Source of the DNA: Mesorhizobium zhangyense
GTDB lineage: Bacteria; Pseudomonadota; Alphaproteobacteria; Rhizobiales; Rhizobiaceae
Assembly: GCF_011045115.1 (NCBI RefSeq)
Contig: NZ_JAAKZG010000023.1
Coordinates: forward strand, 1-52,280
Direction: 5' to 3'
DNA: 52,280 nucleotides
Positions 1 through 52,280 of the stretch are shown here, one piece after another; position 1 is the stretch's first letter, and every line of letters begins with the position of its first letter. The translations under genes and the position numbers were made by a program. The notes beneath the pieces are model-generated. The model was not told the origin of the DNA and made no database searches. It saw only the letters and a list, made by a program, of their open reading frames with translations.

Positions 1-11
1 CTAAAGCCCAT

Positions 12-257
12 TTGCAGGTAATCAGATATGGCGCTGACCGACAAGCGCCCACACCCTCTTTCATCGCCCACTGCGCTGTCTCCTCCGGCTGCATTGGGCT
101 TTCTGCGGCGGCCTCCCTGCGAAAGTGGGTTGAGGCTGCCGCTATAGGGTTGCCCATATGGGCATACGTTGTCATGGCCGGCGTCACTGCTTTGCACACG
201 TTCGTAGCGTCACGATGCGGCTTATGTCGCCCGGTCTTCGTTATTCTGCGCCGGTAG
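12..257 (+). CDS. possible small membrane protein, left end uncertain
   Basis: The reading frame is open to the left edge of the window, and the only start inside it is a TTG at 12, so the gene may begin outside. The C-terminal half contains one hydrophobic stretch (about residues 46-66, with Leu-Pro-Ile-Trp-Ala-Tyr) that could be a membrane helix, followed by a short Cys/Arg-rich tail. There is no recognisable family. It precedes the phage packaging genes on the same strand, so a small phage membrane protein is possible, but a chance frame is equally likely. Confidence 0.25.
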   Translation: MQVIRYGADRQAPTPSFIAHCAVSSGCIGLSAAASLRKWVEAAAIGLPIWAYVVMAGVTALHTFVASRCGLCRPVFVILRR

Positions 258-280
258 AGAAGTCAGGTAGCAAGGAATTT

Positions 281-691
281 ATGGCCTACGCAAATCCACT
301 TGACCAGAAGGCTGCCGCAAGACGACATTACGAGGCTAACAAGCACATCTACAAGGCTAGAGCCAAGAAGCACTCTGCAAGAGAGCGTGACCGGGTACGG
401 TCATACGTCGCAGAGCATCTTGGCCGTCATCCGTGCGTTGATTGTGGCGAACCAGATCCTGTCGTCTTGGAGTTTGACCATAGGGACGTTAGCGAAAAGG
501 ATTTCTCTATTGGTGAAGCCAATACGCTTGGAATGTCCCTTCAACGAGTTATCGCGGAAATAGGTAAATGTGATGTTCGTTGCGCCAACTGCCATCGACG
601 CAGAACGCATCGGCAATGGAGTGAGGGCACATTTGCCGCGCCAATCGTAAAGACGATTGAGCCGCTCCCTTTATTCATGTTTTGCAATTGA
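281..691 (+). CDS. HNH endonuclease-like protein
   Basis: Predicted protein of 136 residues, starting at ATG 281 behind an AAGGA-type ribosome-binding site; upstream in-frame starts lack one. The N-terminal half is basic and probably helical (many Lys/Arg). The C-terminal half has a CxxC pair (Cys-Val-Asp-Cys), then Glu-Phe-Asp-His, and a second CxxC followed by His (Cys-Ala-Asn-Cys-His-Arg-Arg). This is the layout of zinc-stabilised HNH nucleases, with the Asp-His pair as the likely catalytic core. Phages often carry such genes as free-standing homing endonucleases or as packaging helpers next to terminase. A tRNA 3' fragment begins directly after the stop codon, which would fit a mobile HNH gene inserted near a tRNA. 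Family level is fairly sure; the biological role is not. Confidence 0.7.
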   Translation: MAYANPLDQKAAARRHYEANKHIYKARAKKHSARERDRVRSYVAEHLGRHPCVDCGEPDPVVLEFDHRDVSEKDFSIGEANTLGMSLQRVIAEIGKCDVRCANCHRRRTHRQWSEGTFAAPIVKTIEPLPLFMFCN

Positions 692-723
692 TGTCCGGGG
701 TTCGATTCCTCGCTAGGGCACCA
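692..723 (+). other. 3' fragment of a tRNA gene (T arm, acceptor 3' strand, CCA)
   Basis: Positions 696-712 form a canonical T arm: a 5-bp stem (one G-T pair) around the loop TTCGATT at 701-707. The 7-nt acceptor 3' strand is 713-719, with discriminator A at 720 and CCA at 721-723. No matching 5' acceptor strand (GCCCTAG or a wobble version) is found in the preceding 140 bases, which are occupied by the HNH gene. The element is therefore a relic of a tRNA gene or half of an attachment site, not a functional tRNA. Confidence 0.55.
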
Positions 724-862
724 ATTCCCTGTCAGCGGCTCTGCTCTGCCAAGCGCAGACATCCGCGTCTCGCCCAGCCTCTGCCCTCTCAATAGTCGGC
801 ACGCTGGGCATTTTTATCCGAGGAGTACCGCGATGGAAGATCGACCGCGACCCTGCCTCTAG

Positions 863-936
863 CAGGGTGAAACTCGTGAGAAGAGTCCCGGCCTTGGAAG
901 CCGGATGCCGGAGGGCGGAACTCCGCACCCTGACCA
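863..936 (+). tRNA. tRNA-like gene, anticodon TGG (Pro by anticodon), noncanonical D and T loops
   Basis: The 74 bases fold into a full cloverleaf in which every stem pair is Watson-Crick. Acceptor 863-869 pairs with 926-932, D stem 872-875 with 883-886, anticodon stem 888-892 with 900-904, and T stem 909-913 with 921-925. The anticodon loop is 893-899 with T33 at 894 and anticodon TGG at 895-897. The discriminator is A at 933 and CCA is encoded at 934-936. The loops are abnormal: the D loop (876-882) lacks the GG pair, the T loop (914-920) is GGCGGAA instead of TTCRANN, and position 8 is A. So the elbow contacts of a normal tRNA are absent. Position 37 is A rather than the G usual in tRNA-Pro. 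It could be a degenerate phage tRNA or a tRNA mimic; whether it is charged cannot be told. Confidence 0.6.
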
Positions 937-942
937 ATCCCC

Positions 943-962
943 GCTTACGGTTTACCGTAAGC
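943..962 (+). other. 8-bp stem-loop after the tRNA-like gene
   Basis: GCTTACGG (943-950) and CCGTAAGC (955-962) are perfectly complementary around a TTTA loop. It has no T-run, so it is more likely an RNA processing or stability element of the tRNA-like transcript than a terminator. Confidence 0.4.
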
Positions 963-965
963 CCT

Positions 966-1008
966 CCGCCAGCGCCGCGATGATAAGGCGGTATGCTGGC
1001 GGGCTTTC
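966..1008 (+). terminator. probable rho-independent terminator upstream of the HNH/terminase block
   Basis: CCGCCAGC (966-973) pairs with GCTGGCGG (995-1002), followed by GCTTTCT. The T-run is short, so strength is uncertain. It sits between the tRNA-like gene and the second HNH gene and may separate the two transcripts. Confidence 0.4.
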
Positions 1009-1017
1009 TGTGAGGCC

Positions 1018-1356
1018 ATGCCGAAACGTCCCCCTTCATTCAGCCCATCACATCAGCGCACCACGCTACAGCGCAAGGCCGATGCCGACAGGGTCAGGGC
1101 GAATGTGCCTTGGCGTGCCTGGTACAAGACTGCCAAGTGGAATGCGATACGGCATGCCCAGCTATCGGACGAGCCCCTGTGCGAGATATGCAGGCATGGC
1201 GAGGTGATCACGATAGCGAACGTATGTGACCACGTAACGCCGCACCGAGGCGACCCAGAGTTGTTCTGGTCTGGCCCATTCCAAAGCCTTTGTTACCACC
1301 ACCACAACAGCACCAAGCAGCGCGAGGAAAGGCAGACCCCCACCCCCGGGCAATAA
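1018..1356 (+). CDS. HNH endonuclease of the packaging module
   Basis: Predicted protein of 112 residues. It has a basic N-terminus, a Cys-Glu-Ile-Cys pair in the middle, then Cys-Asp-His and, near the end, Cys-Tyr-His-His-His-Asn. This is the HNH/ββα-metal fold layout, with the Asp-His pair and the distal His/Asn as probable metal and catalytic residues. HNH proteins placed directly upstream of terminase small and large subunits are common in HK97-type phages. In several of them the HNH protein works with the large terminase in DNA cleavage for packaging. The position here, 78 bases before TerS on the same strand, supports that role. GTGAGG precedes ATG 1018. Confidence 0.85.
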   Translation: MPKRPPSFSPSHQRTTLQRKADADRVRANVPWRAWYKTAKWNAIRHAQLSDEPLCEICRHGEVITIANVCDHVTPHRGDPELFWSGPFQSLCYHHHNSTKQREERQTPTPGQ

Positions 1357-1434
1357 GTCTGGGGCGAACGGACACAGGACCGGCGGGGTAAGCAAATTTT
1401 CGCATCCGCAAAATTCGAAATCAGGAAGTGACCT

Positions 1435-1818
1435 ATGGCCCGTCCGAGGAAGCCTACGGCGACCCTCGAACTTAAGGGCGCCTTTAAGAAAGATCCGGCG
1501 CGTGGCAAGGCCCGCGCAAACGAGCCGAAGGTGGATGCTCCGGTGGGTGCGCCGCCAAATTGCATGCCTCAAGAGGCGTCGACTCTTTGGAACGAATTGG
1601 CCACGCATGGCACATGGCTGACTGGAGCGGATCGTCTTTTGCTTGAGATTGCATGTCGGCTTTTTGCTGATTTTCGCAGTGGCATTCTCGATGGTGGAGG
1701 CATCTCCAAGCTCATCACGGCGCTTTCCAAGCTTGGGTTCAGCCCGACCGACCGAAGCAAGGTCGGTGCACCGGGCGGAAAAGAGCCTGAAGACGACCCG
1801 TTTGCGGAATTCAAATGA
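1435..1818 (+). CDS. phage terminase small subunit (P27-like)
   Basis: Predicted protein of 127 residues that would bind the packaging site on phage DNA and recruit the large subunit. The basic start (Met-Ala-Arg-Pro-Arg-Lys-Pro-Thr), followed by a Pro-rich linker and a helical region around Trp-Asn-Glu-Leu with Leu-Thr-Gly-Ala-Asp, is typical of the P27 family of small terminases. The acidic end (Asp-Asp-Pro-Phe-Ala-Glu-Phe) is also common there. AGGAAG precedes the ATG. The stop codon overlaps the TerL start (ATGA), so the two are translationally coupled. The length fits the family. Confidence 0.85.
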   Translation: MARPRKPTATLELKGAFKKDPARGKARANEPKVDAPVGAPPNCMPQEASTLWNELATHGTWLTGADRLLLEIACRLFADFRSGILDGGGISKLITALSKLGFSPTDRSKVGAPGGKEPEDDPFAEFK

Positions 1819-3512
1819 TTTTCGACAAAGATCGATACCCGCATGTGGCGGATGGCCTTCAGTACGCTAAGGATATCGTCTGTGGGAAGTTGGCGGCATG
1901 CGAATTTGTTATCCAGGCTTGCCAGAGGCAGCTTAATGACCTCGATCGCGCGCAGGCTGGCTGGATTTATTACTTCGACCCGGATGCCGCCGAGCGCGTT
2001 TGCAAGTTCACATGCTTCTTGCCGCACATCAAAGGGCCAAGTGCTGGTGAGGCAATACGCCTCGAGTCTTGGCAGTCCTTCATTCTGACGGTCACATTTG
2101 GGTGGCTACGGAAGGATAATGGCAAACGTCGTTTCCGGCGCGCATATACCGAGGTTCCTCGCGGCAACGGCAAGACGACGCTTTCGGATGGCCCGGCGCT
2201 ATACTGCGGATTTGCCGAACGCGAAGGCGGCGCGGAGGTGTACAGCGCGGCCCGAACGCGAGATCAGGCCAAGGTTGCCTTTGCGGCCGCGCAGGCCATG
2301 CTACGCCGCGCCAAGAAATTGCGAGAGTCTCTCGGCATTGAGGTCGAGGCTCACCGCATAATCCAGCAAAACACCAACAGCTATTTCGAGGCGCTTTCCG
2401 CCGACGCGGACTCGCTGGACGGCAAGAACGTGCACTTTGCGCTGATTGACGAGTTGCATGCGCACCGCGATCGCAGCGTCTACGACGCCATCGAGACGGG
2501 TGCGGGCAAGCGCAACCAGTCGATGGTCTGGGCCATTACCACGGCAGGATCCGATAAGACAGGAATCTGCTACGAACATCGTTCGTATGTCGTCAATATT
2601 CTAAAGGGAACTGCGGAAGACGAGACCTATTTCGGCATCATCTACACTATCGATCGTGATGATGATTGGACAATCGAAGCGACGTGGCGGAAGGCAAATC
2701 CCAATTACGGTGTATCAGTCGAGGCCGAACAGATTGAGGCTCTTTGCCGTAAGGCGATGGGTTCTCCGGCTTCACAGGCCAACTTCCTAACCAAGCACCT
2801 GAATGTTTGGGTGCAGAGTGATCAAGCTCTGTACGATATGCGGGCTTGGGATAGGTGCCTGGACGAAAGCCTTGATATTGACGATTTCGAGGGAATGCCC
2901 TGTCGGATCGCAATCGACCTTGCGTCTAAGACCGACATTGCAGCCTTGGTCGCTATTTTTGAGCGCGATGGCGAGCTTATTCCGTTCGCGAAGTTTTATG
3001 TTCCTGAGCAGGCAATCGCAGAGACTCGGAATGATTCGTACTCTGGATGGGAAAGCCAGAAGCTCTTAACTACCACGCCTGGCGACGTTATCGACATCGA
3101 CCAAATTGAGGCGGACATCATGGAGATGTCTAGTCGGTTTCAGGTCATAGAGATCGCATACGACCCTTGGCAGGCGCAGCAGATGGCAAACCATCTTGTT
3201 GAGCAAGGCGCGAACGCCGTTGAATATCGCCAGACGGTGCAGAACTTCTCGGAGCCGACCAAAGAGCTAGATGCACTCATGCGATCTGGAAAGATTGCAC
3301 ATAGGTACGGTCCACGTGATCCGCTGTCTTGGATGATCGGCAACGTTGTCGGTCACTACGACGTGAAGGAAAACGTCTATCCGCGAAAAGAGCGTCCTGA
3401 GAACAAGATAGACGGTGCCATTGCCCTGATTATGTGCATCGGGCTTTGGCTGCGCGCACTGCCGGACGAAACCTCCGTCTACAAGACGCGTGGTATCCGC
3501 ATGGCGGGCTAA
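1815..3512 (+). CDS. phage terminase large subunit
   Basis: Predicted protein of 565 residues, the packaging motor ATPase and nuclease. The Walker A-like motif Arg-Gly-Asn-Gly-Lys-Thr is at residues 116-121, and the Walker B-type Leu-Ile-Asp-Glu at 210-213 is followed by His-Ala-His. The C-terminal RNase-H-like nuclease domain starts around residue 360 with Ile-Ala-Ile-Asp-Leu-Ala-Ser, whose Asp is a likely metal ligand, and continues with Asp-Pro-Trp-Gln. This is the layout of HK97/Terminase_1 large subunits, and the length is normal. It overlaps TerS by four bases and is followed by the portal gene, as in other HK97-type packaging modules. Confidence 0.95.
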   Translation: MIFDKDRYPHVADGLQYAKDIVCGKLAACEFVIQACQRQLNDLDRAQAGWIYYFDPDAAERVCKFTCFLPHIKGPSAGEAIRLESWQSFILTVTFGWLRKDNGKRRFRRAYTEVPRGNGKTTLSDGPALYCGFAEREGGAEVYSAARTRDQAKVAFAAAQAMLRRAKKLRESLGIEVEAHRIIQQNTNSYFEALSADADSLDGKNVHFALIDELHAHRDRSVYDAIETGAGKRNQSMVWAITTAGSDKTGICYEHRSYVVNILKGTAEDETYFGIIYTIDRDDDWTIEATWRKANPNYGVSVEAEQIEALCRKAMGSPASQANFLTKHLNVWVQSDQALYDMRAWDRCLDESLDIDDFEGMPCRIAIDLASKTDIAALVAIFERDGELIPFAKFYVPEQAIAETRNDSYSGWESQKLLTTTPGDVIDIDQIEADIMEMSSRFQVIEIAYDPWQAQQMANHLVEQGANAVEYRQTVQNFSEPTKELDALMRSGKIAHRYGPRDPLSWMIGNVVGHYDVKENVYPRKERPENKIDGAIALIMCIGLWLRALPDETSVYKTRGIRMAG

Positions 3513-3529
3513 CCGGAACAAGGAAAAAT

Positions 3530-4795
3530 ATGGGTATTCTAGACCTGTTCCGGTCCAAGCCGGAGGGAGCGCCTGCGCGCTCGCCGCGTGCCGACTGGCA
3601 GACATTTACGGGGTTGGATGACCCAAACCTGGCGCCGTTCCTCTACGGCGGCGCGGAGACGGAAAGCGGAACGTTCATCACACCATCAAAGGCGCTGTTT
3701 AATACCGCCGTCTTTCGGTGTGTTGATCTGATTTCAGGCAGTATTGGCATGTTGCCAATGTACCTGATGCGCAAGGGCGCGAACGGTGCGCTCGAGGCAG
3801 ACGAAGAGCATAGTCTTTTCGACGTCCTGCATTCGATACCTAATGGCTGGCAGACTGCTTACGAGTTTCGACGCCTGATGCAGGCTAATGCCCTCAATGA
3901 GGGCAATGCTTACGCTCAAATCGTTCGATCTGGTCGAAGGGTGGTTGCGCTCCACCCGCTCCATCCGTCGCGGGTGTGCGTCGAGCAGAAAGACGACCTT
4001 TCGGTCGTCTACCAAGTCACTCGAAAAGACGGGCGACAGATCGAATTGCCTCAGTCTGAGGTCTTCCATCTCCGTGATTTCTCAACCGATGGGATTGTTG
4101 GCCTTTCGCGCACCCGACTGGCGAAAGAGGCCATCGGACTCGCCATGCAGACAGAGAAATCTGCAGCACGCCTGTTCAAGAACGGCACGATGGTGGGAGG
4201 GGCGCTTACTCACCCCGGAAAGCTAGGCGATGAGGAGTTCGAAAACCTTGACACCAGCCTGAAAGACAAGTTCTCGGGCGCCGAGAATGCTCACAAATGG
4301 CTGATCCTCGAAGAGGGGATGAAAGCCGAGCCATTTTCCCCGTCTGCCCGCGATTCGCAGCAGATCGAGACGAGAAACCATCAGATCGAGGAGATTGCGC
4401 GAGCTTTTGGTGTGCCGCGTCCGCTTTTAATGATGGACGACACCTCTTGGGGTTCGGGCATCGAGACGCTCGGTTTGTTCTTCGTGCGATACGCCTTGGC
4501 ACCATGGTTCGTGGCTTGGGAACAGGCAGTGGCACGGTCGCTTCTGACGCGTGAAGAGCGGAAAACCCATAAAGCCGACTTCGACGAACGCGAATTGCTG
4601 CGTGGGTCCATCAAGGACCAGGCGGAATATCTCGCAAAGGCACTTGGTGCGGGTGGCTCAAGGCCGTGGATTTCGCAAAACGAGGCTCGCGACTATGTCG
4701 GCCTTAGCCAGCGCAGCGATGACGACGCTAACAGCCTAAAAAACCCTATGACGCAGCCCGCAAACGGCGCGAAGGCACAGGAAAAGAACTTATGA
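3530..4795 (+). CDS. phage portal protein (HK97 family)
   Basis: Predicted protein of 421 residues, forming the dodecameric ring through which DNA enters the head. I chose ATG 3530 because AAGGAAAAAT precedes it and the protein then opens with Met-Gly-Ile-Leu-Asp-Leu-Phe, the usual start of HK97-family portals. Family features include the segment Ala-Val-Phe-Arg-Cys-Val-Asp-Leu-Ile-Ser, Leu-Asn-Glu-Gly-Asn-Ala-Tyr, and a late Gly-Val-Pro-Arg-Pro-Leu-Leu. The C-terminus is polar and low-complexity. It lies between TerL and the ClpP-like protease, and its stop overlaps the protease start. Confidence 0.93.
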   Translation: MGILDLFRSKPEGAPARSPRADWQTFTGLDDPNLAPFLYGGAETESGTFITPSKALFNTAVFRCVDLISGSIGMLPMYLMRKGANGALEADEEHSLFDVLHSIPNGWQTAYEFRRLMQANALNEGNAYAQIVRSGRRVVALHPLHPSRVCVEQKDDLSVVYQVTRKDGRQIELPQSEVFHLRDFSTDGIVGLSRTRLAKEAIGLAMQTEKSAARLFKNGTMVGGALTHPGKLGDEEFENLDTSLKDKFSGAENAHKWLILEEGMKAEPFSPSARDSQQIETRNHQIEEIARAFGVPRPLLMMDDTSWGSGIETLGLFFVRYALAPWFVAWEQAVARSLLTREERKTHKADFDERELLRGSIKDQAEYLAKALGAGGSRPWISQNEARDYVGLSQRSDDDANSLKNPMTQPANGAKAQEKNL

Positions 4796-5658
4796 GCCTA
4801 ACCAGATCGCCTGTTGGCGATATTGAGCGGCCCAGCGCCTACAAATGGGACGTGCCTAGTGCCGTTCTCGCGGCATACGCACCGCTAGCGGCTGAGTCAG
4901 ATGATGAGAACACGATTTCCGTCTACGGCTCAATCGGCCGCGATTGGGATGGCAACGGCTTTACCGCCCAGAGAATGGCCGCTGCGTTGAGGTCAATCGG
5001 CGCGAACCCCGTAACCGTCAACATCAACTCGTTTGGTGGCGACATGTTTGAGGGGGTGGCGATTTATAACCTCCTCGCTGAACACCCGGCCAAAGTTACG
5101 GTTCGCGTAATGGGTATTGCAGCTAGCGCGGCAAGCGCTATCGCGATGGCCGGTGACGAAGTGCTTATGGGCACCGGCACGATGATCATGATTCATCGCG
5201 CGTGGGGGTTGGCCATTGGCAACCATCACGAGTTCACTGAAGCAGCATCTCTGTTTCAGAAGTTCGACCAGTTGCAGGCTGATATCTATGCCACCCGTAC
5301 CGGACTAGGCGAAGACGAGATTTTCGCGCTTCTGGACGGCACAAACAAAAACTCCGACGGCACGTTCATGACTGCCGCGGAGGCGATCGACAAAGGCTTC
5401 GCGGACGGCAAGTTCGATAAAGCCACAGACAGTAAAGCCAAGGCGGCTCTGCCTGCTGATATTCAGGCCATGCGGCGAATCGATGCCGCTCTGGCCAAGC
5501 AGGGCGTACCCCGCAAAGAGCGGAATGCCATGCTTAAGGAAGTAAAGGGCGAGCGCGATGCCGACCCTGCCACGCGCGACGCTGGCGAAGACGACCATAA
5601 GAACCTGGCCGCGATTAGCACGGCCCTCACCAGCAATCTTTCTATACTTAGGAGGTAG
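4792..5658 (+). CDS. ClpP-like prohead protease
   Basis: Predicted protein of 288 residues and a member of the S14 (ClpP) serine peptidase fold that phages use to mature the prohead. The segment Ile-Asn-Ser-Phe-Gly-Gly-Asp marks the oxyanion region. The nucleophile Ser lies in Gly-Ile-Ala-Ala-Ser-Ala-Ala-Ser, and the catalytic His in Met-Ile-His-Arg-Ala-Trp. The roughly 80-residue charged C-terminal tail, rich in Lys/Ala/Glu, is beyond the protease domain and could act as scaffold, which is common when no separate scaffold gene exists. None is seen between this gene and the capsid. ATGA overlap with the portal gene. Confidence 0.92.
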   Translation: MSLTRSPVGDIERPSAYKWDVPSAVLAAYAPLAAESDDENTISVYGSIGRDWDGNGFTAQRMAAALRSIGANPVTVNINSFGGDMFEGVAIYNLLAEHPAKVTVRVMGIAASAASAIAMAGDEVLMGTGTMIMIHRAWGLAIGNHHEFTEAASLFQKFDQLQADIYATRTGLGEDEIFALLDGTNKNSDGTFMTAAEAIDKGFADGKFDKATDSKAKAALPADIQAMRRIDAALAKQGVPRKERNAMLKEVKGERDADPATRDAGEDDHKNLAAISTALTSNLSILRR

Positions 5659-5663
5659 TCCAT

Positions 5664-6869
5664 ATGGACGCCACTGAAATCAAGTCCCTTATCGAAGAGC
5701 AGGGCCGCGCCTTTGAGGCATTCAAGGCCGAACACAACGCCGCGCTCGCCGACGTCAAGAAGGGCACCGAAGACGTAGTTCGCACCGACAAGGTCGAACG
5801 CATCAACACCGCGGTTTCCGACCTGCAGGCGGCTCTCGATGAGCAGGCTGCAAAGCTTGCCGCACTTCAGACTTCGGGCGCACAGACCGAGGCCGACAAG
5901 CCGGTCAATGCCGCTTACAACGCGGCGTTCGACAAGTTCTTTCGCGAAGGCGATGAGCGTGAGCTTCGCGCTGCGATCAAGAGCGCGCCGAAGGCCGACC
6001 TGAATATCGGCACGCCAGCCGAGGGCGGCTATTTTGCTCCGGTGGAGTGGGATCGCACTGTTGTCGACGCTCTCAAGATCGTCTCCGCTATGCGCGGTAT
6101 CGCGACGGTTCAGCAGGTCAGCTCCAACGCGTTCACCAAGGTCTACAACGATCGCGATACGGCTTCCGGTTGGGTCGGCGAGACGGCGGCACGTCCCAAG
6201 ACTGGCCATCCGGAGCTTGCCAGCGAGACTTTCACGCTCGGTGAGATTTACGCCAATCCTGCTGCAACCCAGCGCATTCTTGACGACTCGCTCATCAACA
6301 TCGAGACATGGCTTTCGAACGAAGTGCAGACCGAGTTCGCTTATCAGGAAGGCGTTGCCTTCGTGTCCGGCGACGGAACCAACAAGCCTCGCGGCCTGCT
6401 TGACTACCAGTCTGCTGGCGACCACCCGTTTGGCGCCATCCCAACCGTCAAGTCTGGTGCAGCTGCTGCCCTGAAGCTCGAGGGCCTCGTGGATCTGGTC
6501 TATGACCTGCCTAGCGAGCGCACCCCGAATGCCCGGTTCACGATGAACCGTAAGACGCAGGGCGCTATCCGCAAGATCAAGGACGGCAACGGCAACTTCA
6601 TCTGGCAGCCAGGCCTTCAAGCTGGTCAGCCGGCGAACGTTCTCGGCTTCCCGGTCACCGAACTCGCCGCGATGCAGGACGTCGCAGCCGGCAATATCCC
6701 GATCATCTTCGGTGACTTCAGCGGCTATCTGGTTCTCGATCGCCTCGGTGTTCGCGTTCTGCGCGATCCGTTCACTAACAAGCCGTTCGTGCAGTTCTAC
6801 ACCACGAAGCGCGTTGGTGGCGGTGTCGTTGACCCGACTGTGTTCCGCTACCACAAGATCGAAGCGTAA
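5664..6869 (+). CDS. major capsid protein (HK97 fold)
   Basis: Predicted protein of 401 residues. The first about 100 residues are helical and charged (delta domain or scaffold), followed by the capsid core. The core opens with Glu-Gly-Gly-Tyr-Phe-Ala-Pro-Val-Glu and contains Trp-Val-Gly-Glu-Thr, Asp-Asp-Ser-Leu-Ile-Asn-Ile-Glu, Gly-Asp-Gly-Thr-Asn-Lys-Pro-Arg-Gly and a late Gly-Asp-Phe-Ser-Gly-Tyr, all characteristic of the HK97 gp5 family. A strong AGGAGG site precedes the ATG, as expected for the most abundant virion protein. The N-terminal domain is probably removed by the upstream ClpP-like protease. Confidence 0.95.
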   Translation: MDATEIKSLIEEQGRAFEAFKAEHNAALADVKKGTEDVVRTDKVERINTAVSDLQAALDEQAAKLAALQTSGAQTEADKPVNAAYNAAFDKFFREGDERELRAAIKSAPKADLNIGTPAEGGYFAPVEWDRTVVDALKIVSAMRGIATVQQVSSNAFTKVYNDRDTASGWVGETAARPKTGHPELASETFTLGEIYANPAATQRILDDSLINIETWLSNEVQTEFAYQEGVAFVSGDGTNKPRGLLDYQSAGDHPFGAIPTVKSGAAAALKLEGLVDLVYDLPSERTPNARFTMNRKTQGAIRKIKDGNGNFIWQPGLQAGQPANVLGFPVTELAAMQDVAAGNIPIIFGDFSGYLVLDRLGVRVLRDPFTNKPFVQFYTTKRVGGGVVDPTVFRYHKIEA

Positions 6870-6877
6870 GGCTTCAA

Positions 6878-6899
6878 GGGGCGCTCGAGAGGGCGCCCC
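6878..6899 (+). terminator. stem-loop after the capsid gene
   Basis: GGGGCGC (6878-6884) pairs with GCGCCCC (6893-6899) 8 bases after the capsid stop codon. There is no U-run, so it probably acts as a partial attenuator or mRNA stabiliser that keeps capsid mRNA higher than the downstream genes. Confidence 0.45.
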
Positions 6900-6917
6900 A
6901 CCTATTTGGAGGCGTCA

Positions 6918-7193
6918 ATGGCTGTTGATTTGGCGATAGCCAAAAAGCACCTCAACATCTTTCACGATGACGATGACGAACTGATCACGGCTTACCTGGG
7001 CGCCGCTACCGCGTGGACATTGAAACACTGCAATCGAGAGACGGTCCCCGCCGAGGCGACATTCCAGTTCGAAGCGGCTGCGCTTTTGATGGTTGGCGAA
7101 CTCTACGAGCATCGCGAGATCAGCGTCGACAGCTTTTCCGAAAATCCGGCCGCCAAGCGGCTCATTGACCCATTCCGCTTGATGCGCGTCTGA
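6918..7193 (+). CDS. head-tail connector protein (gp6-like)
   Basis: Predicted protein of 91 residues. I chose ATG 6918 over the upstream in-frame start because TTGGAGG lies at the right distance. It begins with the pattern Asp-Leu-Ala-Ile-Ala-Lys-Lys-His-Leu, then an acidic Asp-Asp-Asp-Asp-Glu-Leu-Ile and Ala-Tyr-Leu-Gly-Ala-Ala-Thr-Ala-Trp. It closes with a helix around Leu-Met-Val-Gly-Glu-Leu-Tyr-Glu-His-Arg. This is the hallmark of the small all-helical HK97 gp6 family that forms the ring under the portal. Its position right after the capsid fits. Confidence 0.88.
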   Translation: MAVDLAIAKKHLNIFHDDDDELITAYLGAATAWTLKHCNRETVPAEATFQFEAAALLMVGELYEHREISVDSFSENPAAKRLIDPFRLMRV

Positions 7194-7219
7194 CGCTCGC
7201 GGACTTTATGGAGGGCCTG

Positions 7220-7657
7220 ATGGCCGAGAATTACTCCCCTAAAAACTACAACACTGACGGTGGCGACACTTCAGTATTTGGCGGCACCGTTAATTTCACC
7301 GGACTACCCACCTCTGCGCCAGCCGGCTCCGGACAGGCTTGGAATGACGGCGGCACGCTGAAGATTTCTCCGATTTGGGCACTTCCGGTTAACACCGTTG
7401 CGCCTGCAATCACCGGTACGGCTCAGGTCGGCCAGACGCTGACTACGACCAACGGAACTTGGACGGGCGTCCCAACTGTTACTTATACTCGCCAGTGGTA
7501 CGCCGACGGCGTAGCCATTGCGGGCGTCACAGGAACCACACGCGTTCTTGCCGCTGGTGAACTTGGCAAGGTCATTACCTGCGTTGTAACCGCGACCAAC
7601 TCGGCCGGCGTTGTCACCGCTACTTCCAACGCCACTGCGGCTGTGATCGCGGCGTAA
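7220..7657 (+). CDS. head fibre/decoration protein with Ig-like domain
   Basis: Predicted protein of 145 residues starting at ATG 7220 behind GGAGGG. The N-terminal part (about 1-55) has the pattern Tyr-Ser-Pro-Lys-Asn-Tyr with Asp-Gly-Gly-Asp and Phe-Gly-Gly, as in capsid-attached head fibre proteins. The C-terminal 85 residues form a bacterial Ig-like β-sandwich (Gln-Val-Gly-Gln-Thr-Leu, Gln-Trp-Tyr-Ala-Asp-Gly, Thr-Asn-Ser-Ala-Gly). Surface Ig domains on phage heads are thought to bind weakly to carbohydrates or host surfaces. It lies inside the head module. Assignment rests on domain style and position. Confidence 0.7.
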   Translation: MAENYSPKNYNTDGGDTSVFGGTVNFTGLPTSAPAGSGQAWNDGGTLKISPIWALPVNTVAPAITGTAQVGQTLTTTNGTWTGVPTVTYTRQWYADGVAIAGVTGTTRVLAAGELGKVITCVVTATNSAGVVTATSNATAAVIAA

Positions 7658-7661
7658 GCCG

Positions 7662-7847
7662 GTGTGGGTTAGGTTTCTTGCCGACTACGACTTCCGCCTG
7701 CCTGGAAGCACGATCGCCTACAAGTCCGGCATGACGCTGAATGTCACGCGCGCGGCGGCGGAAGCCGCCGTTGCTGCGGGCAAGGCCGTGCGGTTGAAGA
7801 CACCACGTAAAGGCGAGAAGCCGGAGGCTGCCGATGAGAAAACGTAG
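7662..7847 (+). CDS. small head-module protein, unknown function
   Basis: Predicted protein of 61 residues with a GTG start at 7662, four bases after the preceding stop. It begins Met-Trp-Val-Arg-Phe-Leu-Ala-Asp-Tyr-Asp and ends in a Lys/Glu-rich tail. There is no recognised domain. Short proteins with this aromatic start and a central 'Gly-Met-Thr-Leu-Asn-Val' stretch recur between connector genes in rhizobial phages. It overlaps the next gene by 14 bases, which supports real translation. Confidence 0.65.
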   Translation: MWVRFLADYDFRLPGSTIAYKSGMTLNVTRAAAEAAVAAGKAVRLKTPRKGEKPEAADEKT

Positions 7848-8187
7848 CGGCACCGGCTCACTGTCGGAGCGCATTACATTTCAGGTTCGCGGCGTTGTGC
7901 CGGATGGGTATGGGAACGATGTTACCGGGCCGTTCGCGGATCAGTTCACCGAGCCGGCTCGCCTGGCTCCACGGCTTGGCACCGAGCCCGTAATTGCGGC
8001 CCGCCTAACGGGCGTACAGCCGTTTCTCCTGACCATTCGCAGTTCTACCCGCACGCGAGAAATCACTCCTGCCTGGCGGGCTGTGAACGCACGAACCGGC
8101 AAGACCTACAACATTAAGACGATCGTGAATCCGGATGAGCGGAATGCTTATCTTGAGATGCTGGTTGTTGAGGGTGAGAGCTCGTAA
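7834..8187 (+). CDS. head-tail adaptor/closure protein
   Basis: Predicted protein of 117 residues. The sequence begins with a short basic tail, then Leu-Ser-Glu-Arg-Ile-Thr-Phe-Gln, followed by a β-rich domain with Asp-Gly-Tyr-Gly-Asn and a closing Arg-Asn-Ala-Tyr-Leu-Glu-Met-Leu. This matches the phage head-tail joining family (SPP1 gp16/HK97 gp7 type) that closes the portal channel. It is followed without a gap by the gp10-like gene, the usual order in HK97-type phages. Confidence 0.82.
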   Translation: MRKRSGTGSLSERITFQVRGVVPDGYGNDVTGPFADQFTEPARLAPRLGTEPVIAARLTGVQPFLLTIRSSTRTREITPAWRAVNARTGKTYNIKTIVNPDERNAYLEMLVVEGESS

Positions 8188-8642
8188 TGGCTTTCAAAAC
8201 AAAAGTCCTTGGCCGCGAAGCCCTTATGCGAAAGCTTGAGCGCATCACGCCAGGTGTCACCGAGGCGGCGGCAGAGGCCAAGCTTGAGGTTGCGCAGGAA
8301 GCGGCGAAACGAATTGCCGCGGTCGCCCCAGTTGGTGTTTCCGGTGATTACAAGGCCAGCATTAAGGGTGCCCGGCAGGCTGACAATCCAGGCATCACGC
8401 CGGTAGGCGGCCAGCAATCGAAAGATCCCGACGCGACGGCCGTTTACGCTGACTACATCTGGCGTTTTTTGGAGTTCGGAACTGCTCCGCATATAAATGG
8501 CGGCCTGTTTCCGGGAACTGCTCATCCGGGGACGATACGGCAACCGCATGTTTTCCCGACGTGGAAGTCCTACCGCAAGAACGCCAGAGCCAAAATCAGC
8601 CGGGCCATCAGCAAGGCCGTCAAAACCTCGTTGGGTAAATAG
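8187..8642 (+). CDS. HK97 gp10-like tail completion protein
   Basis: Predicted protein of 151 residues. It has a long charged N-terminal helix (Ala-Ala-Ala-Glu-Ala-Lys-Leu-Glu-Val), the segment Ala-Pro-Val-Gly-Val-Ser-Gly-Asp-Tyr-Lys, then Phe-Leu-Glu-Phe-Gly-Thr and Pro-His-Val-Phe-Pro. The Glu-Phe-Gly-Thr motif and the basic C-terminal helix are diagnostic of the HK97 gp10 family, which acts at the head-tail interface. Its ATG overlaps the stop of the preceding gene. Confidence 0.88.
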   Translation: MAFKTKVLGREALMRKLERITPGVTEAAAEAKLEVAQEAAKRIAAVAPVGVSGDYKASIKGARQADNPGITPVGGQQSKDPDATAVYADYIWRFLEFGTAPHINGGLFPGTAHPGTIRQPHVFPTWKSYRKNARAKISRAISKAVKTSLGK

Positions 8643-9071
8643 ATGGCCGCACCGACACACGAGTTGATAGGCGTGGCCACGGCAAGGCTGCGAACTTACG
8701 CGCCTTTGACAGCGTTGATGGGCGCCAACAAAGTCTTTTACAGACCGTCGGCGACCATGGTTGCCCCATACGTTGTTCTAGATGATGCTTATTCCACACG
8801 TGATGACGCATCGTGCATTTCCGGCCTATCCGTAACAATGAACATCCACGTCTGGACTGACGACAGTCACCCACTTGCGAACGGAGGTGGTGCACTGCAG
8901 GACGCTAGGGCGATAGGATTCGAAGTAGTGAACGCGCTGCACAACTATCCTCTCGCCTTGCCAACTAAGCGGCTAGTCACGCTCGAGCACCGCGGCGAGC
9001 GGGTGTTTTACGATCCCGACGGAACCACCGGCCACGGCATCGTTGAGTTCTCTGCGATCATTGAATCGTAG
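8643..9071 (+). CDS. DUF3168-type tail terminator protein
   Basis: Predicted protein of 142 residues. It starts immediately after the preceding stop codon. It contains Pro-Tyr-Val-Val-Leu-Asp-Asp, a central Ile-His-Val-Trp-Thr and a late His-Gly-Ile-Val-Glu-Phe. This is the pattern of the DUF3168 family, structurally related to the lambda gpU/HK97 tail terminators that cap the tail tube. The position between gp10 and the tail tube supports this. Confidence 0.85.
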   Translation: MAAPTHELIGVATARLRTYAPLTALMGANKVFYRPSATMVAPYVVLDDAYSTRDDASCISGLSVTMNIHVWTDDSHPLANGGGALQDARAIGFEVVNALHNYPLALPTKRLVTLEHRGERVFYDPDGTTGHGIVEFSAIIES

Positions 9072-9098
9072 ATCAAAGCCAAAATCCCCCAACATATC

Positions 9099-9116
9099 GG
9101 CCGCCATCGTGCGGCC
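9099..9116 (+). terminator. weak stem-loop before the tail tube gene
   Basis: GGCCGC (9099-9104) and GCGGCC (9111-9116) form a 6-bp stem followed by ATTTCTTT. It lies in the 67-base gap between the tail terminator and tail tube genes and may be a partial terminator. Confidence 0.35.
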
Positions 9117-9138
9117 ATTTCTTTGAAAGGAAGGTCGC

Positions 9139-9576
9139 ATGGCGATCACTCCCGGCCAGCAGACAGGCCGTCTTTTGCTCATCCAGATCGGCGACGGCGC
9201 CGAGCCGGAAGTGTTCTCGAACCTTTGCGGCATTCAGACGCGAAGCTTCAACATGTCGGCCAACGACGTCGACACCACGATTCCGGACTGCGTGACTCCC
9301 GCTAATACGCCGCAGAAAACTGGTACTCCAGGCATCAAGAACCGCACCTTCTCAGGATCTGGCAAGTATGTGGCGGGCGCGAGCTCGACCGCATTCATTC
9401 AGCACGTCACCGATGCGACGGTCTTCAATGCGAAGGTCATCGTCCCCGGCTTGGGCACGTTTACCGGCGCTTGGTACGTGACCGACTTTACCTTCAACGG
9501 TGAACAGGAAGGCACGATGGGCTTTGACGCCACCTTCGTTGCGGCCGGCGTCCTTACTTTCGCAGCTGAGGTATAA
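9139..9576 (+). CDS. major tail tube protein
   Basis: Predicted protein of 145 residues behind GAAAGGAAGG. It is rich in Thr, Gly and Phe and β-strand in character. It contains Gly-Gln-Gln-Thr-Gly-Arg at the N-terminus, Asp-Thr-Thr-Ile-Pro-Asp-Cys, and a closing Gly-Ala-Trp-Tyr-Val-Thr-Asp-Phe. This matches the family of siphophage and GTA-like tail tube proteins, which stack in hexameric rings around the tape measure. It sits between the tail terminator and the tail chaperones, the standard position. Confidence 0.87.
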   Translation: MAITPGQQTGRLLLIQIGDGAEPEVFSNLCGIQTRSFNMSANDVDTTIPDCVTPANTPQKTGTPGIKNRTFSGSGKYVAGASSTAFIQHVTDATVFNAKVIVPGLGTFTGAWYVTDFTFNGEQEGTMGFDATFVAAGVLTFAAEV

Positions 9577-9578
9577 TC

Positions 9579-9893
9579 ATGGCACATGAGGTTAATGGCG
9601 CACGAGGAGAAGTCGCACTTAAGATTGGCGACATTGACCTCGTGATTGCTGCGACTATGAGGGGGCTAGCGTCGCTCTCGACTGAACTCGGATGCAAGAC
9701 GTTCGGCGAATTGTTCGAACGTTTGTCCGGCGTCGAGGCTGCGACTCTTCTTGCGGCCATTCCTCGACTGACAATTCGTGGTGACGCCGAAGCGGCGGTG
9801 GACAAACTTGAGCTCAGCGATGTTGCCGCTTGTGCGGCGGCAATCAACGAAGCGCTGGCGCATCACCTTCGAAAAACACCAAAAAAAGCCTAG
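9579..9893 (+). CDS. tail assembly chaperone, first part (GTA gp10-like)
   Basis: Predicted protein of 104 residues. It opens with a basic-free N-terminus and Gly-Glu-Val-Ala-Leu-Lys-Ile-Gly, followed by Ala-Ala-Thr-Met-Arg-Gly-Leu-Ala-Ser-Leu-Ser-Thr-Glu-Leu-Gly. This is the signature of the gp10-like tail chaperone of gene transfer agents and rhizobial phages. These proteins bind the tape measure during tail assembly, like lambda gpG. The gene ends three bases after a run of seven A (9881-9887) placed in the correct phase for -1 frameshifting into the next frame. Confidence 0.85.
   Translation: MAHEVNGARGEVALKIGDIDLVIAATMRGLASLSTELGCKTFGELFERLSGVEAATLLAAIPRLTIRGDAEAAVDKLELSDVAACAAAINEALAHHLRKTPKKA
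9881..9887 (+). promoter_or_regulatory. predicted -1 ribosomal frameshift site
   Basis: The seven-A run reads A AAA AAA in the frame of the chaperone gene, followed by GCC and the TAG stop. That is a canonical slippery heptamer. A -1 slip continues in the downstream frame to 10120 and gives a fusion of about 180 residues, analogous to lambda gpG-gpGT. Confidence 0.75.
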
Positions 9894-10120
9894 GCCGCCA
9901 AGGAAACCAAAAAGAAGCGGACGAAGATCCGTTTCCTTGGCGGGCGTGGATGGAGGACGCCTTTGGCTTCCTCCATTGGCATCCAGTTGTATTTTGGGAA
10001 TCAACGCTTACAGAATTTCTGTCCGCTAGAGACGGCTTAAATCGCGCCAATGGCGTTGAAGAGAAGCCGCAAGGGCCGAGTGACGATGACTTGGACGCGC
10101 TAGTCCGGCAGTACGGTTAG
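9887..10120 (+). CDS. tail assembly chaperone, second part (frameshift extension)
   Basis: About 77 residues in the -1 frame after the seven-A slippery run. The segment contains Pro-Trp-Arg-Ala-Trp-Met-Glu-Asp, His-Trp-His-Pro-Val-Val-Phe-Trp and a downstream Leu-Thr-Glu-Phe-Leu-Ser-Ala. This resembles the Trp-rich second half of phage tail chaperones ('T' part of gpGT). There is no good independent start codon or ribosome-binding site, so it is most likely produced only as the C-terminal part of a frameshift fusion with the preceding gene. A separate start at 9830 in the same frame (GTG/ATG-like) is possible but less likely. Confidence 0.75.
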   Translation, partial: SLGRQGNQKEADEDPFPWRAWMEDAFGFLHWHPVVFWESTLTEFLSARDGLNRANGVEEKPQGPSDDDLDALVRQYG

Positions 10121-10437
10121 TTAGCGGACGCGGACTGCATTTTTGCGATCCGTGTCTTTCGCTGAACTGATTGAAGGGGCGAACCTAGTTCCGCCAATTC
10201 AGGGTATCGCATAGCGCATAGATCCGCCTCACGCGTTGCATCGCCTACAGTGTCGGGATCGGTTCCAGAATAGCGGGTGTCGTCAGCGACGGCCCGTCGG
10301 CATGACAAGTATGCGTCCGCGGCTGCGGATGCTCTAGCCGCGTTCCGCTGTTCCCCATGCATATTGTATTGACCGGATAAATAGACACCGCTTGCTGCAA
10401 TCACAGCAACGCAGGCTGCACCAACCAAATATTTCAT
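10117..10437 (-). CDS. small secreted or membrane-anchored protein, minus-strand cargo in the tail block
   Basis: Predicted protein of 106 residues on the strand opposite to the tail operon. It lies between the chaperone and tape measure genes and overlaps the chaperone stop. The first about 22 residues (Met-Lys-Tyr-Leu-Val-Gly-Ala-Ala-Cys-Val-Ala-Val-Ile-Ala-Ala) form a typical signal peptide or membrane anchor. The rest is polar with two Cys residues (Leu-Ser-Cys-Arg-Arg and Leu-Cys-Ala-Met), which could form a disulphide in the periplasm. AGGGGC precedes the start. No family is recognised. Signal peptide and position suggest a phage moron expressed from the prophage. Confidence 0.5.
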   Translation of the reverse strand: MKYLVGAACVAVIAASGVYLSGQYNMHGEQRNAARASAAADAYLSCRRAVADDTRYSGTDPDTVGDATREADLCAMRYPELAELGSPLQSVQRKTRIAKMQSASAN

Positions 10438-10478
10438 AACATCAAGCCCCTTTATGGTGCGGTTATAGCGGGATCCCG

Positions 10479-12830
10479 ATGACCGGTAAAGATGACGACC
10501 TGCTGATTAGTGTCAGTACTGATCTAACGACTATCAAACGCCAACTTCGTCAACTGGGCCAGGACATTACGGCATCCACGAGTGGATATACGAAGTCTTT
10601 TGATGCGTTCGGCAAGAGCATCGATCAATCGATGTCGCCAGTACAGAAGCGCATCAACGACTTGGTTGGCATCCCTGTCGCTTCCAAGGTCAAGGAGTGG
10701 CAGGGCGCGCTAGCACATAGTTCTGTCGAGATGGGCAAGTTCGGCGCGACTTCAAAGCTTACAGCAAACCAGATGCTCAATCTGTCGCGGCAGGGAAACG
10801 ACGTCATCACGATGTTCGCACTTGGCGCGCCGCCAATGCAGATTTTCGCTTCGCAGGCCGGCCAGATTTATGACGCGCTGGAGAACGGCCCTCGGGGGCT
10901 GCGTGGCTCCCTTAAGGCAGTCGGCGATGGTGTTCTTGGTCTAGTGACGCGCTTCCCGCTGGCGACAGCTGCAGCCGCCGCGGCTGCCGTGGCTATTGCC
11001 GCTTATGCCATCGCGGGCGGCAGCGACATCAAGAGTCTTGACGACATCGTTAAGTCTCATGACGGCAACATTAAGCTTCTCGGCGACGCATGGGACGAAG
11101 CTTCTGCCAAGAAACGCAATTACGCCGCCCTATCCGTCAACTCCGTAAACGCCCTGAACGAGAAGGATGTTCAGGATGCCAGGGATCTTTTGGCAACGCA
11201 GATCAAAGGAATCTTTGACGAGGTTTACCGGACGGTTGGCGGCGGCGGTGGAGGGCAGGGGCCGCTCCAAAGGGTAATCCAGTCTCAGTTCGAGCCGTTT
11301 GAACAAGCACTAAGTGACCTTGCTAAAAACAGCGACGTAAAGGCGTTCATCTCTCAGATTGACGCAATAGCTGAGATTAATCCGAAGCTGTCTTCTGCGA
11401 GAGACTCCCTTAGAGATTTGGCGCTTCAAGCGGCCATCACGGCGGCAACGCTGCCAGGACTTGCACAAAAAGCAGATGAGGTTGGCAATGAGATTGATAA
11501 ATTCGATCGCGCTATGGCCAACGTTTCGTCCAAGCCACTACAGGACGCGCTGCAGGATATTTTCGATAAGGCAAAAGACGGCAAGTTGAGCATTGACGAA
11601 ATCAACGCCGCGATTGCAGACCTTGAACGAGCCAATCCAAGCTTTGCCGGTATCATAAGCGCACTGCATGGCATTATTTCCGAAGCACGCGGCGCGTCTC
11701 AGGCTGTTGCTGACGCGTATGCGGCTAGTGCGGGCGGGTCGCCTAACGGACGGCACGTCAATCGAATCCAGATTGCCACGGAAAGGTCAATTCAGAGCGC
11801 GCTGTATCGCGGCACGGATATAACGCCCACACCAGCACCAAACCGCGAGGATTTGGGCGCCGAGTATGATAAGGCAGTTGCTCGCGCCAACAAGAAGAGC
11901 CGTACCAACGCTCCAGCTAAAACTGCGGATGATCGCTTCTTTGAGGACATCGAGGCTATCAGGCAACGCACGGCGGCACTCGCGCAGGAAACTGCGATGG
12001 TTGGCGCTTCCTTTGAGGCTCAGACCAAACGGAAGACTGCCTTTGACCTCGAGCAGCAAGCTCTAAAGCAAGTTCGCGAGGAAGCCCGCAAGAAGGGCGA
12101 CCAAGATTGGCAAAATGCCAAACTTACCGACGAGCAGATTGCCAAGATCAACGAGGTCTCCGACGCCTATGCTCGCCAGGCGGAAGCTTTGCGGAAGGCG
12201 GAAGAAGCCCAGCAGGATCTACAGGAATGGATGAACGTCGGCCGCGATGCGACGCGCGGGTTCATTGATGACCTGATTAGTGGTGCGTCAGCGGGCGATG
12301 CGTTTGCCAATGTCCTGAAGAAGATCGGCGATCAACTCCTAGAACTAGCCATGAACGACTTGTTCGGTCGCGGCAATGGAAATGGATTCGGTCTGATAGG
12401 TCAGGTATTCGGTATTGGTGGAGGCGGCGGAGGCGGATTTGCTTCTGGCGGGTCCGATCCTTGGGCCGGCCTACGCTTCGACAAAGGCGGTTACACCGGC
12501 CCCGGAGGTAAGTACCAGCCAGCCGGCATTGTCCACAAAGGCGAGTACGTCTTCGATGCGGAGACGACGAAGCGAATAGGTGTCGACAATCTGCGGAAGA
12601 TGCAGGGCTACGCCAACGGCGGCCTTGTAGGCGCTCCTAGCATGCCACGCATTCATTCGCCGGCCAATCAGAACAACGGTCCAAGCATGACATTCGCACC
12701 CGTCATCGACGCGCGCGGAGCAGATGCGGCTGCCGTTGATCGGCTTCAGAAGGTGGTCGCCAAGCAGCAGATGGAATTCGAGTCCCGGGTCAAGATGATC
12801 GTCAAGGGCAGACCGAACGGTAGGTGGTAA
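10479..12830 (+). CDS. tail length tape measure protein
   Basis: Predicted protein of 783 residues that would set tail length and help DNA ejection. The N-terminal third is helical with 'Thr-Ile-Lys-Arg-Gln-Leu-Arg-Gln-Leu' and Leu-Ser-Arg-Gln-Gly-Asn-Asp-Val-Ile. It is followed by an Ala-rich hydrophobic stretch (about residues 160-185) that may enter the host membrane, and a long Lys/Glu/Gln-rich coiled-coil region. A Gly-rich segment near the end precedes the motif Phe-Asp-Lys-Gly-Gly-Tyr-Thr-Gly, with His-Lys-Gly-Glu-Tyr-Val-Phe-Asp and Tyr-Ala-Asn-Gly-Gly-Leu, typical of lambda gpH-like tape measures. The length suggests a tail of roughly 110-120 nm, by the usual 1.5 Å per residue. Confidence 0.93.
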   Translation: MTGKDDDLLISVSTDLTTIKRQLRQLGQDITASTSGYTKSFDAFGKSIDQSMSPVQKRINDLVGIPVASKVKEWQGALAHSSVEMGKFGATSKLTANQMLNLSRQGNDVITMFALGAPPMQIFASQAGQIYDALENGPRGLRGSLKAVGDGVLGLVTRFPLATAAAAAAAVAIAAYAIAGGSDIKSLDDIVKSHDGNIKLLGDAWDEASAKKRNYAALSVNSVNALNEKDVQDARDLLATQIKGIFDEVYRTVGGGGGGQGPLQRVIQSQFEPFEQALSDLAKNSDVKAFISQIDAIAEINPKLSSARDSLRDLALQAAITAATLPGLAQKADEVGNEIDKFDRAMANVSSKPLQDALQDIFDKAKDGKLSIDEINAAIADLERANPSFAGIISALHGIISEARGASQAVADAYAASAGGSPNGRHVNRIQIATERSIQSALYRGTDITPTPAPNREDLGAEYDKAVARANKKSRTNAPAKTADDRFFEDIEAIRQRTAALAQETAMVGASFEAQTKRKTAFDLEQQALKQVREEARKKGDQDWQNAKLTDEQIAKINEVSDAYARQAEALRKAEEAQQDLQEWMNVGRDATRGFIDDLISGASAGDAFANVLKKIGDQLLELAMNDLFGRGNGNGFGLIGQVFGIGGGGGGGFASGGSDPWAGLRFDKGGYTGPGGKYQPAGIVHKGEYVFDAETTKRIGVDNLRKMQGYANGGLVGAPSMPRIHSPANQNNGPSMTFAPVIDARGADAAAVDRLQKVVAKQQMEFESRVKMIVKGRPNGRW

Positions 12831-12833
12831 CAG

Positions 12834-13442
12834 ATGGCGATCACCTATCCCCTCGATTTTCTCGACATCTTCCCTGGCTGGTCGACAGAATTCGAATTGC
12901 TGTGGCGACAGGAGCAGTCGCGGCAGGCCAACGGCGTCACGCGGGCCAAGGATCTCGGTTCGCCACTCTGGAAGACCTCCTATGTCACGCGCTCGTTGTC
13001 GCCGAACCTACTCGACGAATGGCGGGCGCGCCTGGATGTCATGGAAAACGGCATTCAGCAATTCCGGGGATGGCCGCTGTCTCGGTGCCGGCCGATCAAG
13101 CATCCGGGTTCGTCAGCACTGCCGGTCGGTTCAATCGCAACGATCAATGCCAATCGCAAAGCTATTTCTGTGTCTGGACTTGCCGGTGTCAGTCTTAGCA
13201 TCGGCGACATGATCCGGGTTGGCGGCCGTGATCTCCACCGCGTGCAGGAGCCGGCAACCGGAACGCCAACCAATCAGTTTGAAATCCGTCCGCATCTTTG
13301 GCCCGCTGCGGATGTTGGCCAAGCCGTCAACATCGTCAAACCGTACACCCTGATGACGATCGTTCCCGGGTCGATATCGTCAACGGCTGATCTTCAGACC
13401 GGACGCGGTAGCGTCAGCTTTCAGGCGATTGAGTCGAGGTGA
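12834..13442 (+). CDS. minor tail protein
   Basis: Predicted protein of 202 residues starting four bases after the tape measure stop. It opens with Tyr-Pro-Leu-Asp-Phe-Leu-Asp and contains Trp-Arg-Gln-Glu-Gln-Ser-Arg with Leu-Gly-Ser-Pro-Leu-Trp, then a β-rich C-terminal part. Its place between the tape measure and a DUF2163-like protein is that of the distal tail/baseplate proteins of GTA-like and rhizobial siphophages. It probably forms part of the ring at the tail tip. The exact family cannot be named from the sequence alone. Confidence 0.7.
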   Translation: MAITYPLDFLDIFPGWSTEFELLWRQEQSRQANGVTRAKDLGSPLWKTSYVTRSLSPNLLDEWRARLDVMENGIQQFRGWPLSRCRPIKHPGSSALPVGSIATINANRKAISVSGLAGVSLSIGDMIRVGGRDLHRVQEPATGTPTNQFEIRPHLWPAADVGQAVNIVKPYTLMTIVPGSISSTADLQTGRGSVSFQAIESR

Positions 13443-13617
13443 TCTGCTGGAGCAGCATCCGCCCCTCGTCGGTCAGGTGATAGTTGGGGCCTTCGGTGCA
13501 AAGGCCATCCTTGTGAAGGTTCTTCAGACATACATGGACCCAGGCTTCGGATGTCCTGGGCCGGAGGCCAGCCAACATCTCCAACGCCTCCTGCTCTTGG
13601 GGAAACATGCAATGCAT
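13414..13617 (-). CDS. small unknown protein with possible winged-helix fold, minus-strand cargo
   Basis: Predicted protein of 67 residues on the minus strand, overlapping the end of the minor tail gene by 29 bases. I chose the ATG ending at 13617 because AGGAGAAGG lies seven bases upstream. The sequence has Glu-Ala-Leu-Glu-Met-Leu-Ala-Gly-Leu, then Trp-Val-His-Val-Cys-Leu-Lys-Asn-Leu-His-Lys-Asp-Gly-Leu and Tyr-His-Leu-Thr-Asp-Glu-Gly-Arg. This helix-turn-helix-plus-wing pattern resembles MarR/PadR-type small DNA-binding proteins. It could be a regulator carried as cargo. Confidence 0.6.
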   Translation of the reverse strand: MHCMFPQEQEALEMLAGLRPRTSEAWVHVCLKNLHKDGLCTEGPNYHLTDEGRMLLQQITSTQSPES

Positions 13618-13737
13618 TCTGTTGCCTTCTCCTGCCTGACGCGAAACTACAGAATAGGCGATTAAGCCTCTGTGAGAATAGCCTTTTAGGCTGCTTTCAA
13701 GCGTCAATTTGAACGCCCCCACATTTCAGGATCATCC

Positions 13738-14454
13738 ATGCGCAATCTTTCGGCTGCGAACTTCGCGGCGCTACAGGCGCGTGCCTTGGTGGCTCGTGAC
13801 TTCCTCTGGATCGTGGCGCGCGACCGCTCGACCGGCGCGCCGCAGTCGGTGGGCTTTTGGTCCGATGTCGGCAACGTCGCGGCGGCCGTGGTCAATCCCG
13901 ACACCGGTCTTGATGTCACGCGCGACTGGTACGGCTCCGGCACGCTGATTGGCATCGACGACATTCCGCTTGTCGCCAATCTGACGGTGCAGTCGATTAC
14001 TATCCGTATGTCGCAGATCGACGACCTGGTCGAGCAGGCCGTGCGGCTTTACGATTGTAAACAGGCGCGCATCGAGGTCTATCGCGGCCTGTTCAGCACA
14101 GTGTCGCGCCAGATGGTTGCCGCTGCTGCCTGCCGTTTCGTCGGCTTCTGCGACAACATCGAGATCAAGACCCCCTCGGAAAATGAGAACGGTGGCGTTG
14201 AACTGACCGGCGTGTCGCACACGCAGGAAATCACCCGTTCCAATCCCGACACGCGCAGCCACGAAAGCCAGAAGCTGCGCAGCGCGACCGACAATTTCTA
14301 TCAGGACACGGCTGTTGTCGGGGAGTGGGAACAGTTCTGGGGCAAGAGCTCCGGAAAAATCGCGACGGTATCGAAGCCGAGCGGCGGCGCCGTGAAACCG
14401 AGCGGGCGTGATGCCGGCGAAGCTGCCCCCTCATCGTCCGGTGGCACCCGATGA
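13738..14454 (+). CDS. DUF2163-like minor tail protein
   Basis: Predicted protein of 238 residues. Features are an N-terminal Arg-Asp-Phe-Leu-Trp-Ile-Val-Ala-Arg, Trp-Ser-Asp-Val-Gly-Asn, then Gly-Ile-Asp-Asp-Ile-Pro-Leu and Arg-Ile-Glu-Val-Tyr-Arg-Gly-Leu-Phe. A domain with Cys-Arg-Phe-Val-Gly-Phe-Cys-Asp follows. The C-terminal 40 residues are Gly/Ser/Pro-rich. This matches phage minor tail proteins near DUF2163/GTA gp13, which connect tube and fibre. ATGA overlap with the following GNAT gene. Confidence 0.75.
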   Translation: MRNLSAANFAALQARALVARDFLWIVARDRSTGAPQSVGFWSDVGNVAAAVVNPDTGLDVTRDWYGSGTLIGIDDIPLVANLTVQSITIRMSQIDDLVEQAVRLYDCKQARIEVYRGLFSTVSRQMVAAAACRFVGFCDNIEIKTPSENENGGVELTGVSHTQEITRSNPDTRSHESQKLRSATDNFYQDTAVVGEWEQFWGKSSGKIATVSKPSGGAVKPSGRDAGEAAPSSSGGTR

Positions 14455-14912
14455 TCCGGCTAGCGAAGGAATACGACCGGCTGCGTGTCGTTCAGTTGCT
14501 GAAGGATTCGCGCTCCGGTGCTGGTTTTGATGATCGGGCCGGGCCTACGGGCTTCACATTCCCGTTTGTCGCTGCCTATGCCGAGGCCATGTTCAAGCAG
14601 CACTGCGCAGATCCTCGCGCGCTCTGCCTGGTCTACGCACCGGAAGGCCGAGCGCAGGGCGTGCTTATGGCGCGCGCTTTTGAGCACATGTTCGGCCCGG
14701 TCTGGATCAGCCAGGAAACGCTGTGGTGGATCGATCCCACGCATCGCGGTTCGGCTGCCGTGCGCATGCTCGATGCTTATGAGAAGTGGTCGCGCGATCA
14801 GGGATGTGCCTTTGCCGGCATGGCCGGCATGGGCGCCGATCCCGTCGTCTCAAAACTCTACCTTCGCCGCGGCTATGGCGTCGCCGAAACCAACTTCCTG
14901 AAAGCTCTATAG
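14451..14912 (+). CDS. GNAT-family N-acetyltransferase in the tail operon
   Basis: Predicted protein of 153 residues. The pattern is Ile-Arg-Leu-Ala at the N-terminus, Gly-Val-Leu-Met-Ala-Arg, then Trp-Trp-Ile-Asp-Pro-Thr-His-Arg-Gly-Ser-Ala-Ala. The last segment is the acetyl-CoA binding turn (R-G-x-x-A). Lys-Leu-Tyr-Leu-Arg-Arg-Gly-Tyr follows near the C-terminus. Many rhizobial and lambdoid phages carry a GNAT gene at this tail-tip position. Its substrate is unknown; modification of a tail protein or a host target is possible. It overlaps the preceding gene and is followed five bases later by the tail-tip gene. Confidence 0.85.
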   Translation: MIRLAKEYDRLRVVQLLKDSRSGAGFDDRAGPTGFTFPFVAAYAEAMFKQHCADPRALCLVYAPEGRAQGVLMARAFEHMFGPVWISQETLWWIDPTHRGSAAVRMLDAYEKWSRDQGCAFAGMAGMGADPVVSKLYLRRGYGVAETNFLKAL

Positions 14913-14916
14913 CGAC

Positions 14917-17900
14917 ATGATCTTTTCCACGATCACCGCCATTGCTACGAGCATCGGCGGCCTTCTCACGTCCACCTTCCTATCCGGCGGACTCGGCACG
15001 CTGCTGCTCAAGGCGGCGGTCGGCATCGGCATAAACCTCGCCGCGCAGGCAATCGCCGGTCAGCCGGAAGGACCGTCCTTTGCTGTTCAGGGCAAGCTGC
15101 AGTCGGGTGGCGACGTTCCGCGCTCCTTCCCGCTCGGCTACACGGCGACCGCAGGTTCGCTCGTCTATGCGAACACCTGGGGCAAAGCTGGCAAAACACC
15201 AAACGCTTACTTGACGCAGGTTATCGCGCTTTCCGATCTGCCGATCGGTGGATTGGTCGAGCTCTGGGTCAATGGCGAGAAAGTAACGCTTCCCGACTTC
15301 ACCCAGCCTCCAATCTCCAATGCTGGTTGGAACATCGTCGAGTATGAAAAGGACGGCGGTGACAACAATCTTTGGATCAAGTTCTATGACGGCACGCAGA
15401 CCGTCGCCGATCCGTATCTGGTCAATGAAGTTTCCAGCGCCGAGCGTCCATATGAGAGCACGCGCGTTGGACATGGCGTCGCCTATGCGATCATCACGTC
15501 GCAGGTCAAGGAAGATCTGTTCACCGGCTTTCCCTCGTTCAAGTTCGCCGTCAACGGCGCGAAGCTCTATGACCTCTCCAAGGACAGCACGGCGGGCGGC
15601 TCCGGCACGCACCGCTGGTCCGATCCCTCGACCTGGGGCGGTGACGGCGACCATCTGCCGGCCGTCCAAATGTACAATCTCGGGCGCGGCATCACCTATG
15701 CCGGGCAGTGGTTCTATGGCCTGCAGGGCGTAACAGCGGCACGACTGCCGGCTGCACACTGGATCGGACAGATCCAGAAGTGCCGCGCTCCGATCACATC
15801 CGGCGGGGCAACAGTTCCGACCTATCGCAGTGGCGGTGAGGTTGCAGTCAGCGCGCAGCTCGGCGACGCATTCCAAGGCCTGCTGACGACATGTCAGGCC
15901 AGGCTTTCGGAAGCCGGCGGCGTCTACAAGCTATTCGTTGGTGCGCCTGGTGCGCCGGTCGCCAACATCGACGACGGCGTGATCATCTCGACCGACGAGC
16001 AGAGCTTCACGCCGTTCTTCGGTCTTGCCGACACCATCAACGGTATCACGGCCAAGCATCCGAACCCGGCTGAAGGCTGGAACGTCAAGGTCGCGCCGCC
16101 GATCTACCGTGCCGACCTCGAAGTGCTGTCGGGCAATCGCCGACTGCTGGCGGATGTGTCCTTCGACTTCGTGCCGTACGCAGATCAGGTCCAGCGCCTG
16201 ATGAAATCGGCGATCGAGGAAGCGCAGCGCGCGCGCCGCCATACCTTTGTGCTGCCACCCGAATATTGGGTGCTGGAGCCGGGCGATGTCATTTCCTGGA
16301 CCTCAGAGCGCAATGGCTATGTGACCAAGCTATTCCGGGTCGACGGCGTCATAGACCGCGCCAACCTCGACGTGATGGTGGACCTCACCGAAGTCGATCC
16401 GGCTGACTTCGATTGGAATGATGGGACCGATTACCGAGTGCCGGTGGATGGGCCTGTCGGACCTAACCGGCCCGTTCCGCAACCGATCATTGACTGGTCG
16501 GCCACGGCTTCGTCGATCACTGACAGCACCGGCATGCAACGACGCCCGGCGATCCTCCTGGCTTGGGACGGTGATCAGCGCGACGTTGAAGCGGTCGCTT
16601 TCGAGGTTCGTAAGGCAAGCAATCTAGCCGTCGACTATCGGGGCCGGACGGACAACCCCGAAGCGGGCGCAATCCTCATCTCGCAGAACCTTTTGCCGTT
16701 GACGGAGTATCAGGTTCGCGGCCGGTATTTGCCGCGTTCGGATCGCGAGACCCTGTGGTCGGATTGGCTGGCGGTCACCACGCTCGAACTGCTAATCAAC
16801 TCTGTCGACATCTTCGACAATGCCATCATCCGCAATAAGATCGCGGACGCGGCGATCGATGCGGCAAAGCTTGAGAATGAGGCGGTCACCGAACTGAAAC
16901 TGGCGGCTGAGGCCGTTTCGACGGCAAAGCTTCAGGTCGGTGCGGTCACCGAAGCGATCCTGGCTTCCGGCGCGGTGTCCGCCGCCAAGATACAGGATGC
17001 CGCTCTTACCATCTCGAAGTTCGCATCGGGCATTCGCCCGGTCGAGATACTTGGCGCGCTTCCGGCGACGGGCAATTTTGCCGGGCGTATGGTGTTCCTG
17101 ACAACGGACGGCAAGCTCTATCGCCATGCCGGTTCGCCTTCGGGCGCGGCAGGCTTCACAGCCGCCACGGCTGCCGGCGATCTTGTTGGTGAGATCACTT
17201 CAACCCAGATCAGCGATGGGGCGATCTCGACGCCCAAGCTGGCGGCGGGCGCGGTCGTTGCGAACTCGATCGCCACCAATGCGGTGACTTCCGACAAGAT
17301 CGTTGCTGGCTCCATCGTTGCCGGCAAGATCGCGGCTGGAGCGGTCAGCGCAACAGAAATCGCCTCTCAGTCGATCATCGCCAGCAAGCTGTTCCTTCAG
17401 GACTACAGCAACATTTATCCCGACTACGATATGGTTGACCCGGCGTTCTACAGCGGAACGGCTACGGGCTACTCATTCGTTGCATCGGCCAGCGGACAGA
17501 CCGGGCTTAATTTCCTTGCGGTCCCGAATACGCCGGCAACGCAAACCTATGTCACGACGGGGTATATCCCGATCGAGGATACGGTTGAGCACTTCGCCAA
17601 GGGCACTATCTGGAACCTTTCGGGCGGCAATGTCACGCTGGTGTTCCAGACGTTCTCTGTCGATGCGGCCGGCGCGCTGACGCTACTCAATTCCTATACG
17701 GTCGGCAATACGACAAACACGGCGATGACCGACGTTGCGGTGAATATTCCCGCTGTCGCCGGGGCGCGTCGTGGCCGCTTCGTTGTGTATAACAACGTGC
17801 CGAGCACGAATGCCGTTCGCGCCGCAGCGCTGGTGCTTCGTCGCAAGTCGACTGCGGAACTGATCGTCGATGGATCGATCATCGCTGACAAGCTCGCTAC

Positions 17901-19131
17901 GAACTCCGTCACCACGGCCAAGATCGCGGCGGGCTCCGTCACTGCAACAGAAATCGCAACCAATGCGATCACCGCGGTCAAAATCCAGGCAGGCTCCATT
18001 ACCGGCGCAAAGATCGCAGCGGGCACCATTACCGGCGACAAGCTGGTCGCCAGCACGATCACCGCCCGTGAGATGATCCTGACGGACTACACCAACCTCG
18101 CTATCGAGCCTGCATTTGAAGCCGCTGGCGCCGCCTGGAACCTTGGCGCCAACGGGACGATCGTCGATAACAACGTATCGGCAGGAACCTCCTATACGGG
18201 CAGGTATTCCCTGGCCGTCACCGGAACGAATGCTATCGCGGCCGGCAACTCCAACTTCGTTAAAGTGGCTCCTGGCGATCAATTCCTGCTGGCGGCCTAT
18301 ACCAAGAATGTCGGCGCAAGCGGCAATATCCAAGTCCGAGTGCGCTTCACAAACGCTGCAGGGTCCCTGGTCTCAACCTCGACGATGACGTTTCCATCGT
18401 CTCAACCGGGATCGGACTATGTAAGGCAGTCAATGAATATTGACGTGCCCGATCCTACGAGCGCCGTCTTTGCTCAAGTCGACGTGAACCTTCCGGCGAC
18501 AATAACGGGAACCTGGCGCGTCGGCTATGTCGGGCTTTTCCGGCGCGCAAACGCGGAACTGATCGTCGACGGCGCCATCACGGCCGGGAAGATCGCGGCA
18601 AACTCGATCACGGCTGGCATGATCGCGGCGGGTGCAATCACCGCGAACAAGATCGCCGTCGGCACCATCACGGCCGATCGCATTGTTCTCAATGGCGTTT
18701 CGACCGATCGACTGGCGATTAGCTCCGTCACTGACACACAAACGATCACAGGATCTTCCACCAGCACGGCAACCTATGACTCATGGGTAACAGTCACCAG
18801 TCAGGTAATTTCTAACCCGAACCCGAACCCGGTTTTCTGTCAGGTTATCGCTCGAGCGCGCGCGATTTCAGCATCAGGCGGAGGCAGCGCGGCAGGAACC
18901 ACGACGCAATGGATAAACAACAACACGGGTGCAATAATTGGCTCTGTCAATGCTGCTTCGGTTTCCGGCAGCGTATCTGACAATTCAATTGATCAATTCT
19001 TTCTGGATGATACCCCGACGACGGCCGGAAACTATACCTACATACTGCGGCGTCAACACGCCTCGAGTGGTGGTGCACTGAATAGCTGCATCAATTCCGG
19101 AACCCTGAAAATGATCTGGTGGAAGCGCTGA
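14917..19131 (+). CDS. large tail-tip/host-specificity protein
   Basis: Predicted protein of 1404 residues. The N-terminus is hydrophobic (about residues 1-50, Gly/Ala/Leu-rich). A domain of several hundred residues follows (Pro-Leu-Gly-Tyr-Thr-Ala-Thr-Ala-Gly near residue 75, several Trp/Tyr), matching the phage tail protein family near lambda gpJ and GTA gp15. It ends around a fibronectin-type segment at residue 550-620. From about residue 640 to 1265 the protein has repeated short blocks of the type Ala-x-Lys-Ile-Ala-x-Gly-x-Ile-Thr, separated by larger β-rich modules, as in fibre shafts. It ends in a receptor-facing β domain. It is expected to recognise the host surface. Confidence 0.9.
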   Translation: MIFSTITAIATSIGGLLTSTFLSGGLGTLLLKAAVGIGINLAAQAIAGQPEGPSFAVQGKLQSGGDVPRSFPLGYTATAGSLVYANTWGKAGKTPNAYLTQVIALSDLPIGGLVELWVNGEKVTLPDFTQPPISNAGWNIVEYEKDGGDNNLWIKFYDGTQTVADPYLVNEVSSAERPYESTRVGHGVAYAIITSQVKEDLFTGFPSFKFAVNGAKLYDLSKDSTAGGSGTHRWSDPSTWGGDGDHLPAVQMYNLGRGITYAGQWFYGLQGVTAARLPAAHWIGQIQKCRAPITSGGATVPTYRSGGEVAVSAQLGDAFQGLLTTCQARLSEAGGVYKLFVGAPGAPVANIDDGVIISTDEQSFTPFFGLADTINGITAKHPNPAEGWNVKVAPPIYRADLEVLSGNRRLLADVSFDFVPYADQVQRLMKSAIEEAQRARRHTFVLPPEYWVLEPGDVISWTSERNGYVTKLFRVDGVIDRANLDVMVDLTEVDPADFDWNDGTDYRVPVDGPVGPNRPVPQPIIDWSATASSITDSTGMQRRPAILLAWDGDQRDVEAVAFEVRKASNLAVDYRGRTDNPEAGAILISQNLLPLTEYQVRGRYLPRSDRETLWSDWLAVTTLELLINSVDIFDNAIIRNKIADAAIDAAKLENEAVTELKLAAEAVSTAKLQVGAVTEAILASGAVSAAKIQDAALTISKFASGIRPVEILGALPATGNFAGRMVFLTTDGKLYRHAGSPSGAAGFTAATAAGDLVGEITSTQISDGAISTPKLAAGAVVANSIATNAVTSDKIVAGSIVAGKIAAGAVSATEIASQSIIASKLFLQDYSNIYPDYDMVDPAFYSGTATGYSFVASASGQTGLNFLAVPNTPATQTYVTTGYIPIEDTVEHFAKGTIWNLSGGNVTLVFQTFSVDAAGALTLLNSYTVGNTTNTAMTDVAVNIPAVAGARRGRFVVYNNVPSTNAVRAAALVLRRKSTAELIVDGSIIADKLATNSVTTAKIAAGSVTATEIATNAITAVKIQAGSITGAKIAAGTITGDKLVASTITAREMILTDYTNLAIEPAFEAAGAAWNLGANGTIVDNNVSAGTSYTGRYSLAVTGTNAIAAGNSNFVKVAPGDQFLLAAYTKNVGASGNIQVRVRFTNAAGSLVSTSTMTFPSSQPGSDYVRQSMNIDVPDPTSAVFAQVDVNLPATITGTWRVGYVGLFRRANAELIVDGAITAGKIAANSITAGMIAAGAITANKIAVGTITADRIVLNGVSTDRLAISSVTDTQTITGSSTSTATYDSWVTVTSQVISNPNPNPVFCQVIARARAISASGGGSAAGTTTQWINNNTGAIIGSVNAASVSGSVSDNSIDQFFLDDTPTTAGNYTYILRRQHASSGGALNSCINSGTLKMIWWKR

Positions 19132-19769
19132 TGTTTGCCAGCTTTGTCCTCTACGACAAAACTGATCTTCGCTCGATGGCGACGGGTCGGTGCCTGATCG
19201 AAGACCTCTCAGACCAGGACAATGGAGAGGCCAATATAGGCGTCATCCATGTGCATGAGACACCTTACGAGGTCGACGACTGGACTATCGACCCCGACGC
19301 GCTCGCGGCGATCAAGGAATTTCCTTGCGACTTCTATGCCGTCGCCTCTCGCCGGGCAAAGAGCCCGGAAGAACTCGAAGGTATCCGCCAGGCCGAGATT
19401 GCGGACAGCTTTCCTCTGGTCGACGCCGAGCGCGATCGGCGCACTGCTGGCGGGTTTGACTTCGGCGGCAAGCACTTTCAGGCTCGGCCGGTCGACGTCC
19501 AGAATATCACCGGCGCATCGGTGGCGGCGGCTGTTGCGGTGATGAACGGCGCGATCCCGGGTGACCTGCGCTGGTCAGATGCGAATGAGGATTTCCGCTG
19601 GATTGCGGCGGACAACTCCACGCTCGCCATGGATGCCCAGACCACCATTCTCTTTGGTCAGGCAGGCATGGCGCATGTCTCCGCCCATGTCTTTGCCGGT
19701 CGGTCCATCAAGGATCGTCTCGCAGCCGGCGAAACGCTCGATATCACCGACGCTGCCCTCTGGCCGTAG
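19131..19769 (+). CDS. tail-fibre-associated protein (DUF4376-like)
   Basis: Predicted protein of 212 residues starting at ATG 19131, which overlaps the previous stop (TGATG). A GTG at 19119 in the same frame is possible. The C-terminal half has Glu-Arg-Asp-Arg-Arg-Thr, Gly-Gly-Phe-Asp-Phe-Gly-Gly-Lys-His-Phe-Gln and later Phe-Arg-Trp-Ile-Ala-Ala-Asp-Asn. This pattern is typical of DUF4376 proteins, which are found downstream of tail fibre genes and are thought to be fibre accessories. No assembly-chaperone motif is evident. Confidence 0.75.
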   Translation: MFASFVLYDKTDLRSMATGRCLIEDLSDQDNGEANIGVIHVHETPYEVDDWTIDPDALAAIKEFPCDFYAVASRRAKSPEELEGIRQAEIADSFPLVDAERDRRTAGGFDFGGKHFQARPVDVQNITGASVAAAVAVMNGAIPGDLRWSDANEDFRWIAADNSTLAMDAQTTILFGQAGMAHVSAHVFAGRSIKDRLAAGETLDITDAALWP

Positions 19770-19839
19770 GCCGACCACCACCTCAATCTGAAACGATGAA
19801 CCGTCCATTCCGGGCGGTTTCCAGCCCTGGAGAAAGCAC

Positions 19840-20142
19840 ATGAGCAAGTCGAAACAATCCGCGCTTCCATCACTCGAAGACGTCGCGGCCTCTGCCACGC
19901 CCGAGGCCGAAGATCCGGCCGAGCTCGCCGCCCGCATGCAGATCATGGCGAACTACTACAAGGGACAGGCCAATGCGCTCGAACTGCGCATGATCACGGC
20001 GCTGTCACAGGCCGAGGTCAACGAGCAGAAGGTCGCAATCCTCCAGCAGAAGCTCGCCACCCTCATGGCATTCGTCGAAAGCCATCCCGACGCCATGGTC
20101 AAGGAACAGGCGCTCACCGCAACCGCTGCACCAATGCAGTGA
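19840..20142 (+). CDS. small helical phage protein, unknown function
   Basis: Predicted protein of 100 residues behind GGAGAAAGCAC. The first 30 residues are acidic and Ala/Ser-rich. The remainder is one long amphipathic helix (Gln-Ile-Met-Ala-Asn-Tyr-Tyr-Lys-Gly-Gln-Ala, ending around Phe-Val-Glu-Ser-His-Pro), likely a coiled coil. There is no membrane segment and no known family. A hairpin in the 70-base gap before it (about 19797-19819) may reduce read-through from the tail genes. Confidence 0.65.
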   Translation: MSKSKQSALPSLEDVAASATPEAEDPAELAARMQIMANYYKGQANALELRMITALSQAEVNEQKVAILQQKLATLMAFVESHPDAMVKEQALTATAAPMQ

Positions 20143-20175
20143 TCTGAAACCCCTAGCCAGCAAGGAAAACCGAAT

Positions 20176-20358
20176 ATGACAACCACACCCCGCAAGTTCG
20201 TCGTCACGATGTCTGACGGCACCACGAAGAAGATCAACGCTCACCGCATGGAGCGCGACGGCTCCGGCACTCGGCTCTACGACGCCGAAGGCGAGATGGT
20301 CGCCAGCTACTATGACGGCGAGGTCAAGAATTGCGAGCGCGAAGATTTGGTGTCGTAG
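20176..20358 (+). CDS. small β-rich phage protein, unknown function
   Basis: Predicted protein of 60 residues behind AAGGAAA. It is charged and β-rich: Phe-Val-Val-Thr-Met-Ser-Asp-Gly-Thr, Ala-His-Arg-Met-Glu-Arg-Asp, Leu-Tyr-Asp-Ala-Glu-Gly-Glu and Val-Ala-Ser-Tyr-Tyr-Asp-Gly-Glu. There is no Cys, signal peptide or known domain. It is the last + strand gene before the minus-strand regulator and RTX cargo. Confidence 0.6.
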   Translation: MTTTPRKFVVTMSDGTTKKINAHRMERDGSGTRLYDAEGEMVASYYDGEVKNCEREDLVS

Positions 20359-20392
20359 ATTGCGGGGAATGGAGTGGTGGCGGCCTAGCAGC

Positions 20393-20719
20393 TTAGATGT
20401 CGAACGCGGCGCCATCCGACGCCAGTTCAATGATGGCCGTCCGGATTTCATTCTCCTGCCACCCTGCACGCATCGCGCGAATGACAAGGCGCGTAAACAG
20501 AAGAGCAATGGCATCCTTGCAGGTTGCGCCAGAGGTCGGAGAAGATATCTCAGTCTTGCGCCTCAGAGCGTCCAAAACCTCTTTCGGTACTGAAGTCTTG
20601 CCGTGATACCAGCGGTGAACTGACCGAAAGGTCCATCCAAATTCTCGGGCGACTTTCGATTGCGCCCCGTAACCATAGATTGCCGAACAAAGAAGGCGGA
20701 ATTCTTCGTGATCGTCCAT
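20393..20719 (-). CDS. helix-turn-helix DNA-binding protein
   Basis: Predicted protein of 108 residues using the ATG that ends at 20719; an upstream in-frame start at 20773 is also possible. Neither has a clear ribosome-binding site, and a TATACA-like -10 lies about 20 bases upstream, so a leaderless or weak start is possible. The segment Ser-Lys-Val-Ala-Arg-Glu-Phe-Gly-Trp-Thr-Phe-Arg-Ser-Val-His-Arg-Trp is a good helix-turn-helix with a Trp-Tyr-His-Gly-Lys tail. The C-terminal half is helical. It could control the adjacent late genes or the RTX gene. Confidence 0.65.
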   Translation of the reverse strand: MDDHEEFRLLCSAIYGYGAQSKVAREFGWTFRSVHRWYHGKTSVPKEVLDALRRKTEISSPTSGATCKDAIALLFTRLVIRAMRAGWQENEIRTAIIELASDGAAFDI

Positions 20720-20888
20720 GAGACGCGCTGCGATTCTGTATAAATAACGCCCCCCGGCATGCCTATTAATCACGGCTCGAAAACGGCAGCAATACTATCG
20801 GATGGGCATTTCTTTGATAGTGAGGACGTGGGTCACAGATCCAGTGGGGGGCCGAGTATTGCGGTGAGTCCATAGAAGGGAAGGAGAA

Positions 20889-20926
20889 AGTCGAGGCCCA
20901 TAGACTGCGTTCTATGGGCCTCGACT
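20889..20926 (-). terminator. strong rho-independent terminator of the first RTX gene
   Basis: A perfect 16-bp inverted repeat (20889-20904 and 20911-20926) around a 6-base loop lies 11 bases beyond the RTX stop codon. Read on the minus strand it is followed by a U-rich run (TTTCTCC). Confidence 0.8.
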
Positions 20927-20936
20927 GTGAGATCAA

Positions 20937-22262
20937 TCAGACCAGGAAGAAGTCGTTGGCCGTCAGGGCTAGCCCAGGCGAGAGCGAGGCAAACTTCATT
21001 GCAGCCGCGCCGCCAGCGCCGTCCTTGTCGAACAGCAGATCACCGGTCGTCGAGTTGTAGATGATGCGATCGCTCGCATCGTGAGCGCCGGTGCCGATGT
21101 GGAAGGCAGCAGCCGACAGATAGCCCGCACCAGTATTGGTGAAGTACGCGTTGTCCAACTGCATCGTATCCTGGGCGACATTGTAGTCCGTGATCTTGTC
21201 GATGTTGGTCGAGCCGAGAGGCTTGTTGAACACGAACGTGTCGTTGCCGGCACCTCCGACCAACGTATCCGATCCCTTGCCGCCGTTCAGCGTGTCGTTG
21301 CCAGCCCCGCCACGCAGGATATTCTTGCCGTCATTGCCGACCAATGTGTTGTTGAGCGTGTTGCCGTTGCCGGTGAGATCGGCAGTGCCAAGAAGCTCCA
21401 GCCGCTCGACATTGGCTGCAAGAATCCAGTCAACGTCGGAGCGCACAGTATCAGTGCCTTCGCCGGAAAGTTCGATTGTTCGATCACCGGTCGACGACAC
21501 GATATACACGTCGTTGCCGGCACCACCCTCCAGCGTGTCAATGCCAGTGCCACCGTCGAGATAATCGTTCCCTCGTTGCGCTAACAGCCTATCATTGCCA
21601 GCATTTCCGTAAATTTTGTCGTCACCTAATGGCCCGTTGGTCGACGTGTCATCTCCAAGGAGTAAGTCATCGCCTGCGCCGCCGATCACGGTGTCGTTGC
21701 CAGCATTGCCATGGATCTCGTCATTACCTGCACCACCATCGAGAACATTGTTGCCCGGATTACCGAAGATACGGTTATTCACAGCATTGCCGGTGCCGTT
21801 AAGGTTATTGTCTCCGTAAAGCTTAAGAACCTCGATCGTTCCCTTCACCGACGGTGAGGCAAGGTCGAACGAAATGTAGGTATTTACTGTATCGTAGCCG
21901 TTAGAACCGGCTACACTTTCATCTATGATGTCATTTGAACTAATGACGAGATAACGGTCATCGCCTGCACCGCCATACAGATAATTTGTGTCTTGATAGA
22001 TAATGCTGCTGCCGGGCGCAAAAAAGTCACCCGCTAAATAGTCATCTCCGCTCCCCCCATACAAAACATCGTTGCCATCACCAGCTTCAAGTTCGTCGTG
22101 GCCATCATCACCGTAGAGCGTATCATTCCCTTCATAGCCATAAATATGGTCATCGCCTCCGGCACCGTGAACAATATCGTTCCCCGCATATGCATAAACG
22201 TGGTCTACCTCAGCGGTCCCTGTGTAAACATCGTCACCATTGGTCAGTTCTTTAAAGGGCAT
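20937..22262 (-). CDS. RTX calcium-binding protein, type I secretion substrate (1)
   Basis: Predicted protein of 441 residues made almost entirely of Gly-Gly-x-Gly-x-Asp nonapeptide repeats. These bind Ca2+ and fold into β-rolls after export by a type I secretion system. Two repeat blocks (about 15-90 and 150-245) flank a spacer. Then follows a module (about 250-345) with Ser-Ser-Thr-Gly-Asp-Arg-Thr-Ile-Glu-Leu and Val-Glu-Arg-Leu-Glu-Leu, which also occurs in the two other RTX proteins of this window. The last 100 residues end in Phe-Phe-Leu-Val, a typical C-terminal secretion signal. No catalytic domain is seen. The start is supported by AAGGAG. It lies between phage tail and lysis genes on the opposite strand, so it is likely prophage cargo; its exporter is not in the window. 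Confidence 0.9.
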   Translation of the reverse strand: MPFKELTNGDDVYTGTAEVDHVYAYAGNDIVHGAGGDDHIYGYEGNDTLYGDDGHDELEAGDGNDVLYGGSGDDYLAGDFFAPGSSIIYQDTNYLYGGAGDDRYLVISSNDIIDESVAGSNGYDTVNTYISFDLASPSVKGTIEVLKLYGDNNLNGTGNAVNNRIFGNPGNNVLDGGAGNDEIHGNAGNDTVIGGAGDDLLLGDDTSTNGPLGDDKIYGNAGNDRLLAQRGNDYLDGGTGIDTLEGGAGNDVYIVSSTGDRTIELSGEGTDTVRSDVDWILAANVERLELLGTADLTGNGNTLNNTLVGNDGKNILRGGAGNDTLNGGKGSDTLVGGAGNDTFVFNKPLGSTNIDKITDYNVAQDTMQLDNAYFTNTGAGYLSAAAFHIGTGAHDASDRIIYNSTTGDLLFDKDGAGGAAAMKFASLSPGLALTANDFFLV

Positions 22263-22315
22263 TCACCACTCCTTTGTAGTATCCAATGCAGTGCTTTTAA
22301 CCTCCCCCGATAACA

Positions 22316-22666
22316 TCATATTGCGTCATTTCGAAACCCCGACTGCAAGAGATCGCCAACGATACGCGGCGGTTCGTGCTGCCGTTTGATGCCGTTGCCC
22401 ATGACCTCGTCGTAAGCGCTGCGCATTCCATAGAGCTTCAGCGTGCTCATGAGTTCGAGAACCTGGCAGGCAGCATCGACAGCCCCGAGACCGTCGGTGG
22501 GAACACAGCCGAGGATGGTGACCATTTGCCGATCACCATCATGGATGCCTTTCAACCGCCGGCGCACTTTCTCCATCGCTGCGGGTAAGACCCATTCCCG
22601 GAACGGCGCACCCGTGCCCCCCATCCCGAGGCGGACCGTACTCCAAACCAAGAAACCTGCAATCAC
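22316..22666 (-). pseudogene. decayed IS21-family remnant (istA end fused to istB start)
   Basis: The frame reads as the C-terminal part of an IS21 transposase (Phe-Arg-Glu-Trp-Val-Leu-Pro, then His-Asp-Gly-Asp-Arg-Gln-Met-Val-Thr-Ile-Leu). It runs directly into the N-terminal part of the IstB helper ATPase (Met-Ser-Thr-Leu-Lys-Leu-Tyr-Gly-Met-Arg, then Gln-His-Glu-Pro-Pro-Arg-Ile-Val-Gly-Asp-Leu-Leu). The end of istA and nearly all of istB are missing, including its Walker motifs, so it is not functional. It sits just upstream of the RTX gene and may mark the event that brought it in. Confidence 0.75.
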
Positions 22667-22691
22667 GCCTTACGGCGGGAAAGGACACGTC

Positions 22692-22925
22692 ATGCGCCTC
22701 GCCACAAATTGGCGGGCGGTGCTTCGCCATGCCTGGAGCATCCGTCTGATCTTCCTTGCCGCACTTCTTTCGGGTGCTGAGGTCTCGCTGCCGCTGCTCG
22801 AGGAGTGGATGCCGGTCCCGGCCGGCGTCTTCGCCGCTCTTTCTTTCATCACCACTGCCGGCGCCTTCATCGCCCGGCTCATCGTTCAGAAGGATCTATC
22901 CGATGAAAAGTCGCCTGAAGATTAG
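22692..22925 (+). CDS. holin-like membrane protein
   Basis: Predicted protein of 77 residues. ATG 22692 is chosen because AAGGA lies upstream and longer in-frame starts run into the IS21 remnant. Two hydrophobic stretches (about residues 16-31 and 40-64) and a charged C-terminus suit a small holin, which would open the inner membrane at lysis. It overlaps the start of the lysozyme gene by 23 bases. Assignment is based on topology and position. Confidence 0.7.
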   Translation: MRLATNWRAVLRHAWSIRLIFLAALLSGAEVSLPLLEEWMPVPAGVFAALSFITTAGAFIARLIVQKDLSDEKSPED

Positions 22926-23370
22926 TGCTGCCGTCATGGCGGCTGCCGTCGCACTTGTCGGCGGCTTTGAAGGTCTGCGCACTCGCGCGTACATTCCGAT
23001 TCCCGGCGATGTGCCTACCGTCTGCTTTGGCGAAACGCGCGGCGTGAAGCTCGGCGATCGCTATACGGTCGACCAGTGCAAGGCCATGCTTGGCGATGCG
23101 CTGGTGGAGTTCGAAACCGGCATGCGCCGCTGTTTGGTGGCGCCTGAGAGCATTCCAGATAAGCCATACGTAGCCATGCTCAGCCTGAGCTACAACATCG
23201 GCACGCGTGCGTTCTGCGGCTCGACTGTGGCGCGCAAGGCCAACGCTGGCGACATTCGTGGGGCCTGCAATGCCTTCACGGCATGGAACAAGGCTGGCGG
23301 CCGAGTAATCAAGGGCCTCGTTACGCGCCGCGCCGAAGAGCGCAAGCTCTGCCTCGAGGGCGTGCGCTGA
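22903..23370 (+). CDS. phage lysozyme (GH24 family), probable signal-anchor-release endolysin
   Basis: Predicted protein of 155 residues starting at ATG 22903 (AAGGA upstream). Residues 5-20 are Ala/Val-rich and weakly hydrophobic, a typical SAR anchor as in P21 R. The catalytic Glu is residue 23 in Gly-Phe-Glu-Gly. Pro-Thr-Val-Cys-Phe-Gly-Glu-Thr at 38-45 supplies the conserved Thr, and Ser-Leu-Ser-Tyr-Asn-Ile-Gly is the later family motif. The usual Tyr-x-Asp after the Glu reads Tyr-Ile-Pro here, so the second acid may be Asp36. It would cleave peptidoglycan after membrane release. Confidence 0.88.
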   Translation: MKSRLKISAAVMAAAVALVGGFEGLRTRAYIPIPGDVPTVCFGETRGVKLGDRYTVDQCKAMLGDALVEFETGMRRCLVAPESIPDKPYVAMLSLSYNIGTRAFCGSTVARKANAGDIRGACNAFTAWNKAGGRVIKGLVTRRAEERKLCLEGVR

Positions 23371-23747
23371 TGTACGCGGTGTGGACCCTAATCGGAGGCT
23401 TCCGCGGCATTCTTGTCGCGGTGGCCGTTCTGGCATCTGCTTGGGCCTACAACAAGGCGGTGGATAATCCGATTGTCGTTGCGCAGGCGAGGGCGGGCTT
23501 TGTGCTCACCGCGGAGCGCGATGCTTTGGCGGCCCGGCTGAATGAGGAGCAACGCCAGCGGAAAGCGTCAGACGCGGCTTTGTCAATGCTGCGCAATGAA
23601 CTGGACAAACAGCAAGAAAGCGAACTGGCTGCCTCCGAGCGCCTGGAATTGGAAATTGCAGACTATGAAAAGAAACTCGCTGACGCTGGCCGCTCTTGCC
23701 GCCTTGATGATTCCGATACTGACTGGCTGCGTGACGACAAAAGCTAG
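23370..23747 (+). CDS. inner-membrane spanin (Rz-like)
   Basis: Predicted protein of 125 residues starting at ATG 23370, overlapping the lysozyme stop (TGATG). A single N-terminal hydrophobic helix (about residues 10-27) is followed by a long Glu/Arg/Ala-rich coiled coil (about 45-105) and a polar end. This is the form of an i-spanin, which spans the periplasm and works with the outer-membrane partner encoded in an overlapping frame to fuse the two membranes in the last lysis step. Confidence 0.8.
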   Translation: MYAVWTLIGGFRGILVAVAVLASAWAYNKAVDNPIVVAQARAGFVLTAERDALAARLNEEQRQRKASDAALSMLRNELDKQQESELAASERLELEIADYEKKLADAGRSCRLDDSDTDWLRDDKS

Positions 23748-23961
23748 CCTGCTCGACGGCCAGACGAGGGCAGGGGTGACCTTGCCGGAATGGCCTGCCG
23801 AATGCCGCAAGAAGGAAATCCACGCCGCATTGAAGAAGGGCGAGGATATCCGGGTCATTCTGAAGCGCGAGCGCTTGGCGCTCGAAAAGCAAAACAAACG
23901 CACGGATACCTGCGCCGCATATTATGACGAGCTGCGCCGACTGATGGGTGCGGGGAAATGA
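23665..23961 (+). CDS. outer-membrane spanin lipoprotein (Rz1-like)
   Basis: Predicted protein of 98 residues beginning inside the Rz-like gene in another frame (overlap 83 bases). The start is set at ATG 23665. It has a signal peptide (Lys-Arg-Asn then Leu-Ala-Ala-Leu-Met-Ile-Pro) ending in the lipobox Leu-Thr-Gly-Cys at residues 19-22. The mature part is charged and contains Leu-Pro-Glu-Trp-Pro-Ala-Glu-Cys, as in many rhizobial o-spanins. It would pair with the i-spanin. The stop overlaps the next start. Confidence 0.85.
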   Translation: MKRNSLTLAALAALMIPILTGCVTTKASLLDGQTRAGVTLPEWPAECRKKEIHAALKKGEDIRVILKRERLALEKQNKRTDTCAAYYDELRRLMGAGK

Positions 23962-24299
23962 GCGCGGAGCAGCTAATGGCTGCGATCGGCTTCTTTCTTC
24001 TGGTCTCCGGGGCGCTTTGGGGGATTTGGTGGCGGATTGAGGGCAAGGTCGACGCCGCAAAGAAGGCCGCGACCGACACCGCGTCGTCAGCATCGGCCCT
24101 TGCATCTCTTGCTCGAGAAGAGCTGGCCGATCATCGCCTGATGTGCGCACAGACATACATTACGAAAGAAGGACTTCGCGACGTTAAGGATGAGATCATG
24201 GACGCCCTCCATGGCGTCAAAGGATCTATCGACCACCTTGGCGGCCGAATTGACAGCATGTACAGTGGGACGCCTGCGCGCCCCAAGCGGCCGGCTTAG
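23958..24299 (+). CDS. small membrane protein of the lysis module, possibly a second holin or membrane effector
   Basis: Predicted protein of 113 residues. The N-terminal membrane helix (about residues 7-26, Ile-Gly-Phe-Phe-Leu-Leu-Val-Ser-Gly-Ala-Leu-Trp) is followed by an Ala/Ser-rich helical region and a central Lys-Asp-Glu-Ile-Met-Asp-Ala-Leu coiled coil. This arrangement resembles the haemolysin XhlA-type membrane proteins next to phage endolysins. ATGA overlap with the spanin gene; the last gene before a strong terminator. Confidence 0.65.
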   Translation: MSAEQLMAAIGFFLLVSGALWGIWWRIEGKVDAAKKAATDTASSASALASLAREELADHRLMCAQTYITKEGLRDVKDEIMDALHGVKGSIDHLGGRIDSMYSGTPARPKRPA

Positions 24300-24350
24300 C
24301 AGAAAAGCATAAACCTACCTAAACTCCATATTACCATCCATTACCACCCA

Positions 24351-24387
24351 AAGCCCCGCTTGCCCTAACCGATGAGCGGGGCTTTTT
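24351..24387 (+). terminator. rho-independent terminator of the lysis operon
   Basis: A perfect 10-bp stem (24351-24360 with 24375-24384) around a 14-base loop is followed by TTTTT. It lies 51 bases after the last lysis gene and closes the phage late operon. Confidence 0.88.
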
Positions 24388-24704
24388 CGTTTCTGCAGCG
24401 GTTGTTTCCTTTTCGAACATTTTCCGTCAAGCTATGCCTGCGAGGGGCTGTTGCAGTCATTGTGGGGGAGCAATTGCAACGGCGATATGTGAGAGTGAAT
24501 GACCCAAAAAGCTCGTTCTTGCGTGGTGTCTGTAAGACATTGCGACGCGAATTTAGTTATCCGGCCGGTAGCGACCAGGCGATGGAAATAGCCAACGATA
24601 TCCTTGCGCTATTTGAATCTGGCCTAACGGATGAAGGTTCTTTGTTAGACGCCTATCGCAAAAGCAAAGCGAAACATCGCCCCTCATTGGGAAGTACACC
24701 ATAG
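24372..24704 (+). CDS. unknown protein, start uncertain
   Basis: The open frame begins with an ATG inside the terminator hairpin, so the true start is probably further in, for example GTG 24462. The C-terminal part has Lys-Thr-Leu-Arg-Arg-Glu-Phe and Ile-Leu-Ala-Leu-Phe-Glu-Ser-Gly-Leu-Thr-Asp-Glu-Gly and looks like a real soluble protein. A second terminator follows 36 bases after its stop, consistent with a short independent transcript. No family is recognised. Confidence 0.45.
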   Translation: MSGAFSFLQRLFPFRTFSVKLCLRGAVAVIVGEQLQRRYVRVNDPKSSFLRGVCKTLRREFSYPAGSDQAMEIANDILALFESGLTDEGSLLDAYRKSKAKHRPSLGSTP

Positions 24705-24739
24705 TTCGAAATGGCTATTTTCGCTTTTTAGGCTCTATC

Positions 24740-24774
24740 GCCCGCGTGTTCCTTATGGAGGCGCGGGCTTTTTT
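24740..24774 (+). terminator. rho-independent terminator
   Basis: GCCCGCG (24740-24746) pairs with CGCGGGC (24762-24768), followed by TTTTTT. It terminates the short gene upstream and separates it from the nuclease-like gene. Confidence 0.8.
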
Positions 24775-24873
24775 GCGTTCTAGCCGCGTCGACAATCTTT
24801 GACTGCTGTGTTTTGTAATACAATTCGACCGGCGGTTGGACTGCTCGACAAGTCGAGACGCGTGGGGGCAACA

Positions 24874-25329
24874 GTGAGCAATAACAAGCAGATCACGGGG
24901 AATATTGGCCTCTACCACGTGGCGCGGGAACTGTCGCGCGAGGGCTGGAATGTCATGCCCACCATGCGGAATGCAAAGGGTGCTGATATGTTAGCGGTGT
25001 CGGAAGATGAGCGTACGGTGCATCCGATTCAGGTCAAAGCCCATTCTGCGAAACCTCAGGATGTTTTGCTCGGCCTACACCCCGATCGGTATGTTACTCC
25101 ATGGTGGGTCTTTGTCGCATTTGCGAGAAGCGCCGAACCTGTGTGCTACGTCATACACCTTAGCGAAATTCTATCCCTCAAGACCCGTGATCCGGGTACA
25201 CGATCGGCCAAAGCCGAGCACGAGCGGCTTTTCTGGTTTCATCGTCGTTATTACACTCCCGGATCAAGCGAGGAACTGGTTGAGACGCGTAATGCCTGGC
25301 ACAGGCTTGGGTTAGCCCGAATTACGTGA
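24874..25329 (+). CDS. PD-(D/E)XK nuclease-like protein
   Basis: Predicted protein of 151 residues with a GTG start at 24874 behind GGGGG; the longer upstream frame has no ribosome-binding site. It begins with Asn-Lys-Gln-Ile-Thr-Gly-Asn-Ile-Gly and a helix (His-Val-Ala-Arg-Glu-Leu). Then follow Gly-Ala-Asp-Met-Leu-Ala-Val and, about 20 residues later, Ile-Gln-Val-Lys-Ala. The Asp and the Gln-x-Lys fit the catalytic core of the PD-(D/E)XK superfamily in the small group related to intron-associated endonucleases and resolvase-like nucleases. It is a single gene with its own terminators at the prophage edge. Target and role are unknown; a defence or recombination role is possible. Confidence 0.6.
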   Translation: MSNNKQITGNIGLYHVARELSREGWNVMPTMRNAKGADMLAVSEDERTVHPIQVKAHSAKPQDVLLGLHPDRYVTPWWVFVAFARSAEPVCYVIHLSEILSLKTRDPGTRSAKAEHERLFWFHRRYYTPGSSEELVETRNAWHRLGLARIT

Positions 25330-25333
25330 CCCT

Positions 25334-25365
25334 GCCGCTGCAAAAAGCGGCGGCGGGGCCTTTTT
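25334..25365 (+). terminator. terminator between the convergent nuclease and RTX genes
   Basis: GCCGCT (25334-25339) pairs with AGCGGC (25346-25351), followed by a GC-rich spacer and TTTTT at 25361-25365. It lies between two genes that point towards each other. Confidence 0.5.
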
Positions 25366-25376
25366 GAGCTTCAGAC

Positions 25377-28300
25377 TCAGACAACAAAGAACTCTCCTGC
25401 CGTCATTGCGAGTCCGGTCGACAGTATTGCGAATTGGACGGCAGCCATTGCGCCATTACCATCTTCGTCAAACAACAACGAGCCGGTTGTGCTGTCATAG
25501 ATAATCCTGTCAGAGGCATCCGCTGCGGTTGAACCCATGCGAAATGCCGCGGACGACAAAGCGCCTGCGGTGAGACCGGTAAATATCTCGCTCCCCAAAC
25601 GAATTGAGTCATCGGCAACCGAATAGTCGGATATCCGATCGACGTTGCCGGTCCCAAGGGTGGTGTTGAATGCAAACGTATCGCTGCCGGCGCCGCCCCT
25701 AATATTGTCGTTGCCGCCGCTGCCGCTCAGGTAGTTGTTTCCGGCGTTGCCAACGAGGGTGTTGTGAAGGCTGTTGCCTGCACCGGCCAGGTCGTCTGTT
25801 CCTTGCAATTCGAGTGTTTCGATATTCGCATTCAAGGACCAGCTTATGTAGCTGCGAACGCTATCCGCTCCCTCAGTTTCCAGCTCGATGGTCTGGTCGC
25901 CTGTTGACGAAACGATATAGATATCGTTGCCGGTTCCGCCGCTCATCGCGTCGTCACCCAGTCCACCATTGAGTAGATTGTCTTCAGAATTGCCGACCAA
26001 CGTATTGTTCAGGGTGTTACCGGTTCCATTGAGCGCGGTGCCAATCAATTCCAGCCGCTCGATGTTATCAGCCAAGGTCCATGTGATGTAAGAGCGTACG
26101 GTATCGGTGCCGTTATCGACGGACTCGAAAGTTTCATCGCTAGAAGAACTGACAATAAAGATGTCGTTGCCCGCGCCGCCGAATGCCTGATCTATACCGG
26201 CCTCTCCGTTGAGTGTGTCGTTTCCATCGCCACCCGACAGCGTGTCAGCCCCTGAGCCGCCATTGATCTCATCATTGCCGCCGCCACCGCTTAGCGAATT
26301 GTCACCGGCATTGCCGGAGAGGATATTGCTGAGCTCGTTGCCGCCTCCTGAAAGATTGCTCGCTCCCAAAAGTTCGAGTTGCTCGATATTATCGCCAATC
26401 GTCCAGCTCAAATAGGAACGAACGGTGTCAGTGCCTTCGCCAGGATCCTCAATTGTTCGGTCTCCGACAGCATCGACAACATAGGTGTCGTTGCCGACAC
26501 GGCCATCCATGTAATCCTTGCCCGTGCCACCATTGAGAGTGTTGTTGCCAGAATTTCCGACCAGGGTGTTATCGAGGCCGTTGCCAATTCCTGAGAAATT
26601 ACCCGTACCTTGAAGCTCCAGCCTCTCGACATTGTCGCTAAGCGTCCAGTTCACGCTTGCGCGGGCAATGTCGGCTCCACCATTGGCAGATTCGATTGCA
26701 CGGTCACCGGCAGAGGCAACGTAGTAGATATCATCTCCCGCACCACCGACCATGGAGTCGTCGCCGGCACCACCGTCCAATGTCTCATTGCCGGAAAGGC
26801 CGAACACAACGTCTGCCTTCGATGAGCCATTGACGGAACGGCCTAAAGCGGCCGCGACAAAAAACGGCAGCGGTCCGATCCCCTGCACCGAGATGTTTTC
26901 AACTCGAGCAGCCGCCACCGTTTGTTGCGCAATGCGGATTACGTCCCCGGAGGTACCGTTGGTAATTTGTAAGGTTTCTCCCGACCAGGACGCCGTGAGG
27001 CTGCTGAGGGAGATGCCGCCTTCGAGAACCAGGGTGTCTGAACCGCCGTTTGTTAGCTTGAAGAGAGCATTGGCCGCAGTGCTCCACATAAAGCCGCTGA
27101 CCCAGGTGTTTACTATCCCGCCGGCTTTAACGCCCAATGCATTTGCTGTACTGATATCTCCCGAGGCTGTCGTCGAAGCAGAGACAAAATCCTGTACGCT
27201 GTCGGGACCATGCCCGGTTCCGAATACGTATTGGTCATTACCTTCTCCGCCGATCAGGGTGTCATTGCCATCTTCGCCGCGAAGGCTGTCGTTTCCGGCA
27301 CTGCCACGCAGGGCGTCGTCACCTTTGCCGCCATAGAGATAGTCATGCCCTGCACCGCCGTTGATGTTGTCGTCGCCGCCAAGACCGAACAGGACGTCAT
27401 TTTCCGACTGGCCGTCGTCGGTCTTGGTATCTCGTCCTATCATGACGTCGGCGAATTCAGTCGCCTCGAACGCCTCGATGCCAATTCCGCCATCATCGTC
27501 GACAACGGCAGTGCTGTCGCTCCAGTTCTGCAGATTGATGGTGATGCCAGAGGTGTGAGTGCGATAGCTCATCACATCGAAGCCAAACGAACCGTAGGCG
27601 GTATCCGAGCCGGCGCCTACGACGAGAATATCGTTACCGCCATGCCCCCAAAGTTCGTTGTTGCCGGAATTGCCATACAAGGTATCACCGAACGCAGATC
27701 CTTCGAGCCCTCTGATGTTTATGTATGTGTCTCCGGCAGCGTCACCAGTGTTGATCGACGGATTGGCCAGGGAAGCGATGACTGCTTCGCTGGCCCTGAA
27801 ATACGATGCGAAATCGTAGATATTTGTCGATGAGTTTGTACCGCCGTTGAGCACGTCGGCGCCTGCGCCACCCTCAAGTGTGTTTCGGTACTCGTTGCCC
27901 GTCAGTTGATCATTGAAGGCCGATCCGACAAGATTGAGGATGCCGTTGAGTTGGTCGCCGGCTGCGTGCCCGCCTGATGCAGCGCCGGTTGCCAGATTTA
28001 TTGTCACGGCAGCGTTGGACTTGGCATATCCGGCCGTATCCCAATCCAGCGGATCTGGCCCGCCGTTGAGAACATCGGCACCCGCACCACCATCGAGATA
28101 ATCCAGGTCAAAGCCACCGTTCAGCGTGTCGTTACCTGCGCCGCCCATCAAAACGTCGGCTTCAGTGCCACCGGTGAGTATGTCGTCTCCACCGCCGCCG
28201 CTGATCCAATCCCAGCCTTCACCACCGTCCAGGCGATCGTTGCCGTTCGCACCGATAACGATGTCGTCGCTGCTGATCACCTCCGCGTCATTGACGCCGA

Positions 28301-31133
28301 TGACGCGGACACCGGAATCAGAAAAAACATAGTTCCTGTCGTCCGTGGCAAACCAAACATCCCGCCCAGTCGTTTCCCCGATAACGTTGACGAAGCCGTC
28401 GGTTCTGACCTGCACGCCAGTGACGTTATGATAGCCCACTCCAGACATGGAGTTGGAGAACGTTAGTCGCAGTGTCTGGTAGCCATTTTGGCTGATTACC
28501 TCGACATCATTGGCAAATACATCGACGATGCCGGGGACGTCAAAATCAGCTGCGACCTTGATGTCTACAGTAACCTGACCTGCCGCATTTCGGGTAAGTG
28601 TGACGTCGTCAGGTGTGACGCTGACACCGGCATGGGCGAGTGATGCCATGAACCCGCCCAGACCACCGTGAAAATCTGCCACGTTCGTCTGCGCGAGCTT
28701 TAGATCGTTGGCCTGTGCAAGTGAAACCGCCCATGCCGCGGCAAAAATGGAATCGGGGTTCGAAGCGATCAGTGCATTAACGACCGCCCGATCATTCAGA
28801 TACTTACCGTATTGCTCGGCAACGGACATGTCACCCGACAGCGTTGGCGTATCGACCGCGGTTGAATTGGCTGCCGCGCGCTTGAGAAGCAGGTCACCAC
28901 CAATGACCTGCGAATCCTGAATGAACCCCGCAATCGCGCCGTCGACCATCTGTTCGGCGCTGCCGACCTCGCGGCCATTGACGAAGTAGTCCATATCAGA
29001 ACCGTCGAGCGTGATCTTCATTCGCTGAAGAACTCGAACGAGCTCACCTTGCATCATCCCATAATTGTCGATCAGCTCCTGGGATATCTGCAAGCCATCG
29101 ACATAGGCGTTGGCTACATCAAAGCCGCCCACGGTGCGCACGTATTCTAGGCTGATCTTGTGAACAGCCTCGGCCCATGCAGTCGTCGCGTCGTGCGGGA
29201 AACCGTCAACTGATTCCCATTGCGCGGCCAGATTAAGCAGACCGCCTCGATCCGCAGACAAGCCGGTGAGCATGAAAAGATCAATGGTGGCCTGGGGATC
29301 CGGTTCATCACCAAAAAGATCGCCCAAAAACGTTCCGATCAAGGTGCCGAAAAAGCCGCCGATTCCTGGTAGAAGGAAGTTCCCTAGGAAACCCAATGAG
29401 CTTCCAACCGTCCCCAGGAAAGACGAGCCGAGCGCTGAACCCGCGATCGATCCCAGTGAGCCGCCAATCTGACCTTCGATGGTTTCGGCCGGAAGGATTT
29501 CACGAGCAAGGGCCGACCCAAAGAAAGTACCAACTGCCCCGGGAAGGACACCAAATGCCTCGGTGAAATCAGCGCCTTCCAACAGTGCATGACCAGCCTG
29601 CCAGTTGGTCATGGCGGTGTTCAACAGGCTACCGGCATAGGCTCCCGTACTGACGTTGAACAATTGAGCGCCAAATCCCTCCAGCCCCATGGATTCGCCC
29701 AGCTCAGCGAGGAGGAAGGATGAAACAGTTCCGCTGGCGGCAGTTGCCAGATCGACTGTCACATCCTCGAGCTGTCGGATCGCAACCCCTAGCGAAGAAC
29801 CAAAATTGAGTTGATCTCCTGAAAACACATGGAACCCAGTATCCATGATTACTTCGGCAAGGTTGCGAGCAACGAGACCCAGCGCTGTTCCGGCCGCCAG
29901 TTGCGTGAACTGGCTCTCGCCTTCCGTCAGCATCATCCCAAGCTGTGTGCCGAACGCCTGACCGATAGCGCCGGCAGCGTCGATATAGGCTTGACTGTCG
30001 TTGTGCACACGCCAGCCATTCGCGATGTAGGTGTGATATTTCTCGACTTCAAAATTGTAAGTCGCCCAACCACGCTCCACATAGGGTGCACAAGCCAAAC
30101 CACCCACCGTGGCATAACGCACAACCTCGGCTTGCTCGAACATAGACGCAGTTGCTTCCGAATAGACGATGCGCTCGGCGGTTACGCGGCAAAGAGTACC
30201 GTTTTCCAGAACGATCATGCCGCCACGGTTGACCAGTTGCTCTATTGGTTCAAATGCGCCGAACTCATTTAGAAAGGCATGACCAGGCGTAGCATAAGTA
30301 ACGGAAGCAGTGTCCGCGGTCTGTCGTGTGGAACTTTGTTGCTCGGCAGTTTCCTCTGACAGGGTGCTTAACTTCAGCCATTCCGTTGTGACATTCTTGA
30401 ATACCCTTACAACAGGTCCGTGAACGAGCGCATTCCGATTGCCAGCTGCGGATTCAAAAGCCAAGACTGTGTCGCCAATATCTATCATTTCAATAGATTT
30501 GGACTTTCCGCCCACAAGGGAAATCTCAGTGCCGGCAGGAAAGCAACGCGGGTCTGTCAATTCCTCTAAAGTAGGGCGATCTCCCGGAATCGGTCCGTCA
30601 TCCGGGAGGACGTCCCAATGTATAGGGGTCCCTTCACCTGTCGCGGTGCCAAGATTTTCAATTCGAATCCCGGTTTTTACAAATATTTCGTCGGCCGCTT
30701 GCGTCGATGGGCCGTCATAAACTGGCTCCGCTTGAAATAAGTTAAGATATATCCGACTATCATTATGCTCATCGACAATAAGAAGGCCTCGCTTAAGGGC
30801 ATCAGCAGCAAGTATAGCCAGGGCATTTTCTGGAAGATCGTAAGACTGAGCAAATTGTGATATCTTGACTCCAACTCTATTGTTAAAGGAGTCACGGACA
30901 GAATCGACAAATGTACTAGGCCCTCCAAATATGTCGCTGAACTCCCGTCCTTCACCATAAATCGTAGCGGTCAATACATCATGATTGAAAACTAATCCCG
31001 CTGACGTTAATGCGTGGGCCAGCGCGTTAAAGTCACTTTGACCATCGCCATTGAAAATAAGAAACTCCTGCTGAGCATTTTCAATAACAACGTCCCTATA
31101 GCGTATATAAGTCTCATGGACTGTTTCGCTCAC
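25377..31133 (-). CDS. giant RTX protein with internal Hint (intein-like) domain
   Basis: Predicted protein of 1918 residues with a GTG start overlapping the upstream stop. Residues 1-196 form a unique N-domain. Residues 197-378 are a Hint domain with Cys197, Thr-Pro-Gly-His at 282-285 and a His-Asn end at 377-378. A helical region of about 300 residues follows, with a Gly/Leu/Phe-rich hydrophobic stretch (Gly-Phe-Phe-Gly-Thr-Leu-Ile-Gly) suited to membrane insertion. A further helical/β linker region leads to many Gly-Gly-x-Gly-x-Asp repeats from about residue 950, and the secretion signal at the end closes with Phe-Phe-Val-Val. It is the last gene of an operon with a HlyC-like gene and a small membrane protein, the layout of RTX toxins, but no enzyme domain is recognised. 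Export is expected by a type I system not present here. Function as toxin or adhesin is inference. Confidence 0.9.
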   Translation of the reverse strand: MSETVHETYIRYRDVVIENAQQEFLIFNGDGQSDFNALAHALTSAGLVFNHDVLTATIYGEGREFSDIFGGPSTFVDSVRDSFNNRVGVKISQFAQSYDLPENALAILAADALKRGLLIVDEHNDSRIYLNLFQAEPVYDGPSTQAADEIFVKTGIRIENLGTATGEGTPIHWDVLPDDGPIPGDRPTLEELTDPRCFPAGTEISLVGGKSKSIEMIDIGDTVLAFESAAGNRNALVHGPVVRVFKNVTTEWLKLSTLSEETAEQQSSTRQTADTASVTYATPGHAFLNEFGAFEPIEQLVNRGGMIVLENGTLCRVTAERIVYSEATASMFEQAEVVRYATVGGLACAPYVERGWATYNFEVEKYHTYIANGWRVHNDSQAYIDAAGAIGQAFGTQLGMMLTEGESQFTQLAAGTALGLVARNLAEVIMDTGFHVFSGDQLNFGSSLGVAIRQLEDVTVDLATAASGTVSSFLLAELGESMGLEGFGAQLFNVSTGAYAGSLLNTAMTNWQAGHALLEGADFTEAFGVLPGAVGTFFGSALAREILPAETIEGQIGGSLGSIAGSALGSSFLGTVGSSLGFLGNFLLPGIGGFFGTLIGTFLGDLFGDEPDPQATIDLFMLTGLSADRGGLLNLAAQWESVDGFPHDATTAWAEAVHKISLEYVRTVGGFDVANAYVDGLQISQELIDNYGMMQGELVRVLQRMKITLDGSDMDYFVNGREVGSAEQMVDGAIAGFIQDSQVIGGDLLLKRAAANSTAVDTPTLSGDMSVAEQYGKYLNDRAVVNALIASNPDSIFAAAWAVSLAQANDLKLAQTNVADFHGGLGGFMASLAHAGVSVTPDDVTLTRNAAGQVTVDIKVAADFDVPGIVDVFANDVEVISQNGYQTLRLTFSNSMSGVGYHNVTGVQVRTDGFVNVIGETTGRDVWFATDDRNYVFSDSGVRVIGVNDAEVISSDDIVIGANGNDRLDGGEGWDWISGGGGDDILTGGTEADVLMGGAGNDTLNGGFDLDYLDGGAGADVLNGGPDPLDWDTAGYAKSNAAVTINLATGAASGGHAAGDQLNGILNLVGSAFNDQLTGNEYRNTLEGGAGADVLNGGTNSSTNIYDFASYFRASEAVIASLANPSINTGDAAGDTYINIRGLEGSAFGDTLYGNSGNNELWGHGGNDILVVGAGSDTAYGSFGFDVMSYRTHTSGITINLQNWSDSTAVVDDDGGIGIEAFEATEFADVMIGRDTKTDDGQSENDVLFGLGGDDNINGGAGHDYLYGGKGDDALRGSAGNDSLRGEDGNDTLIGGEGNDQYVFGTGHGPDSVQDFVSASTTASGDISTANALGVKAGGIVNTWVSGFMWSTAANALFKLTNGGSDTLVLEGGISLSSLTASWSGETLQITNGTSGDVIRIAQQTVAAARVENISVQGIGPLPFFVAAALGRSVNGSSKADVVFGLSGNETLDGGAGDDSMVGGAGDDIYYVASAGDRAIESANGGADIARASVNWTLSDNVERLELQGTGNFSGIGNGLDNTLVGNSGNNTLNGGTGKDYMDGRVGNDTYVVDAVGDRTIEDPGEGTDTVRSYLSWTIGDNIEQLELLGASNLSGGGNELSNILSGNAGDNSLSGGGGNDEINGGSGADTLSGGDGNDTLNGEAGIDQAFGGAGNDIFIVSSSSDETFESVDNGTDTVRSYITWTLADNIERLELIGTALNGTGNTLNNTLVGNSEDNLLNGGLGDDAMSGGTGNDIYIVSSTGDQTIELETEGADSVRSYISWSLNANIETLELQGTDDLAGAGNSLHNTLVGNAGNNYLSGSGGNDNIRGGAGSDTFAFNTTLGTGNVDRISDYSVADDSIRLGSEIFTGLTAGALSSAAFRMGSTAADASDRIIYDSTTGSLLFDEDGNGAMAAVQFAILSTGLAMTAGEFFVV
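30000..30545 (-). other. Hint/bacterial intein-like domain coding segment within the RTX gene
   Basis: It codes for residues 197-378 of the RTX protein. It has the N-terminal Cys nucleophile (Cys-Phe-Pro-Ala-Gly-Thr), the block-B Thr-Pro-Gly-His, and a C-terminal Val-His-Asn. The residue after Asn is Asp, not Cys, Ser or Thr, so ordinary protein splicing is unlikely. N- or C-terminal cleavage, as in type A bacterial intein-like domains, is expected instead. Confidence 0.75.
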
Positions 31134-31558
31134 TTGACGCTCTCCACGTGAACTTTATTACCCTTGCGCGTGATAATTACGCTGCTAGCTTCTTGCTTGG
31201 AGAAGCATCGTGTCTCATCCTCGCCAAAAACTGGGCCCGATTCGTCGACGGAAAACTTCCAACACTGTTCTTTCTTAGAAGCAAATGTAATGTAAAGAGT
31301 ATCAATTGGTACTTGCTCTTGTTGCCAGCAATCTGGCAAATCATGAGAAATAAGAGCTCTATTGATCAACTCTTGACTAGTCGAAAGGCACACATTGCTC
31401 CATTCAGAATCTAAATTAATCTTATCGAGATAGAGAAATTCGCCATTTTTGAGTCTCTTTGTTTCTAGATTTGGCTCGTACCGACCCAAAAAAGCAAGCA
31501 AGCCAGCCAAACCCACGCCAAACGCGAAAAGTAAAATGAGGGAGCGAGCTTTCGTCAT
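31130..31558 (-). CDS. small membrane-anchored Cys-containing protein in the RTX operon
   Basis: Predicted protein of 142 residues. The start at 31558 overlaps the upstream stop (TAATG), and the stop overlaps the RTX start, so all three genes are translationally coupled. Residues 6-27 (Leu-Ile-Leu-Leu-Phe-Ala-Phe-Gly-Val-Gly-Leu-Ala-Gly) form a membrane helix. The rest is a polar domain with four Cys (Asn-Val-Cys, Asp-Cys-Trp, Gln-Cys-Trp, Arg-Cys-Phe) that could form two disulphides in the periplasm. No family is recognised. The position between acyltransferase-like protein and RTX protein suggests a dedicated chaperone, maturation or immunity protein. Confidence 0.75.
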   Translation of the reverse strand: MTKARSLILLFAFGVGLAGLLAFLGRYEPNLETKRLKNGEFLYLDKINLDSEWSNVCLSTSQELINRALISHDLPDCWQQEQVPIDTLYITFASKKEQCWKFSVDESGPVFGEDETRCFSKQEASSVIITRKGNKVHVESVK

Positions 31559-32022
31559 TATGTTTTTGTCGAAAGATTCTGCGCAAGTTGAGTACGGTAG
31601 ATAATCATTTTCTTGTTCCCACTTCGCCAATCGCTTGGAATTAGTTTCGACTTTGACTGCGGTCTCGCATTCAATCCCGCTGCGACCATATCTGAACACA
31701 TGGCGTACAATTCAACGGCTACTGGCTGAAGAGCGAGGTTTCGGTTATCGGCGACAGAGCGAACCAGTTCGCCTTTGACCGTACGGCCGCCTGGAACGGG
31801 TGCATATTTGATATAAAACTGCTTGAGAAGGATTGGCGGCATAACGAGCCATTCCAAATCCTTTATTGACAGCTCGCGAGCTTCTTTGTCCTGGCTCATC
31901 AACCAGACAATCTCACCAAAAATCTCGGCAACTGACTTGCCTGCGACAGGATCGACTGGTTCCGAAACTTTTTCGGAACCAACTGTCGCGCGCGACTTCT
32001 TTTCGCTTTTTTTGGTTGTCAT
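31558..32022 (-). CDS. HlyC-like toxin acyltransferase homologue, catalytic residues not conserved
   Basis: Predicted protein of 154 residues. After a basic, low-complexity N-terminus of about 28 residues it shows Phe-Gly-Glu-Ile-Val-Trp-Leu-Met-Ser, then Asp-Leu-Glu-Trp-Leu-Val-Met-Pro-Pro-Ile-Leu-Leu and Gln-Phe. Further on come Pro-Val-Ala-Val-Glu-Leu-Tyr-Ala and Asp-Trp-Arg-Ser-Gly. These are the landmarks of the HlyC/RTX-activating lysine acyltransferase family. HlyC His23 and Asp92 are essential in the known enzymes. In the aligned positions this protein has Ala (within Asp-Lys-Glu-Ala-Arg) and Tyr (Met-Ile-Ile-Tyr), so it is probably a pseudoenzyme or uses another mechanism. It lies first in the operon, as hlyC does. 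Confidence 0.65.
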   Translation of the reverse strand: MTTKKSEKKSRATVGSEKVSEPVDPVAGKSVAEIFGEIVWLMSQDKEARELSIKDLEWLVMPPILLKQFYIKYAPVPGGRTVKGELVRSVADNRNLALQPVAVELYAMCSDMVAAGLNARPQSKSKLIPSDWRSGNKKMIIYRTQLAQNLSTKT

Positions 32023-32220
32023 CTATTCACCCAAACCCTGCCTGCAGCCATAAGCGCGGCTTTAAGGTATTGCAATATTGGGGTCTGGGTCCTGCCTCTA
32101 TTATGTTGATCTGTTGCTTCGAATCCATAAGTTTGATTTCACTAATATAGTCACACGCTACTTTGCTCCCCCGAGCGATCTGTGCAATCAATTCGAGGGA
32201 TCGCACTTGGGGGATTGGCG

Positions 32221-32571
32221 ATGGGGAAGCTTGTTGCGGCGCTGCTCGGCGTTTTTGTTGCCGTCGCAGCGGTACAATCAGCGTTTGCGGCTAACACTCC
32301 CTGCAGCGGCCGGAAGGGTGGCATTTCGCACTGCCAGGGCGCCACATTCATCTGCAACGACGGGTCGGTAAGCGCGAGCCAGAAGAACTGTTCCGCGGTC
32401 TTCGGTGGCGGCAACAGCGCGCTTGGTTTGATGAGCAGGGGAGCTTCTGAAATGGCTCCGGCCAACGCTCAGACGGAATGTTCCTGCCGGTCGGGGCTGT
32501 ACTGCACAGGGCCACGGGGCGGCCAATACTGCCTCACGGATACCGGACGGAAAAGCTATTTGCGAAAGTAG
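32221..32571 (+). CDS. secreted Cys-rich protein with a short basic C-terminal adaptor-like motif
   Basis: Predicted protein of 116 residues from ATG 32221 (GGGGGA upstream). A signal peptide (Leu-Val-Ala-Ala-Leu-Leu-Gly-Val-Phe-Val-Ala-Val-Ala-Ala) ends near Ala-Phe-Ala-Ala. The mature part has about eight Cys residues, with Cys-Ser-Gly-Arg-Lys-Gly-Gly-Ile-Ser-His-Cys and later Cys-Ser-Cys-Arg-Ser-Gly. It ends with Gly-Pro-Arg-Gly-Gly-Gln-Tyr-Cys and Gly-Arg-Lys-Ser-Tyr-Leu. The Gly-Pro-Arg-Gly-Gly...Gly-x-Lys-x-Tyr form resembles the short PBCV basic adaptor motif. Probably disulphide-linked in the periplasm or outside the cell. Function unknown. Confidence 0.75.
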   Translation: MGKLVAALLGVFVAVAAVQSAFAANTPCSGRKGGISHCQGATFICNDGSVSASQKNCSAVFGGGNSALGLMSRGASEMAPANAQTECSCRSGLYCTGPRGGQYCLTDTGRKSYLRK

Positions 32572-33002
32572 TTGAAGGAAGATTTGCCGGCGCAGGCCGT
32601 TCCGAAAGGGCTCAGTCTTGGAACAAACTCGCTCGTCAAATGTTTTGCTAGTGCCGGCCATTGAGTTTCCGACGGGCAGTTTTAACTGGCTCCACGGAAC
32701 TAGTGGATGGGCAACCGGCCCGCTTCGGTCAGCTGAGGCGGGCCTTAATTGTACCTCCAATTTTAAAGCCCCTTGCACGGGTCGGCAGCTCGGAACGAGT
32801 TCCCCTCCGGAATCGGCTCCAAAGGGGCGCAATCCCACATCTGGCACCTCGAAGACCTGGAGTATCGCGTCGTCCAATGCCACAGCCAGCCTCCTCGCCT
32901 GGGAAATGGCAAGCCTGAGGATATGCCGGCGAGATTGGTATCCCTGAATTCAGGTATGGACAGCGGCGGCGAAAAAGGCGGTAGGCCTTTGCGTTTCAGC
33001 CT
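32572..33002. other. intergenic region with two hairpins, no gene recognised
   Basis: No frame here looks like a real gene. GGCCCGC (32717-32723) and GCGGGCC (32738-32744) form a 7-bp stem followed by TTAATT, a weak terminator for the secreted protein gene. AAAGGC (32974-32979) and GCCTTT (32985-32990) form another, which read on the minus strand follows the end of the third RTX gene. Confidence 0.5.
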
Positions 33003-34628
33003 TCAGACGACGAAGAAGTCGTTGGCGGTCATTGCAAGTCCCGGCGCAACGGTCGCGAATTTGATCGGGTCATCGTAGCCCGACCCATCCGGGTCGAAGA
33101 GGAGGTCTCCGGTCGCCCTGTTGTAGATGATGCGGTCGGTCGCATCATGCGCCTCTGTTCCGGTGTGGAAAGCGCCCGCCGACAGCCAGCCGGTCGGCAG
33201 CCAGTCCGACCAGCGGTGTCTAAAGACCTCGTTCTCCAACTGGATCGTATCCTTGGCCGGATTGTAATCGTTGATCCTGTCGACGCCGGCATAGTCGAGT
33301 GATGAATTGAAAAAGAACGTATTGTTGCCGTCGCCGCCGATGAGCGTGTCCTTGCCCCAGCCACCAACCAGCGTGTCATCGCCGGCGCCACCACGAAGGA
33401 TATTGTCGCCGCTGTTGCCGATGAGCGTGTTGTTGAGCGTATTGCCATTGCCGGTCAGGTTGGCGGAGCCTAGGAACTCCAGCCGCTCGATATTGGCGCC
33501 GAGCGTCCAGTCGATATAGGGCCTGACCGTATCAGCGCCTTCGCCTGCAAGTTCGATCGTCCGGTCGCCTGTCGAGGAGACGATGAAAACATCGTTGCCG
33601 ATGCCGCCATACGTCGTGTCCTTTCCGGCTGCCCCGTTGAGGATGTCGTTGCCGGCACCCCCTCTTAGCGTGTTGTCTGCGACGTTGCCCGTGAGGCTGT
33701 TGTCCAGGCTGTTGCCCGTTCCGACCAGATTGGCTGTGCCTTGCAATTCCAGATTCTCGACGTTCGCTCCGAGTGTCCAGTGAATAAGGGAACGAACGGT
33801 GTCTCTGCCTTCGTTCGCAAGTTCGATTGTCTGATCACCAGACGAAGAAACGACATAAGTGTCGTTGCCGGCGCCACCATACATCGCATCCTTGCCGGCC
33901 TTGCCATCGAGGATGTTATTGTCGTTACTTCCTCTCAACAGATTGTCGAGCGTATTGCCGGTCCCATTAATAGGCCCATAAAGCAACACAAGCCTCTCGA
34001 CATTGTCCGGCAGGGTGAAGTCGACAGATGCGCGTACCCTATCAAGTCCCTCGCCGGGCAGCTCGATGATCGTGTCGAAGCCAGGACCTATAATGTAGGT
34101 GTCATCGCCTGTTCCGCCATACAGCATATCGTTGCCGTAACCATCGAAAAAGACGTCGTTGCCACCCATCCCGTAGAGCGTGTCGTCACCGTCATGGCCG
34201 TATAACCTGTCGTTGCCGGACCCCAGTTGGACGACATCAGCCCCGAACCCGCCAAAGAACTCTATGTCGCCGAACAGTTCGAGAAACGCGTCGACCGAAA
34301 CGGACAGAGCGTTATAGCTCTCAACCAACGAAACCGAGAAATCTTGAAACTGCAGTCTTGCGGACGTTGCGATCGTTTGGCTGAGCTCAAATCCTGTAGC
34401 TATCCCAGAGAGCGGGGTCGGATCGTTTTCATCAGCACTGGCGTATTGGAAGCTGGTGCCGGTCCATTTTGCGCTGCCACCTTCCGATCCTTCGCCGTCT
34501 TTGTATATCAAAAGACTCGTCGTCGATTTTTCGGTGATGAGCGGACCAGCCCAATCGACATATTCCTGCAATTGGGCGCGAAGATTGCTACCCAGGCTTT
34601 GAAACACTGACAGTCTGATTTTGGTCAT
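33003..34628 (-). CDS. RTX calcium-binding protein, type I secretion substrate (3)
   Basis: Predicted protein of 541 residues. The ATG ending at 34628 is chosen because AGGAGG lies eight bases upstream. Residues 1-130 form a unique N-domain (Arg-Leu-Ser-Val-Phe-Gln-Ser-Leu). Gly-Gly-x-Gly-x-Asp repeats follow, broken by three of the roughly 70-residue modules with Ile-Val-Ser-Ser-Thr-Gly-Asp and Glu-Arg-Leu-Glu. The C-terminal 100 residues with Asp-Arg-Ile-Ile-Tyr-Asn and Phe-Phe-Val-Val match the ends of the other two RTX proteins, so the same exporter is likely. No enzyme domain is seen. The modules are much alike at DNA level too, giving long near-direct repeats. Confidence 0.9.
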   Translation of the reverse strand: MTKIRLSVFQSLGSNLRAQLQEYVDWAGPLITEKSTTSLLIYKDGEGSEGGSAKWTGTSFQYASADENDPTPLSGIATGFELSQTIATSARLQFQDFSVSLVESYNALSVSVDAFLELFGDIEFFGGFGADVVQLGSGNDRLYGHDGDDTLYGMGGNDVFFDGYGNDMLYGGTGDDTYIIGPGFDTIIELPGEGLDRVRASVDFTLPDNVERLVLLYGPINGTGNTLDNLLRGSNDNNILDGKAGKDAMYGGAGNDTYVVSSSGDQTIELANEGRDTVRSLIHWTLGANVENLELQGTANLVGTGNSLDNSLTGNVADNTLRGGAGNDILNGAAGKDTTYGGIGNDVFIVSSTGDRTIELAGEGADTVRPYIDWTLGANIERLEFLGSANLTGNGNTLNNTLIGNSGDNILRGGAGDDTLVGGWGKDTLIGGDGNNTFFFNSSLDYAGVDRINDYNPAKDTIQLENEVFRHRWSDWLPTGWLSAGAFHTGTEAHDATDRIIYNRATGDLLFDPDGSGYDDPIKFATVAPGLAMTANDFFVV

Positions 34629-34952
34629 TGTCTGGTTCCTCCTCAGGGATAGTGTGGCATCCCACATCCTCTAATGAGAGGCCGGCGCGACTTGGGCGAC
34701 TTGGGGGTCTTCGCGCCGGCCTTTGCAGCGACGGGGTCAGCTGCGAAATCAGTTAATCATGGAATTCTTTGCCGTCCAGCGATTTTGATTGGAACGTCAA
34801 TGGGCGTCGCGACGTTGGCTCGGTGCCGCCCCATCTGTCCGTGCCCTAATCACCGTGGGCGGCAGTCGCCGGCGTTTCCCTTACTCCCCGGCGGCATAGA
34901 GCCCGCCTTCGCTTCCCTCCGCGATGGCGGGCTTCTCTTTGCCGTTTCCGCA
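34629..34952. other. intergenic region with a long hairpin
   Basis: No convincing gene. A perfect 10-bp inverted repeat (34680-34689 with 34712-34721) followed by TTT lies about 50 bases upstream of the third RTX gene. It could be a terminator for transcripts entering from the small-gene operon on the right, or a leader structure. Confidence 0.5.
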
Positions 34953-35252
34953 TCACCTAAGGGACTGGCGAGCCAGCTCTAGTTCGGCGGTATCCGGAAC
35001 TTTATCCTTCGGCCATCCGATGCAGCAGGCTTCCACCGCGGCCGCATTGGCCTCGCGCCAGACGTCGCAGATGTCGGAATTGTCCGGGCCGTCTCCTTCA
35101 AAACCCTGAATATCCCAGCCTTCCATGTCGTACTGGGCTTCCGCAGCCTGAAGAGGTGTCACGCCGGCCTTGTCGAACACTGCTTGGGCGGCAAGCAGGC
35201 CCCGAACGATTTCTTCCGGTTTTGCACCTGGGATGTGGATTGTGATCGACAT
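34953..35252 (-). CDS. small acidic protein, unknown function, LexA-linked operon
   Basis: Predicted protein of 99 residues behind GGAGGGG. It opens with β-rich Ser-Ile-Thr-Ile-His-Ile-Pro-Gly-Ala-Lys-Pro and continues as an acidic helical domain (Glu-Glu-Ile-Val-Arg-Gly-Leu-Leu-Ala-Ala, then Asp-Gly-Pro-Asp-Asn-Ser-Asp). One Cys-Cys pair lies near the end. No family is recognised. It is the third gene of a minus-strand operon controlled by an SOS box. Confidence 0.65.
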   Translation of the reverse strand: MSITIHIPGAKPEEIVRGLLAAQAVFDKAGVTPLQAAEAQYDMEGWDIQGFEGDGPDNSDICDVWREANAAAVEACCIGWPKDKVPDTAELELARQSLR

Positions 35253-35266
35253 TGTCTCACCCCTCC

Positions 35267-35455
35267 CTAAAATCCCGGCACCCTGTCTTTCTCAGATTCT
35301 TCGCGATGTTCGGTGGAGCAATACCAGAGCGTGCCGTACCGGGTGTTCACGCCAAACGGCGCAACTTTCTTGCAACCGCTGCTGTGGTCGCAAATGTGGT
35401 TCTCGATCTGTCTCGGGGCAACTGGTTGCCCGACCGTGCGGTTTTCGTCCGACAT
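35267..35455 (-). CDS. small zinc-finger-like protein
   Basis: Predicted protein of 62 residues. Cys-Asp-His-Ser-Ser-Gly-Cys and, 20 residues later, Tyr-Cys-Ser-Thr-Glu-His offer a Cys/His set suited to binding one zinc ion. The ATG lies three bases after the stop of the upstream gene, with no ribosome-binding site of its own, so translation is probably coupled. Possible nucleic-acid or protein binding; function unknown. Confidence 0.6.
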   Translation of the reverse strand: MSDENRTVGQPVAPRQIENHICDHSSGCKKVAPFGVNTRYGTLWYCSTEHREESEKDRVPGF

Positions 35456-35458
35456 GGT

Positions 35459-35638
35459 TCAGACCAGCGATTTTGGCTTGCGGTCCTGGCGGTCGAGCTT
35501 TTCCTGAAGGTGTGCGTTCAAGACCATCTGTTCCTTCAGGGCTTTCATCGTGTCGCCGCCGTGCAGGCGAGCGAATTTCTCGGCGGTGGTCTGCAAAATT
35601 GCCTCTTGCCGAGCATCAAGCGTGACAATGTGGTCCAT
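35459..35638 (-). CDS. small helical protein, first gene of an SOS-box operon
   Basis: Predicted protein of 59 residues starting behind a perfect AGGAGG. It begins Met-Asp-His-Ile-Val-Thr-Leu-Asp-Ala-Arg, then a helix (Glu-Ala-Ile-Leu-Gln-Thr-Thr-Ala-Glu-Lys-Phe-Ala-Arg), and ends in a charged coiled coil with Lys-Leu-Asp-Arg-Gln-Asp-Arg. There is no known family. A LexA box lies 34-48 bases upstream, so it should be induced by DNA damage. Confidence 0.65.
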   Translation of the reverse strand: MDHIVTLDARQEAILQTTAEKFARLHGGDTMKALKEQMVLNAHLQEKLDRQDRKPKSLV

Positions 35639-35667
35639 GGCGGGACCTCCTGTTAGGCATGGACTCC

Positions 35668-35702
35668 ATAAGAACAAAATGAGAACATAGAGTCAAGTCA
35701 AG
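35668..35702 (-). promoter_or_regulatory. SOS-regulated promoter with LexA box GAAC-N7-GAAC
   Basis: GAAC at 35672-35675 and 35683-35686 are separated by 7 bases, the reverse-strand form of the alphaproteobacterial LexA site GTTC-N7-GTTC. Read on the minus strand, a TTGACT -35 element precedes it and a TCTTAT-like -10 overlaps its end. LexA would block this promoter until DNA damage. It drives the three small genes to the left. Confidence 0.75.
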
Positions 35703-35885
35703 CTTTTACCGAAGCCTGGAGAGAAATGCCCGAGCGCATCACTGCTGCCGATGGGAGAACAATTGACGCGACCACTGCGCGCTGCCAGCAACGAACCATC
35801 CTGACAGGCTCCGGCCGCTTGCGATGTTATGGTCGGCAGGCGGATGGACGCGGTACCACAGCCAGTACGTTTTCAGGAGTTCGCA

Positions 35886-36260
35886 ATGTCCAAGGTAAAC
35901 CGACGAAACTTGCTCCTCAGTTCAGCAGGTGCCATCATCGCATCGACCGTTGTCGGTGAGGAGAAGCGGCCGCGGCAACAGGTTCCGTCCCGAGAATTGC
36001 AGGCTTTGATCGAAACACATACGGCAACGTATGCGGCGTTCGGTCGGGCCATCCACGCAACGGGCGGTAAGGGCAGCGATCATGCGGAGGCCAGCCGAAC
36101 TGAAGAAAGGGCGCTGGTGGCTCTCTGCTGTTATCCTGCAGTTTCCGATGCTGATCGCTGGGCCAAGGCCAAGTATCTTCTTAAAATCGAGCGGCGCGGA
36201 GAACTCGACCTTAAAGAGCATATGCAAGCCGTTCTACGTTCGACGATGTGGAGAGCATAA
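35886..36260 (+). CDS. small protein with Tat-like signal, unknown function
   Basis: Predicted protein of 124 residues starting at ATG 35886 behind GGAG. It begins Ser-Lys-Val-Asn-Arg-Arg-Asn-Leu-Leu-Leu-Ser-Ser-Ala-Gly-Ala-Ile-Ile-Ala-Ser. The twin Arg followed by a mild hydrophobic stretch looks like a Tat or membrane-anchor signal. The rest is helical and polar (Ile-Glu-Thr-His-Thr-Ala-Thr-Tyr-Ala-Ala-Phe). Such small proteins are common in rhizobial genomes. It is convergent with dnaE2, about 60 bases apart. Confidence 0.6.
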   Translation: MSKVNRRNLLLSSAGAIIASTVVGEEKRPRQQVPSRELQALIETHTATYAAFGRAIHATGGKGSDHAEASRTEERALVALCCYPAVSDADRWAKAKYLLKIERRGELDLKEHMQAVLRSTMWRA

Positions 36261-36319
36261 AGGTACGCCAGGGAGTACAAAATGCAGTCTTCAAAAGGGC
36301 TGCTCTGAAAGCAGTCACC

Positions 36320-39300
36320 TCAATGAAAATCCCTGGTTTTGACCTTGATGGTGTCGATATGGCGGTCCGGAACGTAGATATCCCGGGTACGGATACCCTT
36401 CGACGGCAGATCTCGCGGATCGCGCGTTGGACTTCCGTGATGGAATTCATCGCCTCTGCCATGGGGGAGAGGAAAAGCTGTTTCCCGCTCGCCGACGGTG
36501 GCGAGTTCCTTGGTCAGATCTTTCAGCTGATGGGCGACAAGGTGCACGACTTCCCCCTCGCGCTGGATTCGGCCTTTGACGGCGATCATGGCTCCTGAAA
36601 GCACAATACGACGGAACTTTTCGAAGACCTTCGGCCAGACGACCAGATTGGCGATTCCGGTCTCGTCTTCGAGAGTGATGAACATGACACCTTTAGCGCT
36701 TCCGGGCCGTTGGCGGACCAGGACAATTCCGGCGGCTTCAAGCCAGCGACCGTCGCGGGCGTCCATGGCATCCCGACAAGAGCCGATGCGCTGCCGATGA
36801 AGATACTGGCGCAGGAACGTGACGGGGTGGCTCCGTAATGTCAGGCCGACATGGCCATAGTCCTCTACCACTTCGCCGCCGGCCGTCATGGGGCGTAGTT
36901 GGACCACGGGTTCGGTGATTTCCGGGACGATCTCGGCTTTGAGGCTGCTTGCTGCCGCAAAAAGGGGAAGCGGTTCATCCCGGAGCGCCTTAATCGCCCA
37001 CAGTGCTTCGCGACGGGCAAGGCCCAAGGCAGGGCGAAACGCGTCTGCTTCGGCGAGCTGGACGAGAGATGCTTGAGGAACTGCACCGCGCCGCCAGAGA
37101 TCGTCAACGGAAGCAAATGGTTCGTCAGCGCGCGCAGATACAATTGCCGCGCCATGGAGGTTGGCAAGCCCTTTGACCATCCGCAGGCCGAGACGTACCG
37201 CGAAGCGACCGTCTTTGTCATCGGTGGGTTCAAGGCTGCAGTCCCAGCGCGAAGCGTTGACACAGACGGGACGTATGTCGACGCCGTGGTCGCGTGCATC
37301 GCGCACGATCTGCGCTGGAGCATAAAAACCCATCGGCTGGGAGTTCAAAAGTGCTGCGCAGAATACATCAGGATGCCAGCATTTGAGCCAGGCGCTCGCA
37401 TAGGCGATCAGTGCGAAGGAAGCCGCGTGGCTTTCGGGAAAGCCGTAGGAGCCGAAGCCTTCGAGTTGCTTGAAGGTTTTCTCTGCGAATTCCTGTTCGT
37501 ATCCGTTGGCCACCATACCGGCGATCAATTTTTGACCGAACTTGGAGACGCCTCCAGTGTGTTTGAAGGTCGCCATCGATTTGCGCAGAAGGTCGGCCTC
37601 GCCGGGTGTGAAGCCGGCGCATTCGATGGCAACGCGCATTGCCTGTTCCTGGAACAAGGGAACGCCGAGTGTCTTGCCGAGAACCTTTTCCAGTTCCGGC
37701 TTGGGATAGTGCACAGGTTCCTGACCGTTGCGACGGCGAAGGTAGGGATGAACCATGTCGCCCTGGATCGGACCTGGCCGGACGATCGCAACCTGCACGA
37801 CGAGATCATAATAGGTGCGTGGCTTCAGCCGCGGCAGCATCGACATCTGTGCCCGTGACTCGATCTGGAAGGTGCCCAGTGTGTCGGCCTTGCGGATCAT
37901 CGCATAGGTTCGTGGATCCTCCGCCGGTATCGTCGCCAGATCGAGATTGATGCCTTTATGGTCGCAAAGCATGTCCAGCCCGCGCTTCATGCAGGTCAGC
38001 ATGCCAAGCGCCAGCACGTCGACCTTCATGAATTTCAGCGCCTCGATATCGTCCTTGTCCCACTCGATGACCTGACGATCGACCATGGCGGCGGGCTCGA
38101 TCGGAACCAGATCGTCAAGGCGATCATGGGTGAGCACGAAGCCGCCCGGATGCTGGCTGAGATGGCGTGGTGCACCCATCAGCTGTCGAGCAAGATCCAA
38201 GGTCAGGCGCAGGCGTCGGTCGGCAAGATTGAGGTTCAGGTCTTCGACGTGCTTCGGTTCGACGCCTTCCTCCGACCATCCCCATATCTGTGATGAAAGC
38301 ACCTTGATCAGGTCCTCTGGCAATCCCAGGGCCTTGCCAACATCGCGAAGTGCTCCCTTCGAGCGGTACCGGATGACAGTCGAGCAAAGTGCGGCCCGAT
38401 CGCGGCCGTAGGTGTCGAACACCCACTGCATGACGATCTCACGCCGCTCATGCTCGAAATCGACGTCGATATCGGGCGGCTCATGGCGCTCTTCGGAAAC
38501 GAAGCGCTCGAACAAAAGATCGTTGCGCCCAGGGTCGATCGACGTGATGCCCAGAACGTAACAGACCGCCGAATTGGCGGCTGATCCACGGCCCTGGCAA
38601 AGAATATCCTTGGAACGGGCAAACCGGACGATCGCGTTCACCGTCAGGAAGTATGGTGCGTATTGCAGCTTTGCGATCAGCCGCAGTTCGTGCTCCAGGG
38701 TCTTACGCACGCTGTCGGGCAGGCCTTCCGGATAGCGGCTTGCAGCGCATTCCCATGTCAGTTTCTCCAGGGTTTGCTGGGGCGTGAGGGTCGGGTCGTC
38801 GCGCTCCTCGGGGTATTGATAGGCAAGCTCGTCGAGCGAGAAGCGGCACCGATCCGCAATCTCGATGCTGTTCGCCAAAGCCTCCGGATACCGTGCAAAC
38901 AGCCGATGCATTTCCAGTGGCGGCTTGAGATAGCGGTCGGCGTGCCGTTCGCGCCTGTCGCCGAGCTCGTCGATCGTCACATTATGCCGGATGCAGGTGA
39001 CAACGTCTTGCAGGATACGGCGGTCCGGGACGTGAAACAGGACATCGTTGGTGACAACGCAAGGCATGCCAATGCGACCGGCCATATCTGCCAGGTTATA
39101 GAGGCGGAGCTGGTCGTTTGGTCTGCGCCGCAGGGTGAGGGCAAGGTAAGCTCTGTCACCGAAAGCACCGCGCAGACGCCGGAGCCACATGCCGCAGAGA
39201 TCGTCGGCGTCATTCGGTACAAGTACAGTGATGAGCCCCTCGCCATAGGAGACAAGGTCATCCCACGCCAGAAGACATTTGCCCTTGCCGCCGCGTTTCT

Positions 39301-39598
39301 TACCGAGGGAGAGCAGGCGGCAGAGACGAGAATAGGCAGGTCGATCCATCGGGTAGACAAGCACCGACATACCGTCCGTGAGGTCCAGCCTGCAGCCGAC
39401 GATGAGGCGGATACCTGTAGCCTTGGCCGCCTCATGCGCTCGAACAATGCCCGCAAGCGAATTGCGGTCGACGATACCCAGCGCCTCGATGCCATTTGCT
39501 GCTGCCTCAGCGAAAAGCTCATCGCAGGACGAGGCTCCGCGCAAGAACGAGAAGTGCGACGTGACCTGCAACTCGTTATATCTGAGGGCGGCGTTCAT
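36320..39598 (-). CDS. dnaE2: error-prone DNA polymerase DnaE2 (ImuC)
   Basis: Predicted protein of 1092 residues, a C-family polymerase used for translesion synthesis. It starts with the PHP domain ([10 protein letters not shown]). The catalytic core has [12 protein letters not shown], whose Asp residues bind metal. Gly-Arg-Gly-Ser-Ala-Ala-Asn-Ser, a helix-hairpin-helix region and an OB-type domain near the end follow. Length is normal. The start overlaps the end of imuB (ATGA). It acts with ImuA and ImuB after LexA release and causes damage-induced mutations. Confidence 0.97.
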
Positions 39599-41118
39599 CC
39601 GAAGATGCCGTGCAGGAACCAGCGATGGCTGCCCGTATCGGCATTTTCGCCATCACCGGAGCGGAAAATCCAGTAACGTTCGCCTGCGTCGTCCTCGACC
39701 TGAAAGTAATCCCTGACAGCGATCAGCTCGGCGTCGCGTTTCCACCATTCGCCAAAGACACGCTCGGGTCCGTCGGCGCGGCGCACGCGGCGGCGGATAC
39801 CGCGCCATGTAAAAGAAACAGGAGGATGGTCGGGCAAAAGAGCTACCGTATCGATCGCTTCGGGCTTCGCCAGCAGCCGTGAAGGACGCGGCCAGCACCC
39901 GGGCCAGTTTGCATCGGTCTCCGGGGCCATCGCGGGAATGCGGGCGACAGAGCGTTCCGGGACATCACTGGCAACCGACGTGACACGGAACAGCCTTTGC
40001 TCGCCGACGCGGTTGGTGAGGATATCCACCAGTCCGGAAACATCGGCCACGGGATCGTCGATCAGGCTGGTGGCCTGTTGCTTCTGCTCGAAGGGTTCAA
40101 CTGCCGTCGCGGCAAGCGTTATGATCTCGATGCCAAAGCCTGGCTCAATGGTTTCAATCTTGTCGCAAAGCAGCCGCGTAAGCCGCTTGATGTCACGCAC
40201 CGGCAATGCCGTACCGACGCGAATTGCCTGCACACGATTGTCGACACGATGGCAGACCAGATCGAGGCGGCGTACTCCAACGCCGTGTTCTTCAAGGCGT
40301 TTGCCAAGCTCGACGACAAGCTTGCCGATGTAGCGGGCAATCGTCTCGGCAGCACCGATCGGTTCGGCAAAGGCGCGTCGAACATCGATCATGTCAGGTG
40401 GACGGATCGCATTAATGGGTTCGCGCACGTCCCCGACCGCCTGATCGATGCGACGGCCAAGCTCGGGGCCAAAGCGCAACGTCAGAGGTGCCCGGGGCTG
40501 TGCAAACAGATCTGAGATCGTTCGAAACCCAAGAACCTGCAGGCCTGCGACAGTATCGGATGACAGACGGAGTGCCGCAATCGGCAGCGGGCGGATTGCG
40601 GCCAGGCTCTTGCCGGGTTCGACCACCGAAATGGGTTCGGCCGCGTATCGAGCCGCCGCATGGGCTGCACCCCAGGTGTTCGCGACAGCCGCCCTTGCAG
40701 CAATGCCCGAGCCCGACAGGCGATGAACCATCTCAGTGAGCATTGCCCCTTCGCCGCCATGGAGATGGTCGCTTCCTGTCGTGTCGATGACTATCCCGTC
40801 AGGGGGGTCGGAGGCTACGACGGGTGCATACCGCTGCAACGCCCAGACGGCGAGACGTTCAAGGGCGGCCGCGTCCGCATCCGGGTCGCCATCGAGGACG
40901 AGCAGCCCAGGTACAAGCACCTGAGCCTTGGCAACAGGCATTCCGACGCGCAAGCCCGCGCCATGGGCGACGGCATCGAGTGCCTGCACGATCCGCCTGC
41001 TTCTGTCCCGGCCGACCAAAACCAATGGCTGGTCAGGCGGAGGCGAAGCGTCGCCCGAGTTCCTTCTGATGCGGTCCGTGGGCCAGGTCGGCAGGAACAG
41101 CGAGACGACCCTTGTCAT
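39595..41118 (-). CDS. imuB: ImuB, Y-family polymerase-like mutagenesis protein
   Basis: Predicted protein of 507 residues; the ATG ending at 41118 is used because GGAGGGG lies four bases upstream. It begins [14 protein letters not shown], the usual ImuB start. The fold is that of Y-family polymerases, but the acidic catalytic residues of active enzymes are not evident, as known for ImuB. ImuB links DnaE2 to the β clamp and to ImuA. It overlaps the 3' end of imuA by 86 bases and the start of dnaE2 by four. Confidence 0.93.
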
Positions 41119-41785
41119 CGCACCCCTCCAGCTCGAAATCCGCACTTTCGCCCGCGCGAGCCCGGATCAACTCCACCAGCCAGCGCGCGCGACCCACGCC
41201 AGGAACGGGCAGGGGAGTGGATGGCAGAACAGAGATACGCCACCTCGTGACGGCTGCGGTCGGTTGCCCGAAATCCGCTGCCTCTGTCTGCCGTCGCCAG
41301 CGCCGCAAGGCGATCGCGAGAGTTCCGGATGCTTCCGCCGCAAGCTGAAGTCGCCGCGACGCTGTCATGGAGAGATGCGCGACCTCGGCAATCGCAGCTC
41401 CAAGACCGCCATGACGCAGTCCTTCCTCGAAACAAGCAAGCACTGCTTTTTCGTCTCCGGCTTCGACATAAATCACGCGGTCCGGCGGCAGGCCTGCCTG
41501 GGCCAGGGCAGGCGCAAACAAATCTGGTCTCGTGATGCACCAAAGAATCTTGCCTTTCGTGCGAGCAGCGATACCGGCAACAAACAGCGCGGCCGCCGCG
41601 CCATCGATCGCGCCGTTCCCGCCACCTGCAACCTCGTGAAGGGCTCCAAGAGCCAGCCCGTTTCCGGGCAGACGCGTATCCATTGCTGCGACCCCGAAAG
41701 GAAGCACCGCCTTTGCGCGCTGATTGTTGCCTTCGATATGCCCAATGCTGGCGCGCAAGGATTCCACAGCGGGATTCAGCCGCAC
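41033..41785 (-). CDS. imuA: ImuA, RecA-like mutagenesis protein
   Basis: Predicted protein of 250 residues with a GTG start ending at 41785 (a TTG three bases further upstream is an alternative; no clear ribosome-binding site). It begins Val-Arg-Leu-Asn-Pro-Ala-Val-Glu-Ser-Leu. The segment with Leu-Gly-Ala-Leu-His-Glu-Val-Ala-Gly-Gly-Gly-Asn-Gly is the ImuA counterpart of a degenerate P-loop. It is the first gene of imuA-imuB-dnaE2, expressed from a LexA-controlled promoter about 25 bases upstream. Confidence 0.92.
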   Translation of the reverse strand: MRLNPAVESLRASIGHIEGNNQRAKAVLPFGVAAMDTRLPGNGLALGALHEVAGGGNGAIDGAAAALFVAGIAARTKGKILWCITRPDLFAPALAQAGLPPDRVIYVEAGDEKAVLACFEEGLRHGGLGAAIAEVAHLSMTASRRLQLAAEASGTLAIALRRWRRQTEAADFGQPTAAVTRWRISVLPSTPLPVPGVGRARWLVELIRARAGESADFELEGCDDKGRLAVPADLAHGPHQKELGRRFASA

Positions 41786-41809
41786 CAAAGTTACTCGCTC
41801 AATGTGAAT

Positions 41810-41853
41810 GTTCGCTATTTGTTCTGCTCTTTTCAGAAAAGAGTCAAGAGGGG
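41810..41853 (-). promoter_or_regulatory. SOS promoter of imuA with LexA box GTTC-N7-GTTC
   Basis: GTTC at 41810-41813 and 41821-41824 with a 7-base spacer is a perfect alphaproteobacterial LexA box. Read on the minus strand, TTGACT lies 17 bases before a -10 that overlaps the box. It controls the imu cassette. A neighbouring inverted repeat (CTCTTTT/AAAAGAG, 41826-41842) lies within the promoter. Confidence 0.82.
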
Positions 41854-41863
41854 AACCTGTTCA

Positions 41864-42001
41864 ATGCCCAAAGCGGTCGATGTGCGAGCGGATTGGCAGG
41901 TTCGCGCCTTCAAAGTCGCCGTTCAGCGGTTCAACCGGTCGCGTGAAAGCGGACGTTTGTACACGGCCGTGTTTATGACACCTCTAGCATGTCAGCCGTA
42001 A
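41864..42001 (+). CDS. possible small basic protein divergent from imuA
   Basis: 45 residues from ATG 41864, with AGAGGGG upstream. It starts Pro-Lys-Ala-Val-Asp-Val-Arg-Ala-Asp-Trp-Gln-Val-Arg and is basic throughout. The same LexA box could control it. No family known; a chance frame cannot be excluded. Confidence 0.3.
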   Translation: MPKAVDVRADWQVRAFKVAVQRFNRSRESGRLYTAVFMTPLACQP

Positions 42002-42097
42002 AATCTCTAAAGTCCGCCCCGGGGAATGGGCTTGGGATCGCTATGCCGAAGGGCGGCGTCGACCGAAGGCCACGGGGGAAGGCCGAGTAACGCGATC

Positions 42098-43396
42098 GTG
42101 GCAGACTTCACCTACATGGGCTCGAAAAAGCTCTTGGCGTCCCAAATCGCTGAACTCGTCGCGGACATGGCCGACGGCCCATTTCTCGACCTGTTTTCGG
42201 GCATCGCTGCCGTTGGCTCACAAATTGGCACCCAGCGCTCGATCTGGTCCAATGACGTGCAGAGCTTCTCGACGCTTCTTACCGGCCAGAAGTTTCGTGC
42301 TGCCCGACCGTTCCGAACGGCGCATAGAATCATCGAACGCGCAGAAATACCGTTTGCCGTCAATCGTACAGGGCTTGAAGGAACATTCGGTGAGGCGCTT
42401 GCTAAGGAGGAGCGAGCACTCTCCACCAACGACGCGGAAGGCGCACGTGAGCTCATCGCGACCATGTCGCAAATTGACGAGAAAATCAGCACGCTGCGCC
42501 GCCAGAACGTCCATTGCCTCCTTACCGGCTTACACGGGGCGACCTATCTCGGGATACGCCAGGCAATCGACCTCGATTCGATCCGCTACGCTGCCGACCA
42601 TCTGAGAGACGCAGGCGAGGTGACCACCGAGCAGCATCGCTGGATGGTGTTGGCGTTGTGCCAGACGCTTTCAACGGTCAGCAACTCCACAGGCCATTTT
42701 GCCCAATACTTATTTCCGAGTGAGGCCAATATTCGACGGGTGGTCCGCAAGCGGAGACTGAACTGCTGGTCCATATGGTCTACCGCGCTTCGCGAAAGCC
42801 GTCCGCTTGGCCACGTTGCTTGGCGGCGTGGCAACCGCGTTTTTAAGTCGGATGCCACCACGCTGCTCAAGAAATTATCGAGGAATGTGCGGCAGCCCGC
42901 GGTTATTTACGCAGATCCACCTTATACCAGCGATCAATATTCTCGGTACTACCATGTGCTCGAGAATGCCGTCCTCTACGATTACCCAAAGGTTTCAAGC
43001 AAAGGTCAGTATAGACCCGACCGGTTCACCTCCGGCTTCTCGCTCAAGGCCGGCGTTGACGCCTCCTTCAAAGAGCTAATTTCCGCTGCCGCCAAGCTCC
43101 CATCTGTCTTTGTACTCAGCTACCCCACCAATGGCCTGCTGAAGGACTCGACCGAACGCGTGCTCGAATTGTTAATGGAAGAGTTTGCGCACGTCGATCA
43201 GCCACTTGTCATCCCGCATCTCCATTCAACGATGGGCGGATCAAAAGGTGCGCAGAAGCAAGCAGTCGATGAGAATATTTTTGTCGCCTATCAGGATCCT
43301 CTCGCGCGCTGGCACGGCAAAGATGCCGGCGGAGCACTTGCCTCGCGGCGAACTGGTCTAGCCCCAATCGCCGAGGCGGAGGAGATTGCTACGTGA
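42098..43396 (+). CDS. D12-class DNA adenine methyltransferase, first gene of a putative defence operon
   Basis: Predicted protein of 432 residues. It starts with GTG 42098, giving Val-Ala-Asp-Phe-Thr-Tyr-Met-Gly-Ser-Lys-Lys; ATG 42116 is an alternative. AdoMet-binding motif I is Asp-Leu-Phe-Ser-Gly-Ile-Ala-Ala-Val-Gly (residues 31-40), with Ala where Dam-type enzymes often have Gly. Catalytic motif IV Asp-Pro-Pro-Tyr is at 273-276, followed by Gln-Tyr-Ser-Arg-Tyr-Tyr-His-Val-Leu-Glu. A charged helical insertion lies at about residues 90-135. It should methylate adenine N6 in DNA, as self-marking or as part of the effector. It overlaps the phosphoesterase gene (GTGA). Confidence 0.88.
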   Translation: MADFTYMGSKKLLASQIAELVADMADGPFLDLFSGIAAVGSQIGTQRSIWSNDVQSFSTLLTGQKFRAARPFRTAHRIIERAEIPFAVNRTGLEGTFGEALAKEERALSTNDAEGARELIATMSQIDEKISTLRRQNVHCLLTGLHGATYLGIRQAIDLDSIRYAADHLRDAGEVTTEQHRWMVLALCQTLSTVSNSTGHFAQYLFPSEANIRRVVRKRRLNCWSIWSTALRESRPLGHVAWRRGNRVFKSDATTLLKKLSRNVRQPAVIYADPPYTSDQYSRYYHVLENAVLYDYPKVSSKGQYRPDRFTSGFSLKAGVDASFKELISAAAKLPSVFVLSYPTNGLLKDSTERVLELLMEEFAHVDQPLVIPHLHSTMGGSKGAQKQAVDENIFVAYQDPLARWHGKDAGGALASRRTGLAPIAEAEEIAT

Positions 43397-44598
43397 CAAC
43401 ACGTACGCTTAAGATTGCAGTGGTGAGCGATCTCCACGTGTTCAACGGCTCGTCCGAAGATTCCAAAAGCCCGTCGACGATCGGCACAGCCGATACTCAG
43501 GATGCGCCCGAGCGCCATCCGCTACGCGGCCTTGCCTACATCATCGAACGTGACAAGCTGAGAGCAGACCTGCTGATCTGCCCGGGGGACTTGTCAGACA
43601 AAGCTGATCCAGCGGCGCTGATATTCGCTTGGAACAAACTCAACGAGCTAAAGTATCAGCTAGGAGCCAAGCATCTCCTAGCCACGGCAGGAAATCATGA
43701 CATCGATTCTCGCAACCAGTACGACGATCATGACCCTAAGGGCAATCTTCAATCGTTGGATCCGATGTTTCCGGGCGTTGACGAAGCCCTCTGCGACCGC
43801 TTCTGGTCACGCAATTTCGTAATCGTCGAGCTCGAGGATGTGCGAATCTTACTGCTCAACTCATCCGCGTTCCATGGCTATGGATCGGATGCCAAACCCG
43901 AATTTCGTCAGGGCCGGATCAGCTCGAAGACGATTTCTGCGCTTCGCATGGCGCTCACCAGCGGCGAGAAGCGGATCAACATCCTAGTCTGTCATCATCA
44001 CCCTGTTACGCATAATCCGGTCAATGAAGCGGATTATAGCGAGATGATTGGAGGCGATCGACTGATCGATCTACTCGATTCAGGTGAGTATGGGTCATGG
44101 CTATTGATCCATGGCCACAAGCATTATCCTCGCCTCGCTTATGCCTCTGGCGGCGCATCATCGCCGATCATTTTCTCGGCCGGATCGCTGAGCGCATTCC
44201 TGTACCAAAAGATTGCCAGCCGCGCACGAAATCAGTTCTACCTCATTGAGATCCCAATAGATGATCTCGATGCGTTGGATCTGGATTTGGCCGGAACAGT
44301 CACCGCTTGGGACTGGATTAATATGTCCGGCTGGCAACCTGCGGGCGTCGGCTCAGGCCTGCCGCATCAAGTCGGTTTTGGCTGGCGGGAATCCGCTCGT
44401 ACGATCGCGACGACGATTGCGAAACATCTGGAAGACAAAACAGACGTTATCACCGGCGAGGAGTTGCTTATCGCTATGCCCAGATTGCGCTTCCTGCGCC
44501 CGGAGGAACTTGAAGCCGTTGTGAGGCGATTACGCTCATCACATGGGATTGTAGCTCAACTCAAGGACGGCATGATCCGCGAGGTGGGGCGATCATGA
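43393..44598 (+). CDS. calcineurin-like metallophosphoesterase, second gene of the operon
   Basis: Predicted protein of 401 residues. All metal-ligand motifs are present: Asp-Leu-His (13-15), Gly-Asp (66-67), Gly-Asn-His-Asp (101-104), His-His-His-Pro (202-205) and Gly-His-Lys-His (242-245). The order and spacing fit the CpdA/class III phosphodiesterase type and the Mre11-like superfamily. After the catalytic domain (to about 280) comes a C-terminal extension of about 120 residues with Trp-Asp-Trp-Ile-Asn and a helical, possibly winged-helix end. The substrate could be a nucleotide, DNA or a phosphoester signal. Start and stop overlap neighbours. Confidence 0.9.
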   Translation: MTTRTLKIAVVSDLHVFNGSSEDSKSPSTIGTADTQDAPERHPLRGLAYIIERDKLRADLLICPGDLSDKADPAALIFAWNKLNELKYQLGAKHLLATAGNHDIDSRNQYDDHDPKGNLQSLDPMFPGVDEALCDRFWSRNFVIVELEDVRILLLNSSAFHGYGSDAKPEFRQGRISSKTISALRMALTSGEKRINILVCHHHPVTHNPVNEADYSEMIGGDRLIDLLDSGEYGSWLLIHGHKHYPRLAYASGGASSPIIFSAGSLSAFLYQKIASRARNQFYLIEIPIDDLDALDLDLAGTVTAWDWINMSGWQPAGVGSGLPHQVGFGWRESARTIATTIAKHLEDKTDVITGEELLIAMPRLRFLRPEELEAVVRRLRSSHGIVAQLKDGMIREVGRS

Positions 44599-46481
44599 AT
44601 ACACTCATGTCAGCGCCGAGCGTCTTTGAATCCTTCAATGCTCGCAACCTTGATCCTACCCAGGTCGCGCAACGCTTCATCCCGCCCCGCCAATTCGACG
44701 AACTGATACTCAGAAATCATAGTATCGTGGTCGGACCGCGCGGCAGTGGGAAAACCACGCTGCTAAAGATGCTGCAGCTGCCGGCGCTAGCGTCTTGGAA
44801 GCATCAGGACGCCGATCGCTTTAGAATGAAGATTGACTTCACCGGGGTGTTTGTTGCGGCGGACATCAGCTGGGGTGCGCAACTGACGGCGCTCGGTGAA
44901 GCACGCCTGTCCGATAATCTACGCACGTTGCTCGGCTTCTCGGCCTTCACGACTCATATGTTATCGGCGCTGGTACGCGCGATGAAAGAAGCGATGAGTT
45001 CCGCGATCGCCGAGGTCCCCTCGCTTGCCCGCCTTTATGTTAATCTGGATCGCGAGACTATCGCTGCGCTAGTTCGGTCGCTCGCTAAGGAATGGGAGCT
45101 TACACCCGAACTGCCAACATTGTTTGCGTTGCAGACCGCTCTCCAGGGTCGACTGTCGAGAATCGCACAGATTGCCAACCAGCTGGCGTTGGTCGGCGCG
45201 CACGAGCTTGACCCCAATGCGGCCGAAACACGGTTTCTCTATCTTGACGCGCTGTCGTCGGTGTCCTTCGGAATTGAACAGTTCAATACCTATGCCGACC
45301 AGCCATATCGCAAATGGGCTTTGCTATTCGATGAGCTCGAAATCGCACCCCAGGCAATCCGTCAGGCGCTGCTCAAGGCCTTGCGCAGCACGAACTCGAA
45401 CCTGCTTTTCAAGCTGTCGCTCAGCCCCTACCATCAGGATGCCGGGCTGCTTAACACCGCGATTGCAGCGATGCCAGCGCAGGATTATCAGCCCATCGAA
45501 CTTTGGTATGCACGCAAGGAGCAAGGGTTCCAGTTCTCACGCGCCCTCGTCGAAGCTATGATTGCGGACGCCGGCTGTACCGGTGTCGCTCCGGAAGACA
45601 TCTTTGGCGCCGCCTCGATCGCGATGCGCGAAGAAGCATCAAGCGCGCAGTCATCGGACTACCGCCCAGGAACCGACCTGCACAAACGATACAAGCGACT
45701 GGCCATCAAGGATCCGAGCTTTGCTGCATATATCAGCGAGAACAGGGTCGATCTCGACCGGATGCACGAGCTGCCCTCGGCTGAACGAGCAAGCATCATT
45801 CGCAAGGTCACCTCAATCGTTATGGTGCGCGAAGCCTATCGCTCAGAGCCGCAGGTGATCGGCGGAGGTCAACGGCTCGGCCGCAGCCGCAAGAATGCCA
45901 ACATCTATTACGGCGTCGATGCACTGCTCGCGGTCGTCGAGGGCAATCCGCGCTGGTTGATTGGCCTTATGGGCCCTATGATCAGGCGGTTCAAGGATGA
46001 CGGACAACGCGTGCCGCGTGCCGTCCAAGCAACCGCCATATCGACAGCTGCTAACCGGTTCCGTGCGCTCCTACGCACCATCCCCTATGTACCCGACGGT
46101 ACGAGCCCGTTCCGCCACAAGCAGATGGCATCCCGTGGGTTATTAACGCTGCTGGATGCTCTCGGCACGCGCTTTCGCCGTCACATCATTATCGACGACT
46201 TTTCACCTGATCCGGTGCTGTCCTTCACGGTCGACGCAAATATCTCTGATGGTCTTCTTCTCGCGCTGGGCCGGGCGTTGAACGCCGGTGCGATCATCTT
46301 GGTGCCCGATTCCGGCGCAGAAGCCATTGCTAGCTCCATTCGCGGAAAACGCTTTCGTCTCTCCTACATGCTCGCAACGAGCTACGACCTGCCCTTGCTG
46401 CTTGGGCGCGAGGGCTCAATTCAACGTCTGCTTGCCGACGATCGCGAGAGCTCCGTTCCGCTGTTCGGAGGAGAGCTGTAA
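44595..46481 (+). CDS. P-loop ATPase of ORC/CDC6-like AAA type, third gene of the operon
   Basis: Predicted protein of 628 residues. Walker A is Gly-Pro-Arg-Gly-Ser-Gly-Lys-Thr (47-54), preceded by the entry Phe-Asn-Ala-Arg-Asn-Leu-Asp-Pro. Walker B is Leu-Leu-Phe-Asp-Glu-Leu-Glu (244-250). A segment with Phe-Lys-Leu-Ser-Leu-Ser-Pro-Tyr may supply the sensor. The remaining 350 residues are mostly helical, with basic regions that could bind DNA. It looks like the large 'sensor' ATPases found in defence loci and resembles ORC/CDC6-type AAA proteins. No membrane segments. ATGA overlap with the phosphoesterase. Confidence 0.82.
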   Translation: MNTLMSAPSVFESFNARNLDPTQVAQRFIPPRQFDELILRNHSIVVGPRGSGKTTLLKMLQLPALASWKHQDADRFRMKIDFTGVFVAADISWGAQLTALGEARLSDNLRTLLGFSAFTTHMLSALVRAMKEAMSSAIAEVPSLARLYVNLDRETIAALVRSLAKEWELTPELPTLFALQTALQGRLSRIAQIANQLALVGAHELDPNAAETRFLYLDALSSVSFGIEQFNTYADQPYRKWALLFDELEIAPQAIRQALLKALRSTNSNLLFKLSLSPYHQDAGLLNTAIAAMPAQDYQPIELWYARKEQGFQFSRALVEAMIADAGCTGVAPEDIFGAASIAMREEASSAQSSDYRPGTDLHKRYKRLAIKDPSFAAYISENRVDLDRMHELPSAERASIIRKVTSIVMVREAYRSEPQVIGGGQRLGRSRKNANIYYGVDALLAVVEGNPRWLIGLMGPMIRRFKDDGQRVPRAVQATAISTAANRFRALLRTIPYVPDGTSPFRHKQMASRGLLTLLDALGTRFRRHIIIDDFSPDPVLSFTVDANISDGLLLALGRALNAGAIILVPDSGAEAIASSIRGKRFRLSYMLATSYDLPLLLGREGSIQRLLADDRESSVPLFGGEL

Positions 46482-47431
46482 TGCTCGGCATAGAAGTTAT
46501 CGGAGACGGATCGTTGAATGACCGGTTCGATTTGTTCATCGGAACACTCGGCTATGAGACTAGGTCCAGCTATCTCGCTCGACACGACCTGATAAATGCG
46601 AACCGGAAGATCGCGCTAGCATTTCCTGAGGAGGATTACGCCGCATATTTGAGCAACCGTGACTTTCTTATCAGCAAACAATTCGAGATTTTGCCAAAGG
46701 ACTCCGGTACGCTCCCACAACTTTTAGCTACGGCAATAGAGAACCGCCCTGCCGACGCAGAACGAGATTTCTCTATTCTCGTCGATATATCATCTATGTC
46801 ACGCCCCATGCTTGCTGATATCGTATTTGAGTTGAGCATGCTCGAACGCGCGGTCAGTGTAACTGTCACATTCGTCTACCTCCCCGCAGAATTCGTCAAG
46901 GAGAACGCCGAGCACGCACCAGTTGCGGTGACGGAGCCTGTCACGTCCGATTATGCAGGTTGGACCGCAACTCCTGAGCGCCCGATCACAGCCCTGGTTG
47001 GCTTGGGCTACGAACATGACCTCGCACTTGGCACCATCGAGTACCTTGAGCCTACCAACGTCTGGGTTTTCGTTCCGAGAGGAGAGGATCGACGGTATGA
47101 CGACGCCGTCAATCAGGCAAATCGTAATCTCAAGGAAATGCTCAGGGACGAGCGTGTGATGAACTACCACGTGGACGCGCCAGCACGAGTCCACGCCATA
47201 CTTGAAAACCTTGTGTTCGGCCTACTCCAATCCTCCCGGCCGGTTCTCGTTCCATTTGGCCCGAAGATATTCTGCTTATGTTGTTTACTTATTGCCCGGA
47301 CCTACGAGCCAGAGATTACGGTGTGGCGCGTGAGTGGTGAAACATTCGCCAAACCCGGTGATCGGAAAGCTAGCGGCAAGATCGTCACATTGCAGACCCG
47401 TTTCGCACTTCACCCGCCAATTACGCAATGA
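46481..47431 (+). CDS. unknown protein with two similar halves, last gene of the operon
   Basis: Predicted protein of 316 residues starting at ATG 46481, overlapping the ATPase stop (TAATG). The N-terminal half has Phe-Ile-Gly-Thr-Leu-Gly-Tyr-Glu-Thr-Arg-Ser and Leu-Val-Asp-Ile-Ser-Ser-Met-Ser-Arg-Pro-Met. The C-terminal half has the matching Leu-Val-Gly-Leu-Gly-Tyr-Glu-His-Asp and Leu-Val-Pro-Phe-Gly-Pro-Lys-Ile-Phe. Strand-glycine-rich-turn-helix patterns suggest two Rossmann-like domains from an internal duplication. Asp-Ile-Ser-Ser-Met-Ser is reminiscent of the Asp-x-Thr-Gly-Gly-Thr loop of CARF domains, but that is weak. Not recognised; could sense a nucleotide or act as effector. Confidence 0.75.
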   Translation: MLGIEVIGDGSLNDRFDLFIGTLGYETRSSYLARHDLINANRKIALAFPEEDYAAYLSNRDFLISKQFEILPKDSGTLPQLLATAIENRPADAERDFSILVDISSMSRPMLADIVFELSMLERAVSVTVTFVYLPAEFVKENAEHAPVAVTEPVTSDYAGWTATPERPITALVGLGYEHDLALGTIEYLEPTNVWVFVPRGEDRRYDDAVNQANRNLKEMLRDERVMNYHVDAPARVHAILENLVFGLLQSSRPVLVPFGPKIFCLCCLLIARTYEPEITVWRVSGETFAKPGDRKASGKIVTLQTRFALHPPITQ

Positions 47432-47631
47432 GAGTTGCCGTATCCATATATTACCAACCTAACGTCTGCTTTTGCGCGCGTGCTGAAACAAGCCAGATCG
47501 CATCCGGCCCGACGCTGCCGATCAGTAACGTGCCTCCTCTCCGCCATGCGGGGCACCGGGGGCTCCCCCGGAAGCCGCCACGCGATTAAAGACGCCGCGC
47601 TGCGTCCAGGCTCCCCGATCATTGCTGCCTT

Positions 47632-48630
47632 TCAGCCGCCGGTCTCGCTCCATCGTGGACATGTCACGTGTTCTCCCCCACGCGAGTAGTAATGACACTT
47701 CCCGTGGTTGCGGCACCCATTCTCCGGCTCAACAAGGAAGCGGGGATTAGCAATGAGGTCGCGACAGAACCCAATATGCGCATTCTGCGGCAACTCTGAA
47801 GTCCTTTGAGCGATACGGCCTGAGACTATGAAGCGCCGCGTCGGATGGCGCTGAGCGACATCAATGCTATCTCGAAAGCGCGCGATCGTGATCTCAGGTC
47901 GGGCCGGATAAATGAGCCTCTTGTCGACATTGTAGAATCCAGAGGAGAGGTCAATGAAATCGAACGGCAGTGCGGCGATGCGGTCTTGGAACGCTGAGGC
48001 ACCGGACGCGTCGAATTGGATATCGCCGGTCCGCATCGAGACCCGGATTGAGCTCTCGACGCCCTGCGCGCGTAGCCACTCAGCCAGTCTTCCTAGCCTG
48101 TCTTCGACTTGGCTCGCGGCGGGATTGATCCGCTCGTCTACGAGAAGGTTAAGCAAGTAACCGTGGGCCGCATGGACCTGAACGTGACTGAAGCCATGCT
48201 CAATGGCGATGGCCGCTGCGGCCCCGAAGTAGTCGAGGACGCGGTCAGCCCCTTGACGTCCAAGCGAGCGGACGAATTCTCTCGCGCGCCCTATCACTTG
48301 GGCGGTGTCAGCCGATCGAAACTTCCGGGCGCCTTCGTAGCCCTCCCATGTTGTTGCCAGCTGAATACCCGGGAGCGATCCACGCTCGCGTATCGCGCCA
48401 GCTAAGTGCGCCCAAATCGGGTTTGATCCAATAGATGGCGTCGAACGGTTGCTCGCGTGACCTCCGGGAACGACCACGTTGCCAACGATGGCGCAGTGAA
48501 GATCAGCTGAGCTTCGCTGGCTGTAGAAATCGACGTACCGCGCGTCCGGTTCCCCGTCAGTCACGAAGCCTGTGTTCACCCCGAGCAAGAAGACGAGCTT
48601 ATCGCTCCAGCTTGCGGTAGCGGTCGTCAT
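47632..48630 (-). CDS. OYE-like flavin oxidoreductase
   Basis: Predicted protein of 332 residues. It carries His-Ala-Ala-His-Gly-Tyr-Leu-Leu-Asn, the OYE-family active-site strand and FMN/substrate region. Leu-Asp-Tyr-Phe-Gly precedes it, and Phe-Cys-Arg-Asp-Leu-Ile-Ala-Asn-Pro follows for the phosphate end of FMN. The C-terminus has Cys-Arg-Asn-His-Gly-Lys-Cys and a third Cys, possibly a metal or iron-sulphur site. The start overlaps the MazG-like gene by 32 bases. A redox step on a nucleotide or cofactor is possible given its neighbours, but the substrate is unknown. Confidence 0.78.
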   Translation of the reverse strand: MTTATASWSDKLVFLLGVNTGFVTDGEPDARYVDFYSQRSSADLHCAIVGNVVVPGGHASNRSTPSIGSNPIWAHLAGAIRERGSLPGIQLATTWEGYEGARKFRSADTAQVIGRAREFVRSLGRQGADRVLDYFGAAAAIAIEHGFSHVQVHAAHGYLLNLLVDERINPAASQVEDRLGRLAEWLRAQGVESSIRVSMRTGDIQFDASGASAFQDRIAALPFDFIDLSSGFYNVDKRLIYPARPEITIARFRDSIDVAQRHPTRRFIVSGRIAQRTSELPQNAHIGFCRDLIANPRFLVEPENGCRNHGKCHYYSRGGEHVTCPRWSETGG

Positions 48631-48952
48631 TTATGTCCATCTTGGAAAGAATGTCTCGCTCCAGGTCGCCGCCGAGGATGGTCGAGAGACGGAAAAGATA
48701 GATTGCGGCATCGGCTAGCTCCTCGCGTAGGTGCGGTGCAGCCTCCCCGAGGCTTGGACCTGTGTACTTCGGATTGTTCAGACGGAGACCTACTTTCTTG
48801 AGTTCGTTCGCGAACTCCCCTATCTCGCCTATAAGGCCGACGAGGTCGCGAACGAGTTGATCGTGCCGTTCAGCGTCGGAGCCGAAGTGAACCGGGAATC
48901 CTCGCCGCTCGTCAGCGCCGATCTGCCGGGCAACGATCGCAGAAAAATCCAT
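48599..48952 (-). CDS. MazG-like nucleotide pyrophosphohydrolase
   Basis: Predicted protein of 117 residues starting at the ATG that overlaps the upstream stop (TGATG). The metal-binding motif is visible as Gly-Glu-Ile-Gly-Glu-Phe-Ala-Asn-Glu, then Glu-Glu-Leu-Ala-Asp-Ala about 25 residues later, the EExxE...ExxD layout of all-α NTP pyrophosphatases. It ends with Lys-Met-Asp-Ile-Asn-Asp-Asp-Arg-Tyr, as in single-domain MazG proteins. It would hydrolyse (d)NTPs to NMP and PPi; the specific base is unknown. Confidence 0.85.
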   Translation of the reverse strand: MDFSAIVARQIGADERRGFPVHFGSDAERHDQLVRDLVGLIGEIGEFANELKKVGLRLNNPKYTGPSLGEAAPHLREELADAAIYLFRLSTILGGDLERDILSKMDINDDRYRKLER

Positions 48953-49728
48953 CACCTATTCCTTCCCAGCAGATTGATCGTCAGCGATCCTAAGCTGATT
49001 ATCGACGCGGCCACGAGGCTTACAACGACGCCTATCATGCCGTCGACAAGCCATTTTTCCATCACGAAGATCGCGAATGAGTTGATGATGATGGCGATAA
49101 CCAGTCCGATGTTCGTCCATAGCTGTGTCATTTCCATGCGGCGTATTACAGTTCGTGTCGCTGCTGGAAGCAGGGCGAGGCTCTCCTGCTTTTCGGACAA
49201 CACGCGTCGATCATCGGCGACCTCACTGTGAGTCTTCTGAAGGTGCGTCTTGATAGGCCAGATGCCAAGCTGAAAACCGTGCTGCCCCTCGTAGAGCCTC
49301 GTGGCCGGACTCGAAAGCCTGGTGAAATCTGCCTTGGCGATGGGCTCGCCCTGGGGCAGCTCGACATACTTGTCGCTAATGTTCTGGGTCACGATTCCCA
49401 GGTTCCCTTTGAAGCCTGGATCGGCGTAGGTCGCGACCGGACTGAGGCCGACGCTGAAGAGGGATCCCTTGCTGACCACGCGGACTAGAATATGTGCGGG
49501 GGTGTCAAGTTCCTCCGCAGTGATCAGGACGACCCGATGCCCCGGCTTTATCAACACGTTTTCGCCCGGTTTCAGCTGAAAGCGCGTGCCATTCTCAGTA
49601 AGGTCGTAGTACACGCTTCCAAGCCGGAGCTCGTAGCAGGCGCCATCTAGCATGTCCGGGTCCGCATTCCGGATCAACCTTCCGGCATCAACTTCGGTCT
49701 TTATCTCGTTATCGCTGAGCGTGGTCAT
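48952..49728 (-). CDS. membrane-anchored dCTP deaminase/dUTPase-like protein
   Basis: Predicted protein of 258 residues; the ATG ending at 49728 has GGGGG upstream. Residues 1-165 form a Dcd/dUTPase fold: Leu-Ser-Asp-Asn-Glu-Ile at the start, Leu-Asp-Gly-Ala-Cys-Tyr-Glu-Leu-Arg-Leu-Gly, Lys-Gly-Ser-Leu and Ala-Asp-Pro-Gly-Phe-Lys-Gly. Where E. coli Dcd has catalytic Glu138 the by-eye alignment gives Val, and Arg110 in Arg-Ser-Ser is not kept. The last 60 residues hold two membrane helices (about 200-225 and 230-250) with a Trp-Leu-Val-Asp-Gly turn. It may be an inactive or altered nucleotide-binding membrane protein. First gene of its operon. Confidence 0.78.
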   Translation of the reverse strand: MTTLSDNEIKTEVDAGRLIRNADPDMLDGACYELRLGSVYYDLTENGTRFQLKPGENVLIKPGHRVVLITAEELDTPAHILVRVVSKGSLFSVGLSPVATYADPGFKGNLGIVTQNISDKYVELPQGEPIAKADFTRLSSPATRLYEGQHGFQLGIWPIKTHLQKTHSEVADDRRVLSEKQESLALLPAATRTVIRRMEMTQLWTNIGLVIAIIINSFAIFVMEKWLVDGMIGVVVSLVAASIISLGSLTINLLGRNR

Positions 49729-49867
49729 GTTGCCCCCATTCATGTTAGAGACATTGCATCTTCTAGACTGCAATTGAAACCCTGCGAGACGATGCTGGCG
49801 GAGTCTTCGCTATGTCGGCTGCGGTCGACGAGGTCATCAGCAATCATGATACGGCGACCGTCAGAAG

Positions 49868-50100
49868 GCGCTCGACTTCGACGCAAATGAATTTGTCGAC
49901 CTCAACAACGATCCCCTGGAAGGTGTCGGCCCAGTCGATCTGGTCTTCGATGTCATCGGCGGCGACATCCAGAAGCGGTGCGCAGCTCTGGTCCGAGCCG
50001 GAGGAACGTTTGTGACAATCGTCGGACCGGCCGAAGCGCGGCCCGCAGATGGCTGACTGTCGACTTCGTCGTCGAGTCCGATCGTGCCCAACTGAGTGAG
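49868..50100 (+). pseudogene. decayed fragment of a zinc-type quinone oxidoreductase/alcohol dehydrogenase
   Basis: Translation from about 49868 gives a piece of an MDR-family oxidoreductase: Ala-Asn-Glu-Phe-Val-Asp-Leu, Val-Asp-Leu-Val-Phe-Asp-Val-Ile-Gly-Gly-Asp, Val-Arg-Ala-Gly-Gly-Thr and Glu-Ala-Arg-Pro-Ala-Asp-Gly. An in-frame stop lies at about 50054-50056. The homologous reading (Asp-Phe-Val-Val-Glu-Ser-Asp-Arg) then continues in another frame. The catalytic N-terminal domain is absent, so it is a relic. Confidence 0.7.
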
Positions 50101-50400
50101 GACTCGGGGGATTGAGTGTACTCGAGCACTCACGCCTGTAACGCGTCTGCTTGCCAGTTTGGTCCCCGCGCGCTTCATGCTTTCAGATCACGCCAATGTG
50201 GTCACTCCGGTATGCTATGAGGGTTTTATCCTCGGCGCGAACGGCAGTTTTTCCCGATCTGACACCAGCACCGGACAGTCTGGTTTCGGCCCGGGATCTG
50301 TCGCTCGTGGTGAAGCACCCCGAACGGCAACAGTGGGGTCAACTCTAGTCGAACGCTCATCCCAAGTGGGTCGGTCACCTGAGCCGCATCCGCCGCTGCC
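50101..50400. other. intergenic region, nothing recognised
   Basis: About 300 bases between the oxidoreductase relic and the SRAP gene. I see no convincing frame, hairpin or LexA box. Confidence 0.5.

Positions 50401-52280: not shown

What the first reader, a model, noticed from the sequence alone, without database searches (positions are those of the whole stretch)
42098..47431. Candidate undescribed four-gene defence system: adenine methyltransferase, phosphoesterase, AAA-type ATPase, duplicated Rossmann-like protein
The sequence shows four + strand genes with every junction overlapping (GTGA, ATGA, TAATG). A complete D12 methyltransferase, a complete calcineurin-type phosphoesterase, and a 628-residue ATPase with intact Walker A and B are followed by an unknown protein. 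Tight coupling, a nucleic-acid modifying enzyme, a hydrolase and a large ATPase next to a mobile-element integrase are typical of anti-phage modules. I do not recognise this combination as one of the named systems, though absence from memory is not proof. A plausible model (inference) is that the ATPase senses foreign or unmodified DNA, the phosphoesterase acts as nuclease or signal hydrolase, and the last protein is sensor or effector.
Basis: partly seen in the sequence, partly recalled or inferred. Interest (0 to 1): 0.88.

Follow-up and report, generated by a model that had tools for sequence, protein, structure and literature searches.

The report
Methyl-marked four-gene bacterial defence operon
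A compact set of four bacterial genes, found in the same order in many unrelated bacteria, looks like an immune system that marks its own DNA with methyl groups and attacks unmarked DNA; where its own marking enzyme is missing, the host was found to own a strong marking enzyme of the same kind.

Summary
The operon is real and conserved. In 73 of 80 loci the phosphoesterase, the ORC/CDC6-like ATPase and the fourth gene stand together on one strand. The fourth gene is a PADLOC CARF6 protein (E 1.4e-58); its model resembles CARF/SAVED nucleotide sensors, at modest scores. Slot 1 usually holds a Dam-like D12 methyltransferase; the window and two relatives carry a longer D12 enzyme that replaced it once.

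New result: 14 of 14 genomes whose core lacks a methyltransferase have a strong E. coli-type Dam elsewhere, against 1 of 54 with a linked one, over about six independent changes. I read this as restriction-modification logic: the operon enzyme, or host Dam, marks self (GATC in Dam-like members) and the core acts on unmarked DNA. This is comparative evidence only; the window's own site is unknown, the effector's substrate unproven, and two divergent relatives do not fit. Pfam and PADLOC had already named the single families; I did not find this combination or the Dam rule in the open-licence papers searched.

The parts
42098..43396 (+). D12 class N6-adenine DNA methyltransferase, 432 aa, long non-Dam subtype (DPPY motif); GTG start
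   Evidence: same subtype seen in L043 and L044 among the loci examined
43393..44598 (+). Calcineurin-like metallophosphoesterase with C-terminal winged helix, 401 aa; predicted effector
   Evidence: D13, H15, D66, N101, H201, H242, H244 invariant in 73 of 73 aligned
44595..46481 (+). ORC/CDC6-like AAA+ ATPase, 628 aa
   Evidence: key Walker residues G47, G52, K53, T54, D246, E247 in 73 of 73 aligned
46481..47431 (+). CARF6 family protein, 316 aa, two Rossmann-like halves, GPK motif (K262); predicted nucleotide sensor

Best explanation
A defence operon with restriction-modification logic. The methyltransferase marks adenine at the system's site on the host chromosome (shown: family; inferred: role). 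In the common, Dam-like form the site is most likely GATC, because host Dam seems able to stand in for the operon's own enzyme (inferred from the replacement pattern). The three-gene core, phosphoesterase-wHTH, ORC/CDC6-like ATPase and CARF6 protein, recognises DNA without the mark; recognition should lie in the core, since the core occurs without an operon methyltransferase. The ATPase assembles on or moves along DNA and, with a nucleotide-type ligand read by CARF6, switches on the phosphoesterase, which destroys DNA or nucleotides (inferred). In the window's member the methyltransferase was exchanged for a different D12 enzyme, so its site may be different.
For: Order: 73 of 80 loci, in Pseudomonadota, Actinomycetota, Bacteroidota, Acidobacteriota, Verrucomicrobiota, Planctomycetota and Gemmatimonadota. 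MTase in slot 1 in 55 loci (52 Dam-like, one a duplicate record; 3 long); moved but near in L089, L095, L109. MTase-less cores: 14 of 14 genomes hold a TIGR00571 Dam of 277 bits or more elsewhere, against 1 of 54 with a linked MTase (3 of 54 at the curated cut-off); 6-7 changes on the ATPase tree (6), 5-6 independent pairs in one direction in nearly all random pairings. Background of such a Dam: 5 of 100 other genomes in the order of L102, 7 of 99 in that of L046. The Dam-like MTase of L060 is nearest in the PDB to DpnM and E. coli Dam; 50 of 52 Dam-like MTases keep NG[LVMI]xRx[NR]. Catalytic residues of MPP and ATPase invariant in 73 of 73. CARF6 model: Cap5, Csm6, Can1, Cam1, Csa3. The MPP is distantly like DS-9A (47.7 bits window; 3.9e-22 for L082), whose catalytic residues are needed for defence (PMC13092281, passages).
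Against: No assay. The independent-pair sign test has too few pairs to reach 0.05 (median 0.0625); at least 7 of the 14 MTase-less genomes are in the SeqA/Dam clade. No REase family among the four proteins. Divergent relatives L039 and L040 have MPP-ATPase-CARF6 with no recognised MTase in the stretch examined and no Dam above the cut-off. The long MTase of the window has no known site and its genomes (own, L043, L044) have no Dam-family hit, so the GATC claim does not carry over to the window. Among the Foldseek rows for CARF6 rank 1 is a potassium-chloride transporter (1.8e-4, probability 0.66), just ahead of Cap5 (2.5e-4, probability 1.00, TM 0.40).
Confidence: 0.66

Rival explanations
1. 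The core is a nucleotide-signalling, abortive-type system. The phosphoesterase hydrolyses a cyclic or free nucleotide, CARF6 binds that ligand, and the methyltransferase tunes or guards the system (loss of methylation signals phage takeover) without classical restriction of DNA.
For: MPP model nearest to cyclic-nucleotide-type phosphodiesterases (Rv0805 ranks 1-4, SMPDL3A from rank 9) with Mre11 first at rank 33; CARF/SAVED-like fold of protein 4; in divergent relatives the MPP place is held by PRTase-CE (L036) or DruA (L041).
Against: No cyclase was recognised among the operon proteins; MPP carries a winged helix; the Dam pattern points to a DNA site.
Confidence: 0.22
2. The methyltransferase is a passenger: an anti-restriction enzyme protecting a mobile element from GATC-cutting hosts, hence dispensable in Dam hosts; the core is a separate defence module.
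For: Would also predict absence of the MTase in Dam hosts; some loci are on plasmids or near integrases.
Against: The MTase stays with the core over several phyla and different surroundings, overlapping it by 4 nt in 12 loci by first-start ORFs; in L089, L095 and L109 it moved but lies within 2.4 kb of the core.
Confidence: 0.08
3. Not defence: a DNA repair or replication-control cassette using an ORC/CDC6-like ATPase and phosphoesterase.
For: The window operon lies beside imuA-imuB-dnaE2-like genes (reading); ORC/CDC6 and Mre11-type folds occur in repair.
Against: Patchy distribution (no match at E 1e-20 in 397 other genomes of the phylum, a search that misses divergent members), plasmid locations, CARF6, and some defence-type neighbours.
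Confidence: 0.04

Closest known systems
Type II restriction-modification, DpnII/Dam family (GATC)
   Same: D12 adenine methyltransferase; for a Dam-like member the nearest solved structures are DpnM and E. coli Dam; methylation seems replaceable by host Dam
   Different: No REase family found in the window operon; a three-protein core with ATPase, phosphoesterase and CARF6 instead
BREX
   Same: Adenine methyltransferase, ORC/Cdc6-clade ATPase, a phosphoesterase, no obvious nuclease (BrxC as ORC/Cdc6: PMC12839542 passages; PglZ role recalled)
   Different: No match of the four proteins to BREX families in PADLOC or Pfam; calcineurin-type phosphoesterase; in type I BREX defence requires the methyltransferase (PMC11842806, start of abstract in a listing), here the core occurs without it
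DS-9 and DS-8 metallophosphatase defence (DefensePredictor)
   Same: Metallophosphatase domain related to DS-9A (1e-12 window; 3.9e-22 L082)
   Different: DS-9 pairs with a HAD phosphatase, DS-8 has a NACHT domain (PMC13092281 passages); score far below the DS9_1 cut-off
CARF6 proteins as catalogued in PADLOC
   Same: Protein 4 matches CARF6 at 1.4e-58
   Different: The library lists the protein; I saw no PADLOC system made of these four genes
Pfam families ORC-CDC6-like, wHTH-Calcineurin_assc, PRTase-CE
   Same: Matches above cut-off
   Different: Their source paper (recalled as Burroughs and Aravind 2020) is not held, so I cannot say whether it described this operon or its methyltransferase
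MADS
   Same: ATPase weakly like mad8 (2.5e-7) and mad3 (0.038); the ATPase protein of divergent L041 has a MAD6-like kinase part (4.1e-14)
   Different: The other three window proteins match no MADS family

Membership tests
Restriction-modification (type II-like) | DNA methyltransferase in the operon | tested here: met
   window; 55 loci
Restriction-modification (type II-like) | methylation protects the host from the partner genes | tested here: inconclusive
   indirect: MTase-less cores in Dam genomes, 14 of 14 v 1 of 54
Restriction-modification (type II-like) | partner is a known restriction endonuclease | tested here: not met
   no REase family for the four proteins in PADLOC, Pfam or NCBIfam
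BREX | PglZ alkaline-phosphatase-fold protein and BrxC/BrxB homologues | tested here: not met
   no such match for the four proteins
CARF6 family (PADLOC) | profile match over full length | tested here: met
   residues 12-308 of 316 to profile 15-295 of 297, E 1.4e-58
CARF6 family (PADLOC) | binds or cleaves a nucleotide ligand | not testable with these tools
   conserved D102, Y133, K262 are candidates only
ORC-CDC6-like (PF24389) | profile match above cut-off, Walker A and B | tested here: met
   476.9 bits v cut-off 27
DS-9 | score above the DS9_1 cut-off and a HAD partner gene | tested here: not met
   47.7 bits v cut-off 420; no HAD match among the four proteins

The most novel reading that the evidence does not exclude
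A restriction system of a new kind: the methylation status of DNA is read by an ORC/CDC6-like ATPase and passed through a CARF-type nucleotide sensor to a metallophosphoesterase effector, joining restriction-modification with nucleotide signalling, and able to borrow the host's Dam as its own modification enzyme.
Probability: 0.3. Interest if true: 0.87.

Novelty: new variant of a known kind. Interest (0 to 1): 0.68.

Why it matters
It turns a vague candidate into a testable one: a core without its own methyltransferase should be tolerated in dam-plus cells and restrict or kill in dam-minus cells. It would give CARF6 proteins and Pfam's ORC-CDC6-like family a function, and show a defence system that does without its own modification enzyme where the host supplies the mark.

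Tried and rejected
Protein 4 as unknown: rejected, CARF6. MPP as a plain Mre11/SbcD nuclease: not favoured, since Rv0805/SMPDL3A-type matches rank first, but not excluded. BREX and DS-9 membership: not met; MADS: only weak matches. Phage or viral carriage: no match in 'phages' or viral contigs (pattern-based); no near match in E. coli genomes (megablast). A genome-contig scan with protein 4 alone found nothing; the ATPase alignment found 70 loci. Site of the window's long MTase: remote relatives (22-33% identity) include 'ulcer associated' and LlaI methylases, too far to name a site. The pattern GTTC-N7-GTTC gave 3 hits v 1.85 expected, not significant.

Rows left out of the 14 v 54 count, with what they showed: L048 (slot 1 beyond the contig end; one Dam-family hit, 242 bits); L085 (slot 1 not visible, 1.3-Mb assembly; none); L090 (contig cut at the ATPase, MAG; none); L099 (3-kb contig, MTase fragment beside the ATPase, no MPP; only a 56-bit fragment); L101 (cut; 229 and 183 bits); L110 (MTase in slot 1, ATPase cut; 198 bits plus two more over the cut-off, 122 and 118: a row against the rule at the cut-off, not at 277 bits); L111 (operon MTase frame with an in-frame stop; another gene of 174 bits elsewhere). 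Plasmid records L002, L004, L005 were not searched for Dam; L003 and L067 are one locus, counted once; divergent L036 and L038-L042 were left out. L102 was counted as MTase-less although one of its two strong Dam genes lies about 3 kb upstream on the other strand. L083 and L091 show only 495 and 641 nt upstream of the core. L120 and L121 are divergent; without them the count is 12 of 12. Which Dam hit belongs to an operon was settled by coordinates where a genome had several, otherwise by the hit being the only one.
Full report
The observation. Four + strand genes run from 42098 to 47431 and overlap at each junction. Pfam gives MethyltransfD12; Metallophos with a C-terminal wHTH-Calcineurin_assc; and ORC-CDC6-like over nearly the whole ATPase; the fourth has no Pfam match. 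PADLOC gives the fourth as CARF6 with E 1.4e-58. The own genome has one match to the ATPase.

Conservation. tblastn on plasmids found the ATPase in 5 records, and the CARF6 gene beside it in the same 5 (regions fetched for four of the five). A scan of genome contigs with the ATPase alignment gave 70 loci in several phyla (pattern-based, so a lower bound). Over 80 loci with the ATPase (one duplicate dropped), 73 have the phosphoesterase just upstream and CARF6 just downstream on the same strand. The other seven are L090, L101, L110, L111 (cut contigs, in L101 also a split ATPase with CARF6 behind it), L099 (a 3-kb contig with an MTase fragment next to the ATPase and no phosphoesterase), and two divergent relatives where another gene takes the phosphoesterase place: PRTase-CE in L036 and DruA in L041. 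Metal ligands of the phosphoesterase and key Walker residues of the ATPase are invariant in 73 of 73 aligned sequences each; in CARF6, D102, Y133, G176, G260 and K262 are (sequences chosen by length and E below 1e-50, duplicate L067 included). The family is rare: no match at E 1e-20 in 397 other genomes drawn evenly from the phylum. That search scores only three candidates a genome and misses divergent members: G030, in the sample, has an ORC-CDC6-like match of 1.3e-126 by Pfam.

Slot 1. In 55 loci a D12 methyltransferase lies directly upstream; 52 are Dam-like (one a duplicate record) and 3, the window, L043 and L044, are of a longer type. On the ATPase tree the three form one clade inside Dam-like members, so the enzyme was exchanged once. 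The Dam-like enzyme of L060 is nearest in the PDB to DpnM and E. coli Dam, both GATC enzymes by established knowledge; the window's finds no PDB match. In L005 a 614-aa protein without a match above a Pfam cut-off fills the slot.

The Dam rule. Some intact cores have no operon methyltransferase. Searching their genomes with the Dam family TIGR00571 showed in each a Dam of 277 to 319 bits elsewhere: L046, L047, L075, L081, L082, L083, L087, L091, L092, L093, L102, and L119-L121. Among 54 genomes with a linked methyltransferase, the window included, one (L104) has such a gene elsewhere, and three pass the family cut-off elsewhere (L104, L096, and L058 at the border). Fisher's test gives 1e-13, or 6e-12 at the cut-off, but rows are related: the tree needs 6 to 7 changes of the label, and 5 to 6 independent pairs go the expected way in nearly all random pairings, median sign test 0.0625. 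SeqA is found in 7 of 50 genomes, all seven MTase-less, so at least half of these hosts are the classical Dam clade; L046 (Acidobacteriota), L047 and L102 (Bacteroidota) show no SeqA, nor does L081; L119-L121 were not tested for it. In the orders of L102 and L046 only 5 of 100 and 7 of 99 other genomes hold a Dam this strong. In the order of the Vibrio locus, 6 of 394 genomes have the ATPase at E 1e-20 and none of the six has the operon methyltransferase.

Against this, the divergent L039 and L040 have the three core genes without a recognised methyltransferase in the stretch examined and without Dam above the cut-off. They match the family profiles weakly, so the rule may hold only for the main family. 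L085 and L090, whose slot 1 is not visible, have no Dam-family hit; L110, left out because its ATPase is cut, has a slot-1 methyltransferase and two further genes over the cut-off.

Structures. The CARF6 model (pLDDT 93) has two Rossmann-like halves. Only three Foldseek rows reach 0.001; rank 1 is a potassium-chloride transporter (probability 0.66) and rank 2 CBASS Cap5 (2.5e-4, probability 1.00, TM 0.40). Csm6, Can1, Cam1, Can2 and Csa3, all CARF proteins, follow with high probability but E above 0.001. I take the fold as CARF/SAVED-like on this and on the PADLOC match. The phosphoesterase model (pLDDT 92.5) is nearest to Rv0805, Lmo2642, SMPDL3B/A and GpdQ, then purple acid phosphatases, with Mre11 first at rank 33. 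This leans towards a phosphodiesterase for small nucleotides, but the winged helix suggests DNA contact, so the substrate is open.

Mechanism. I take the methyltransferase as the self mark and the core as the part that acts on unmarked DNA. Shown: families, order, invariance, the replacement pattern. Inferred: that the mark protects from the core, that the site is GATC in Dam-like members, that the ATPase reads DNA, that CARF6 binds a nucleotide, and that the phosphoesterase is the effector. For the window the site is unknown, because its methyltransferase is of another subtype and its genome has no Dam-family hit.

Context and literature. Of 105 neighbouring proteins scanned (105 of 109 listed, at most two a locus), some match PADLOC families, among them PbeA (3 members), type IV and type I restriction enzymes and Aga-SIR2 (2 each), AbiEi and HEC-06 (1 each); the tool shows 25 of 78 families and not how many proteins match, and no control set was run. 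The Pfam scan shows housekeeping genes as well. Papers seen as passages: PMC10853773, PMC12839542, PMC7159879, PMC11090510, PMC13092281; PMC11842806 as a listing with the start of its abstract. None of these passages describes this operon. The two papers I recall as likely sources of the family names are not held, so priority for the three-gene core may lie there; the Dam rule did not turn up in the searches, which cover open-licence papers only.

Noticed in passing
47632-49773 (-): Three overlapping genes: dCTP-deaminase-like, MazG-like, FMN-oxidoreductase-like. The same trio follows the operon in S. meliloti (L002) and apparently R. herbae (L060); the deaminase-like gene and two following genes stand beside an AAA ATPase and UvrD helicase pair in Rhizobium beringeri (L122). 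It may be a separate nucleotide-pool defence cassette.
   Followed up: partly
36320-41788 (-): imuA-imuB-dnaE2-like SOS mutasome genes upstream (named by eye, no profile run). A GTTC-N7-GTTC box at 41810-41824 looks like an alphaproteobacterial LexA box (recalled), but the pattern is not above chance in the window.
   Followed up: partly
50401-51210 (-) and 51792-52277 (-): SRAP-type protein and an integrase fragment near the window end.
   Followed up: no
L005:3901-5745: 614-aa protein in the methyltransferase slot with a C-terminal EAK motif reminiscent of PD-(D/E)xK nucleases (by eye); no Pfam match above a cut-off.
   Followed up: partly
L036, L038, L041: Divergent ATPase-CARF6 pairs: L036 with PRTase-CE and an N6-methylase, L038 with N6/Eco57I-like methylase pieces upstream, L041 with DruA and an ATPase protein carrying a kinase-like part.
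   Followed up: partly
L071:11810-12682: A second calcineurin-type phosphoesterase gene directly after CARF6.
   Followed up: no
L111 (slot 1): Operon methyltransferase frame interrupted by an in-frame stop while another Dam-like gene lies elsewhere in that genome; decay of a dispensable enzyme or an assembly error.
   Followed up: no
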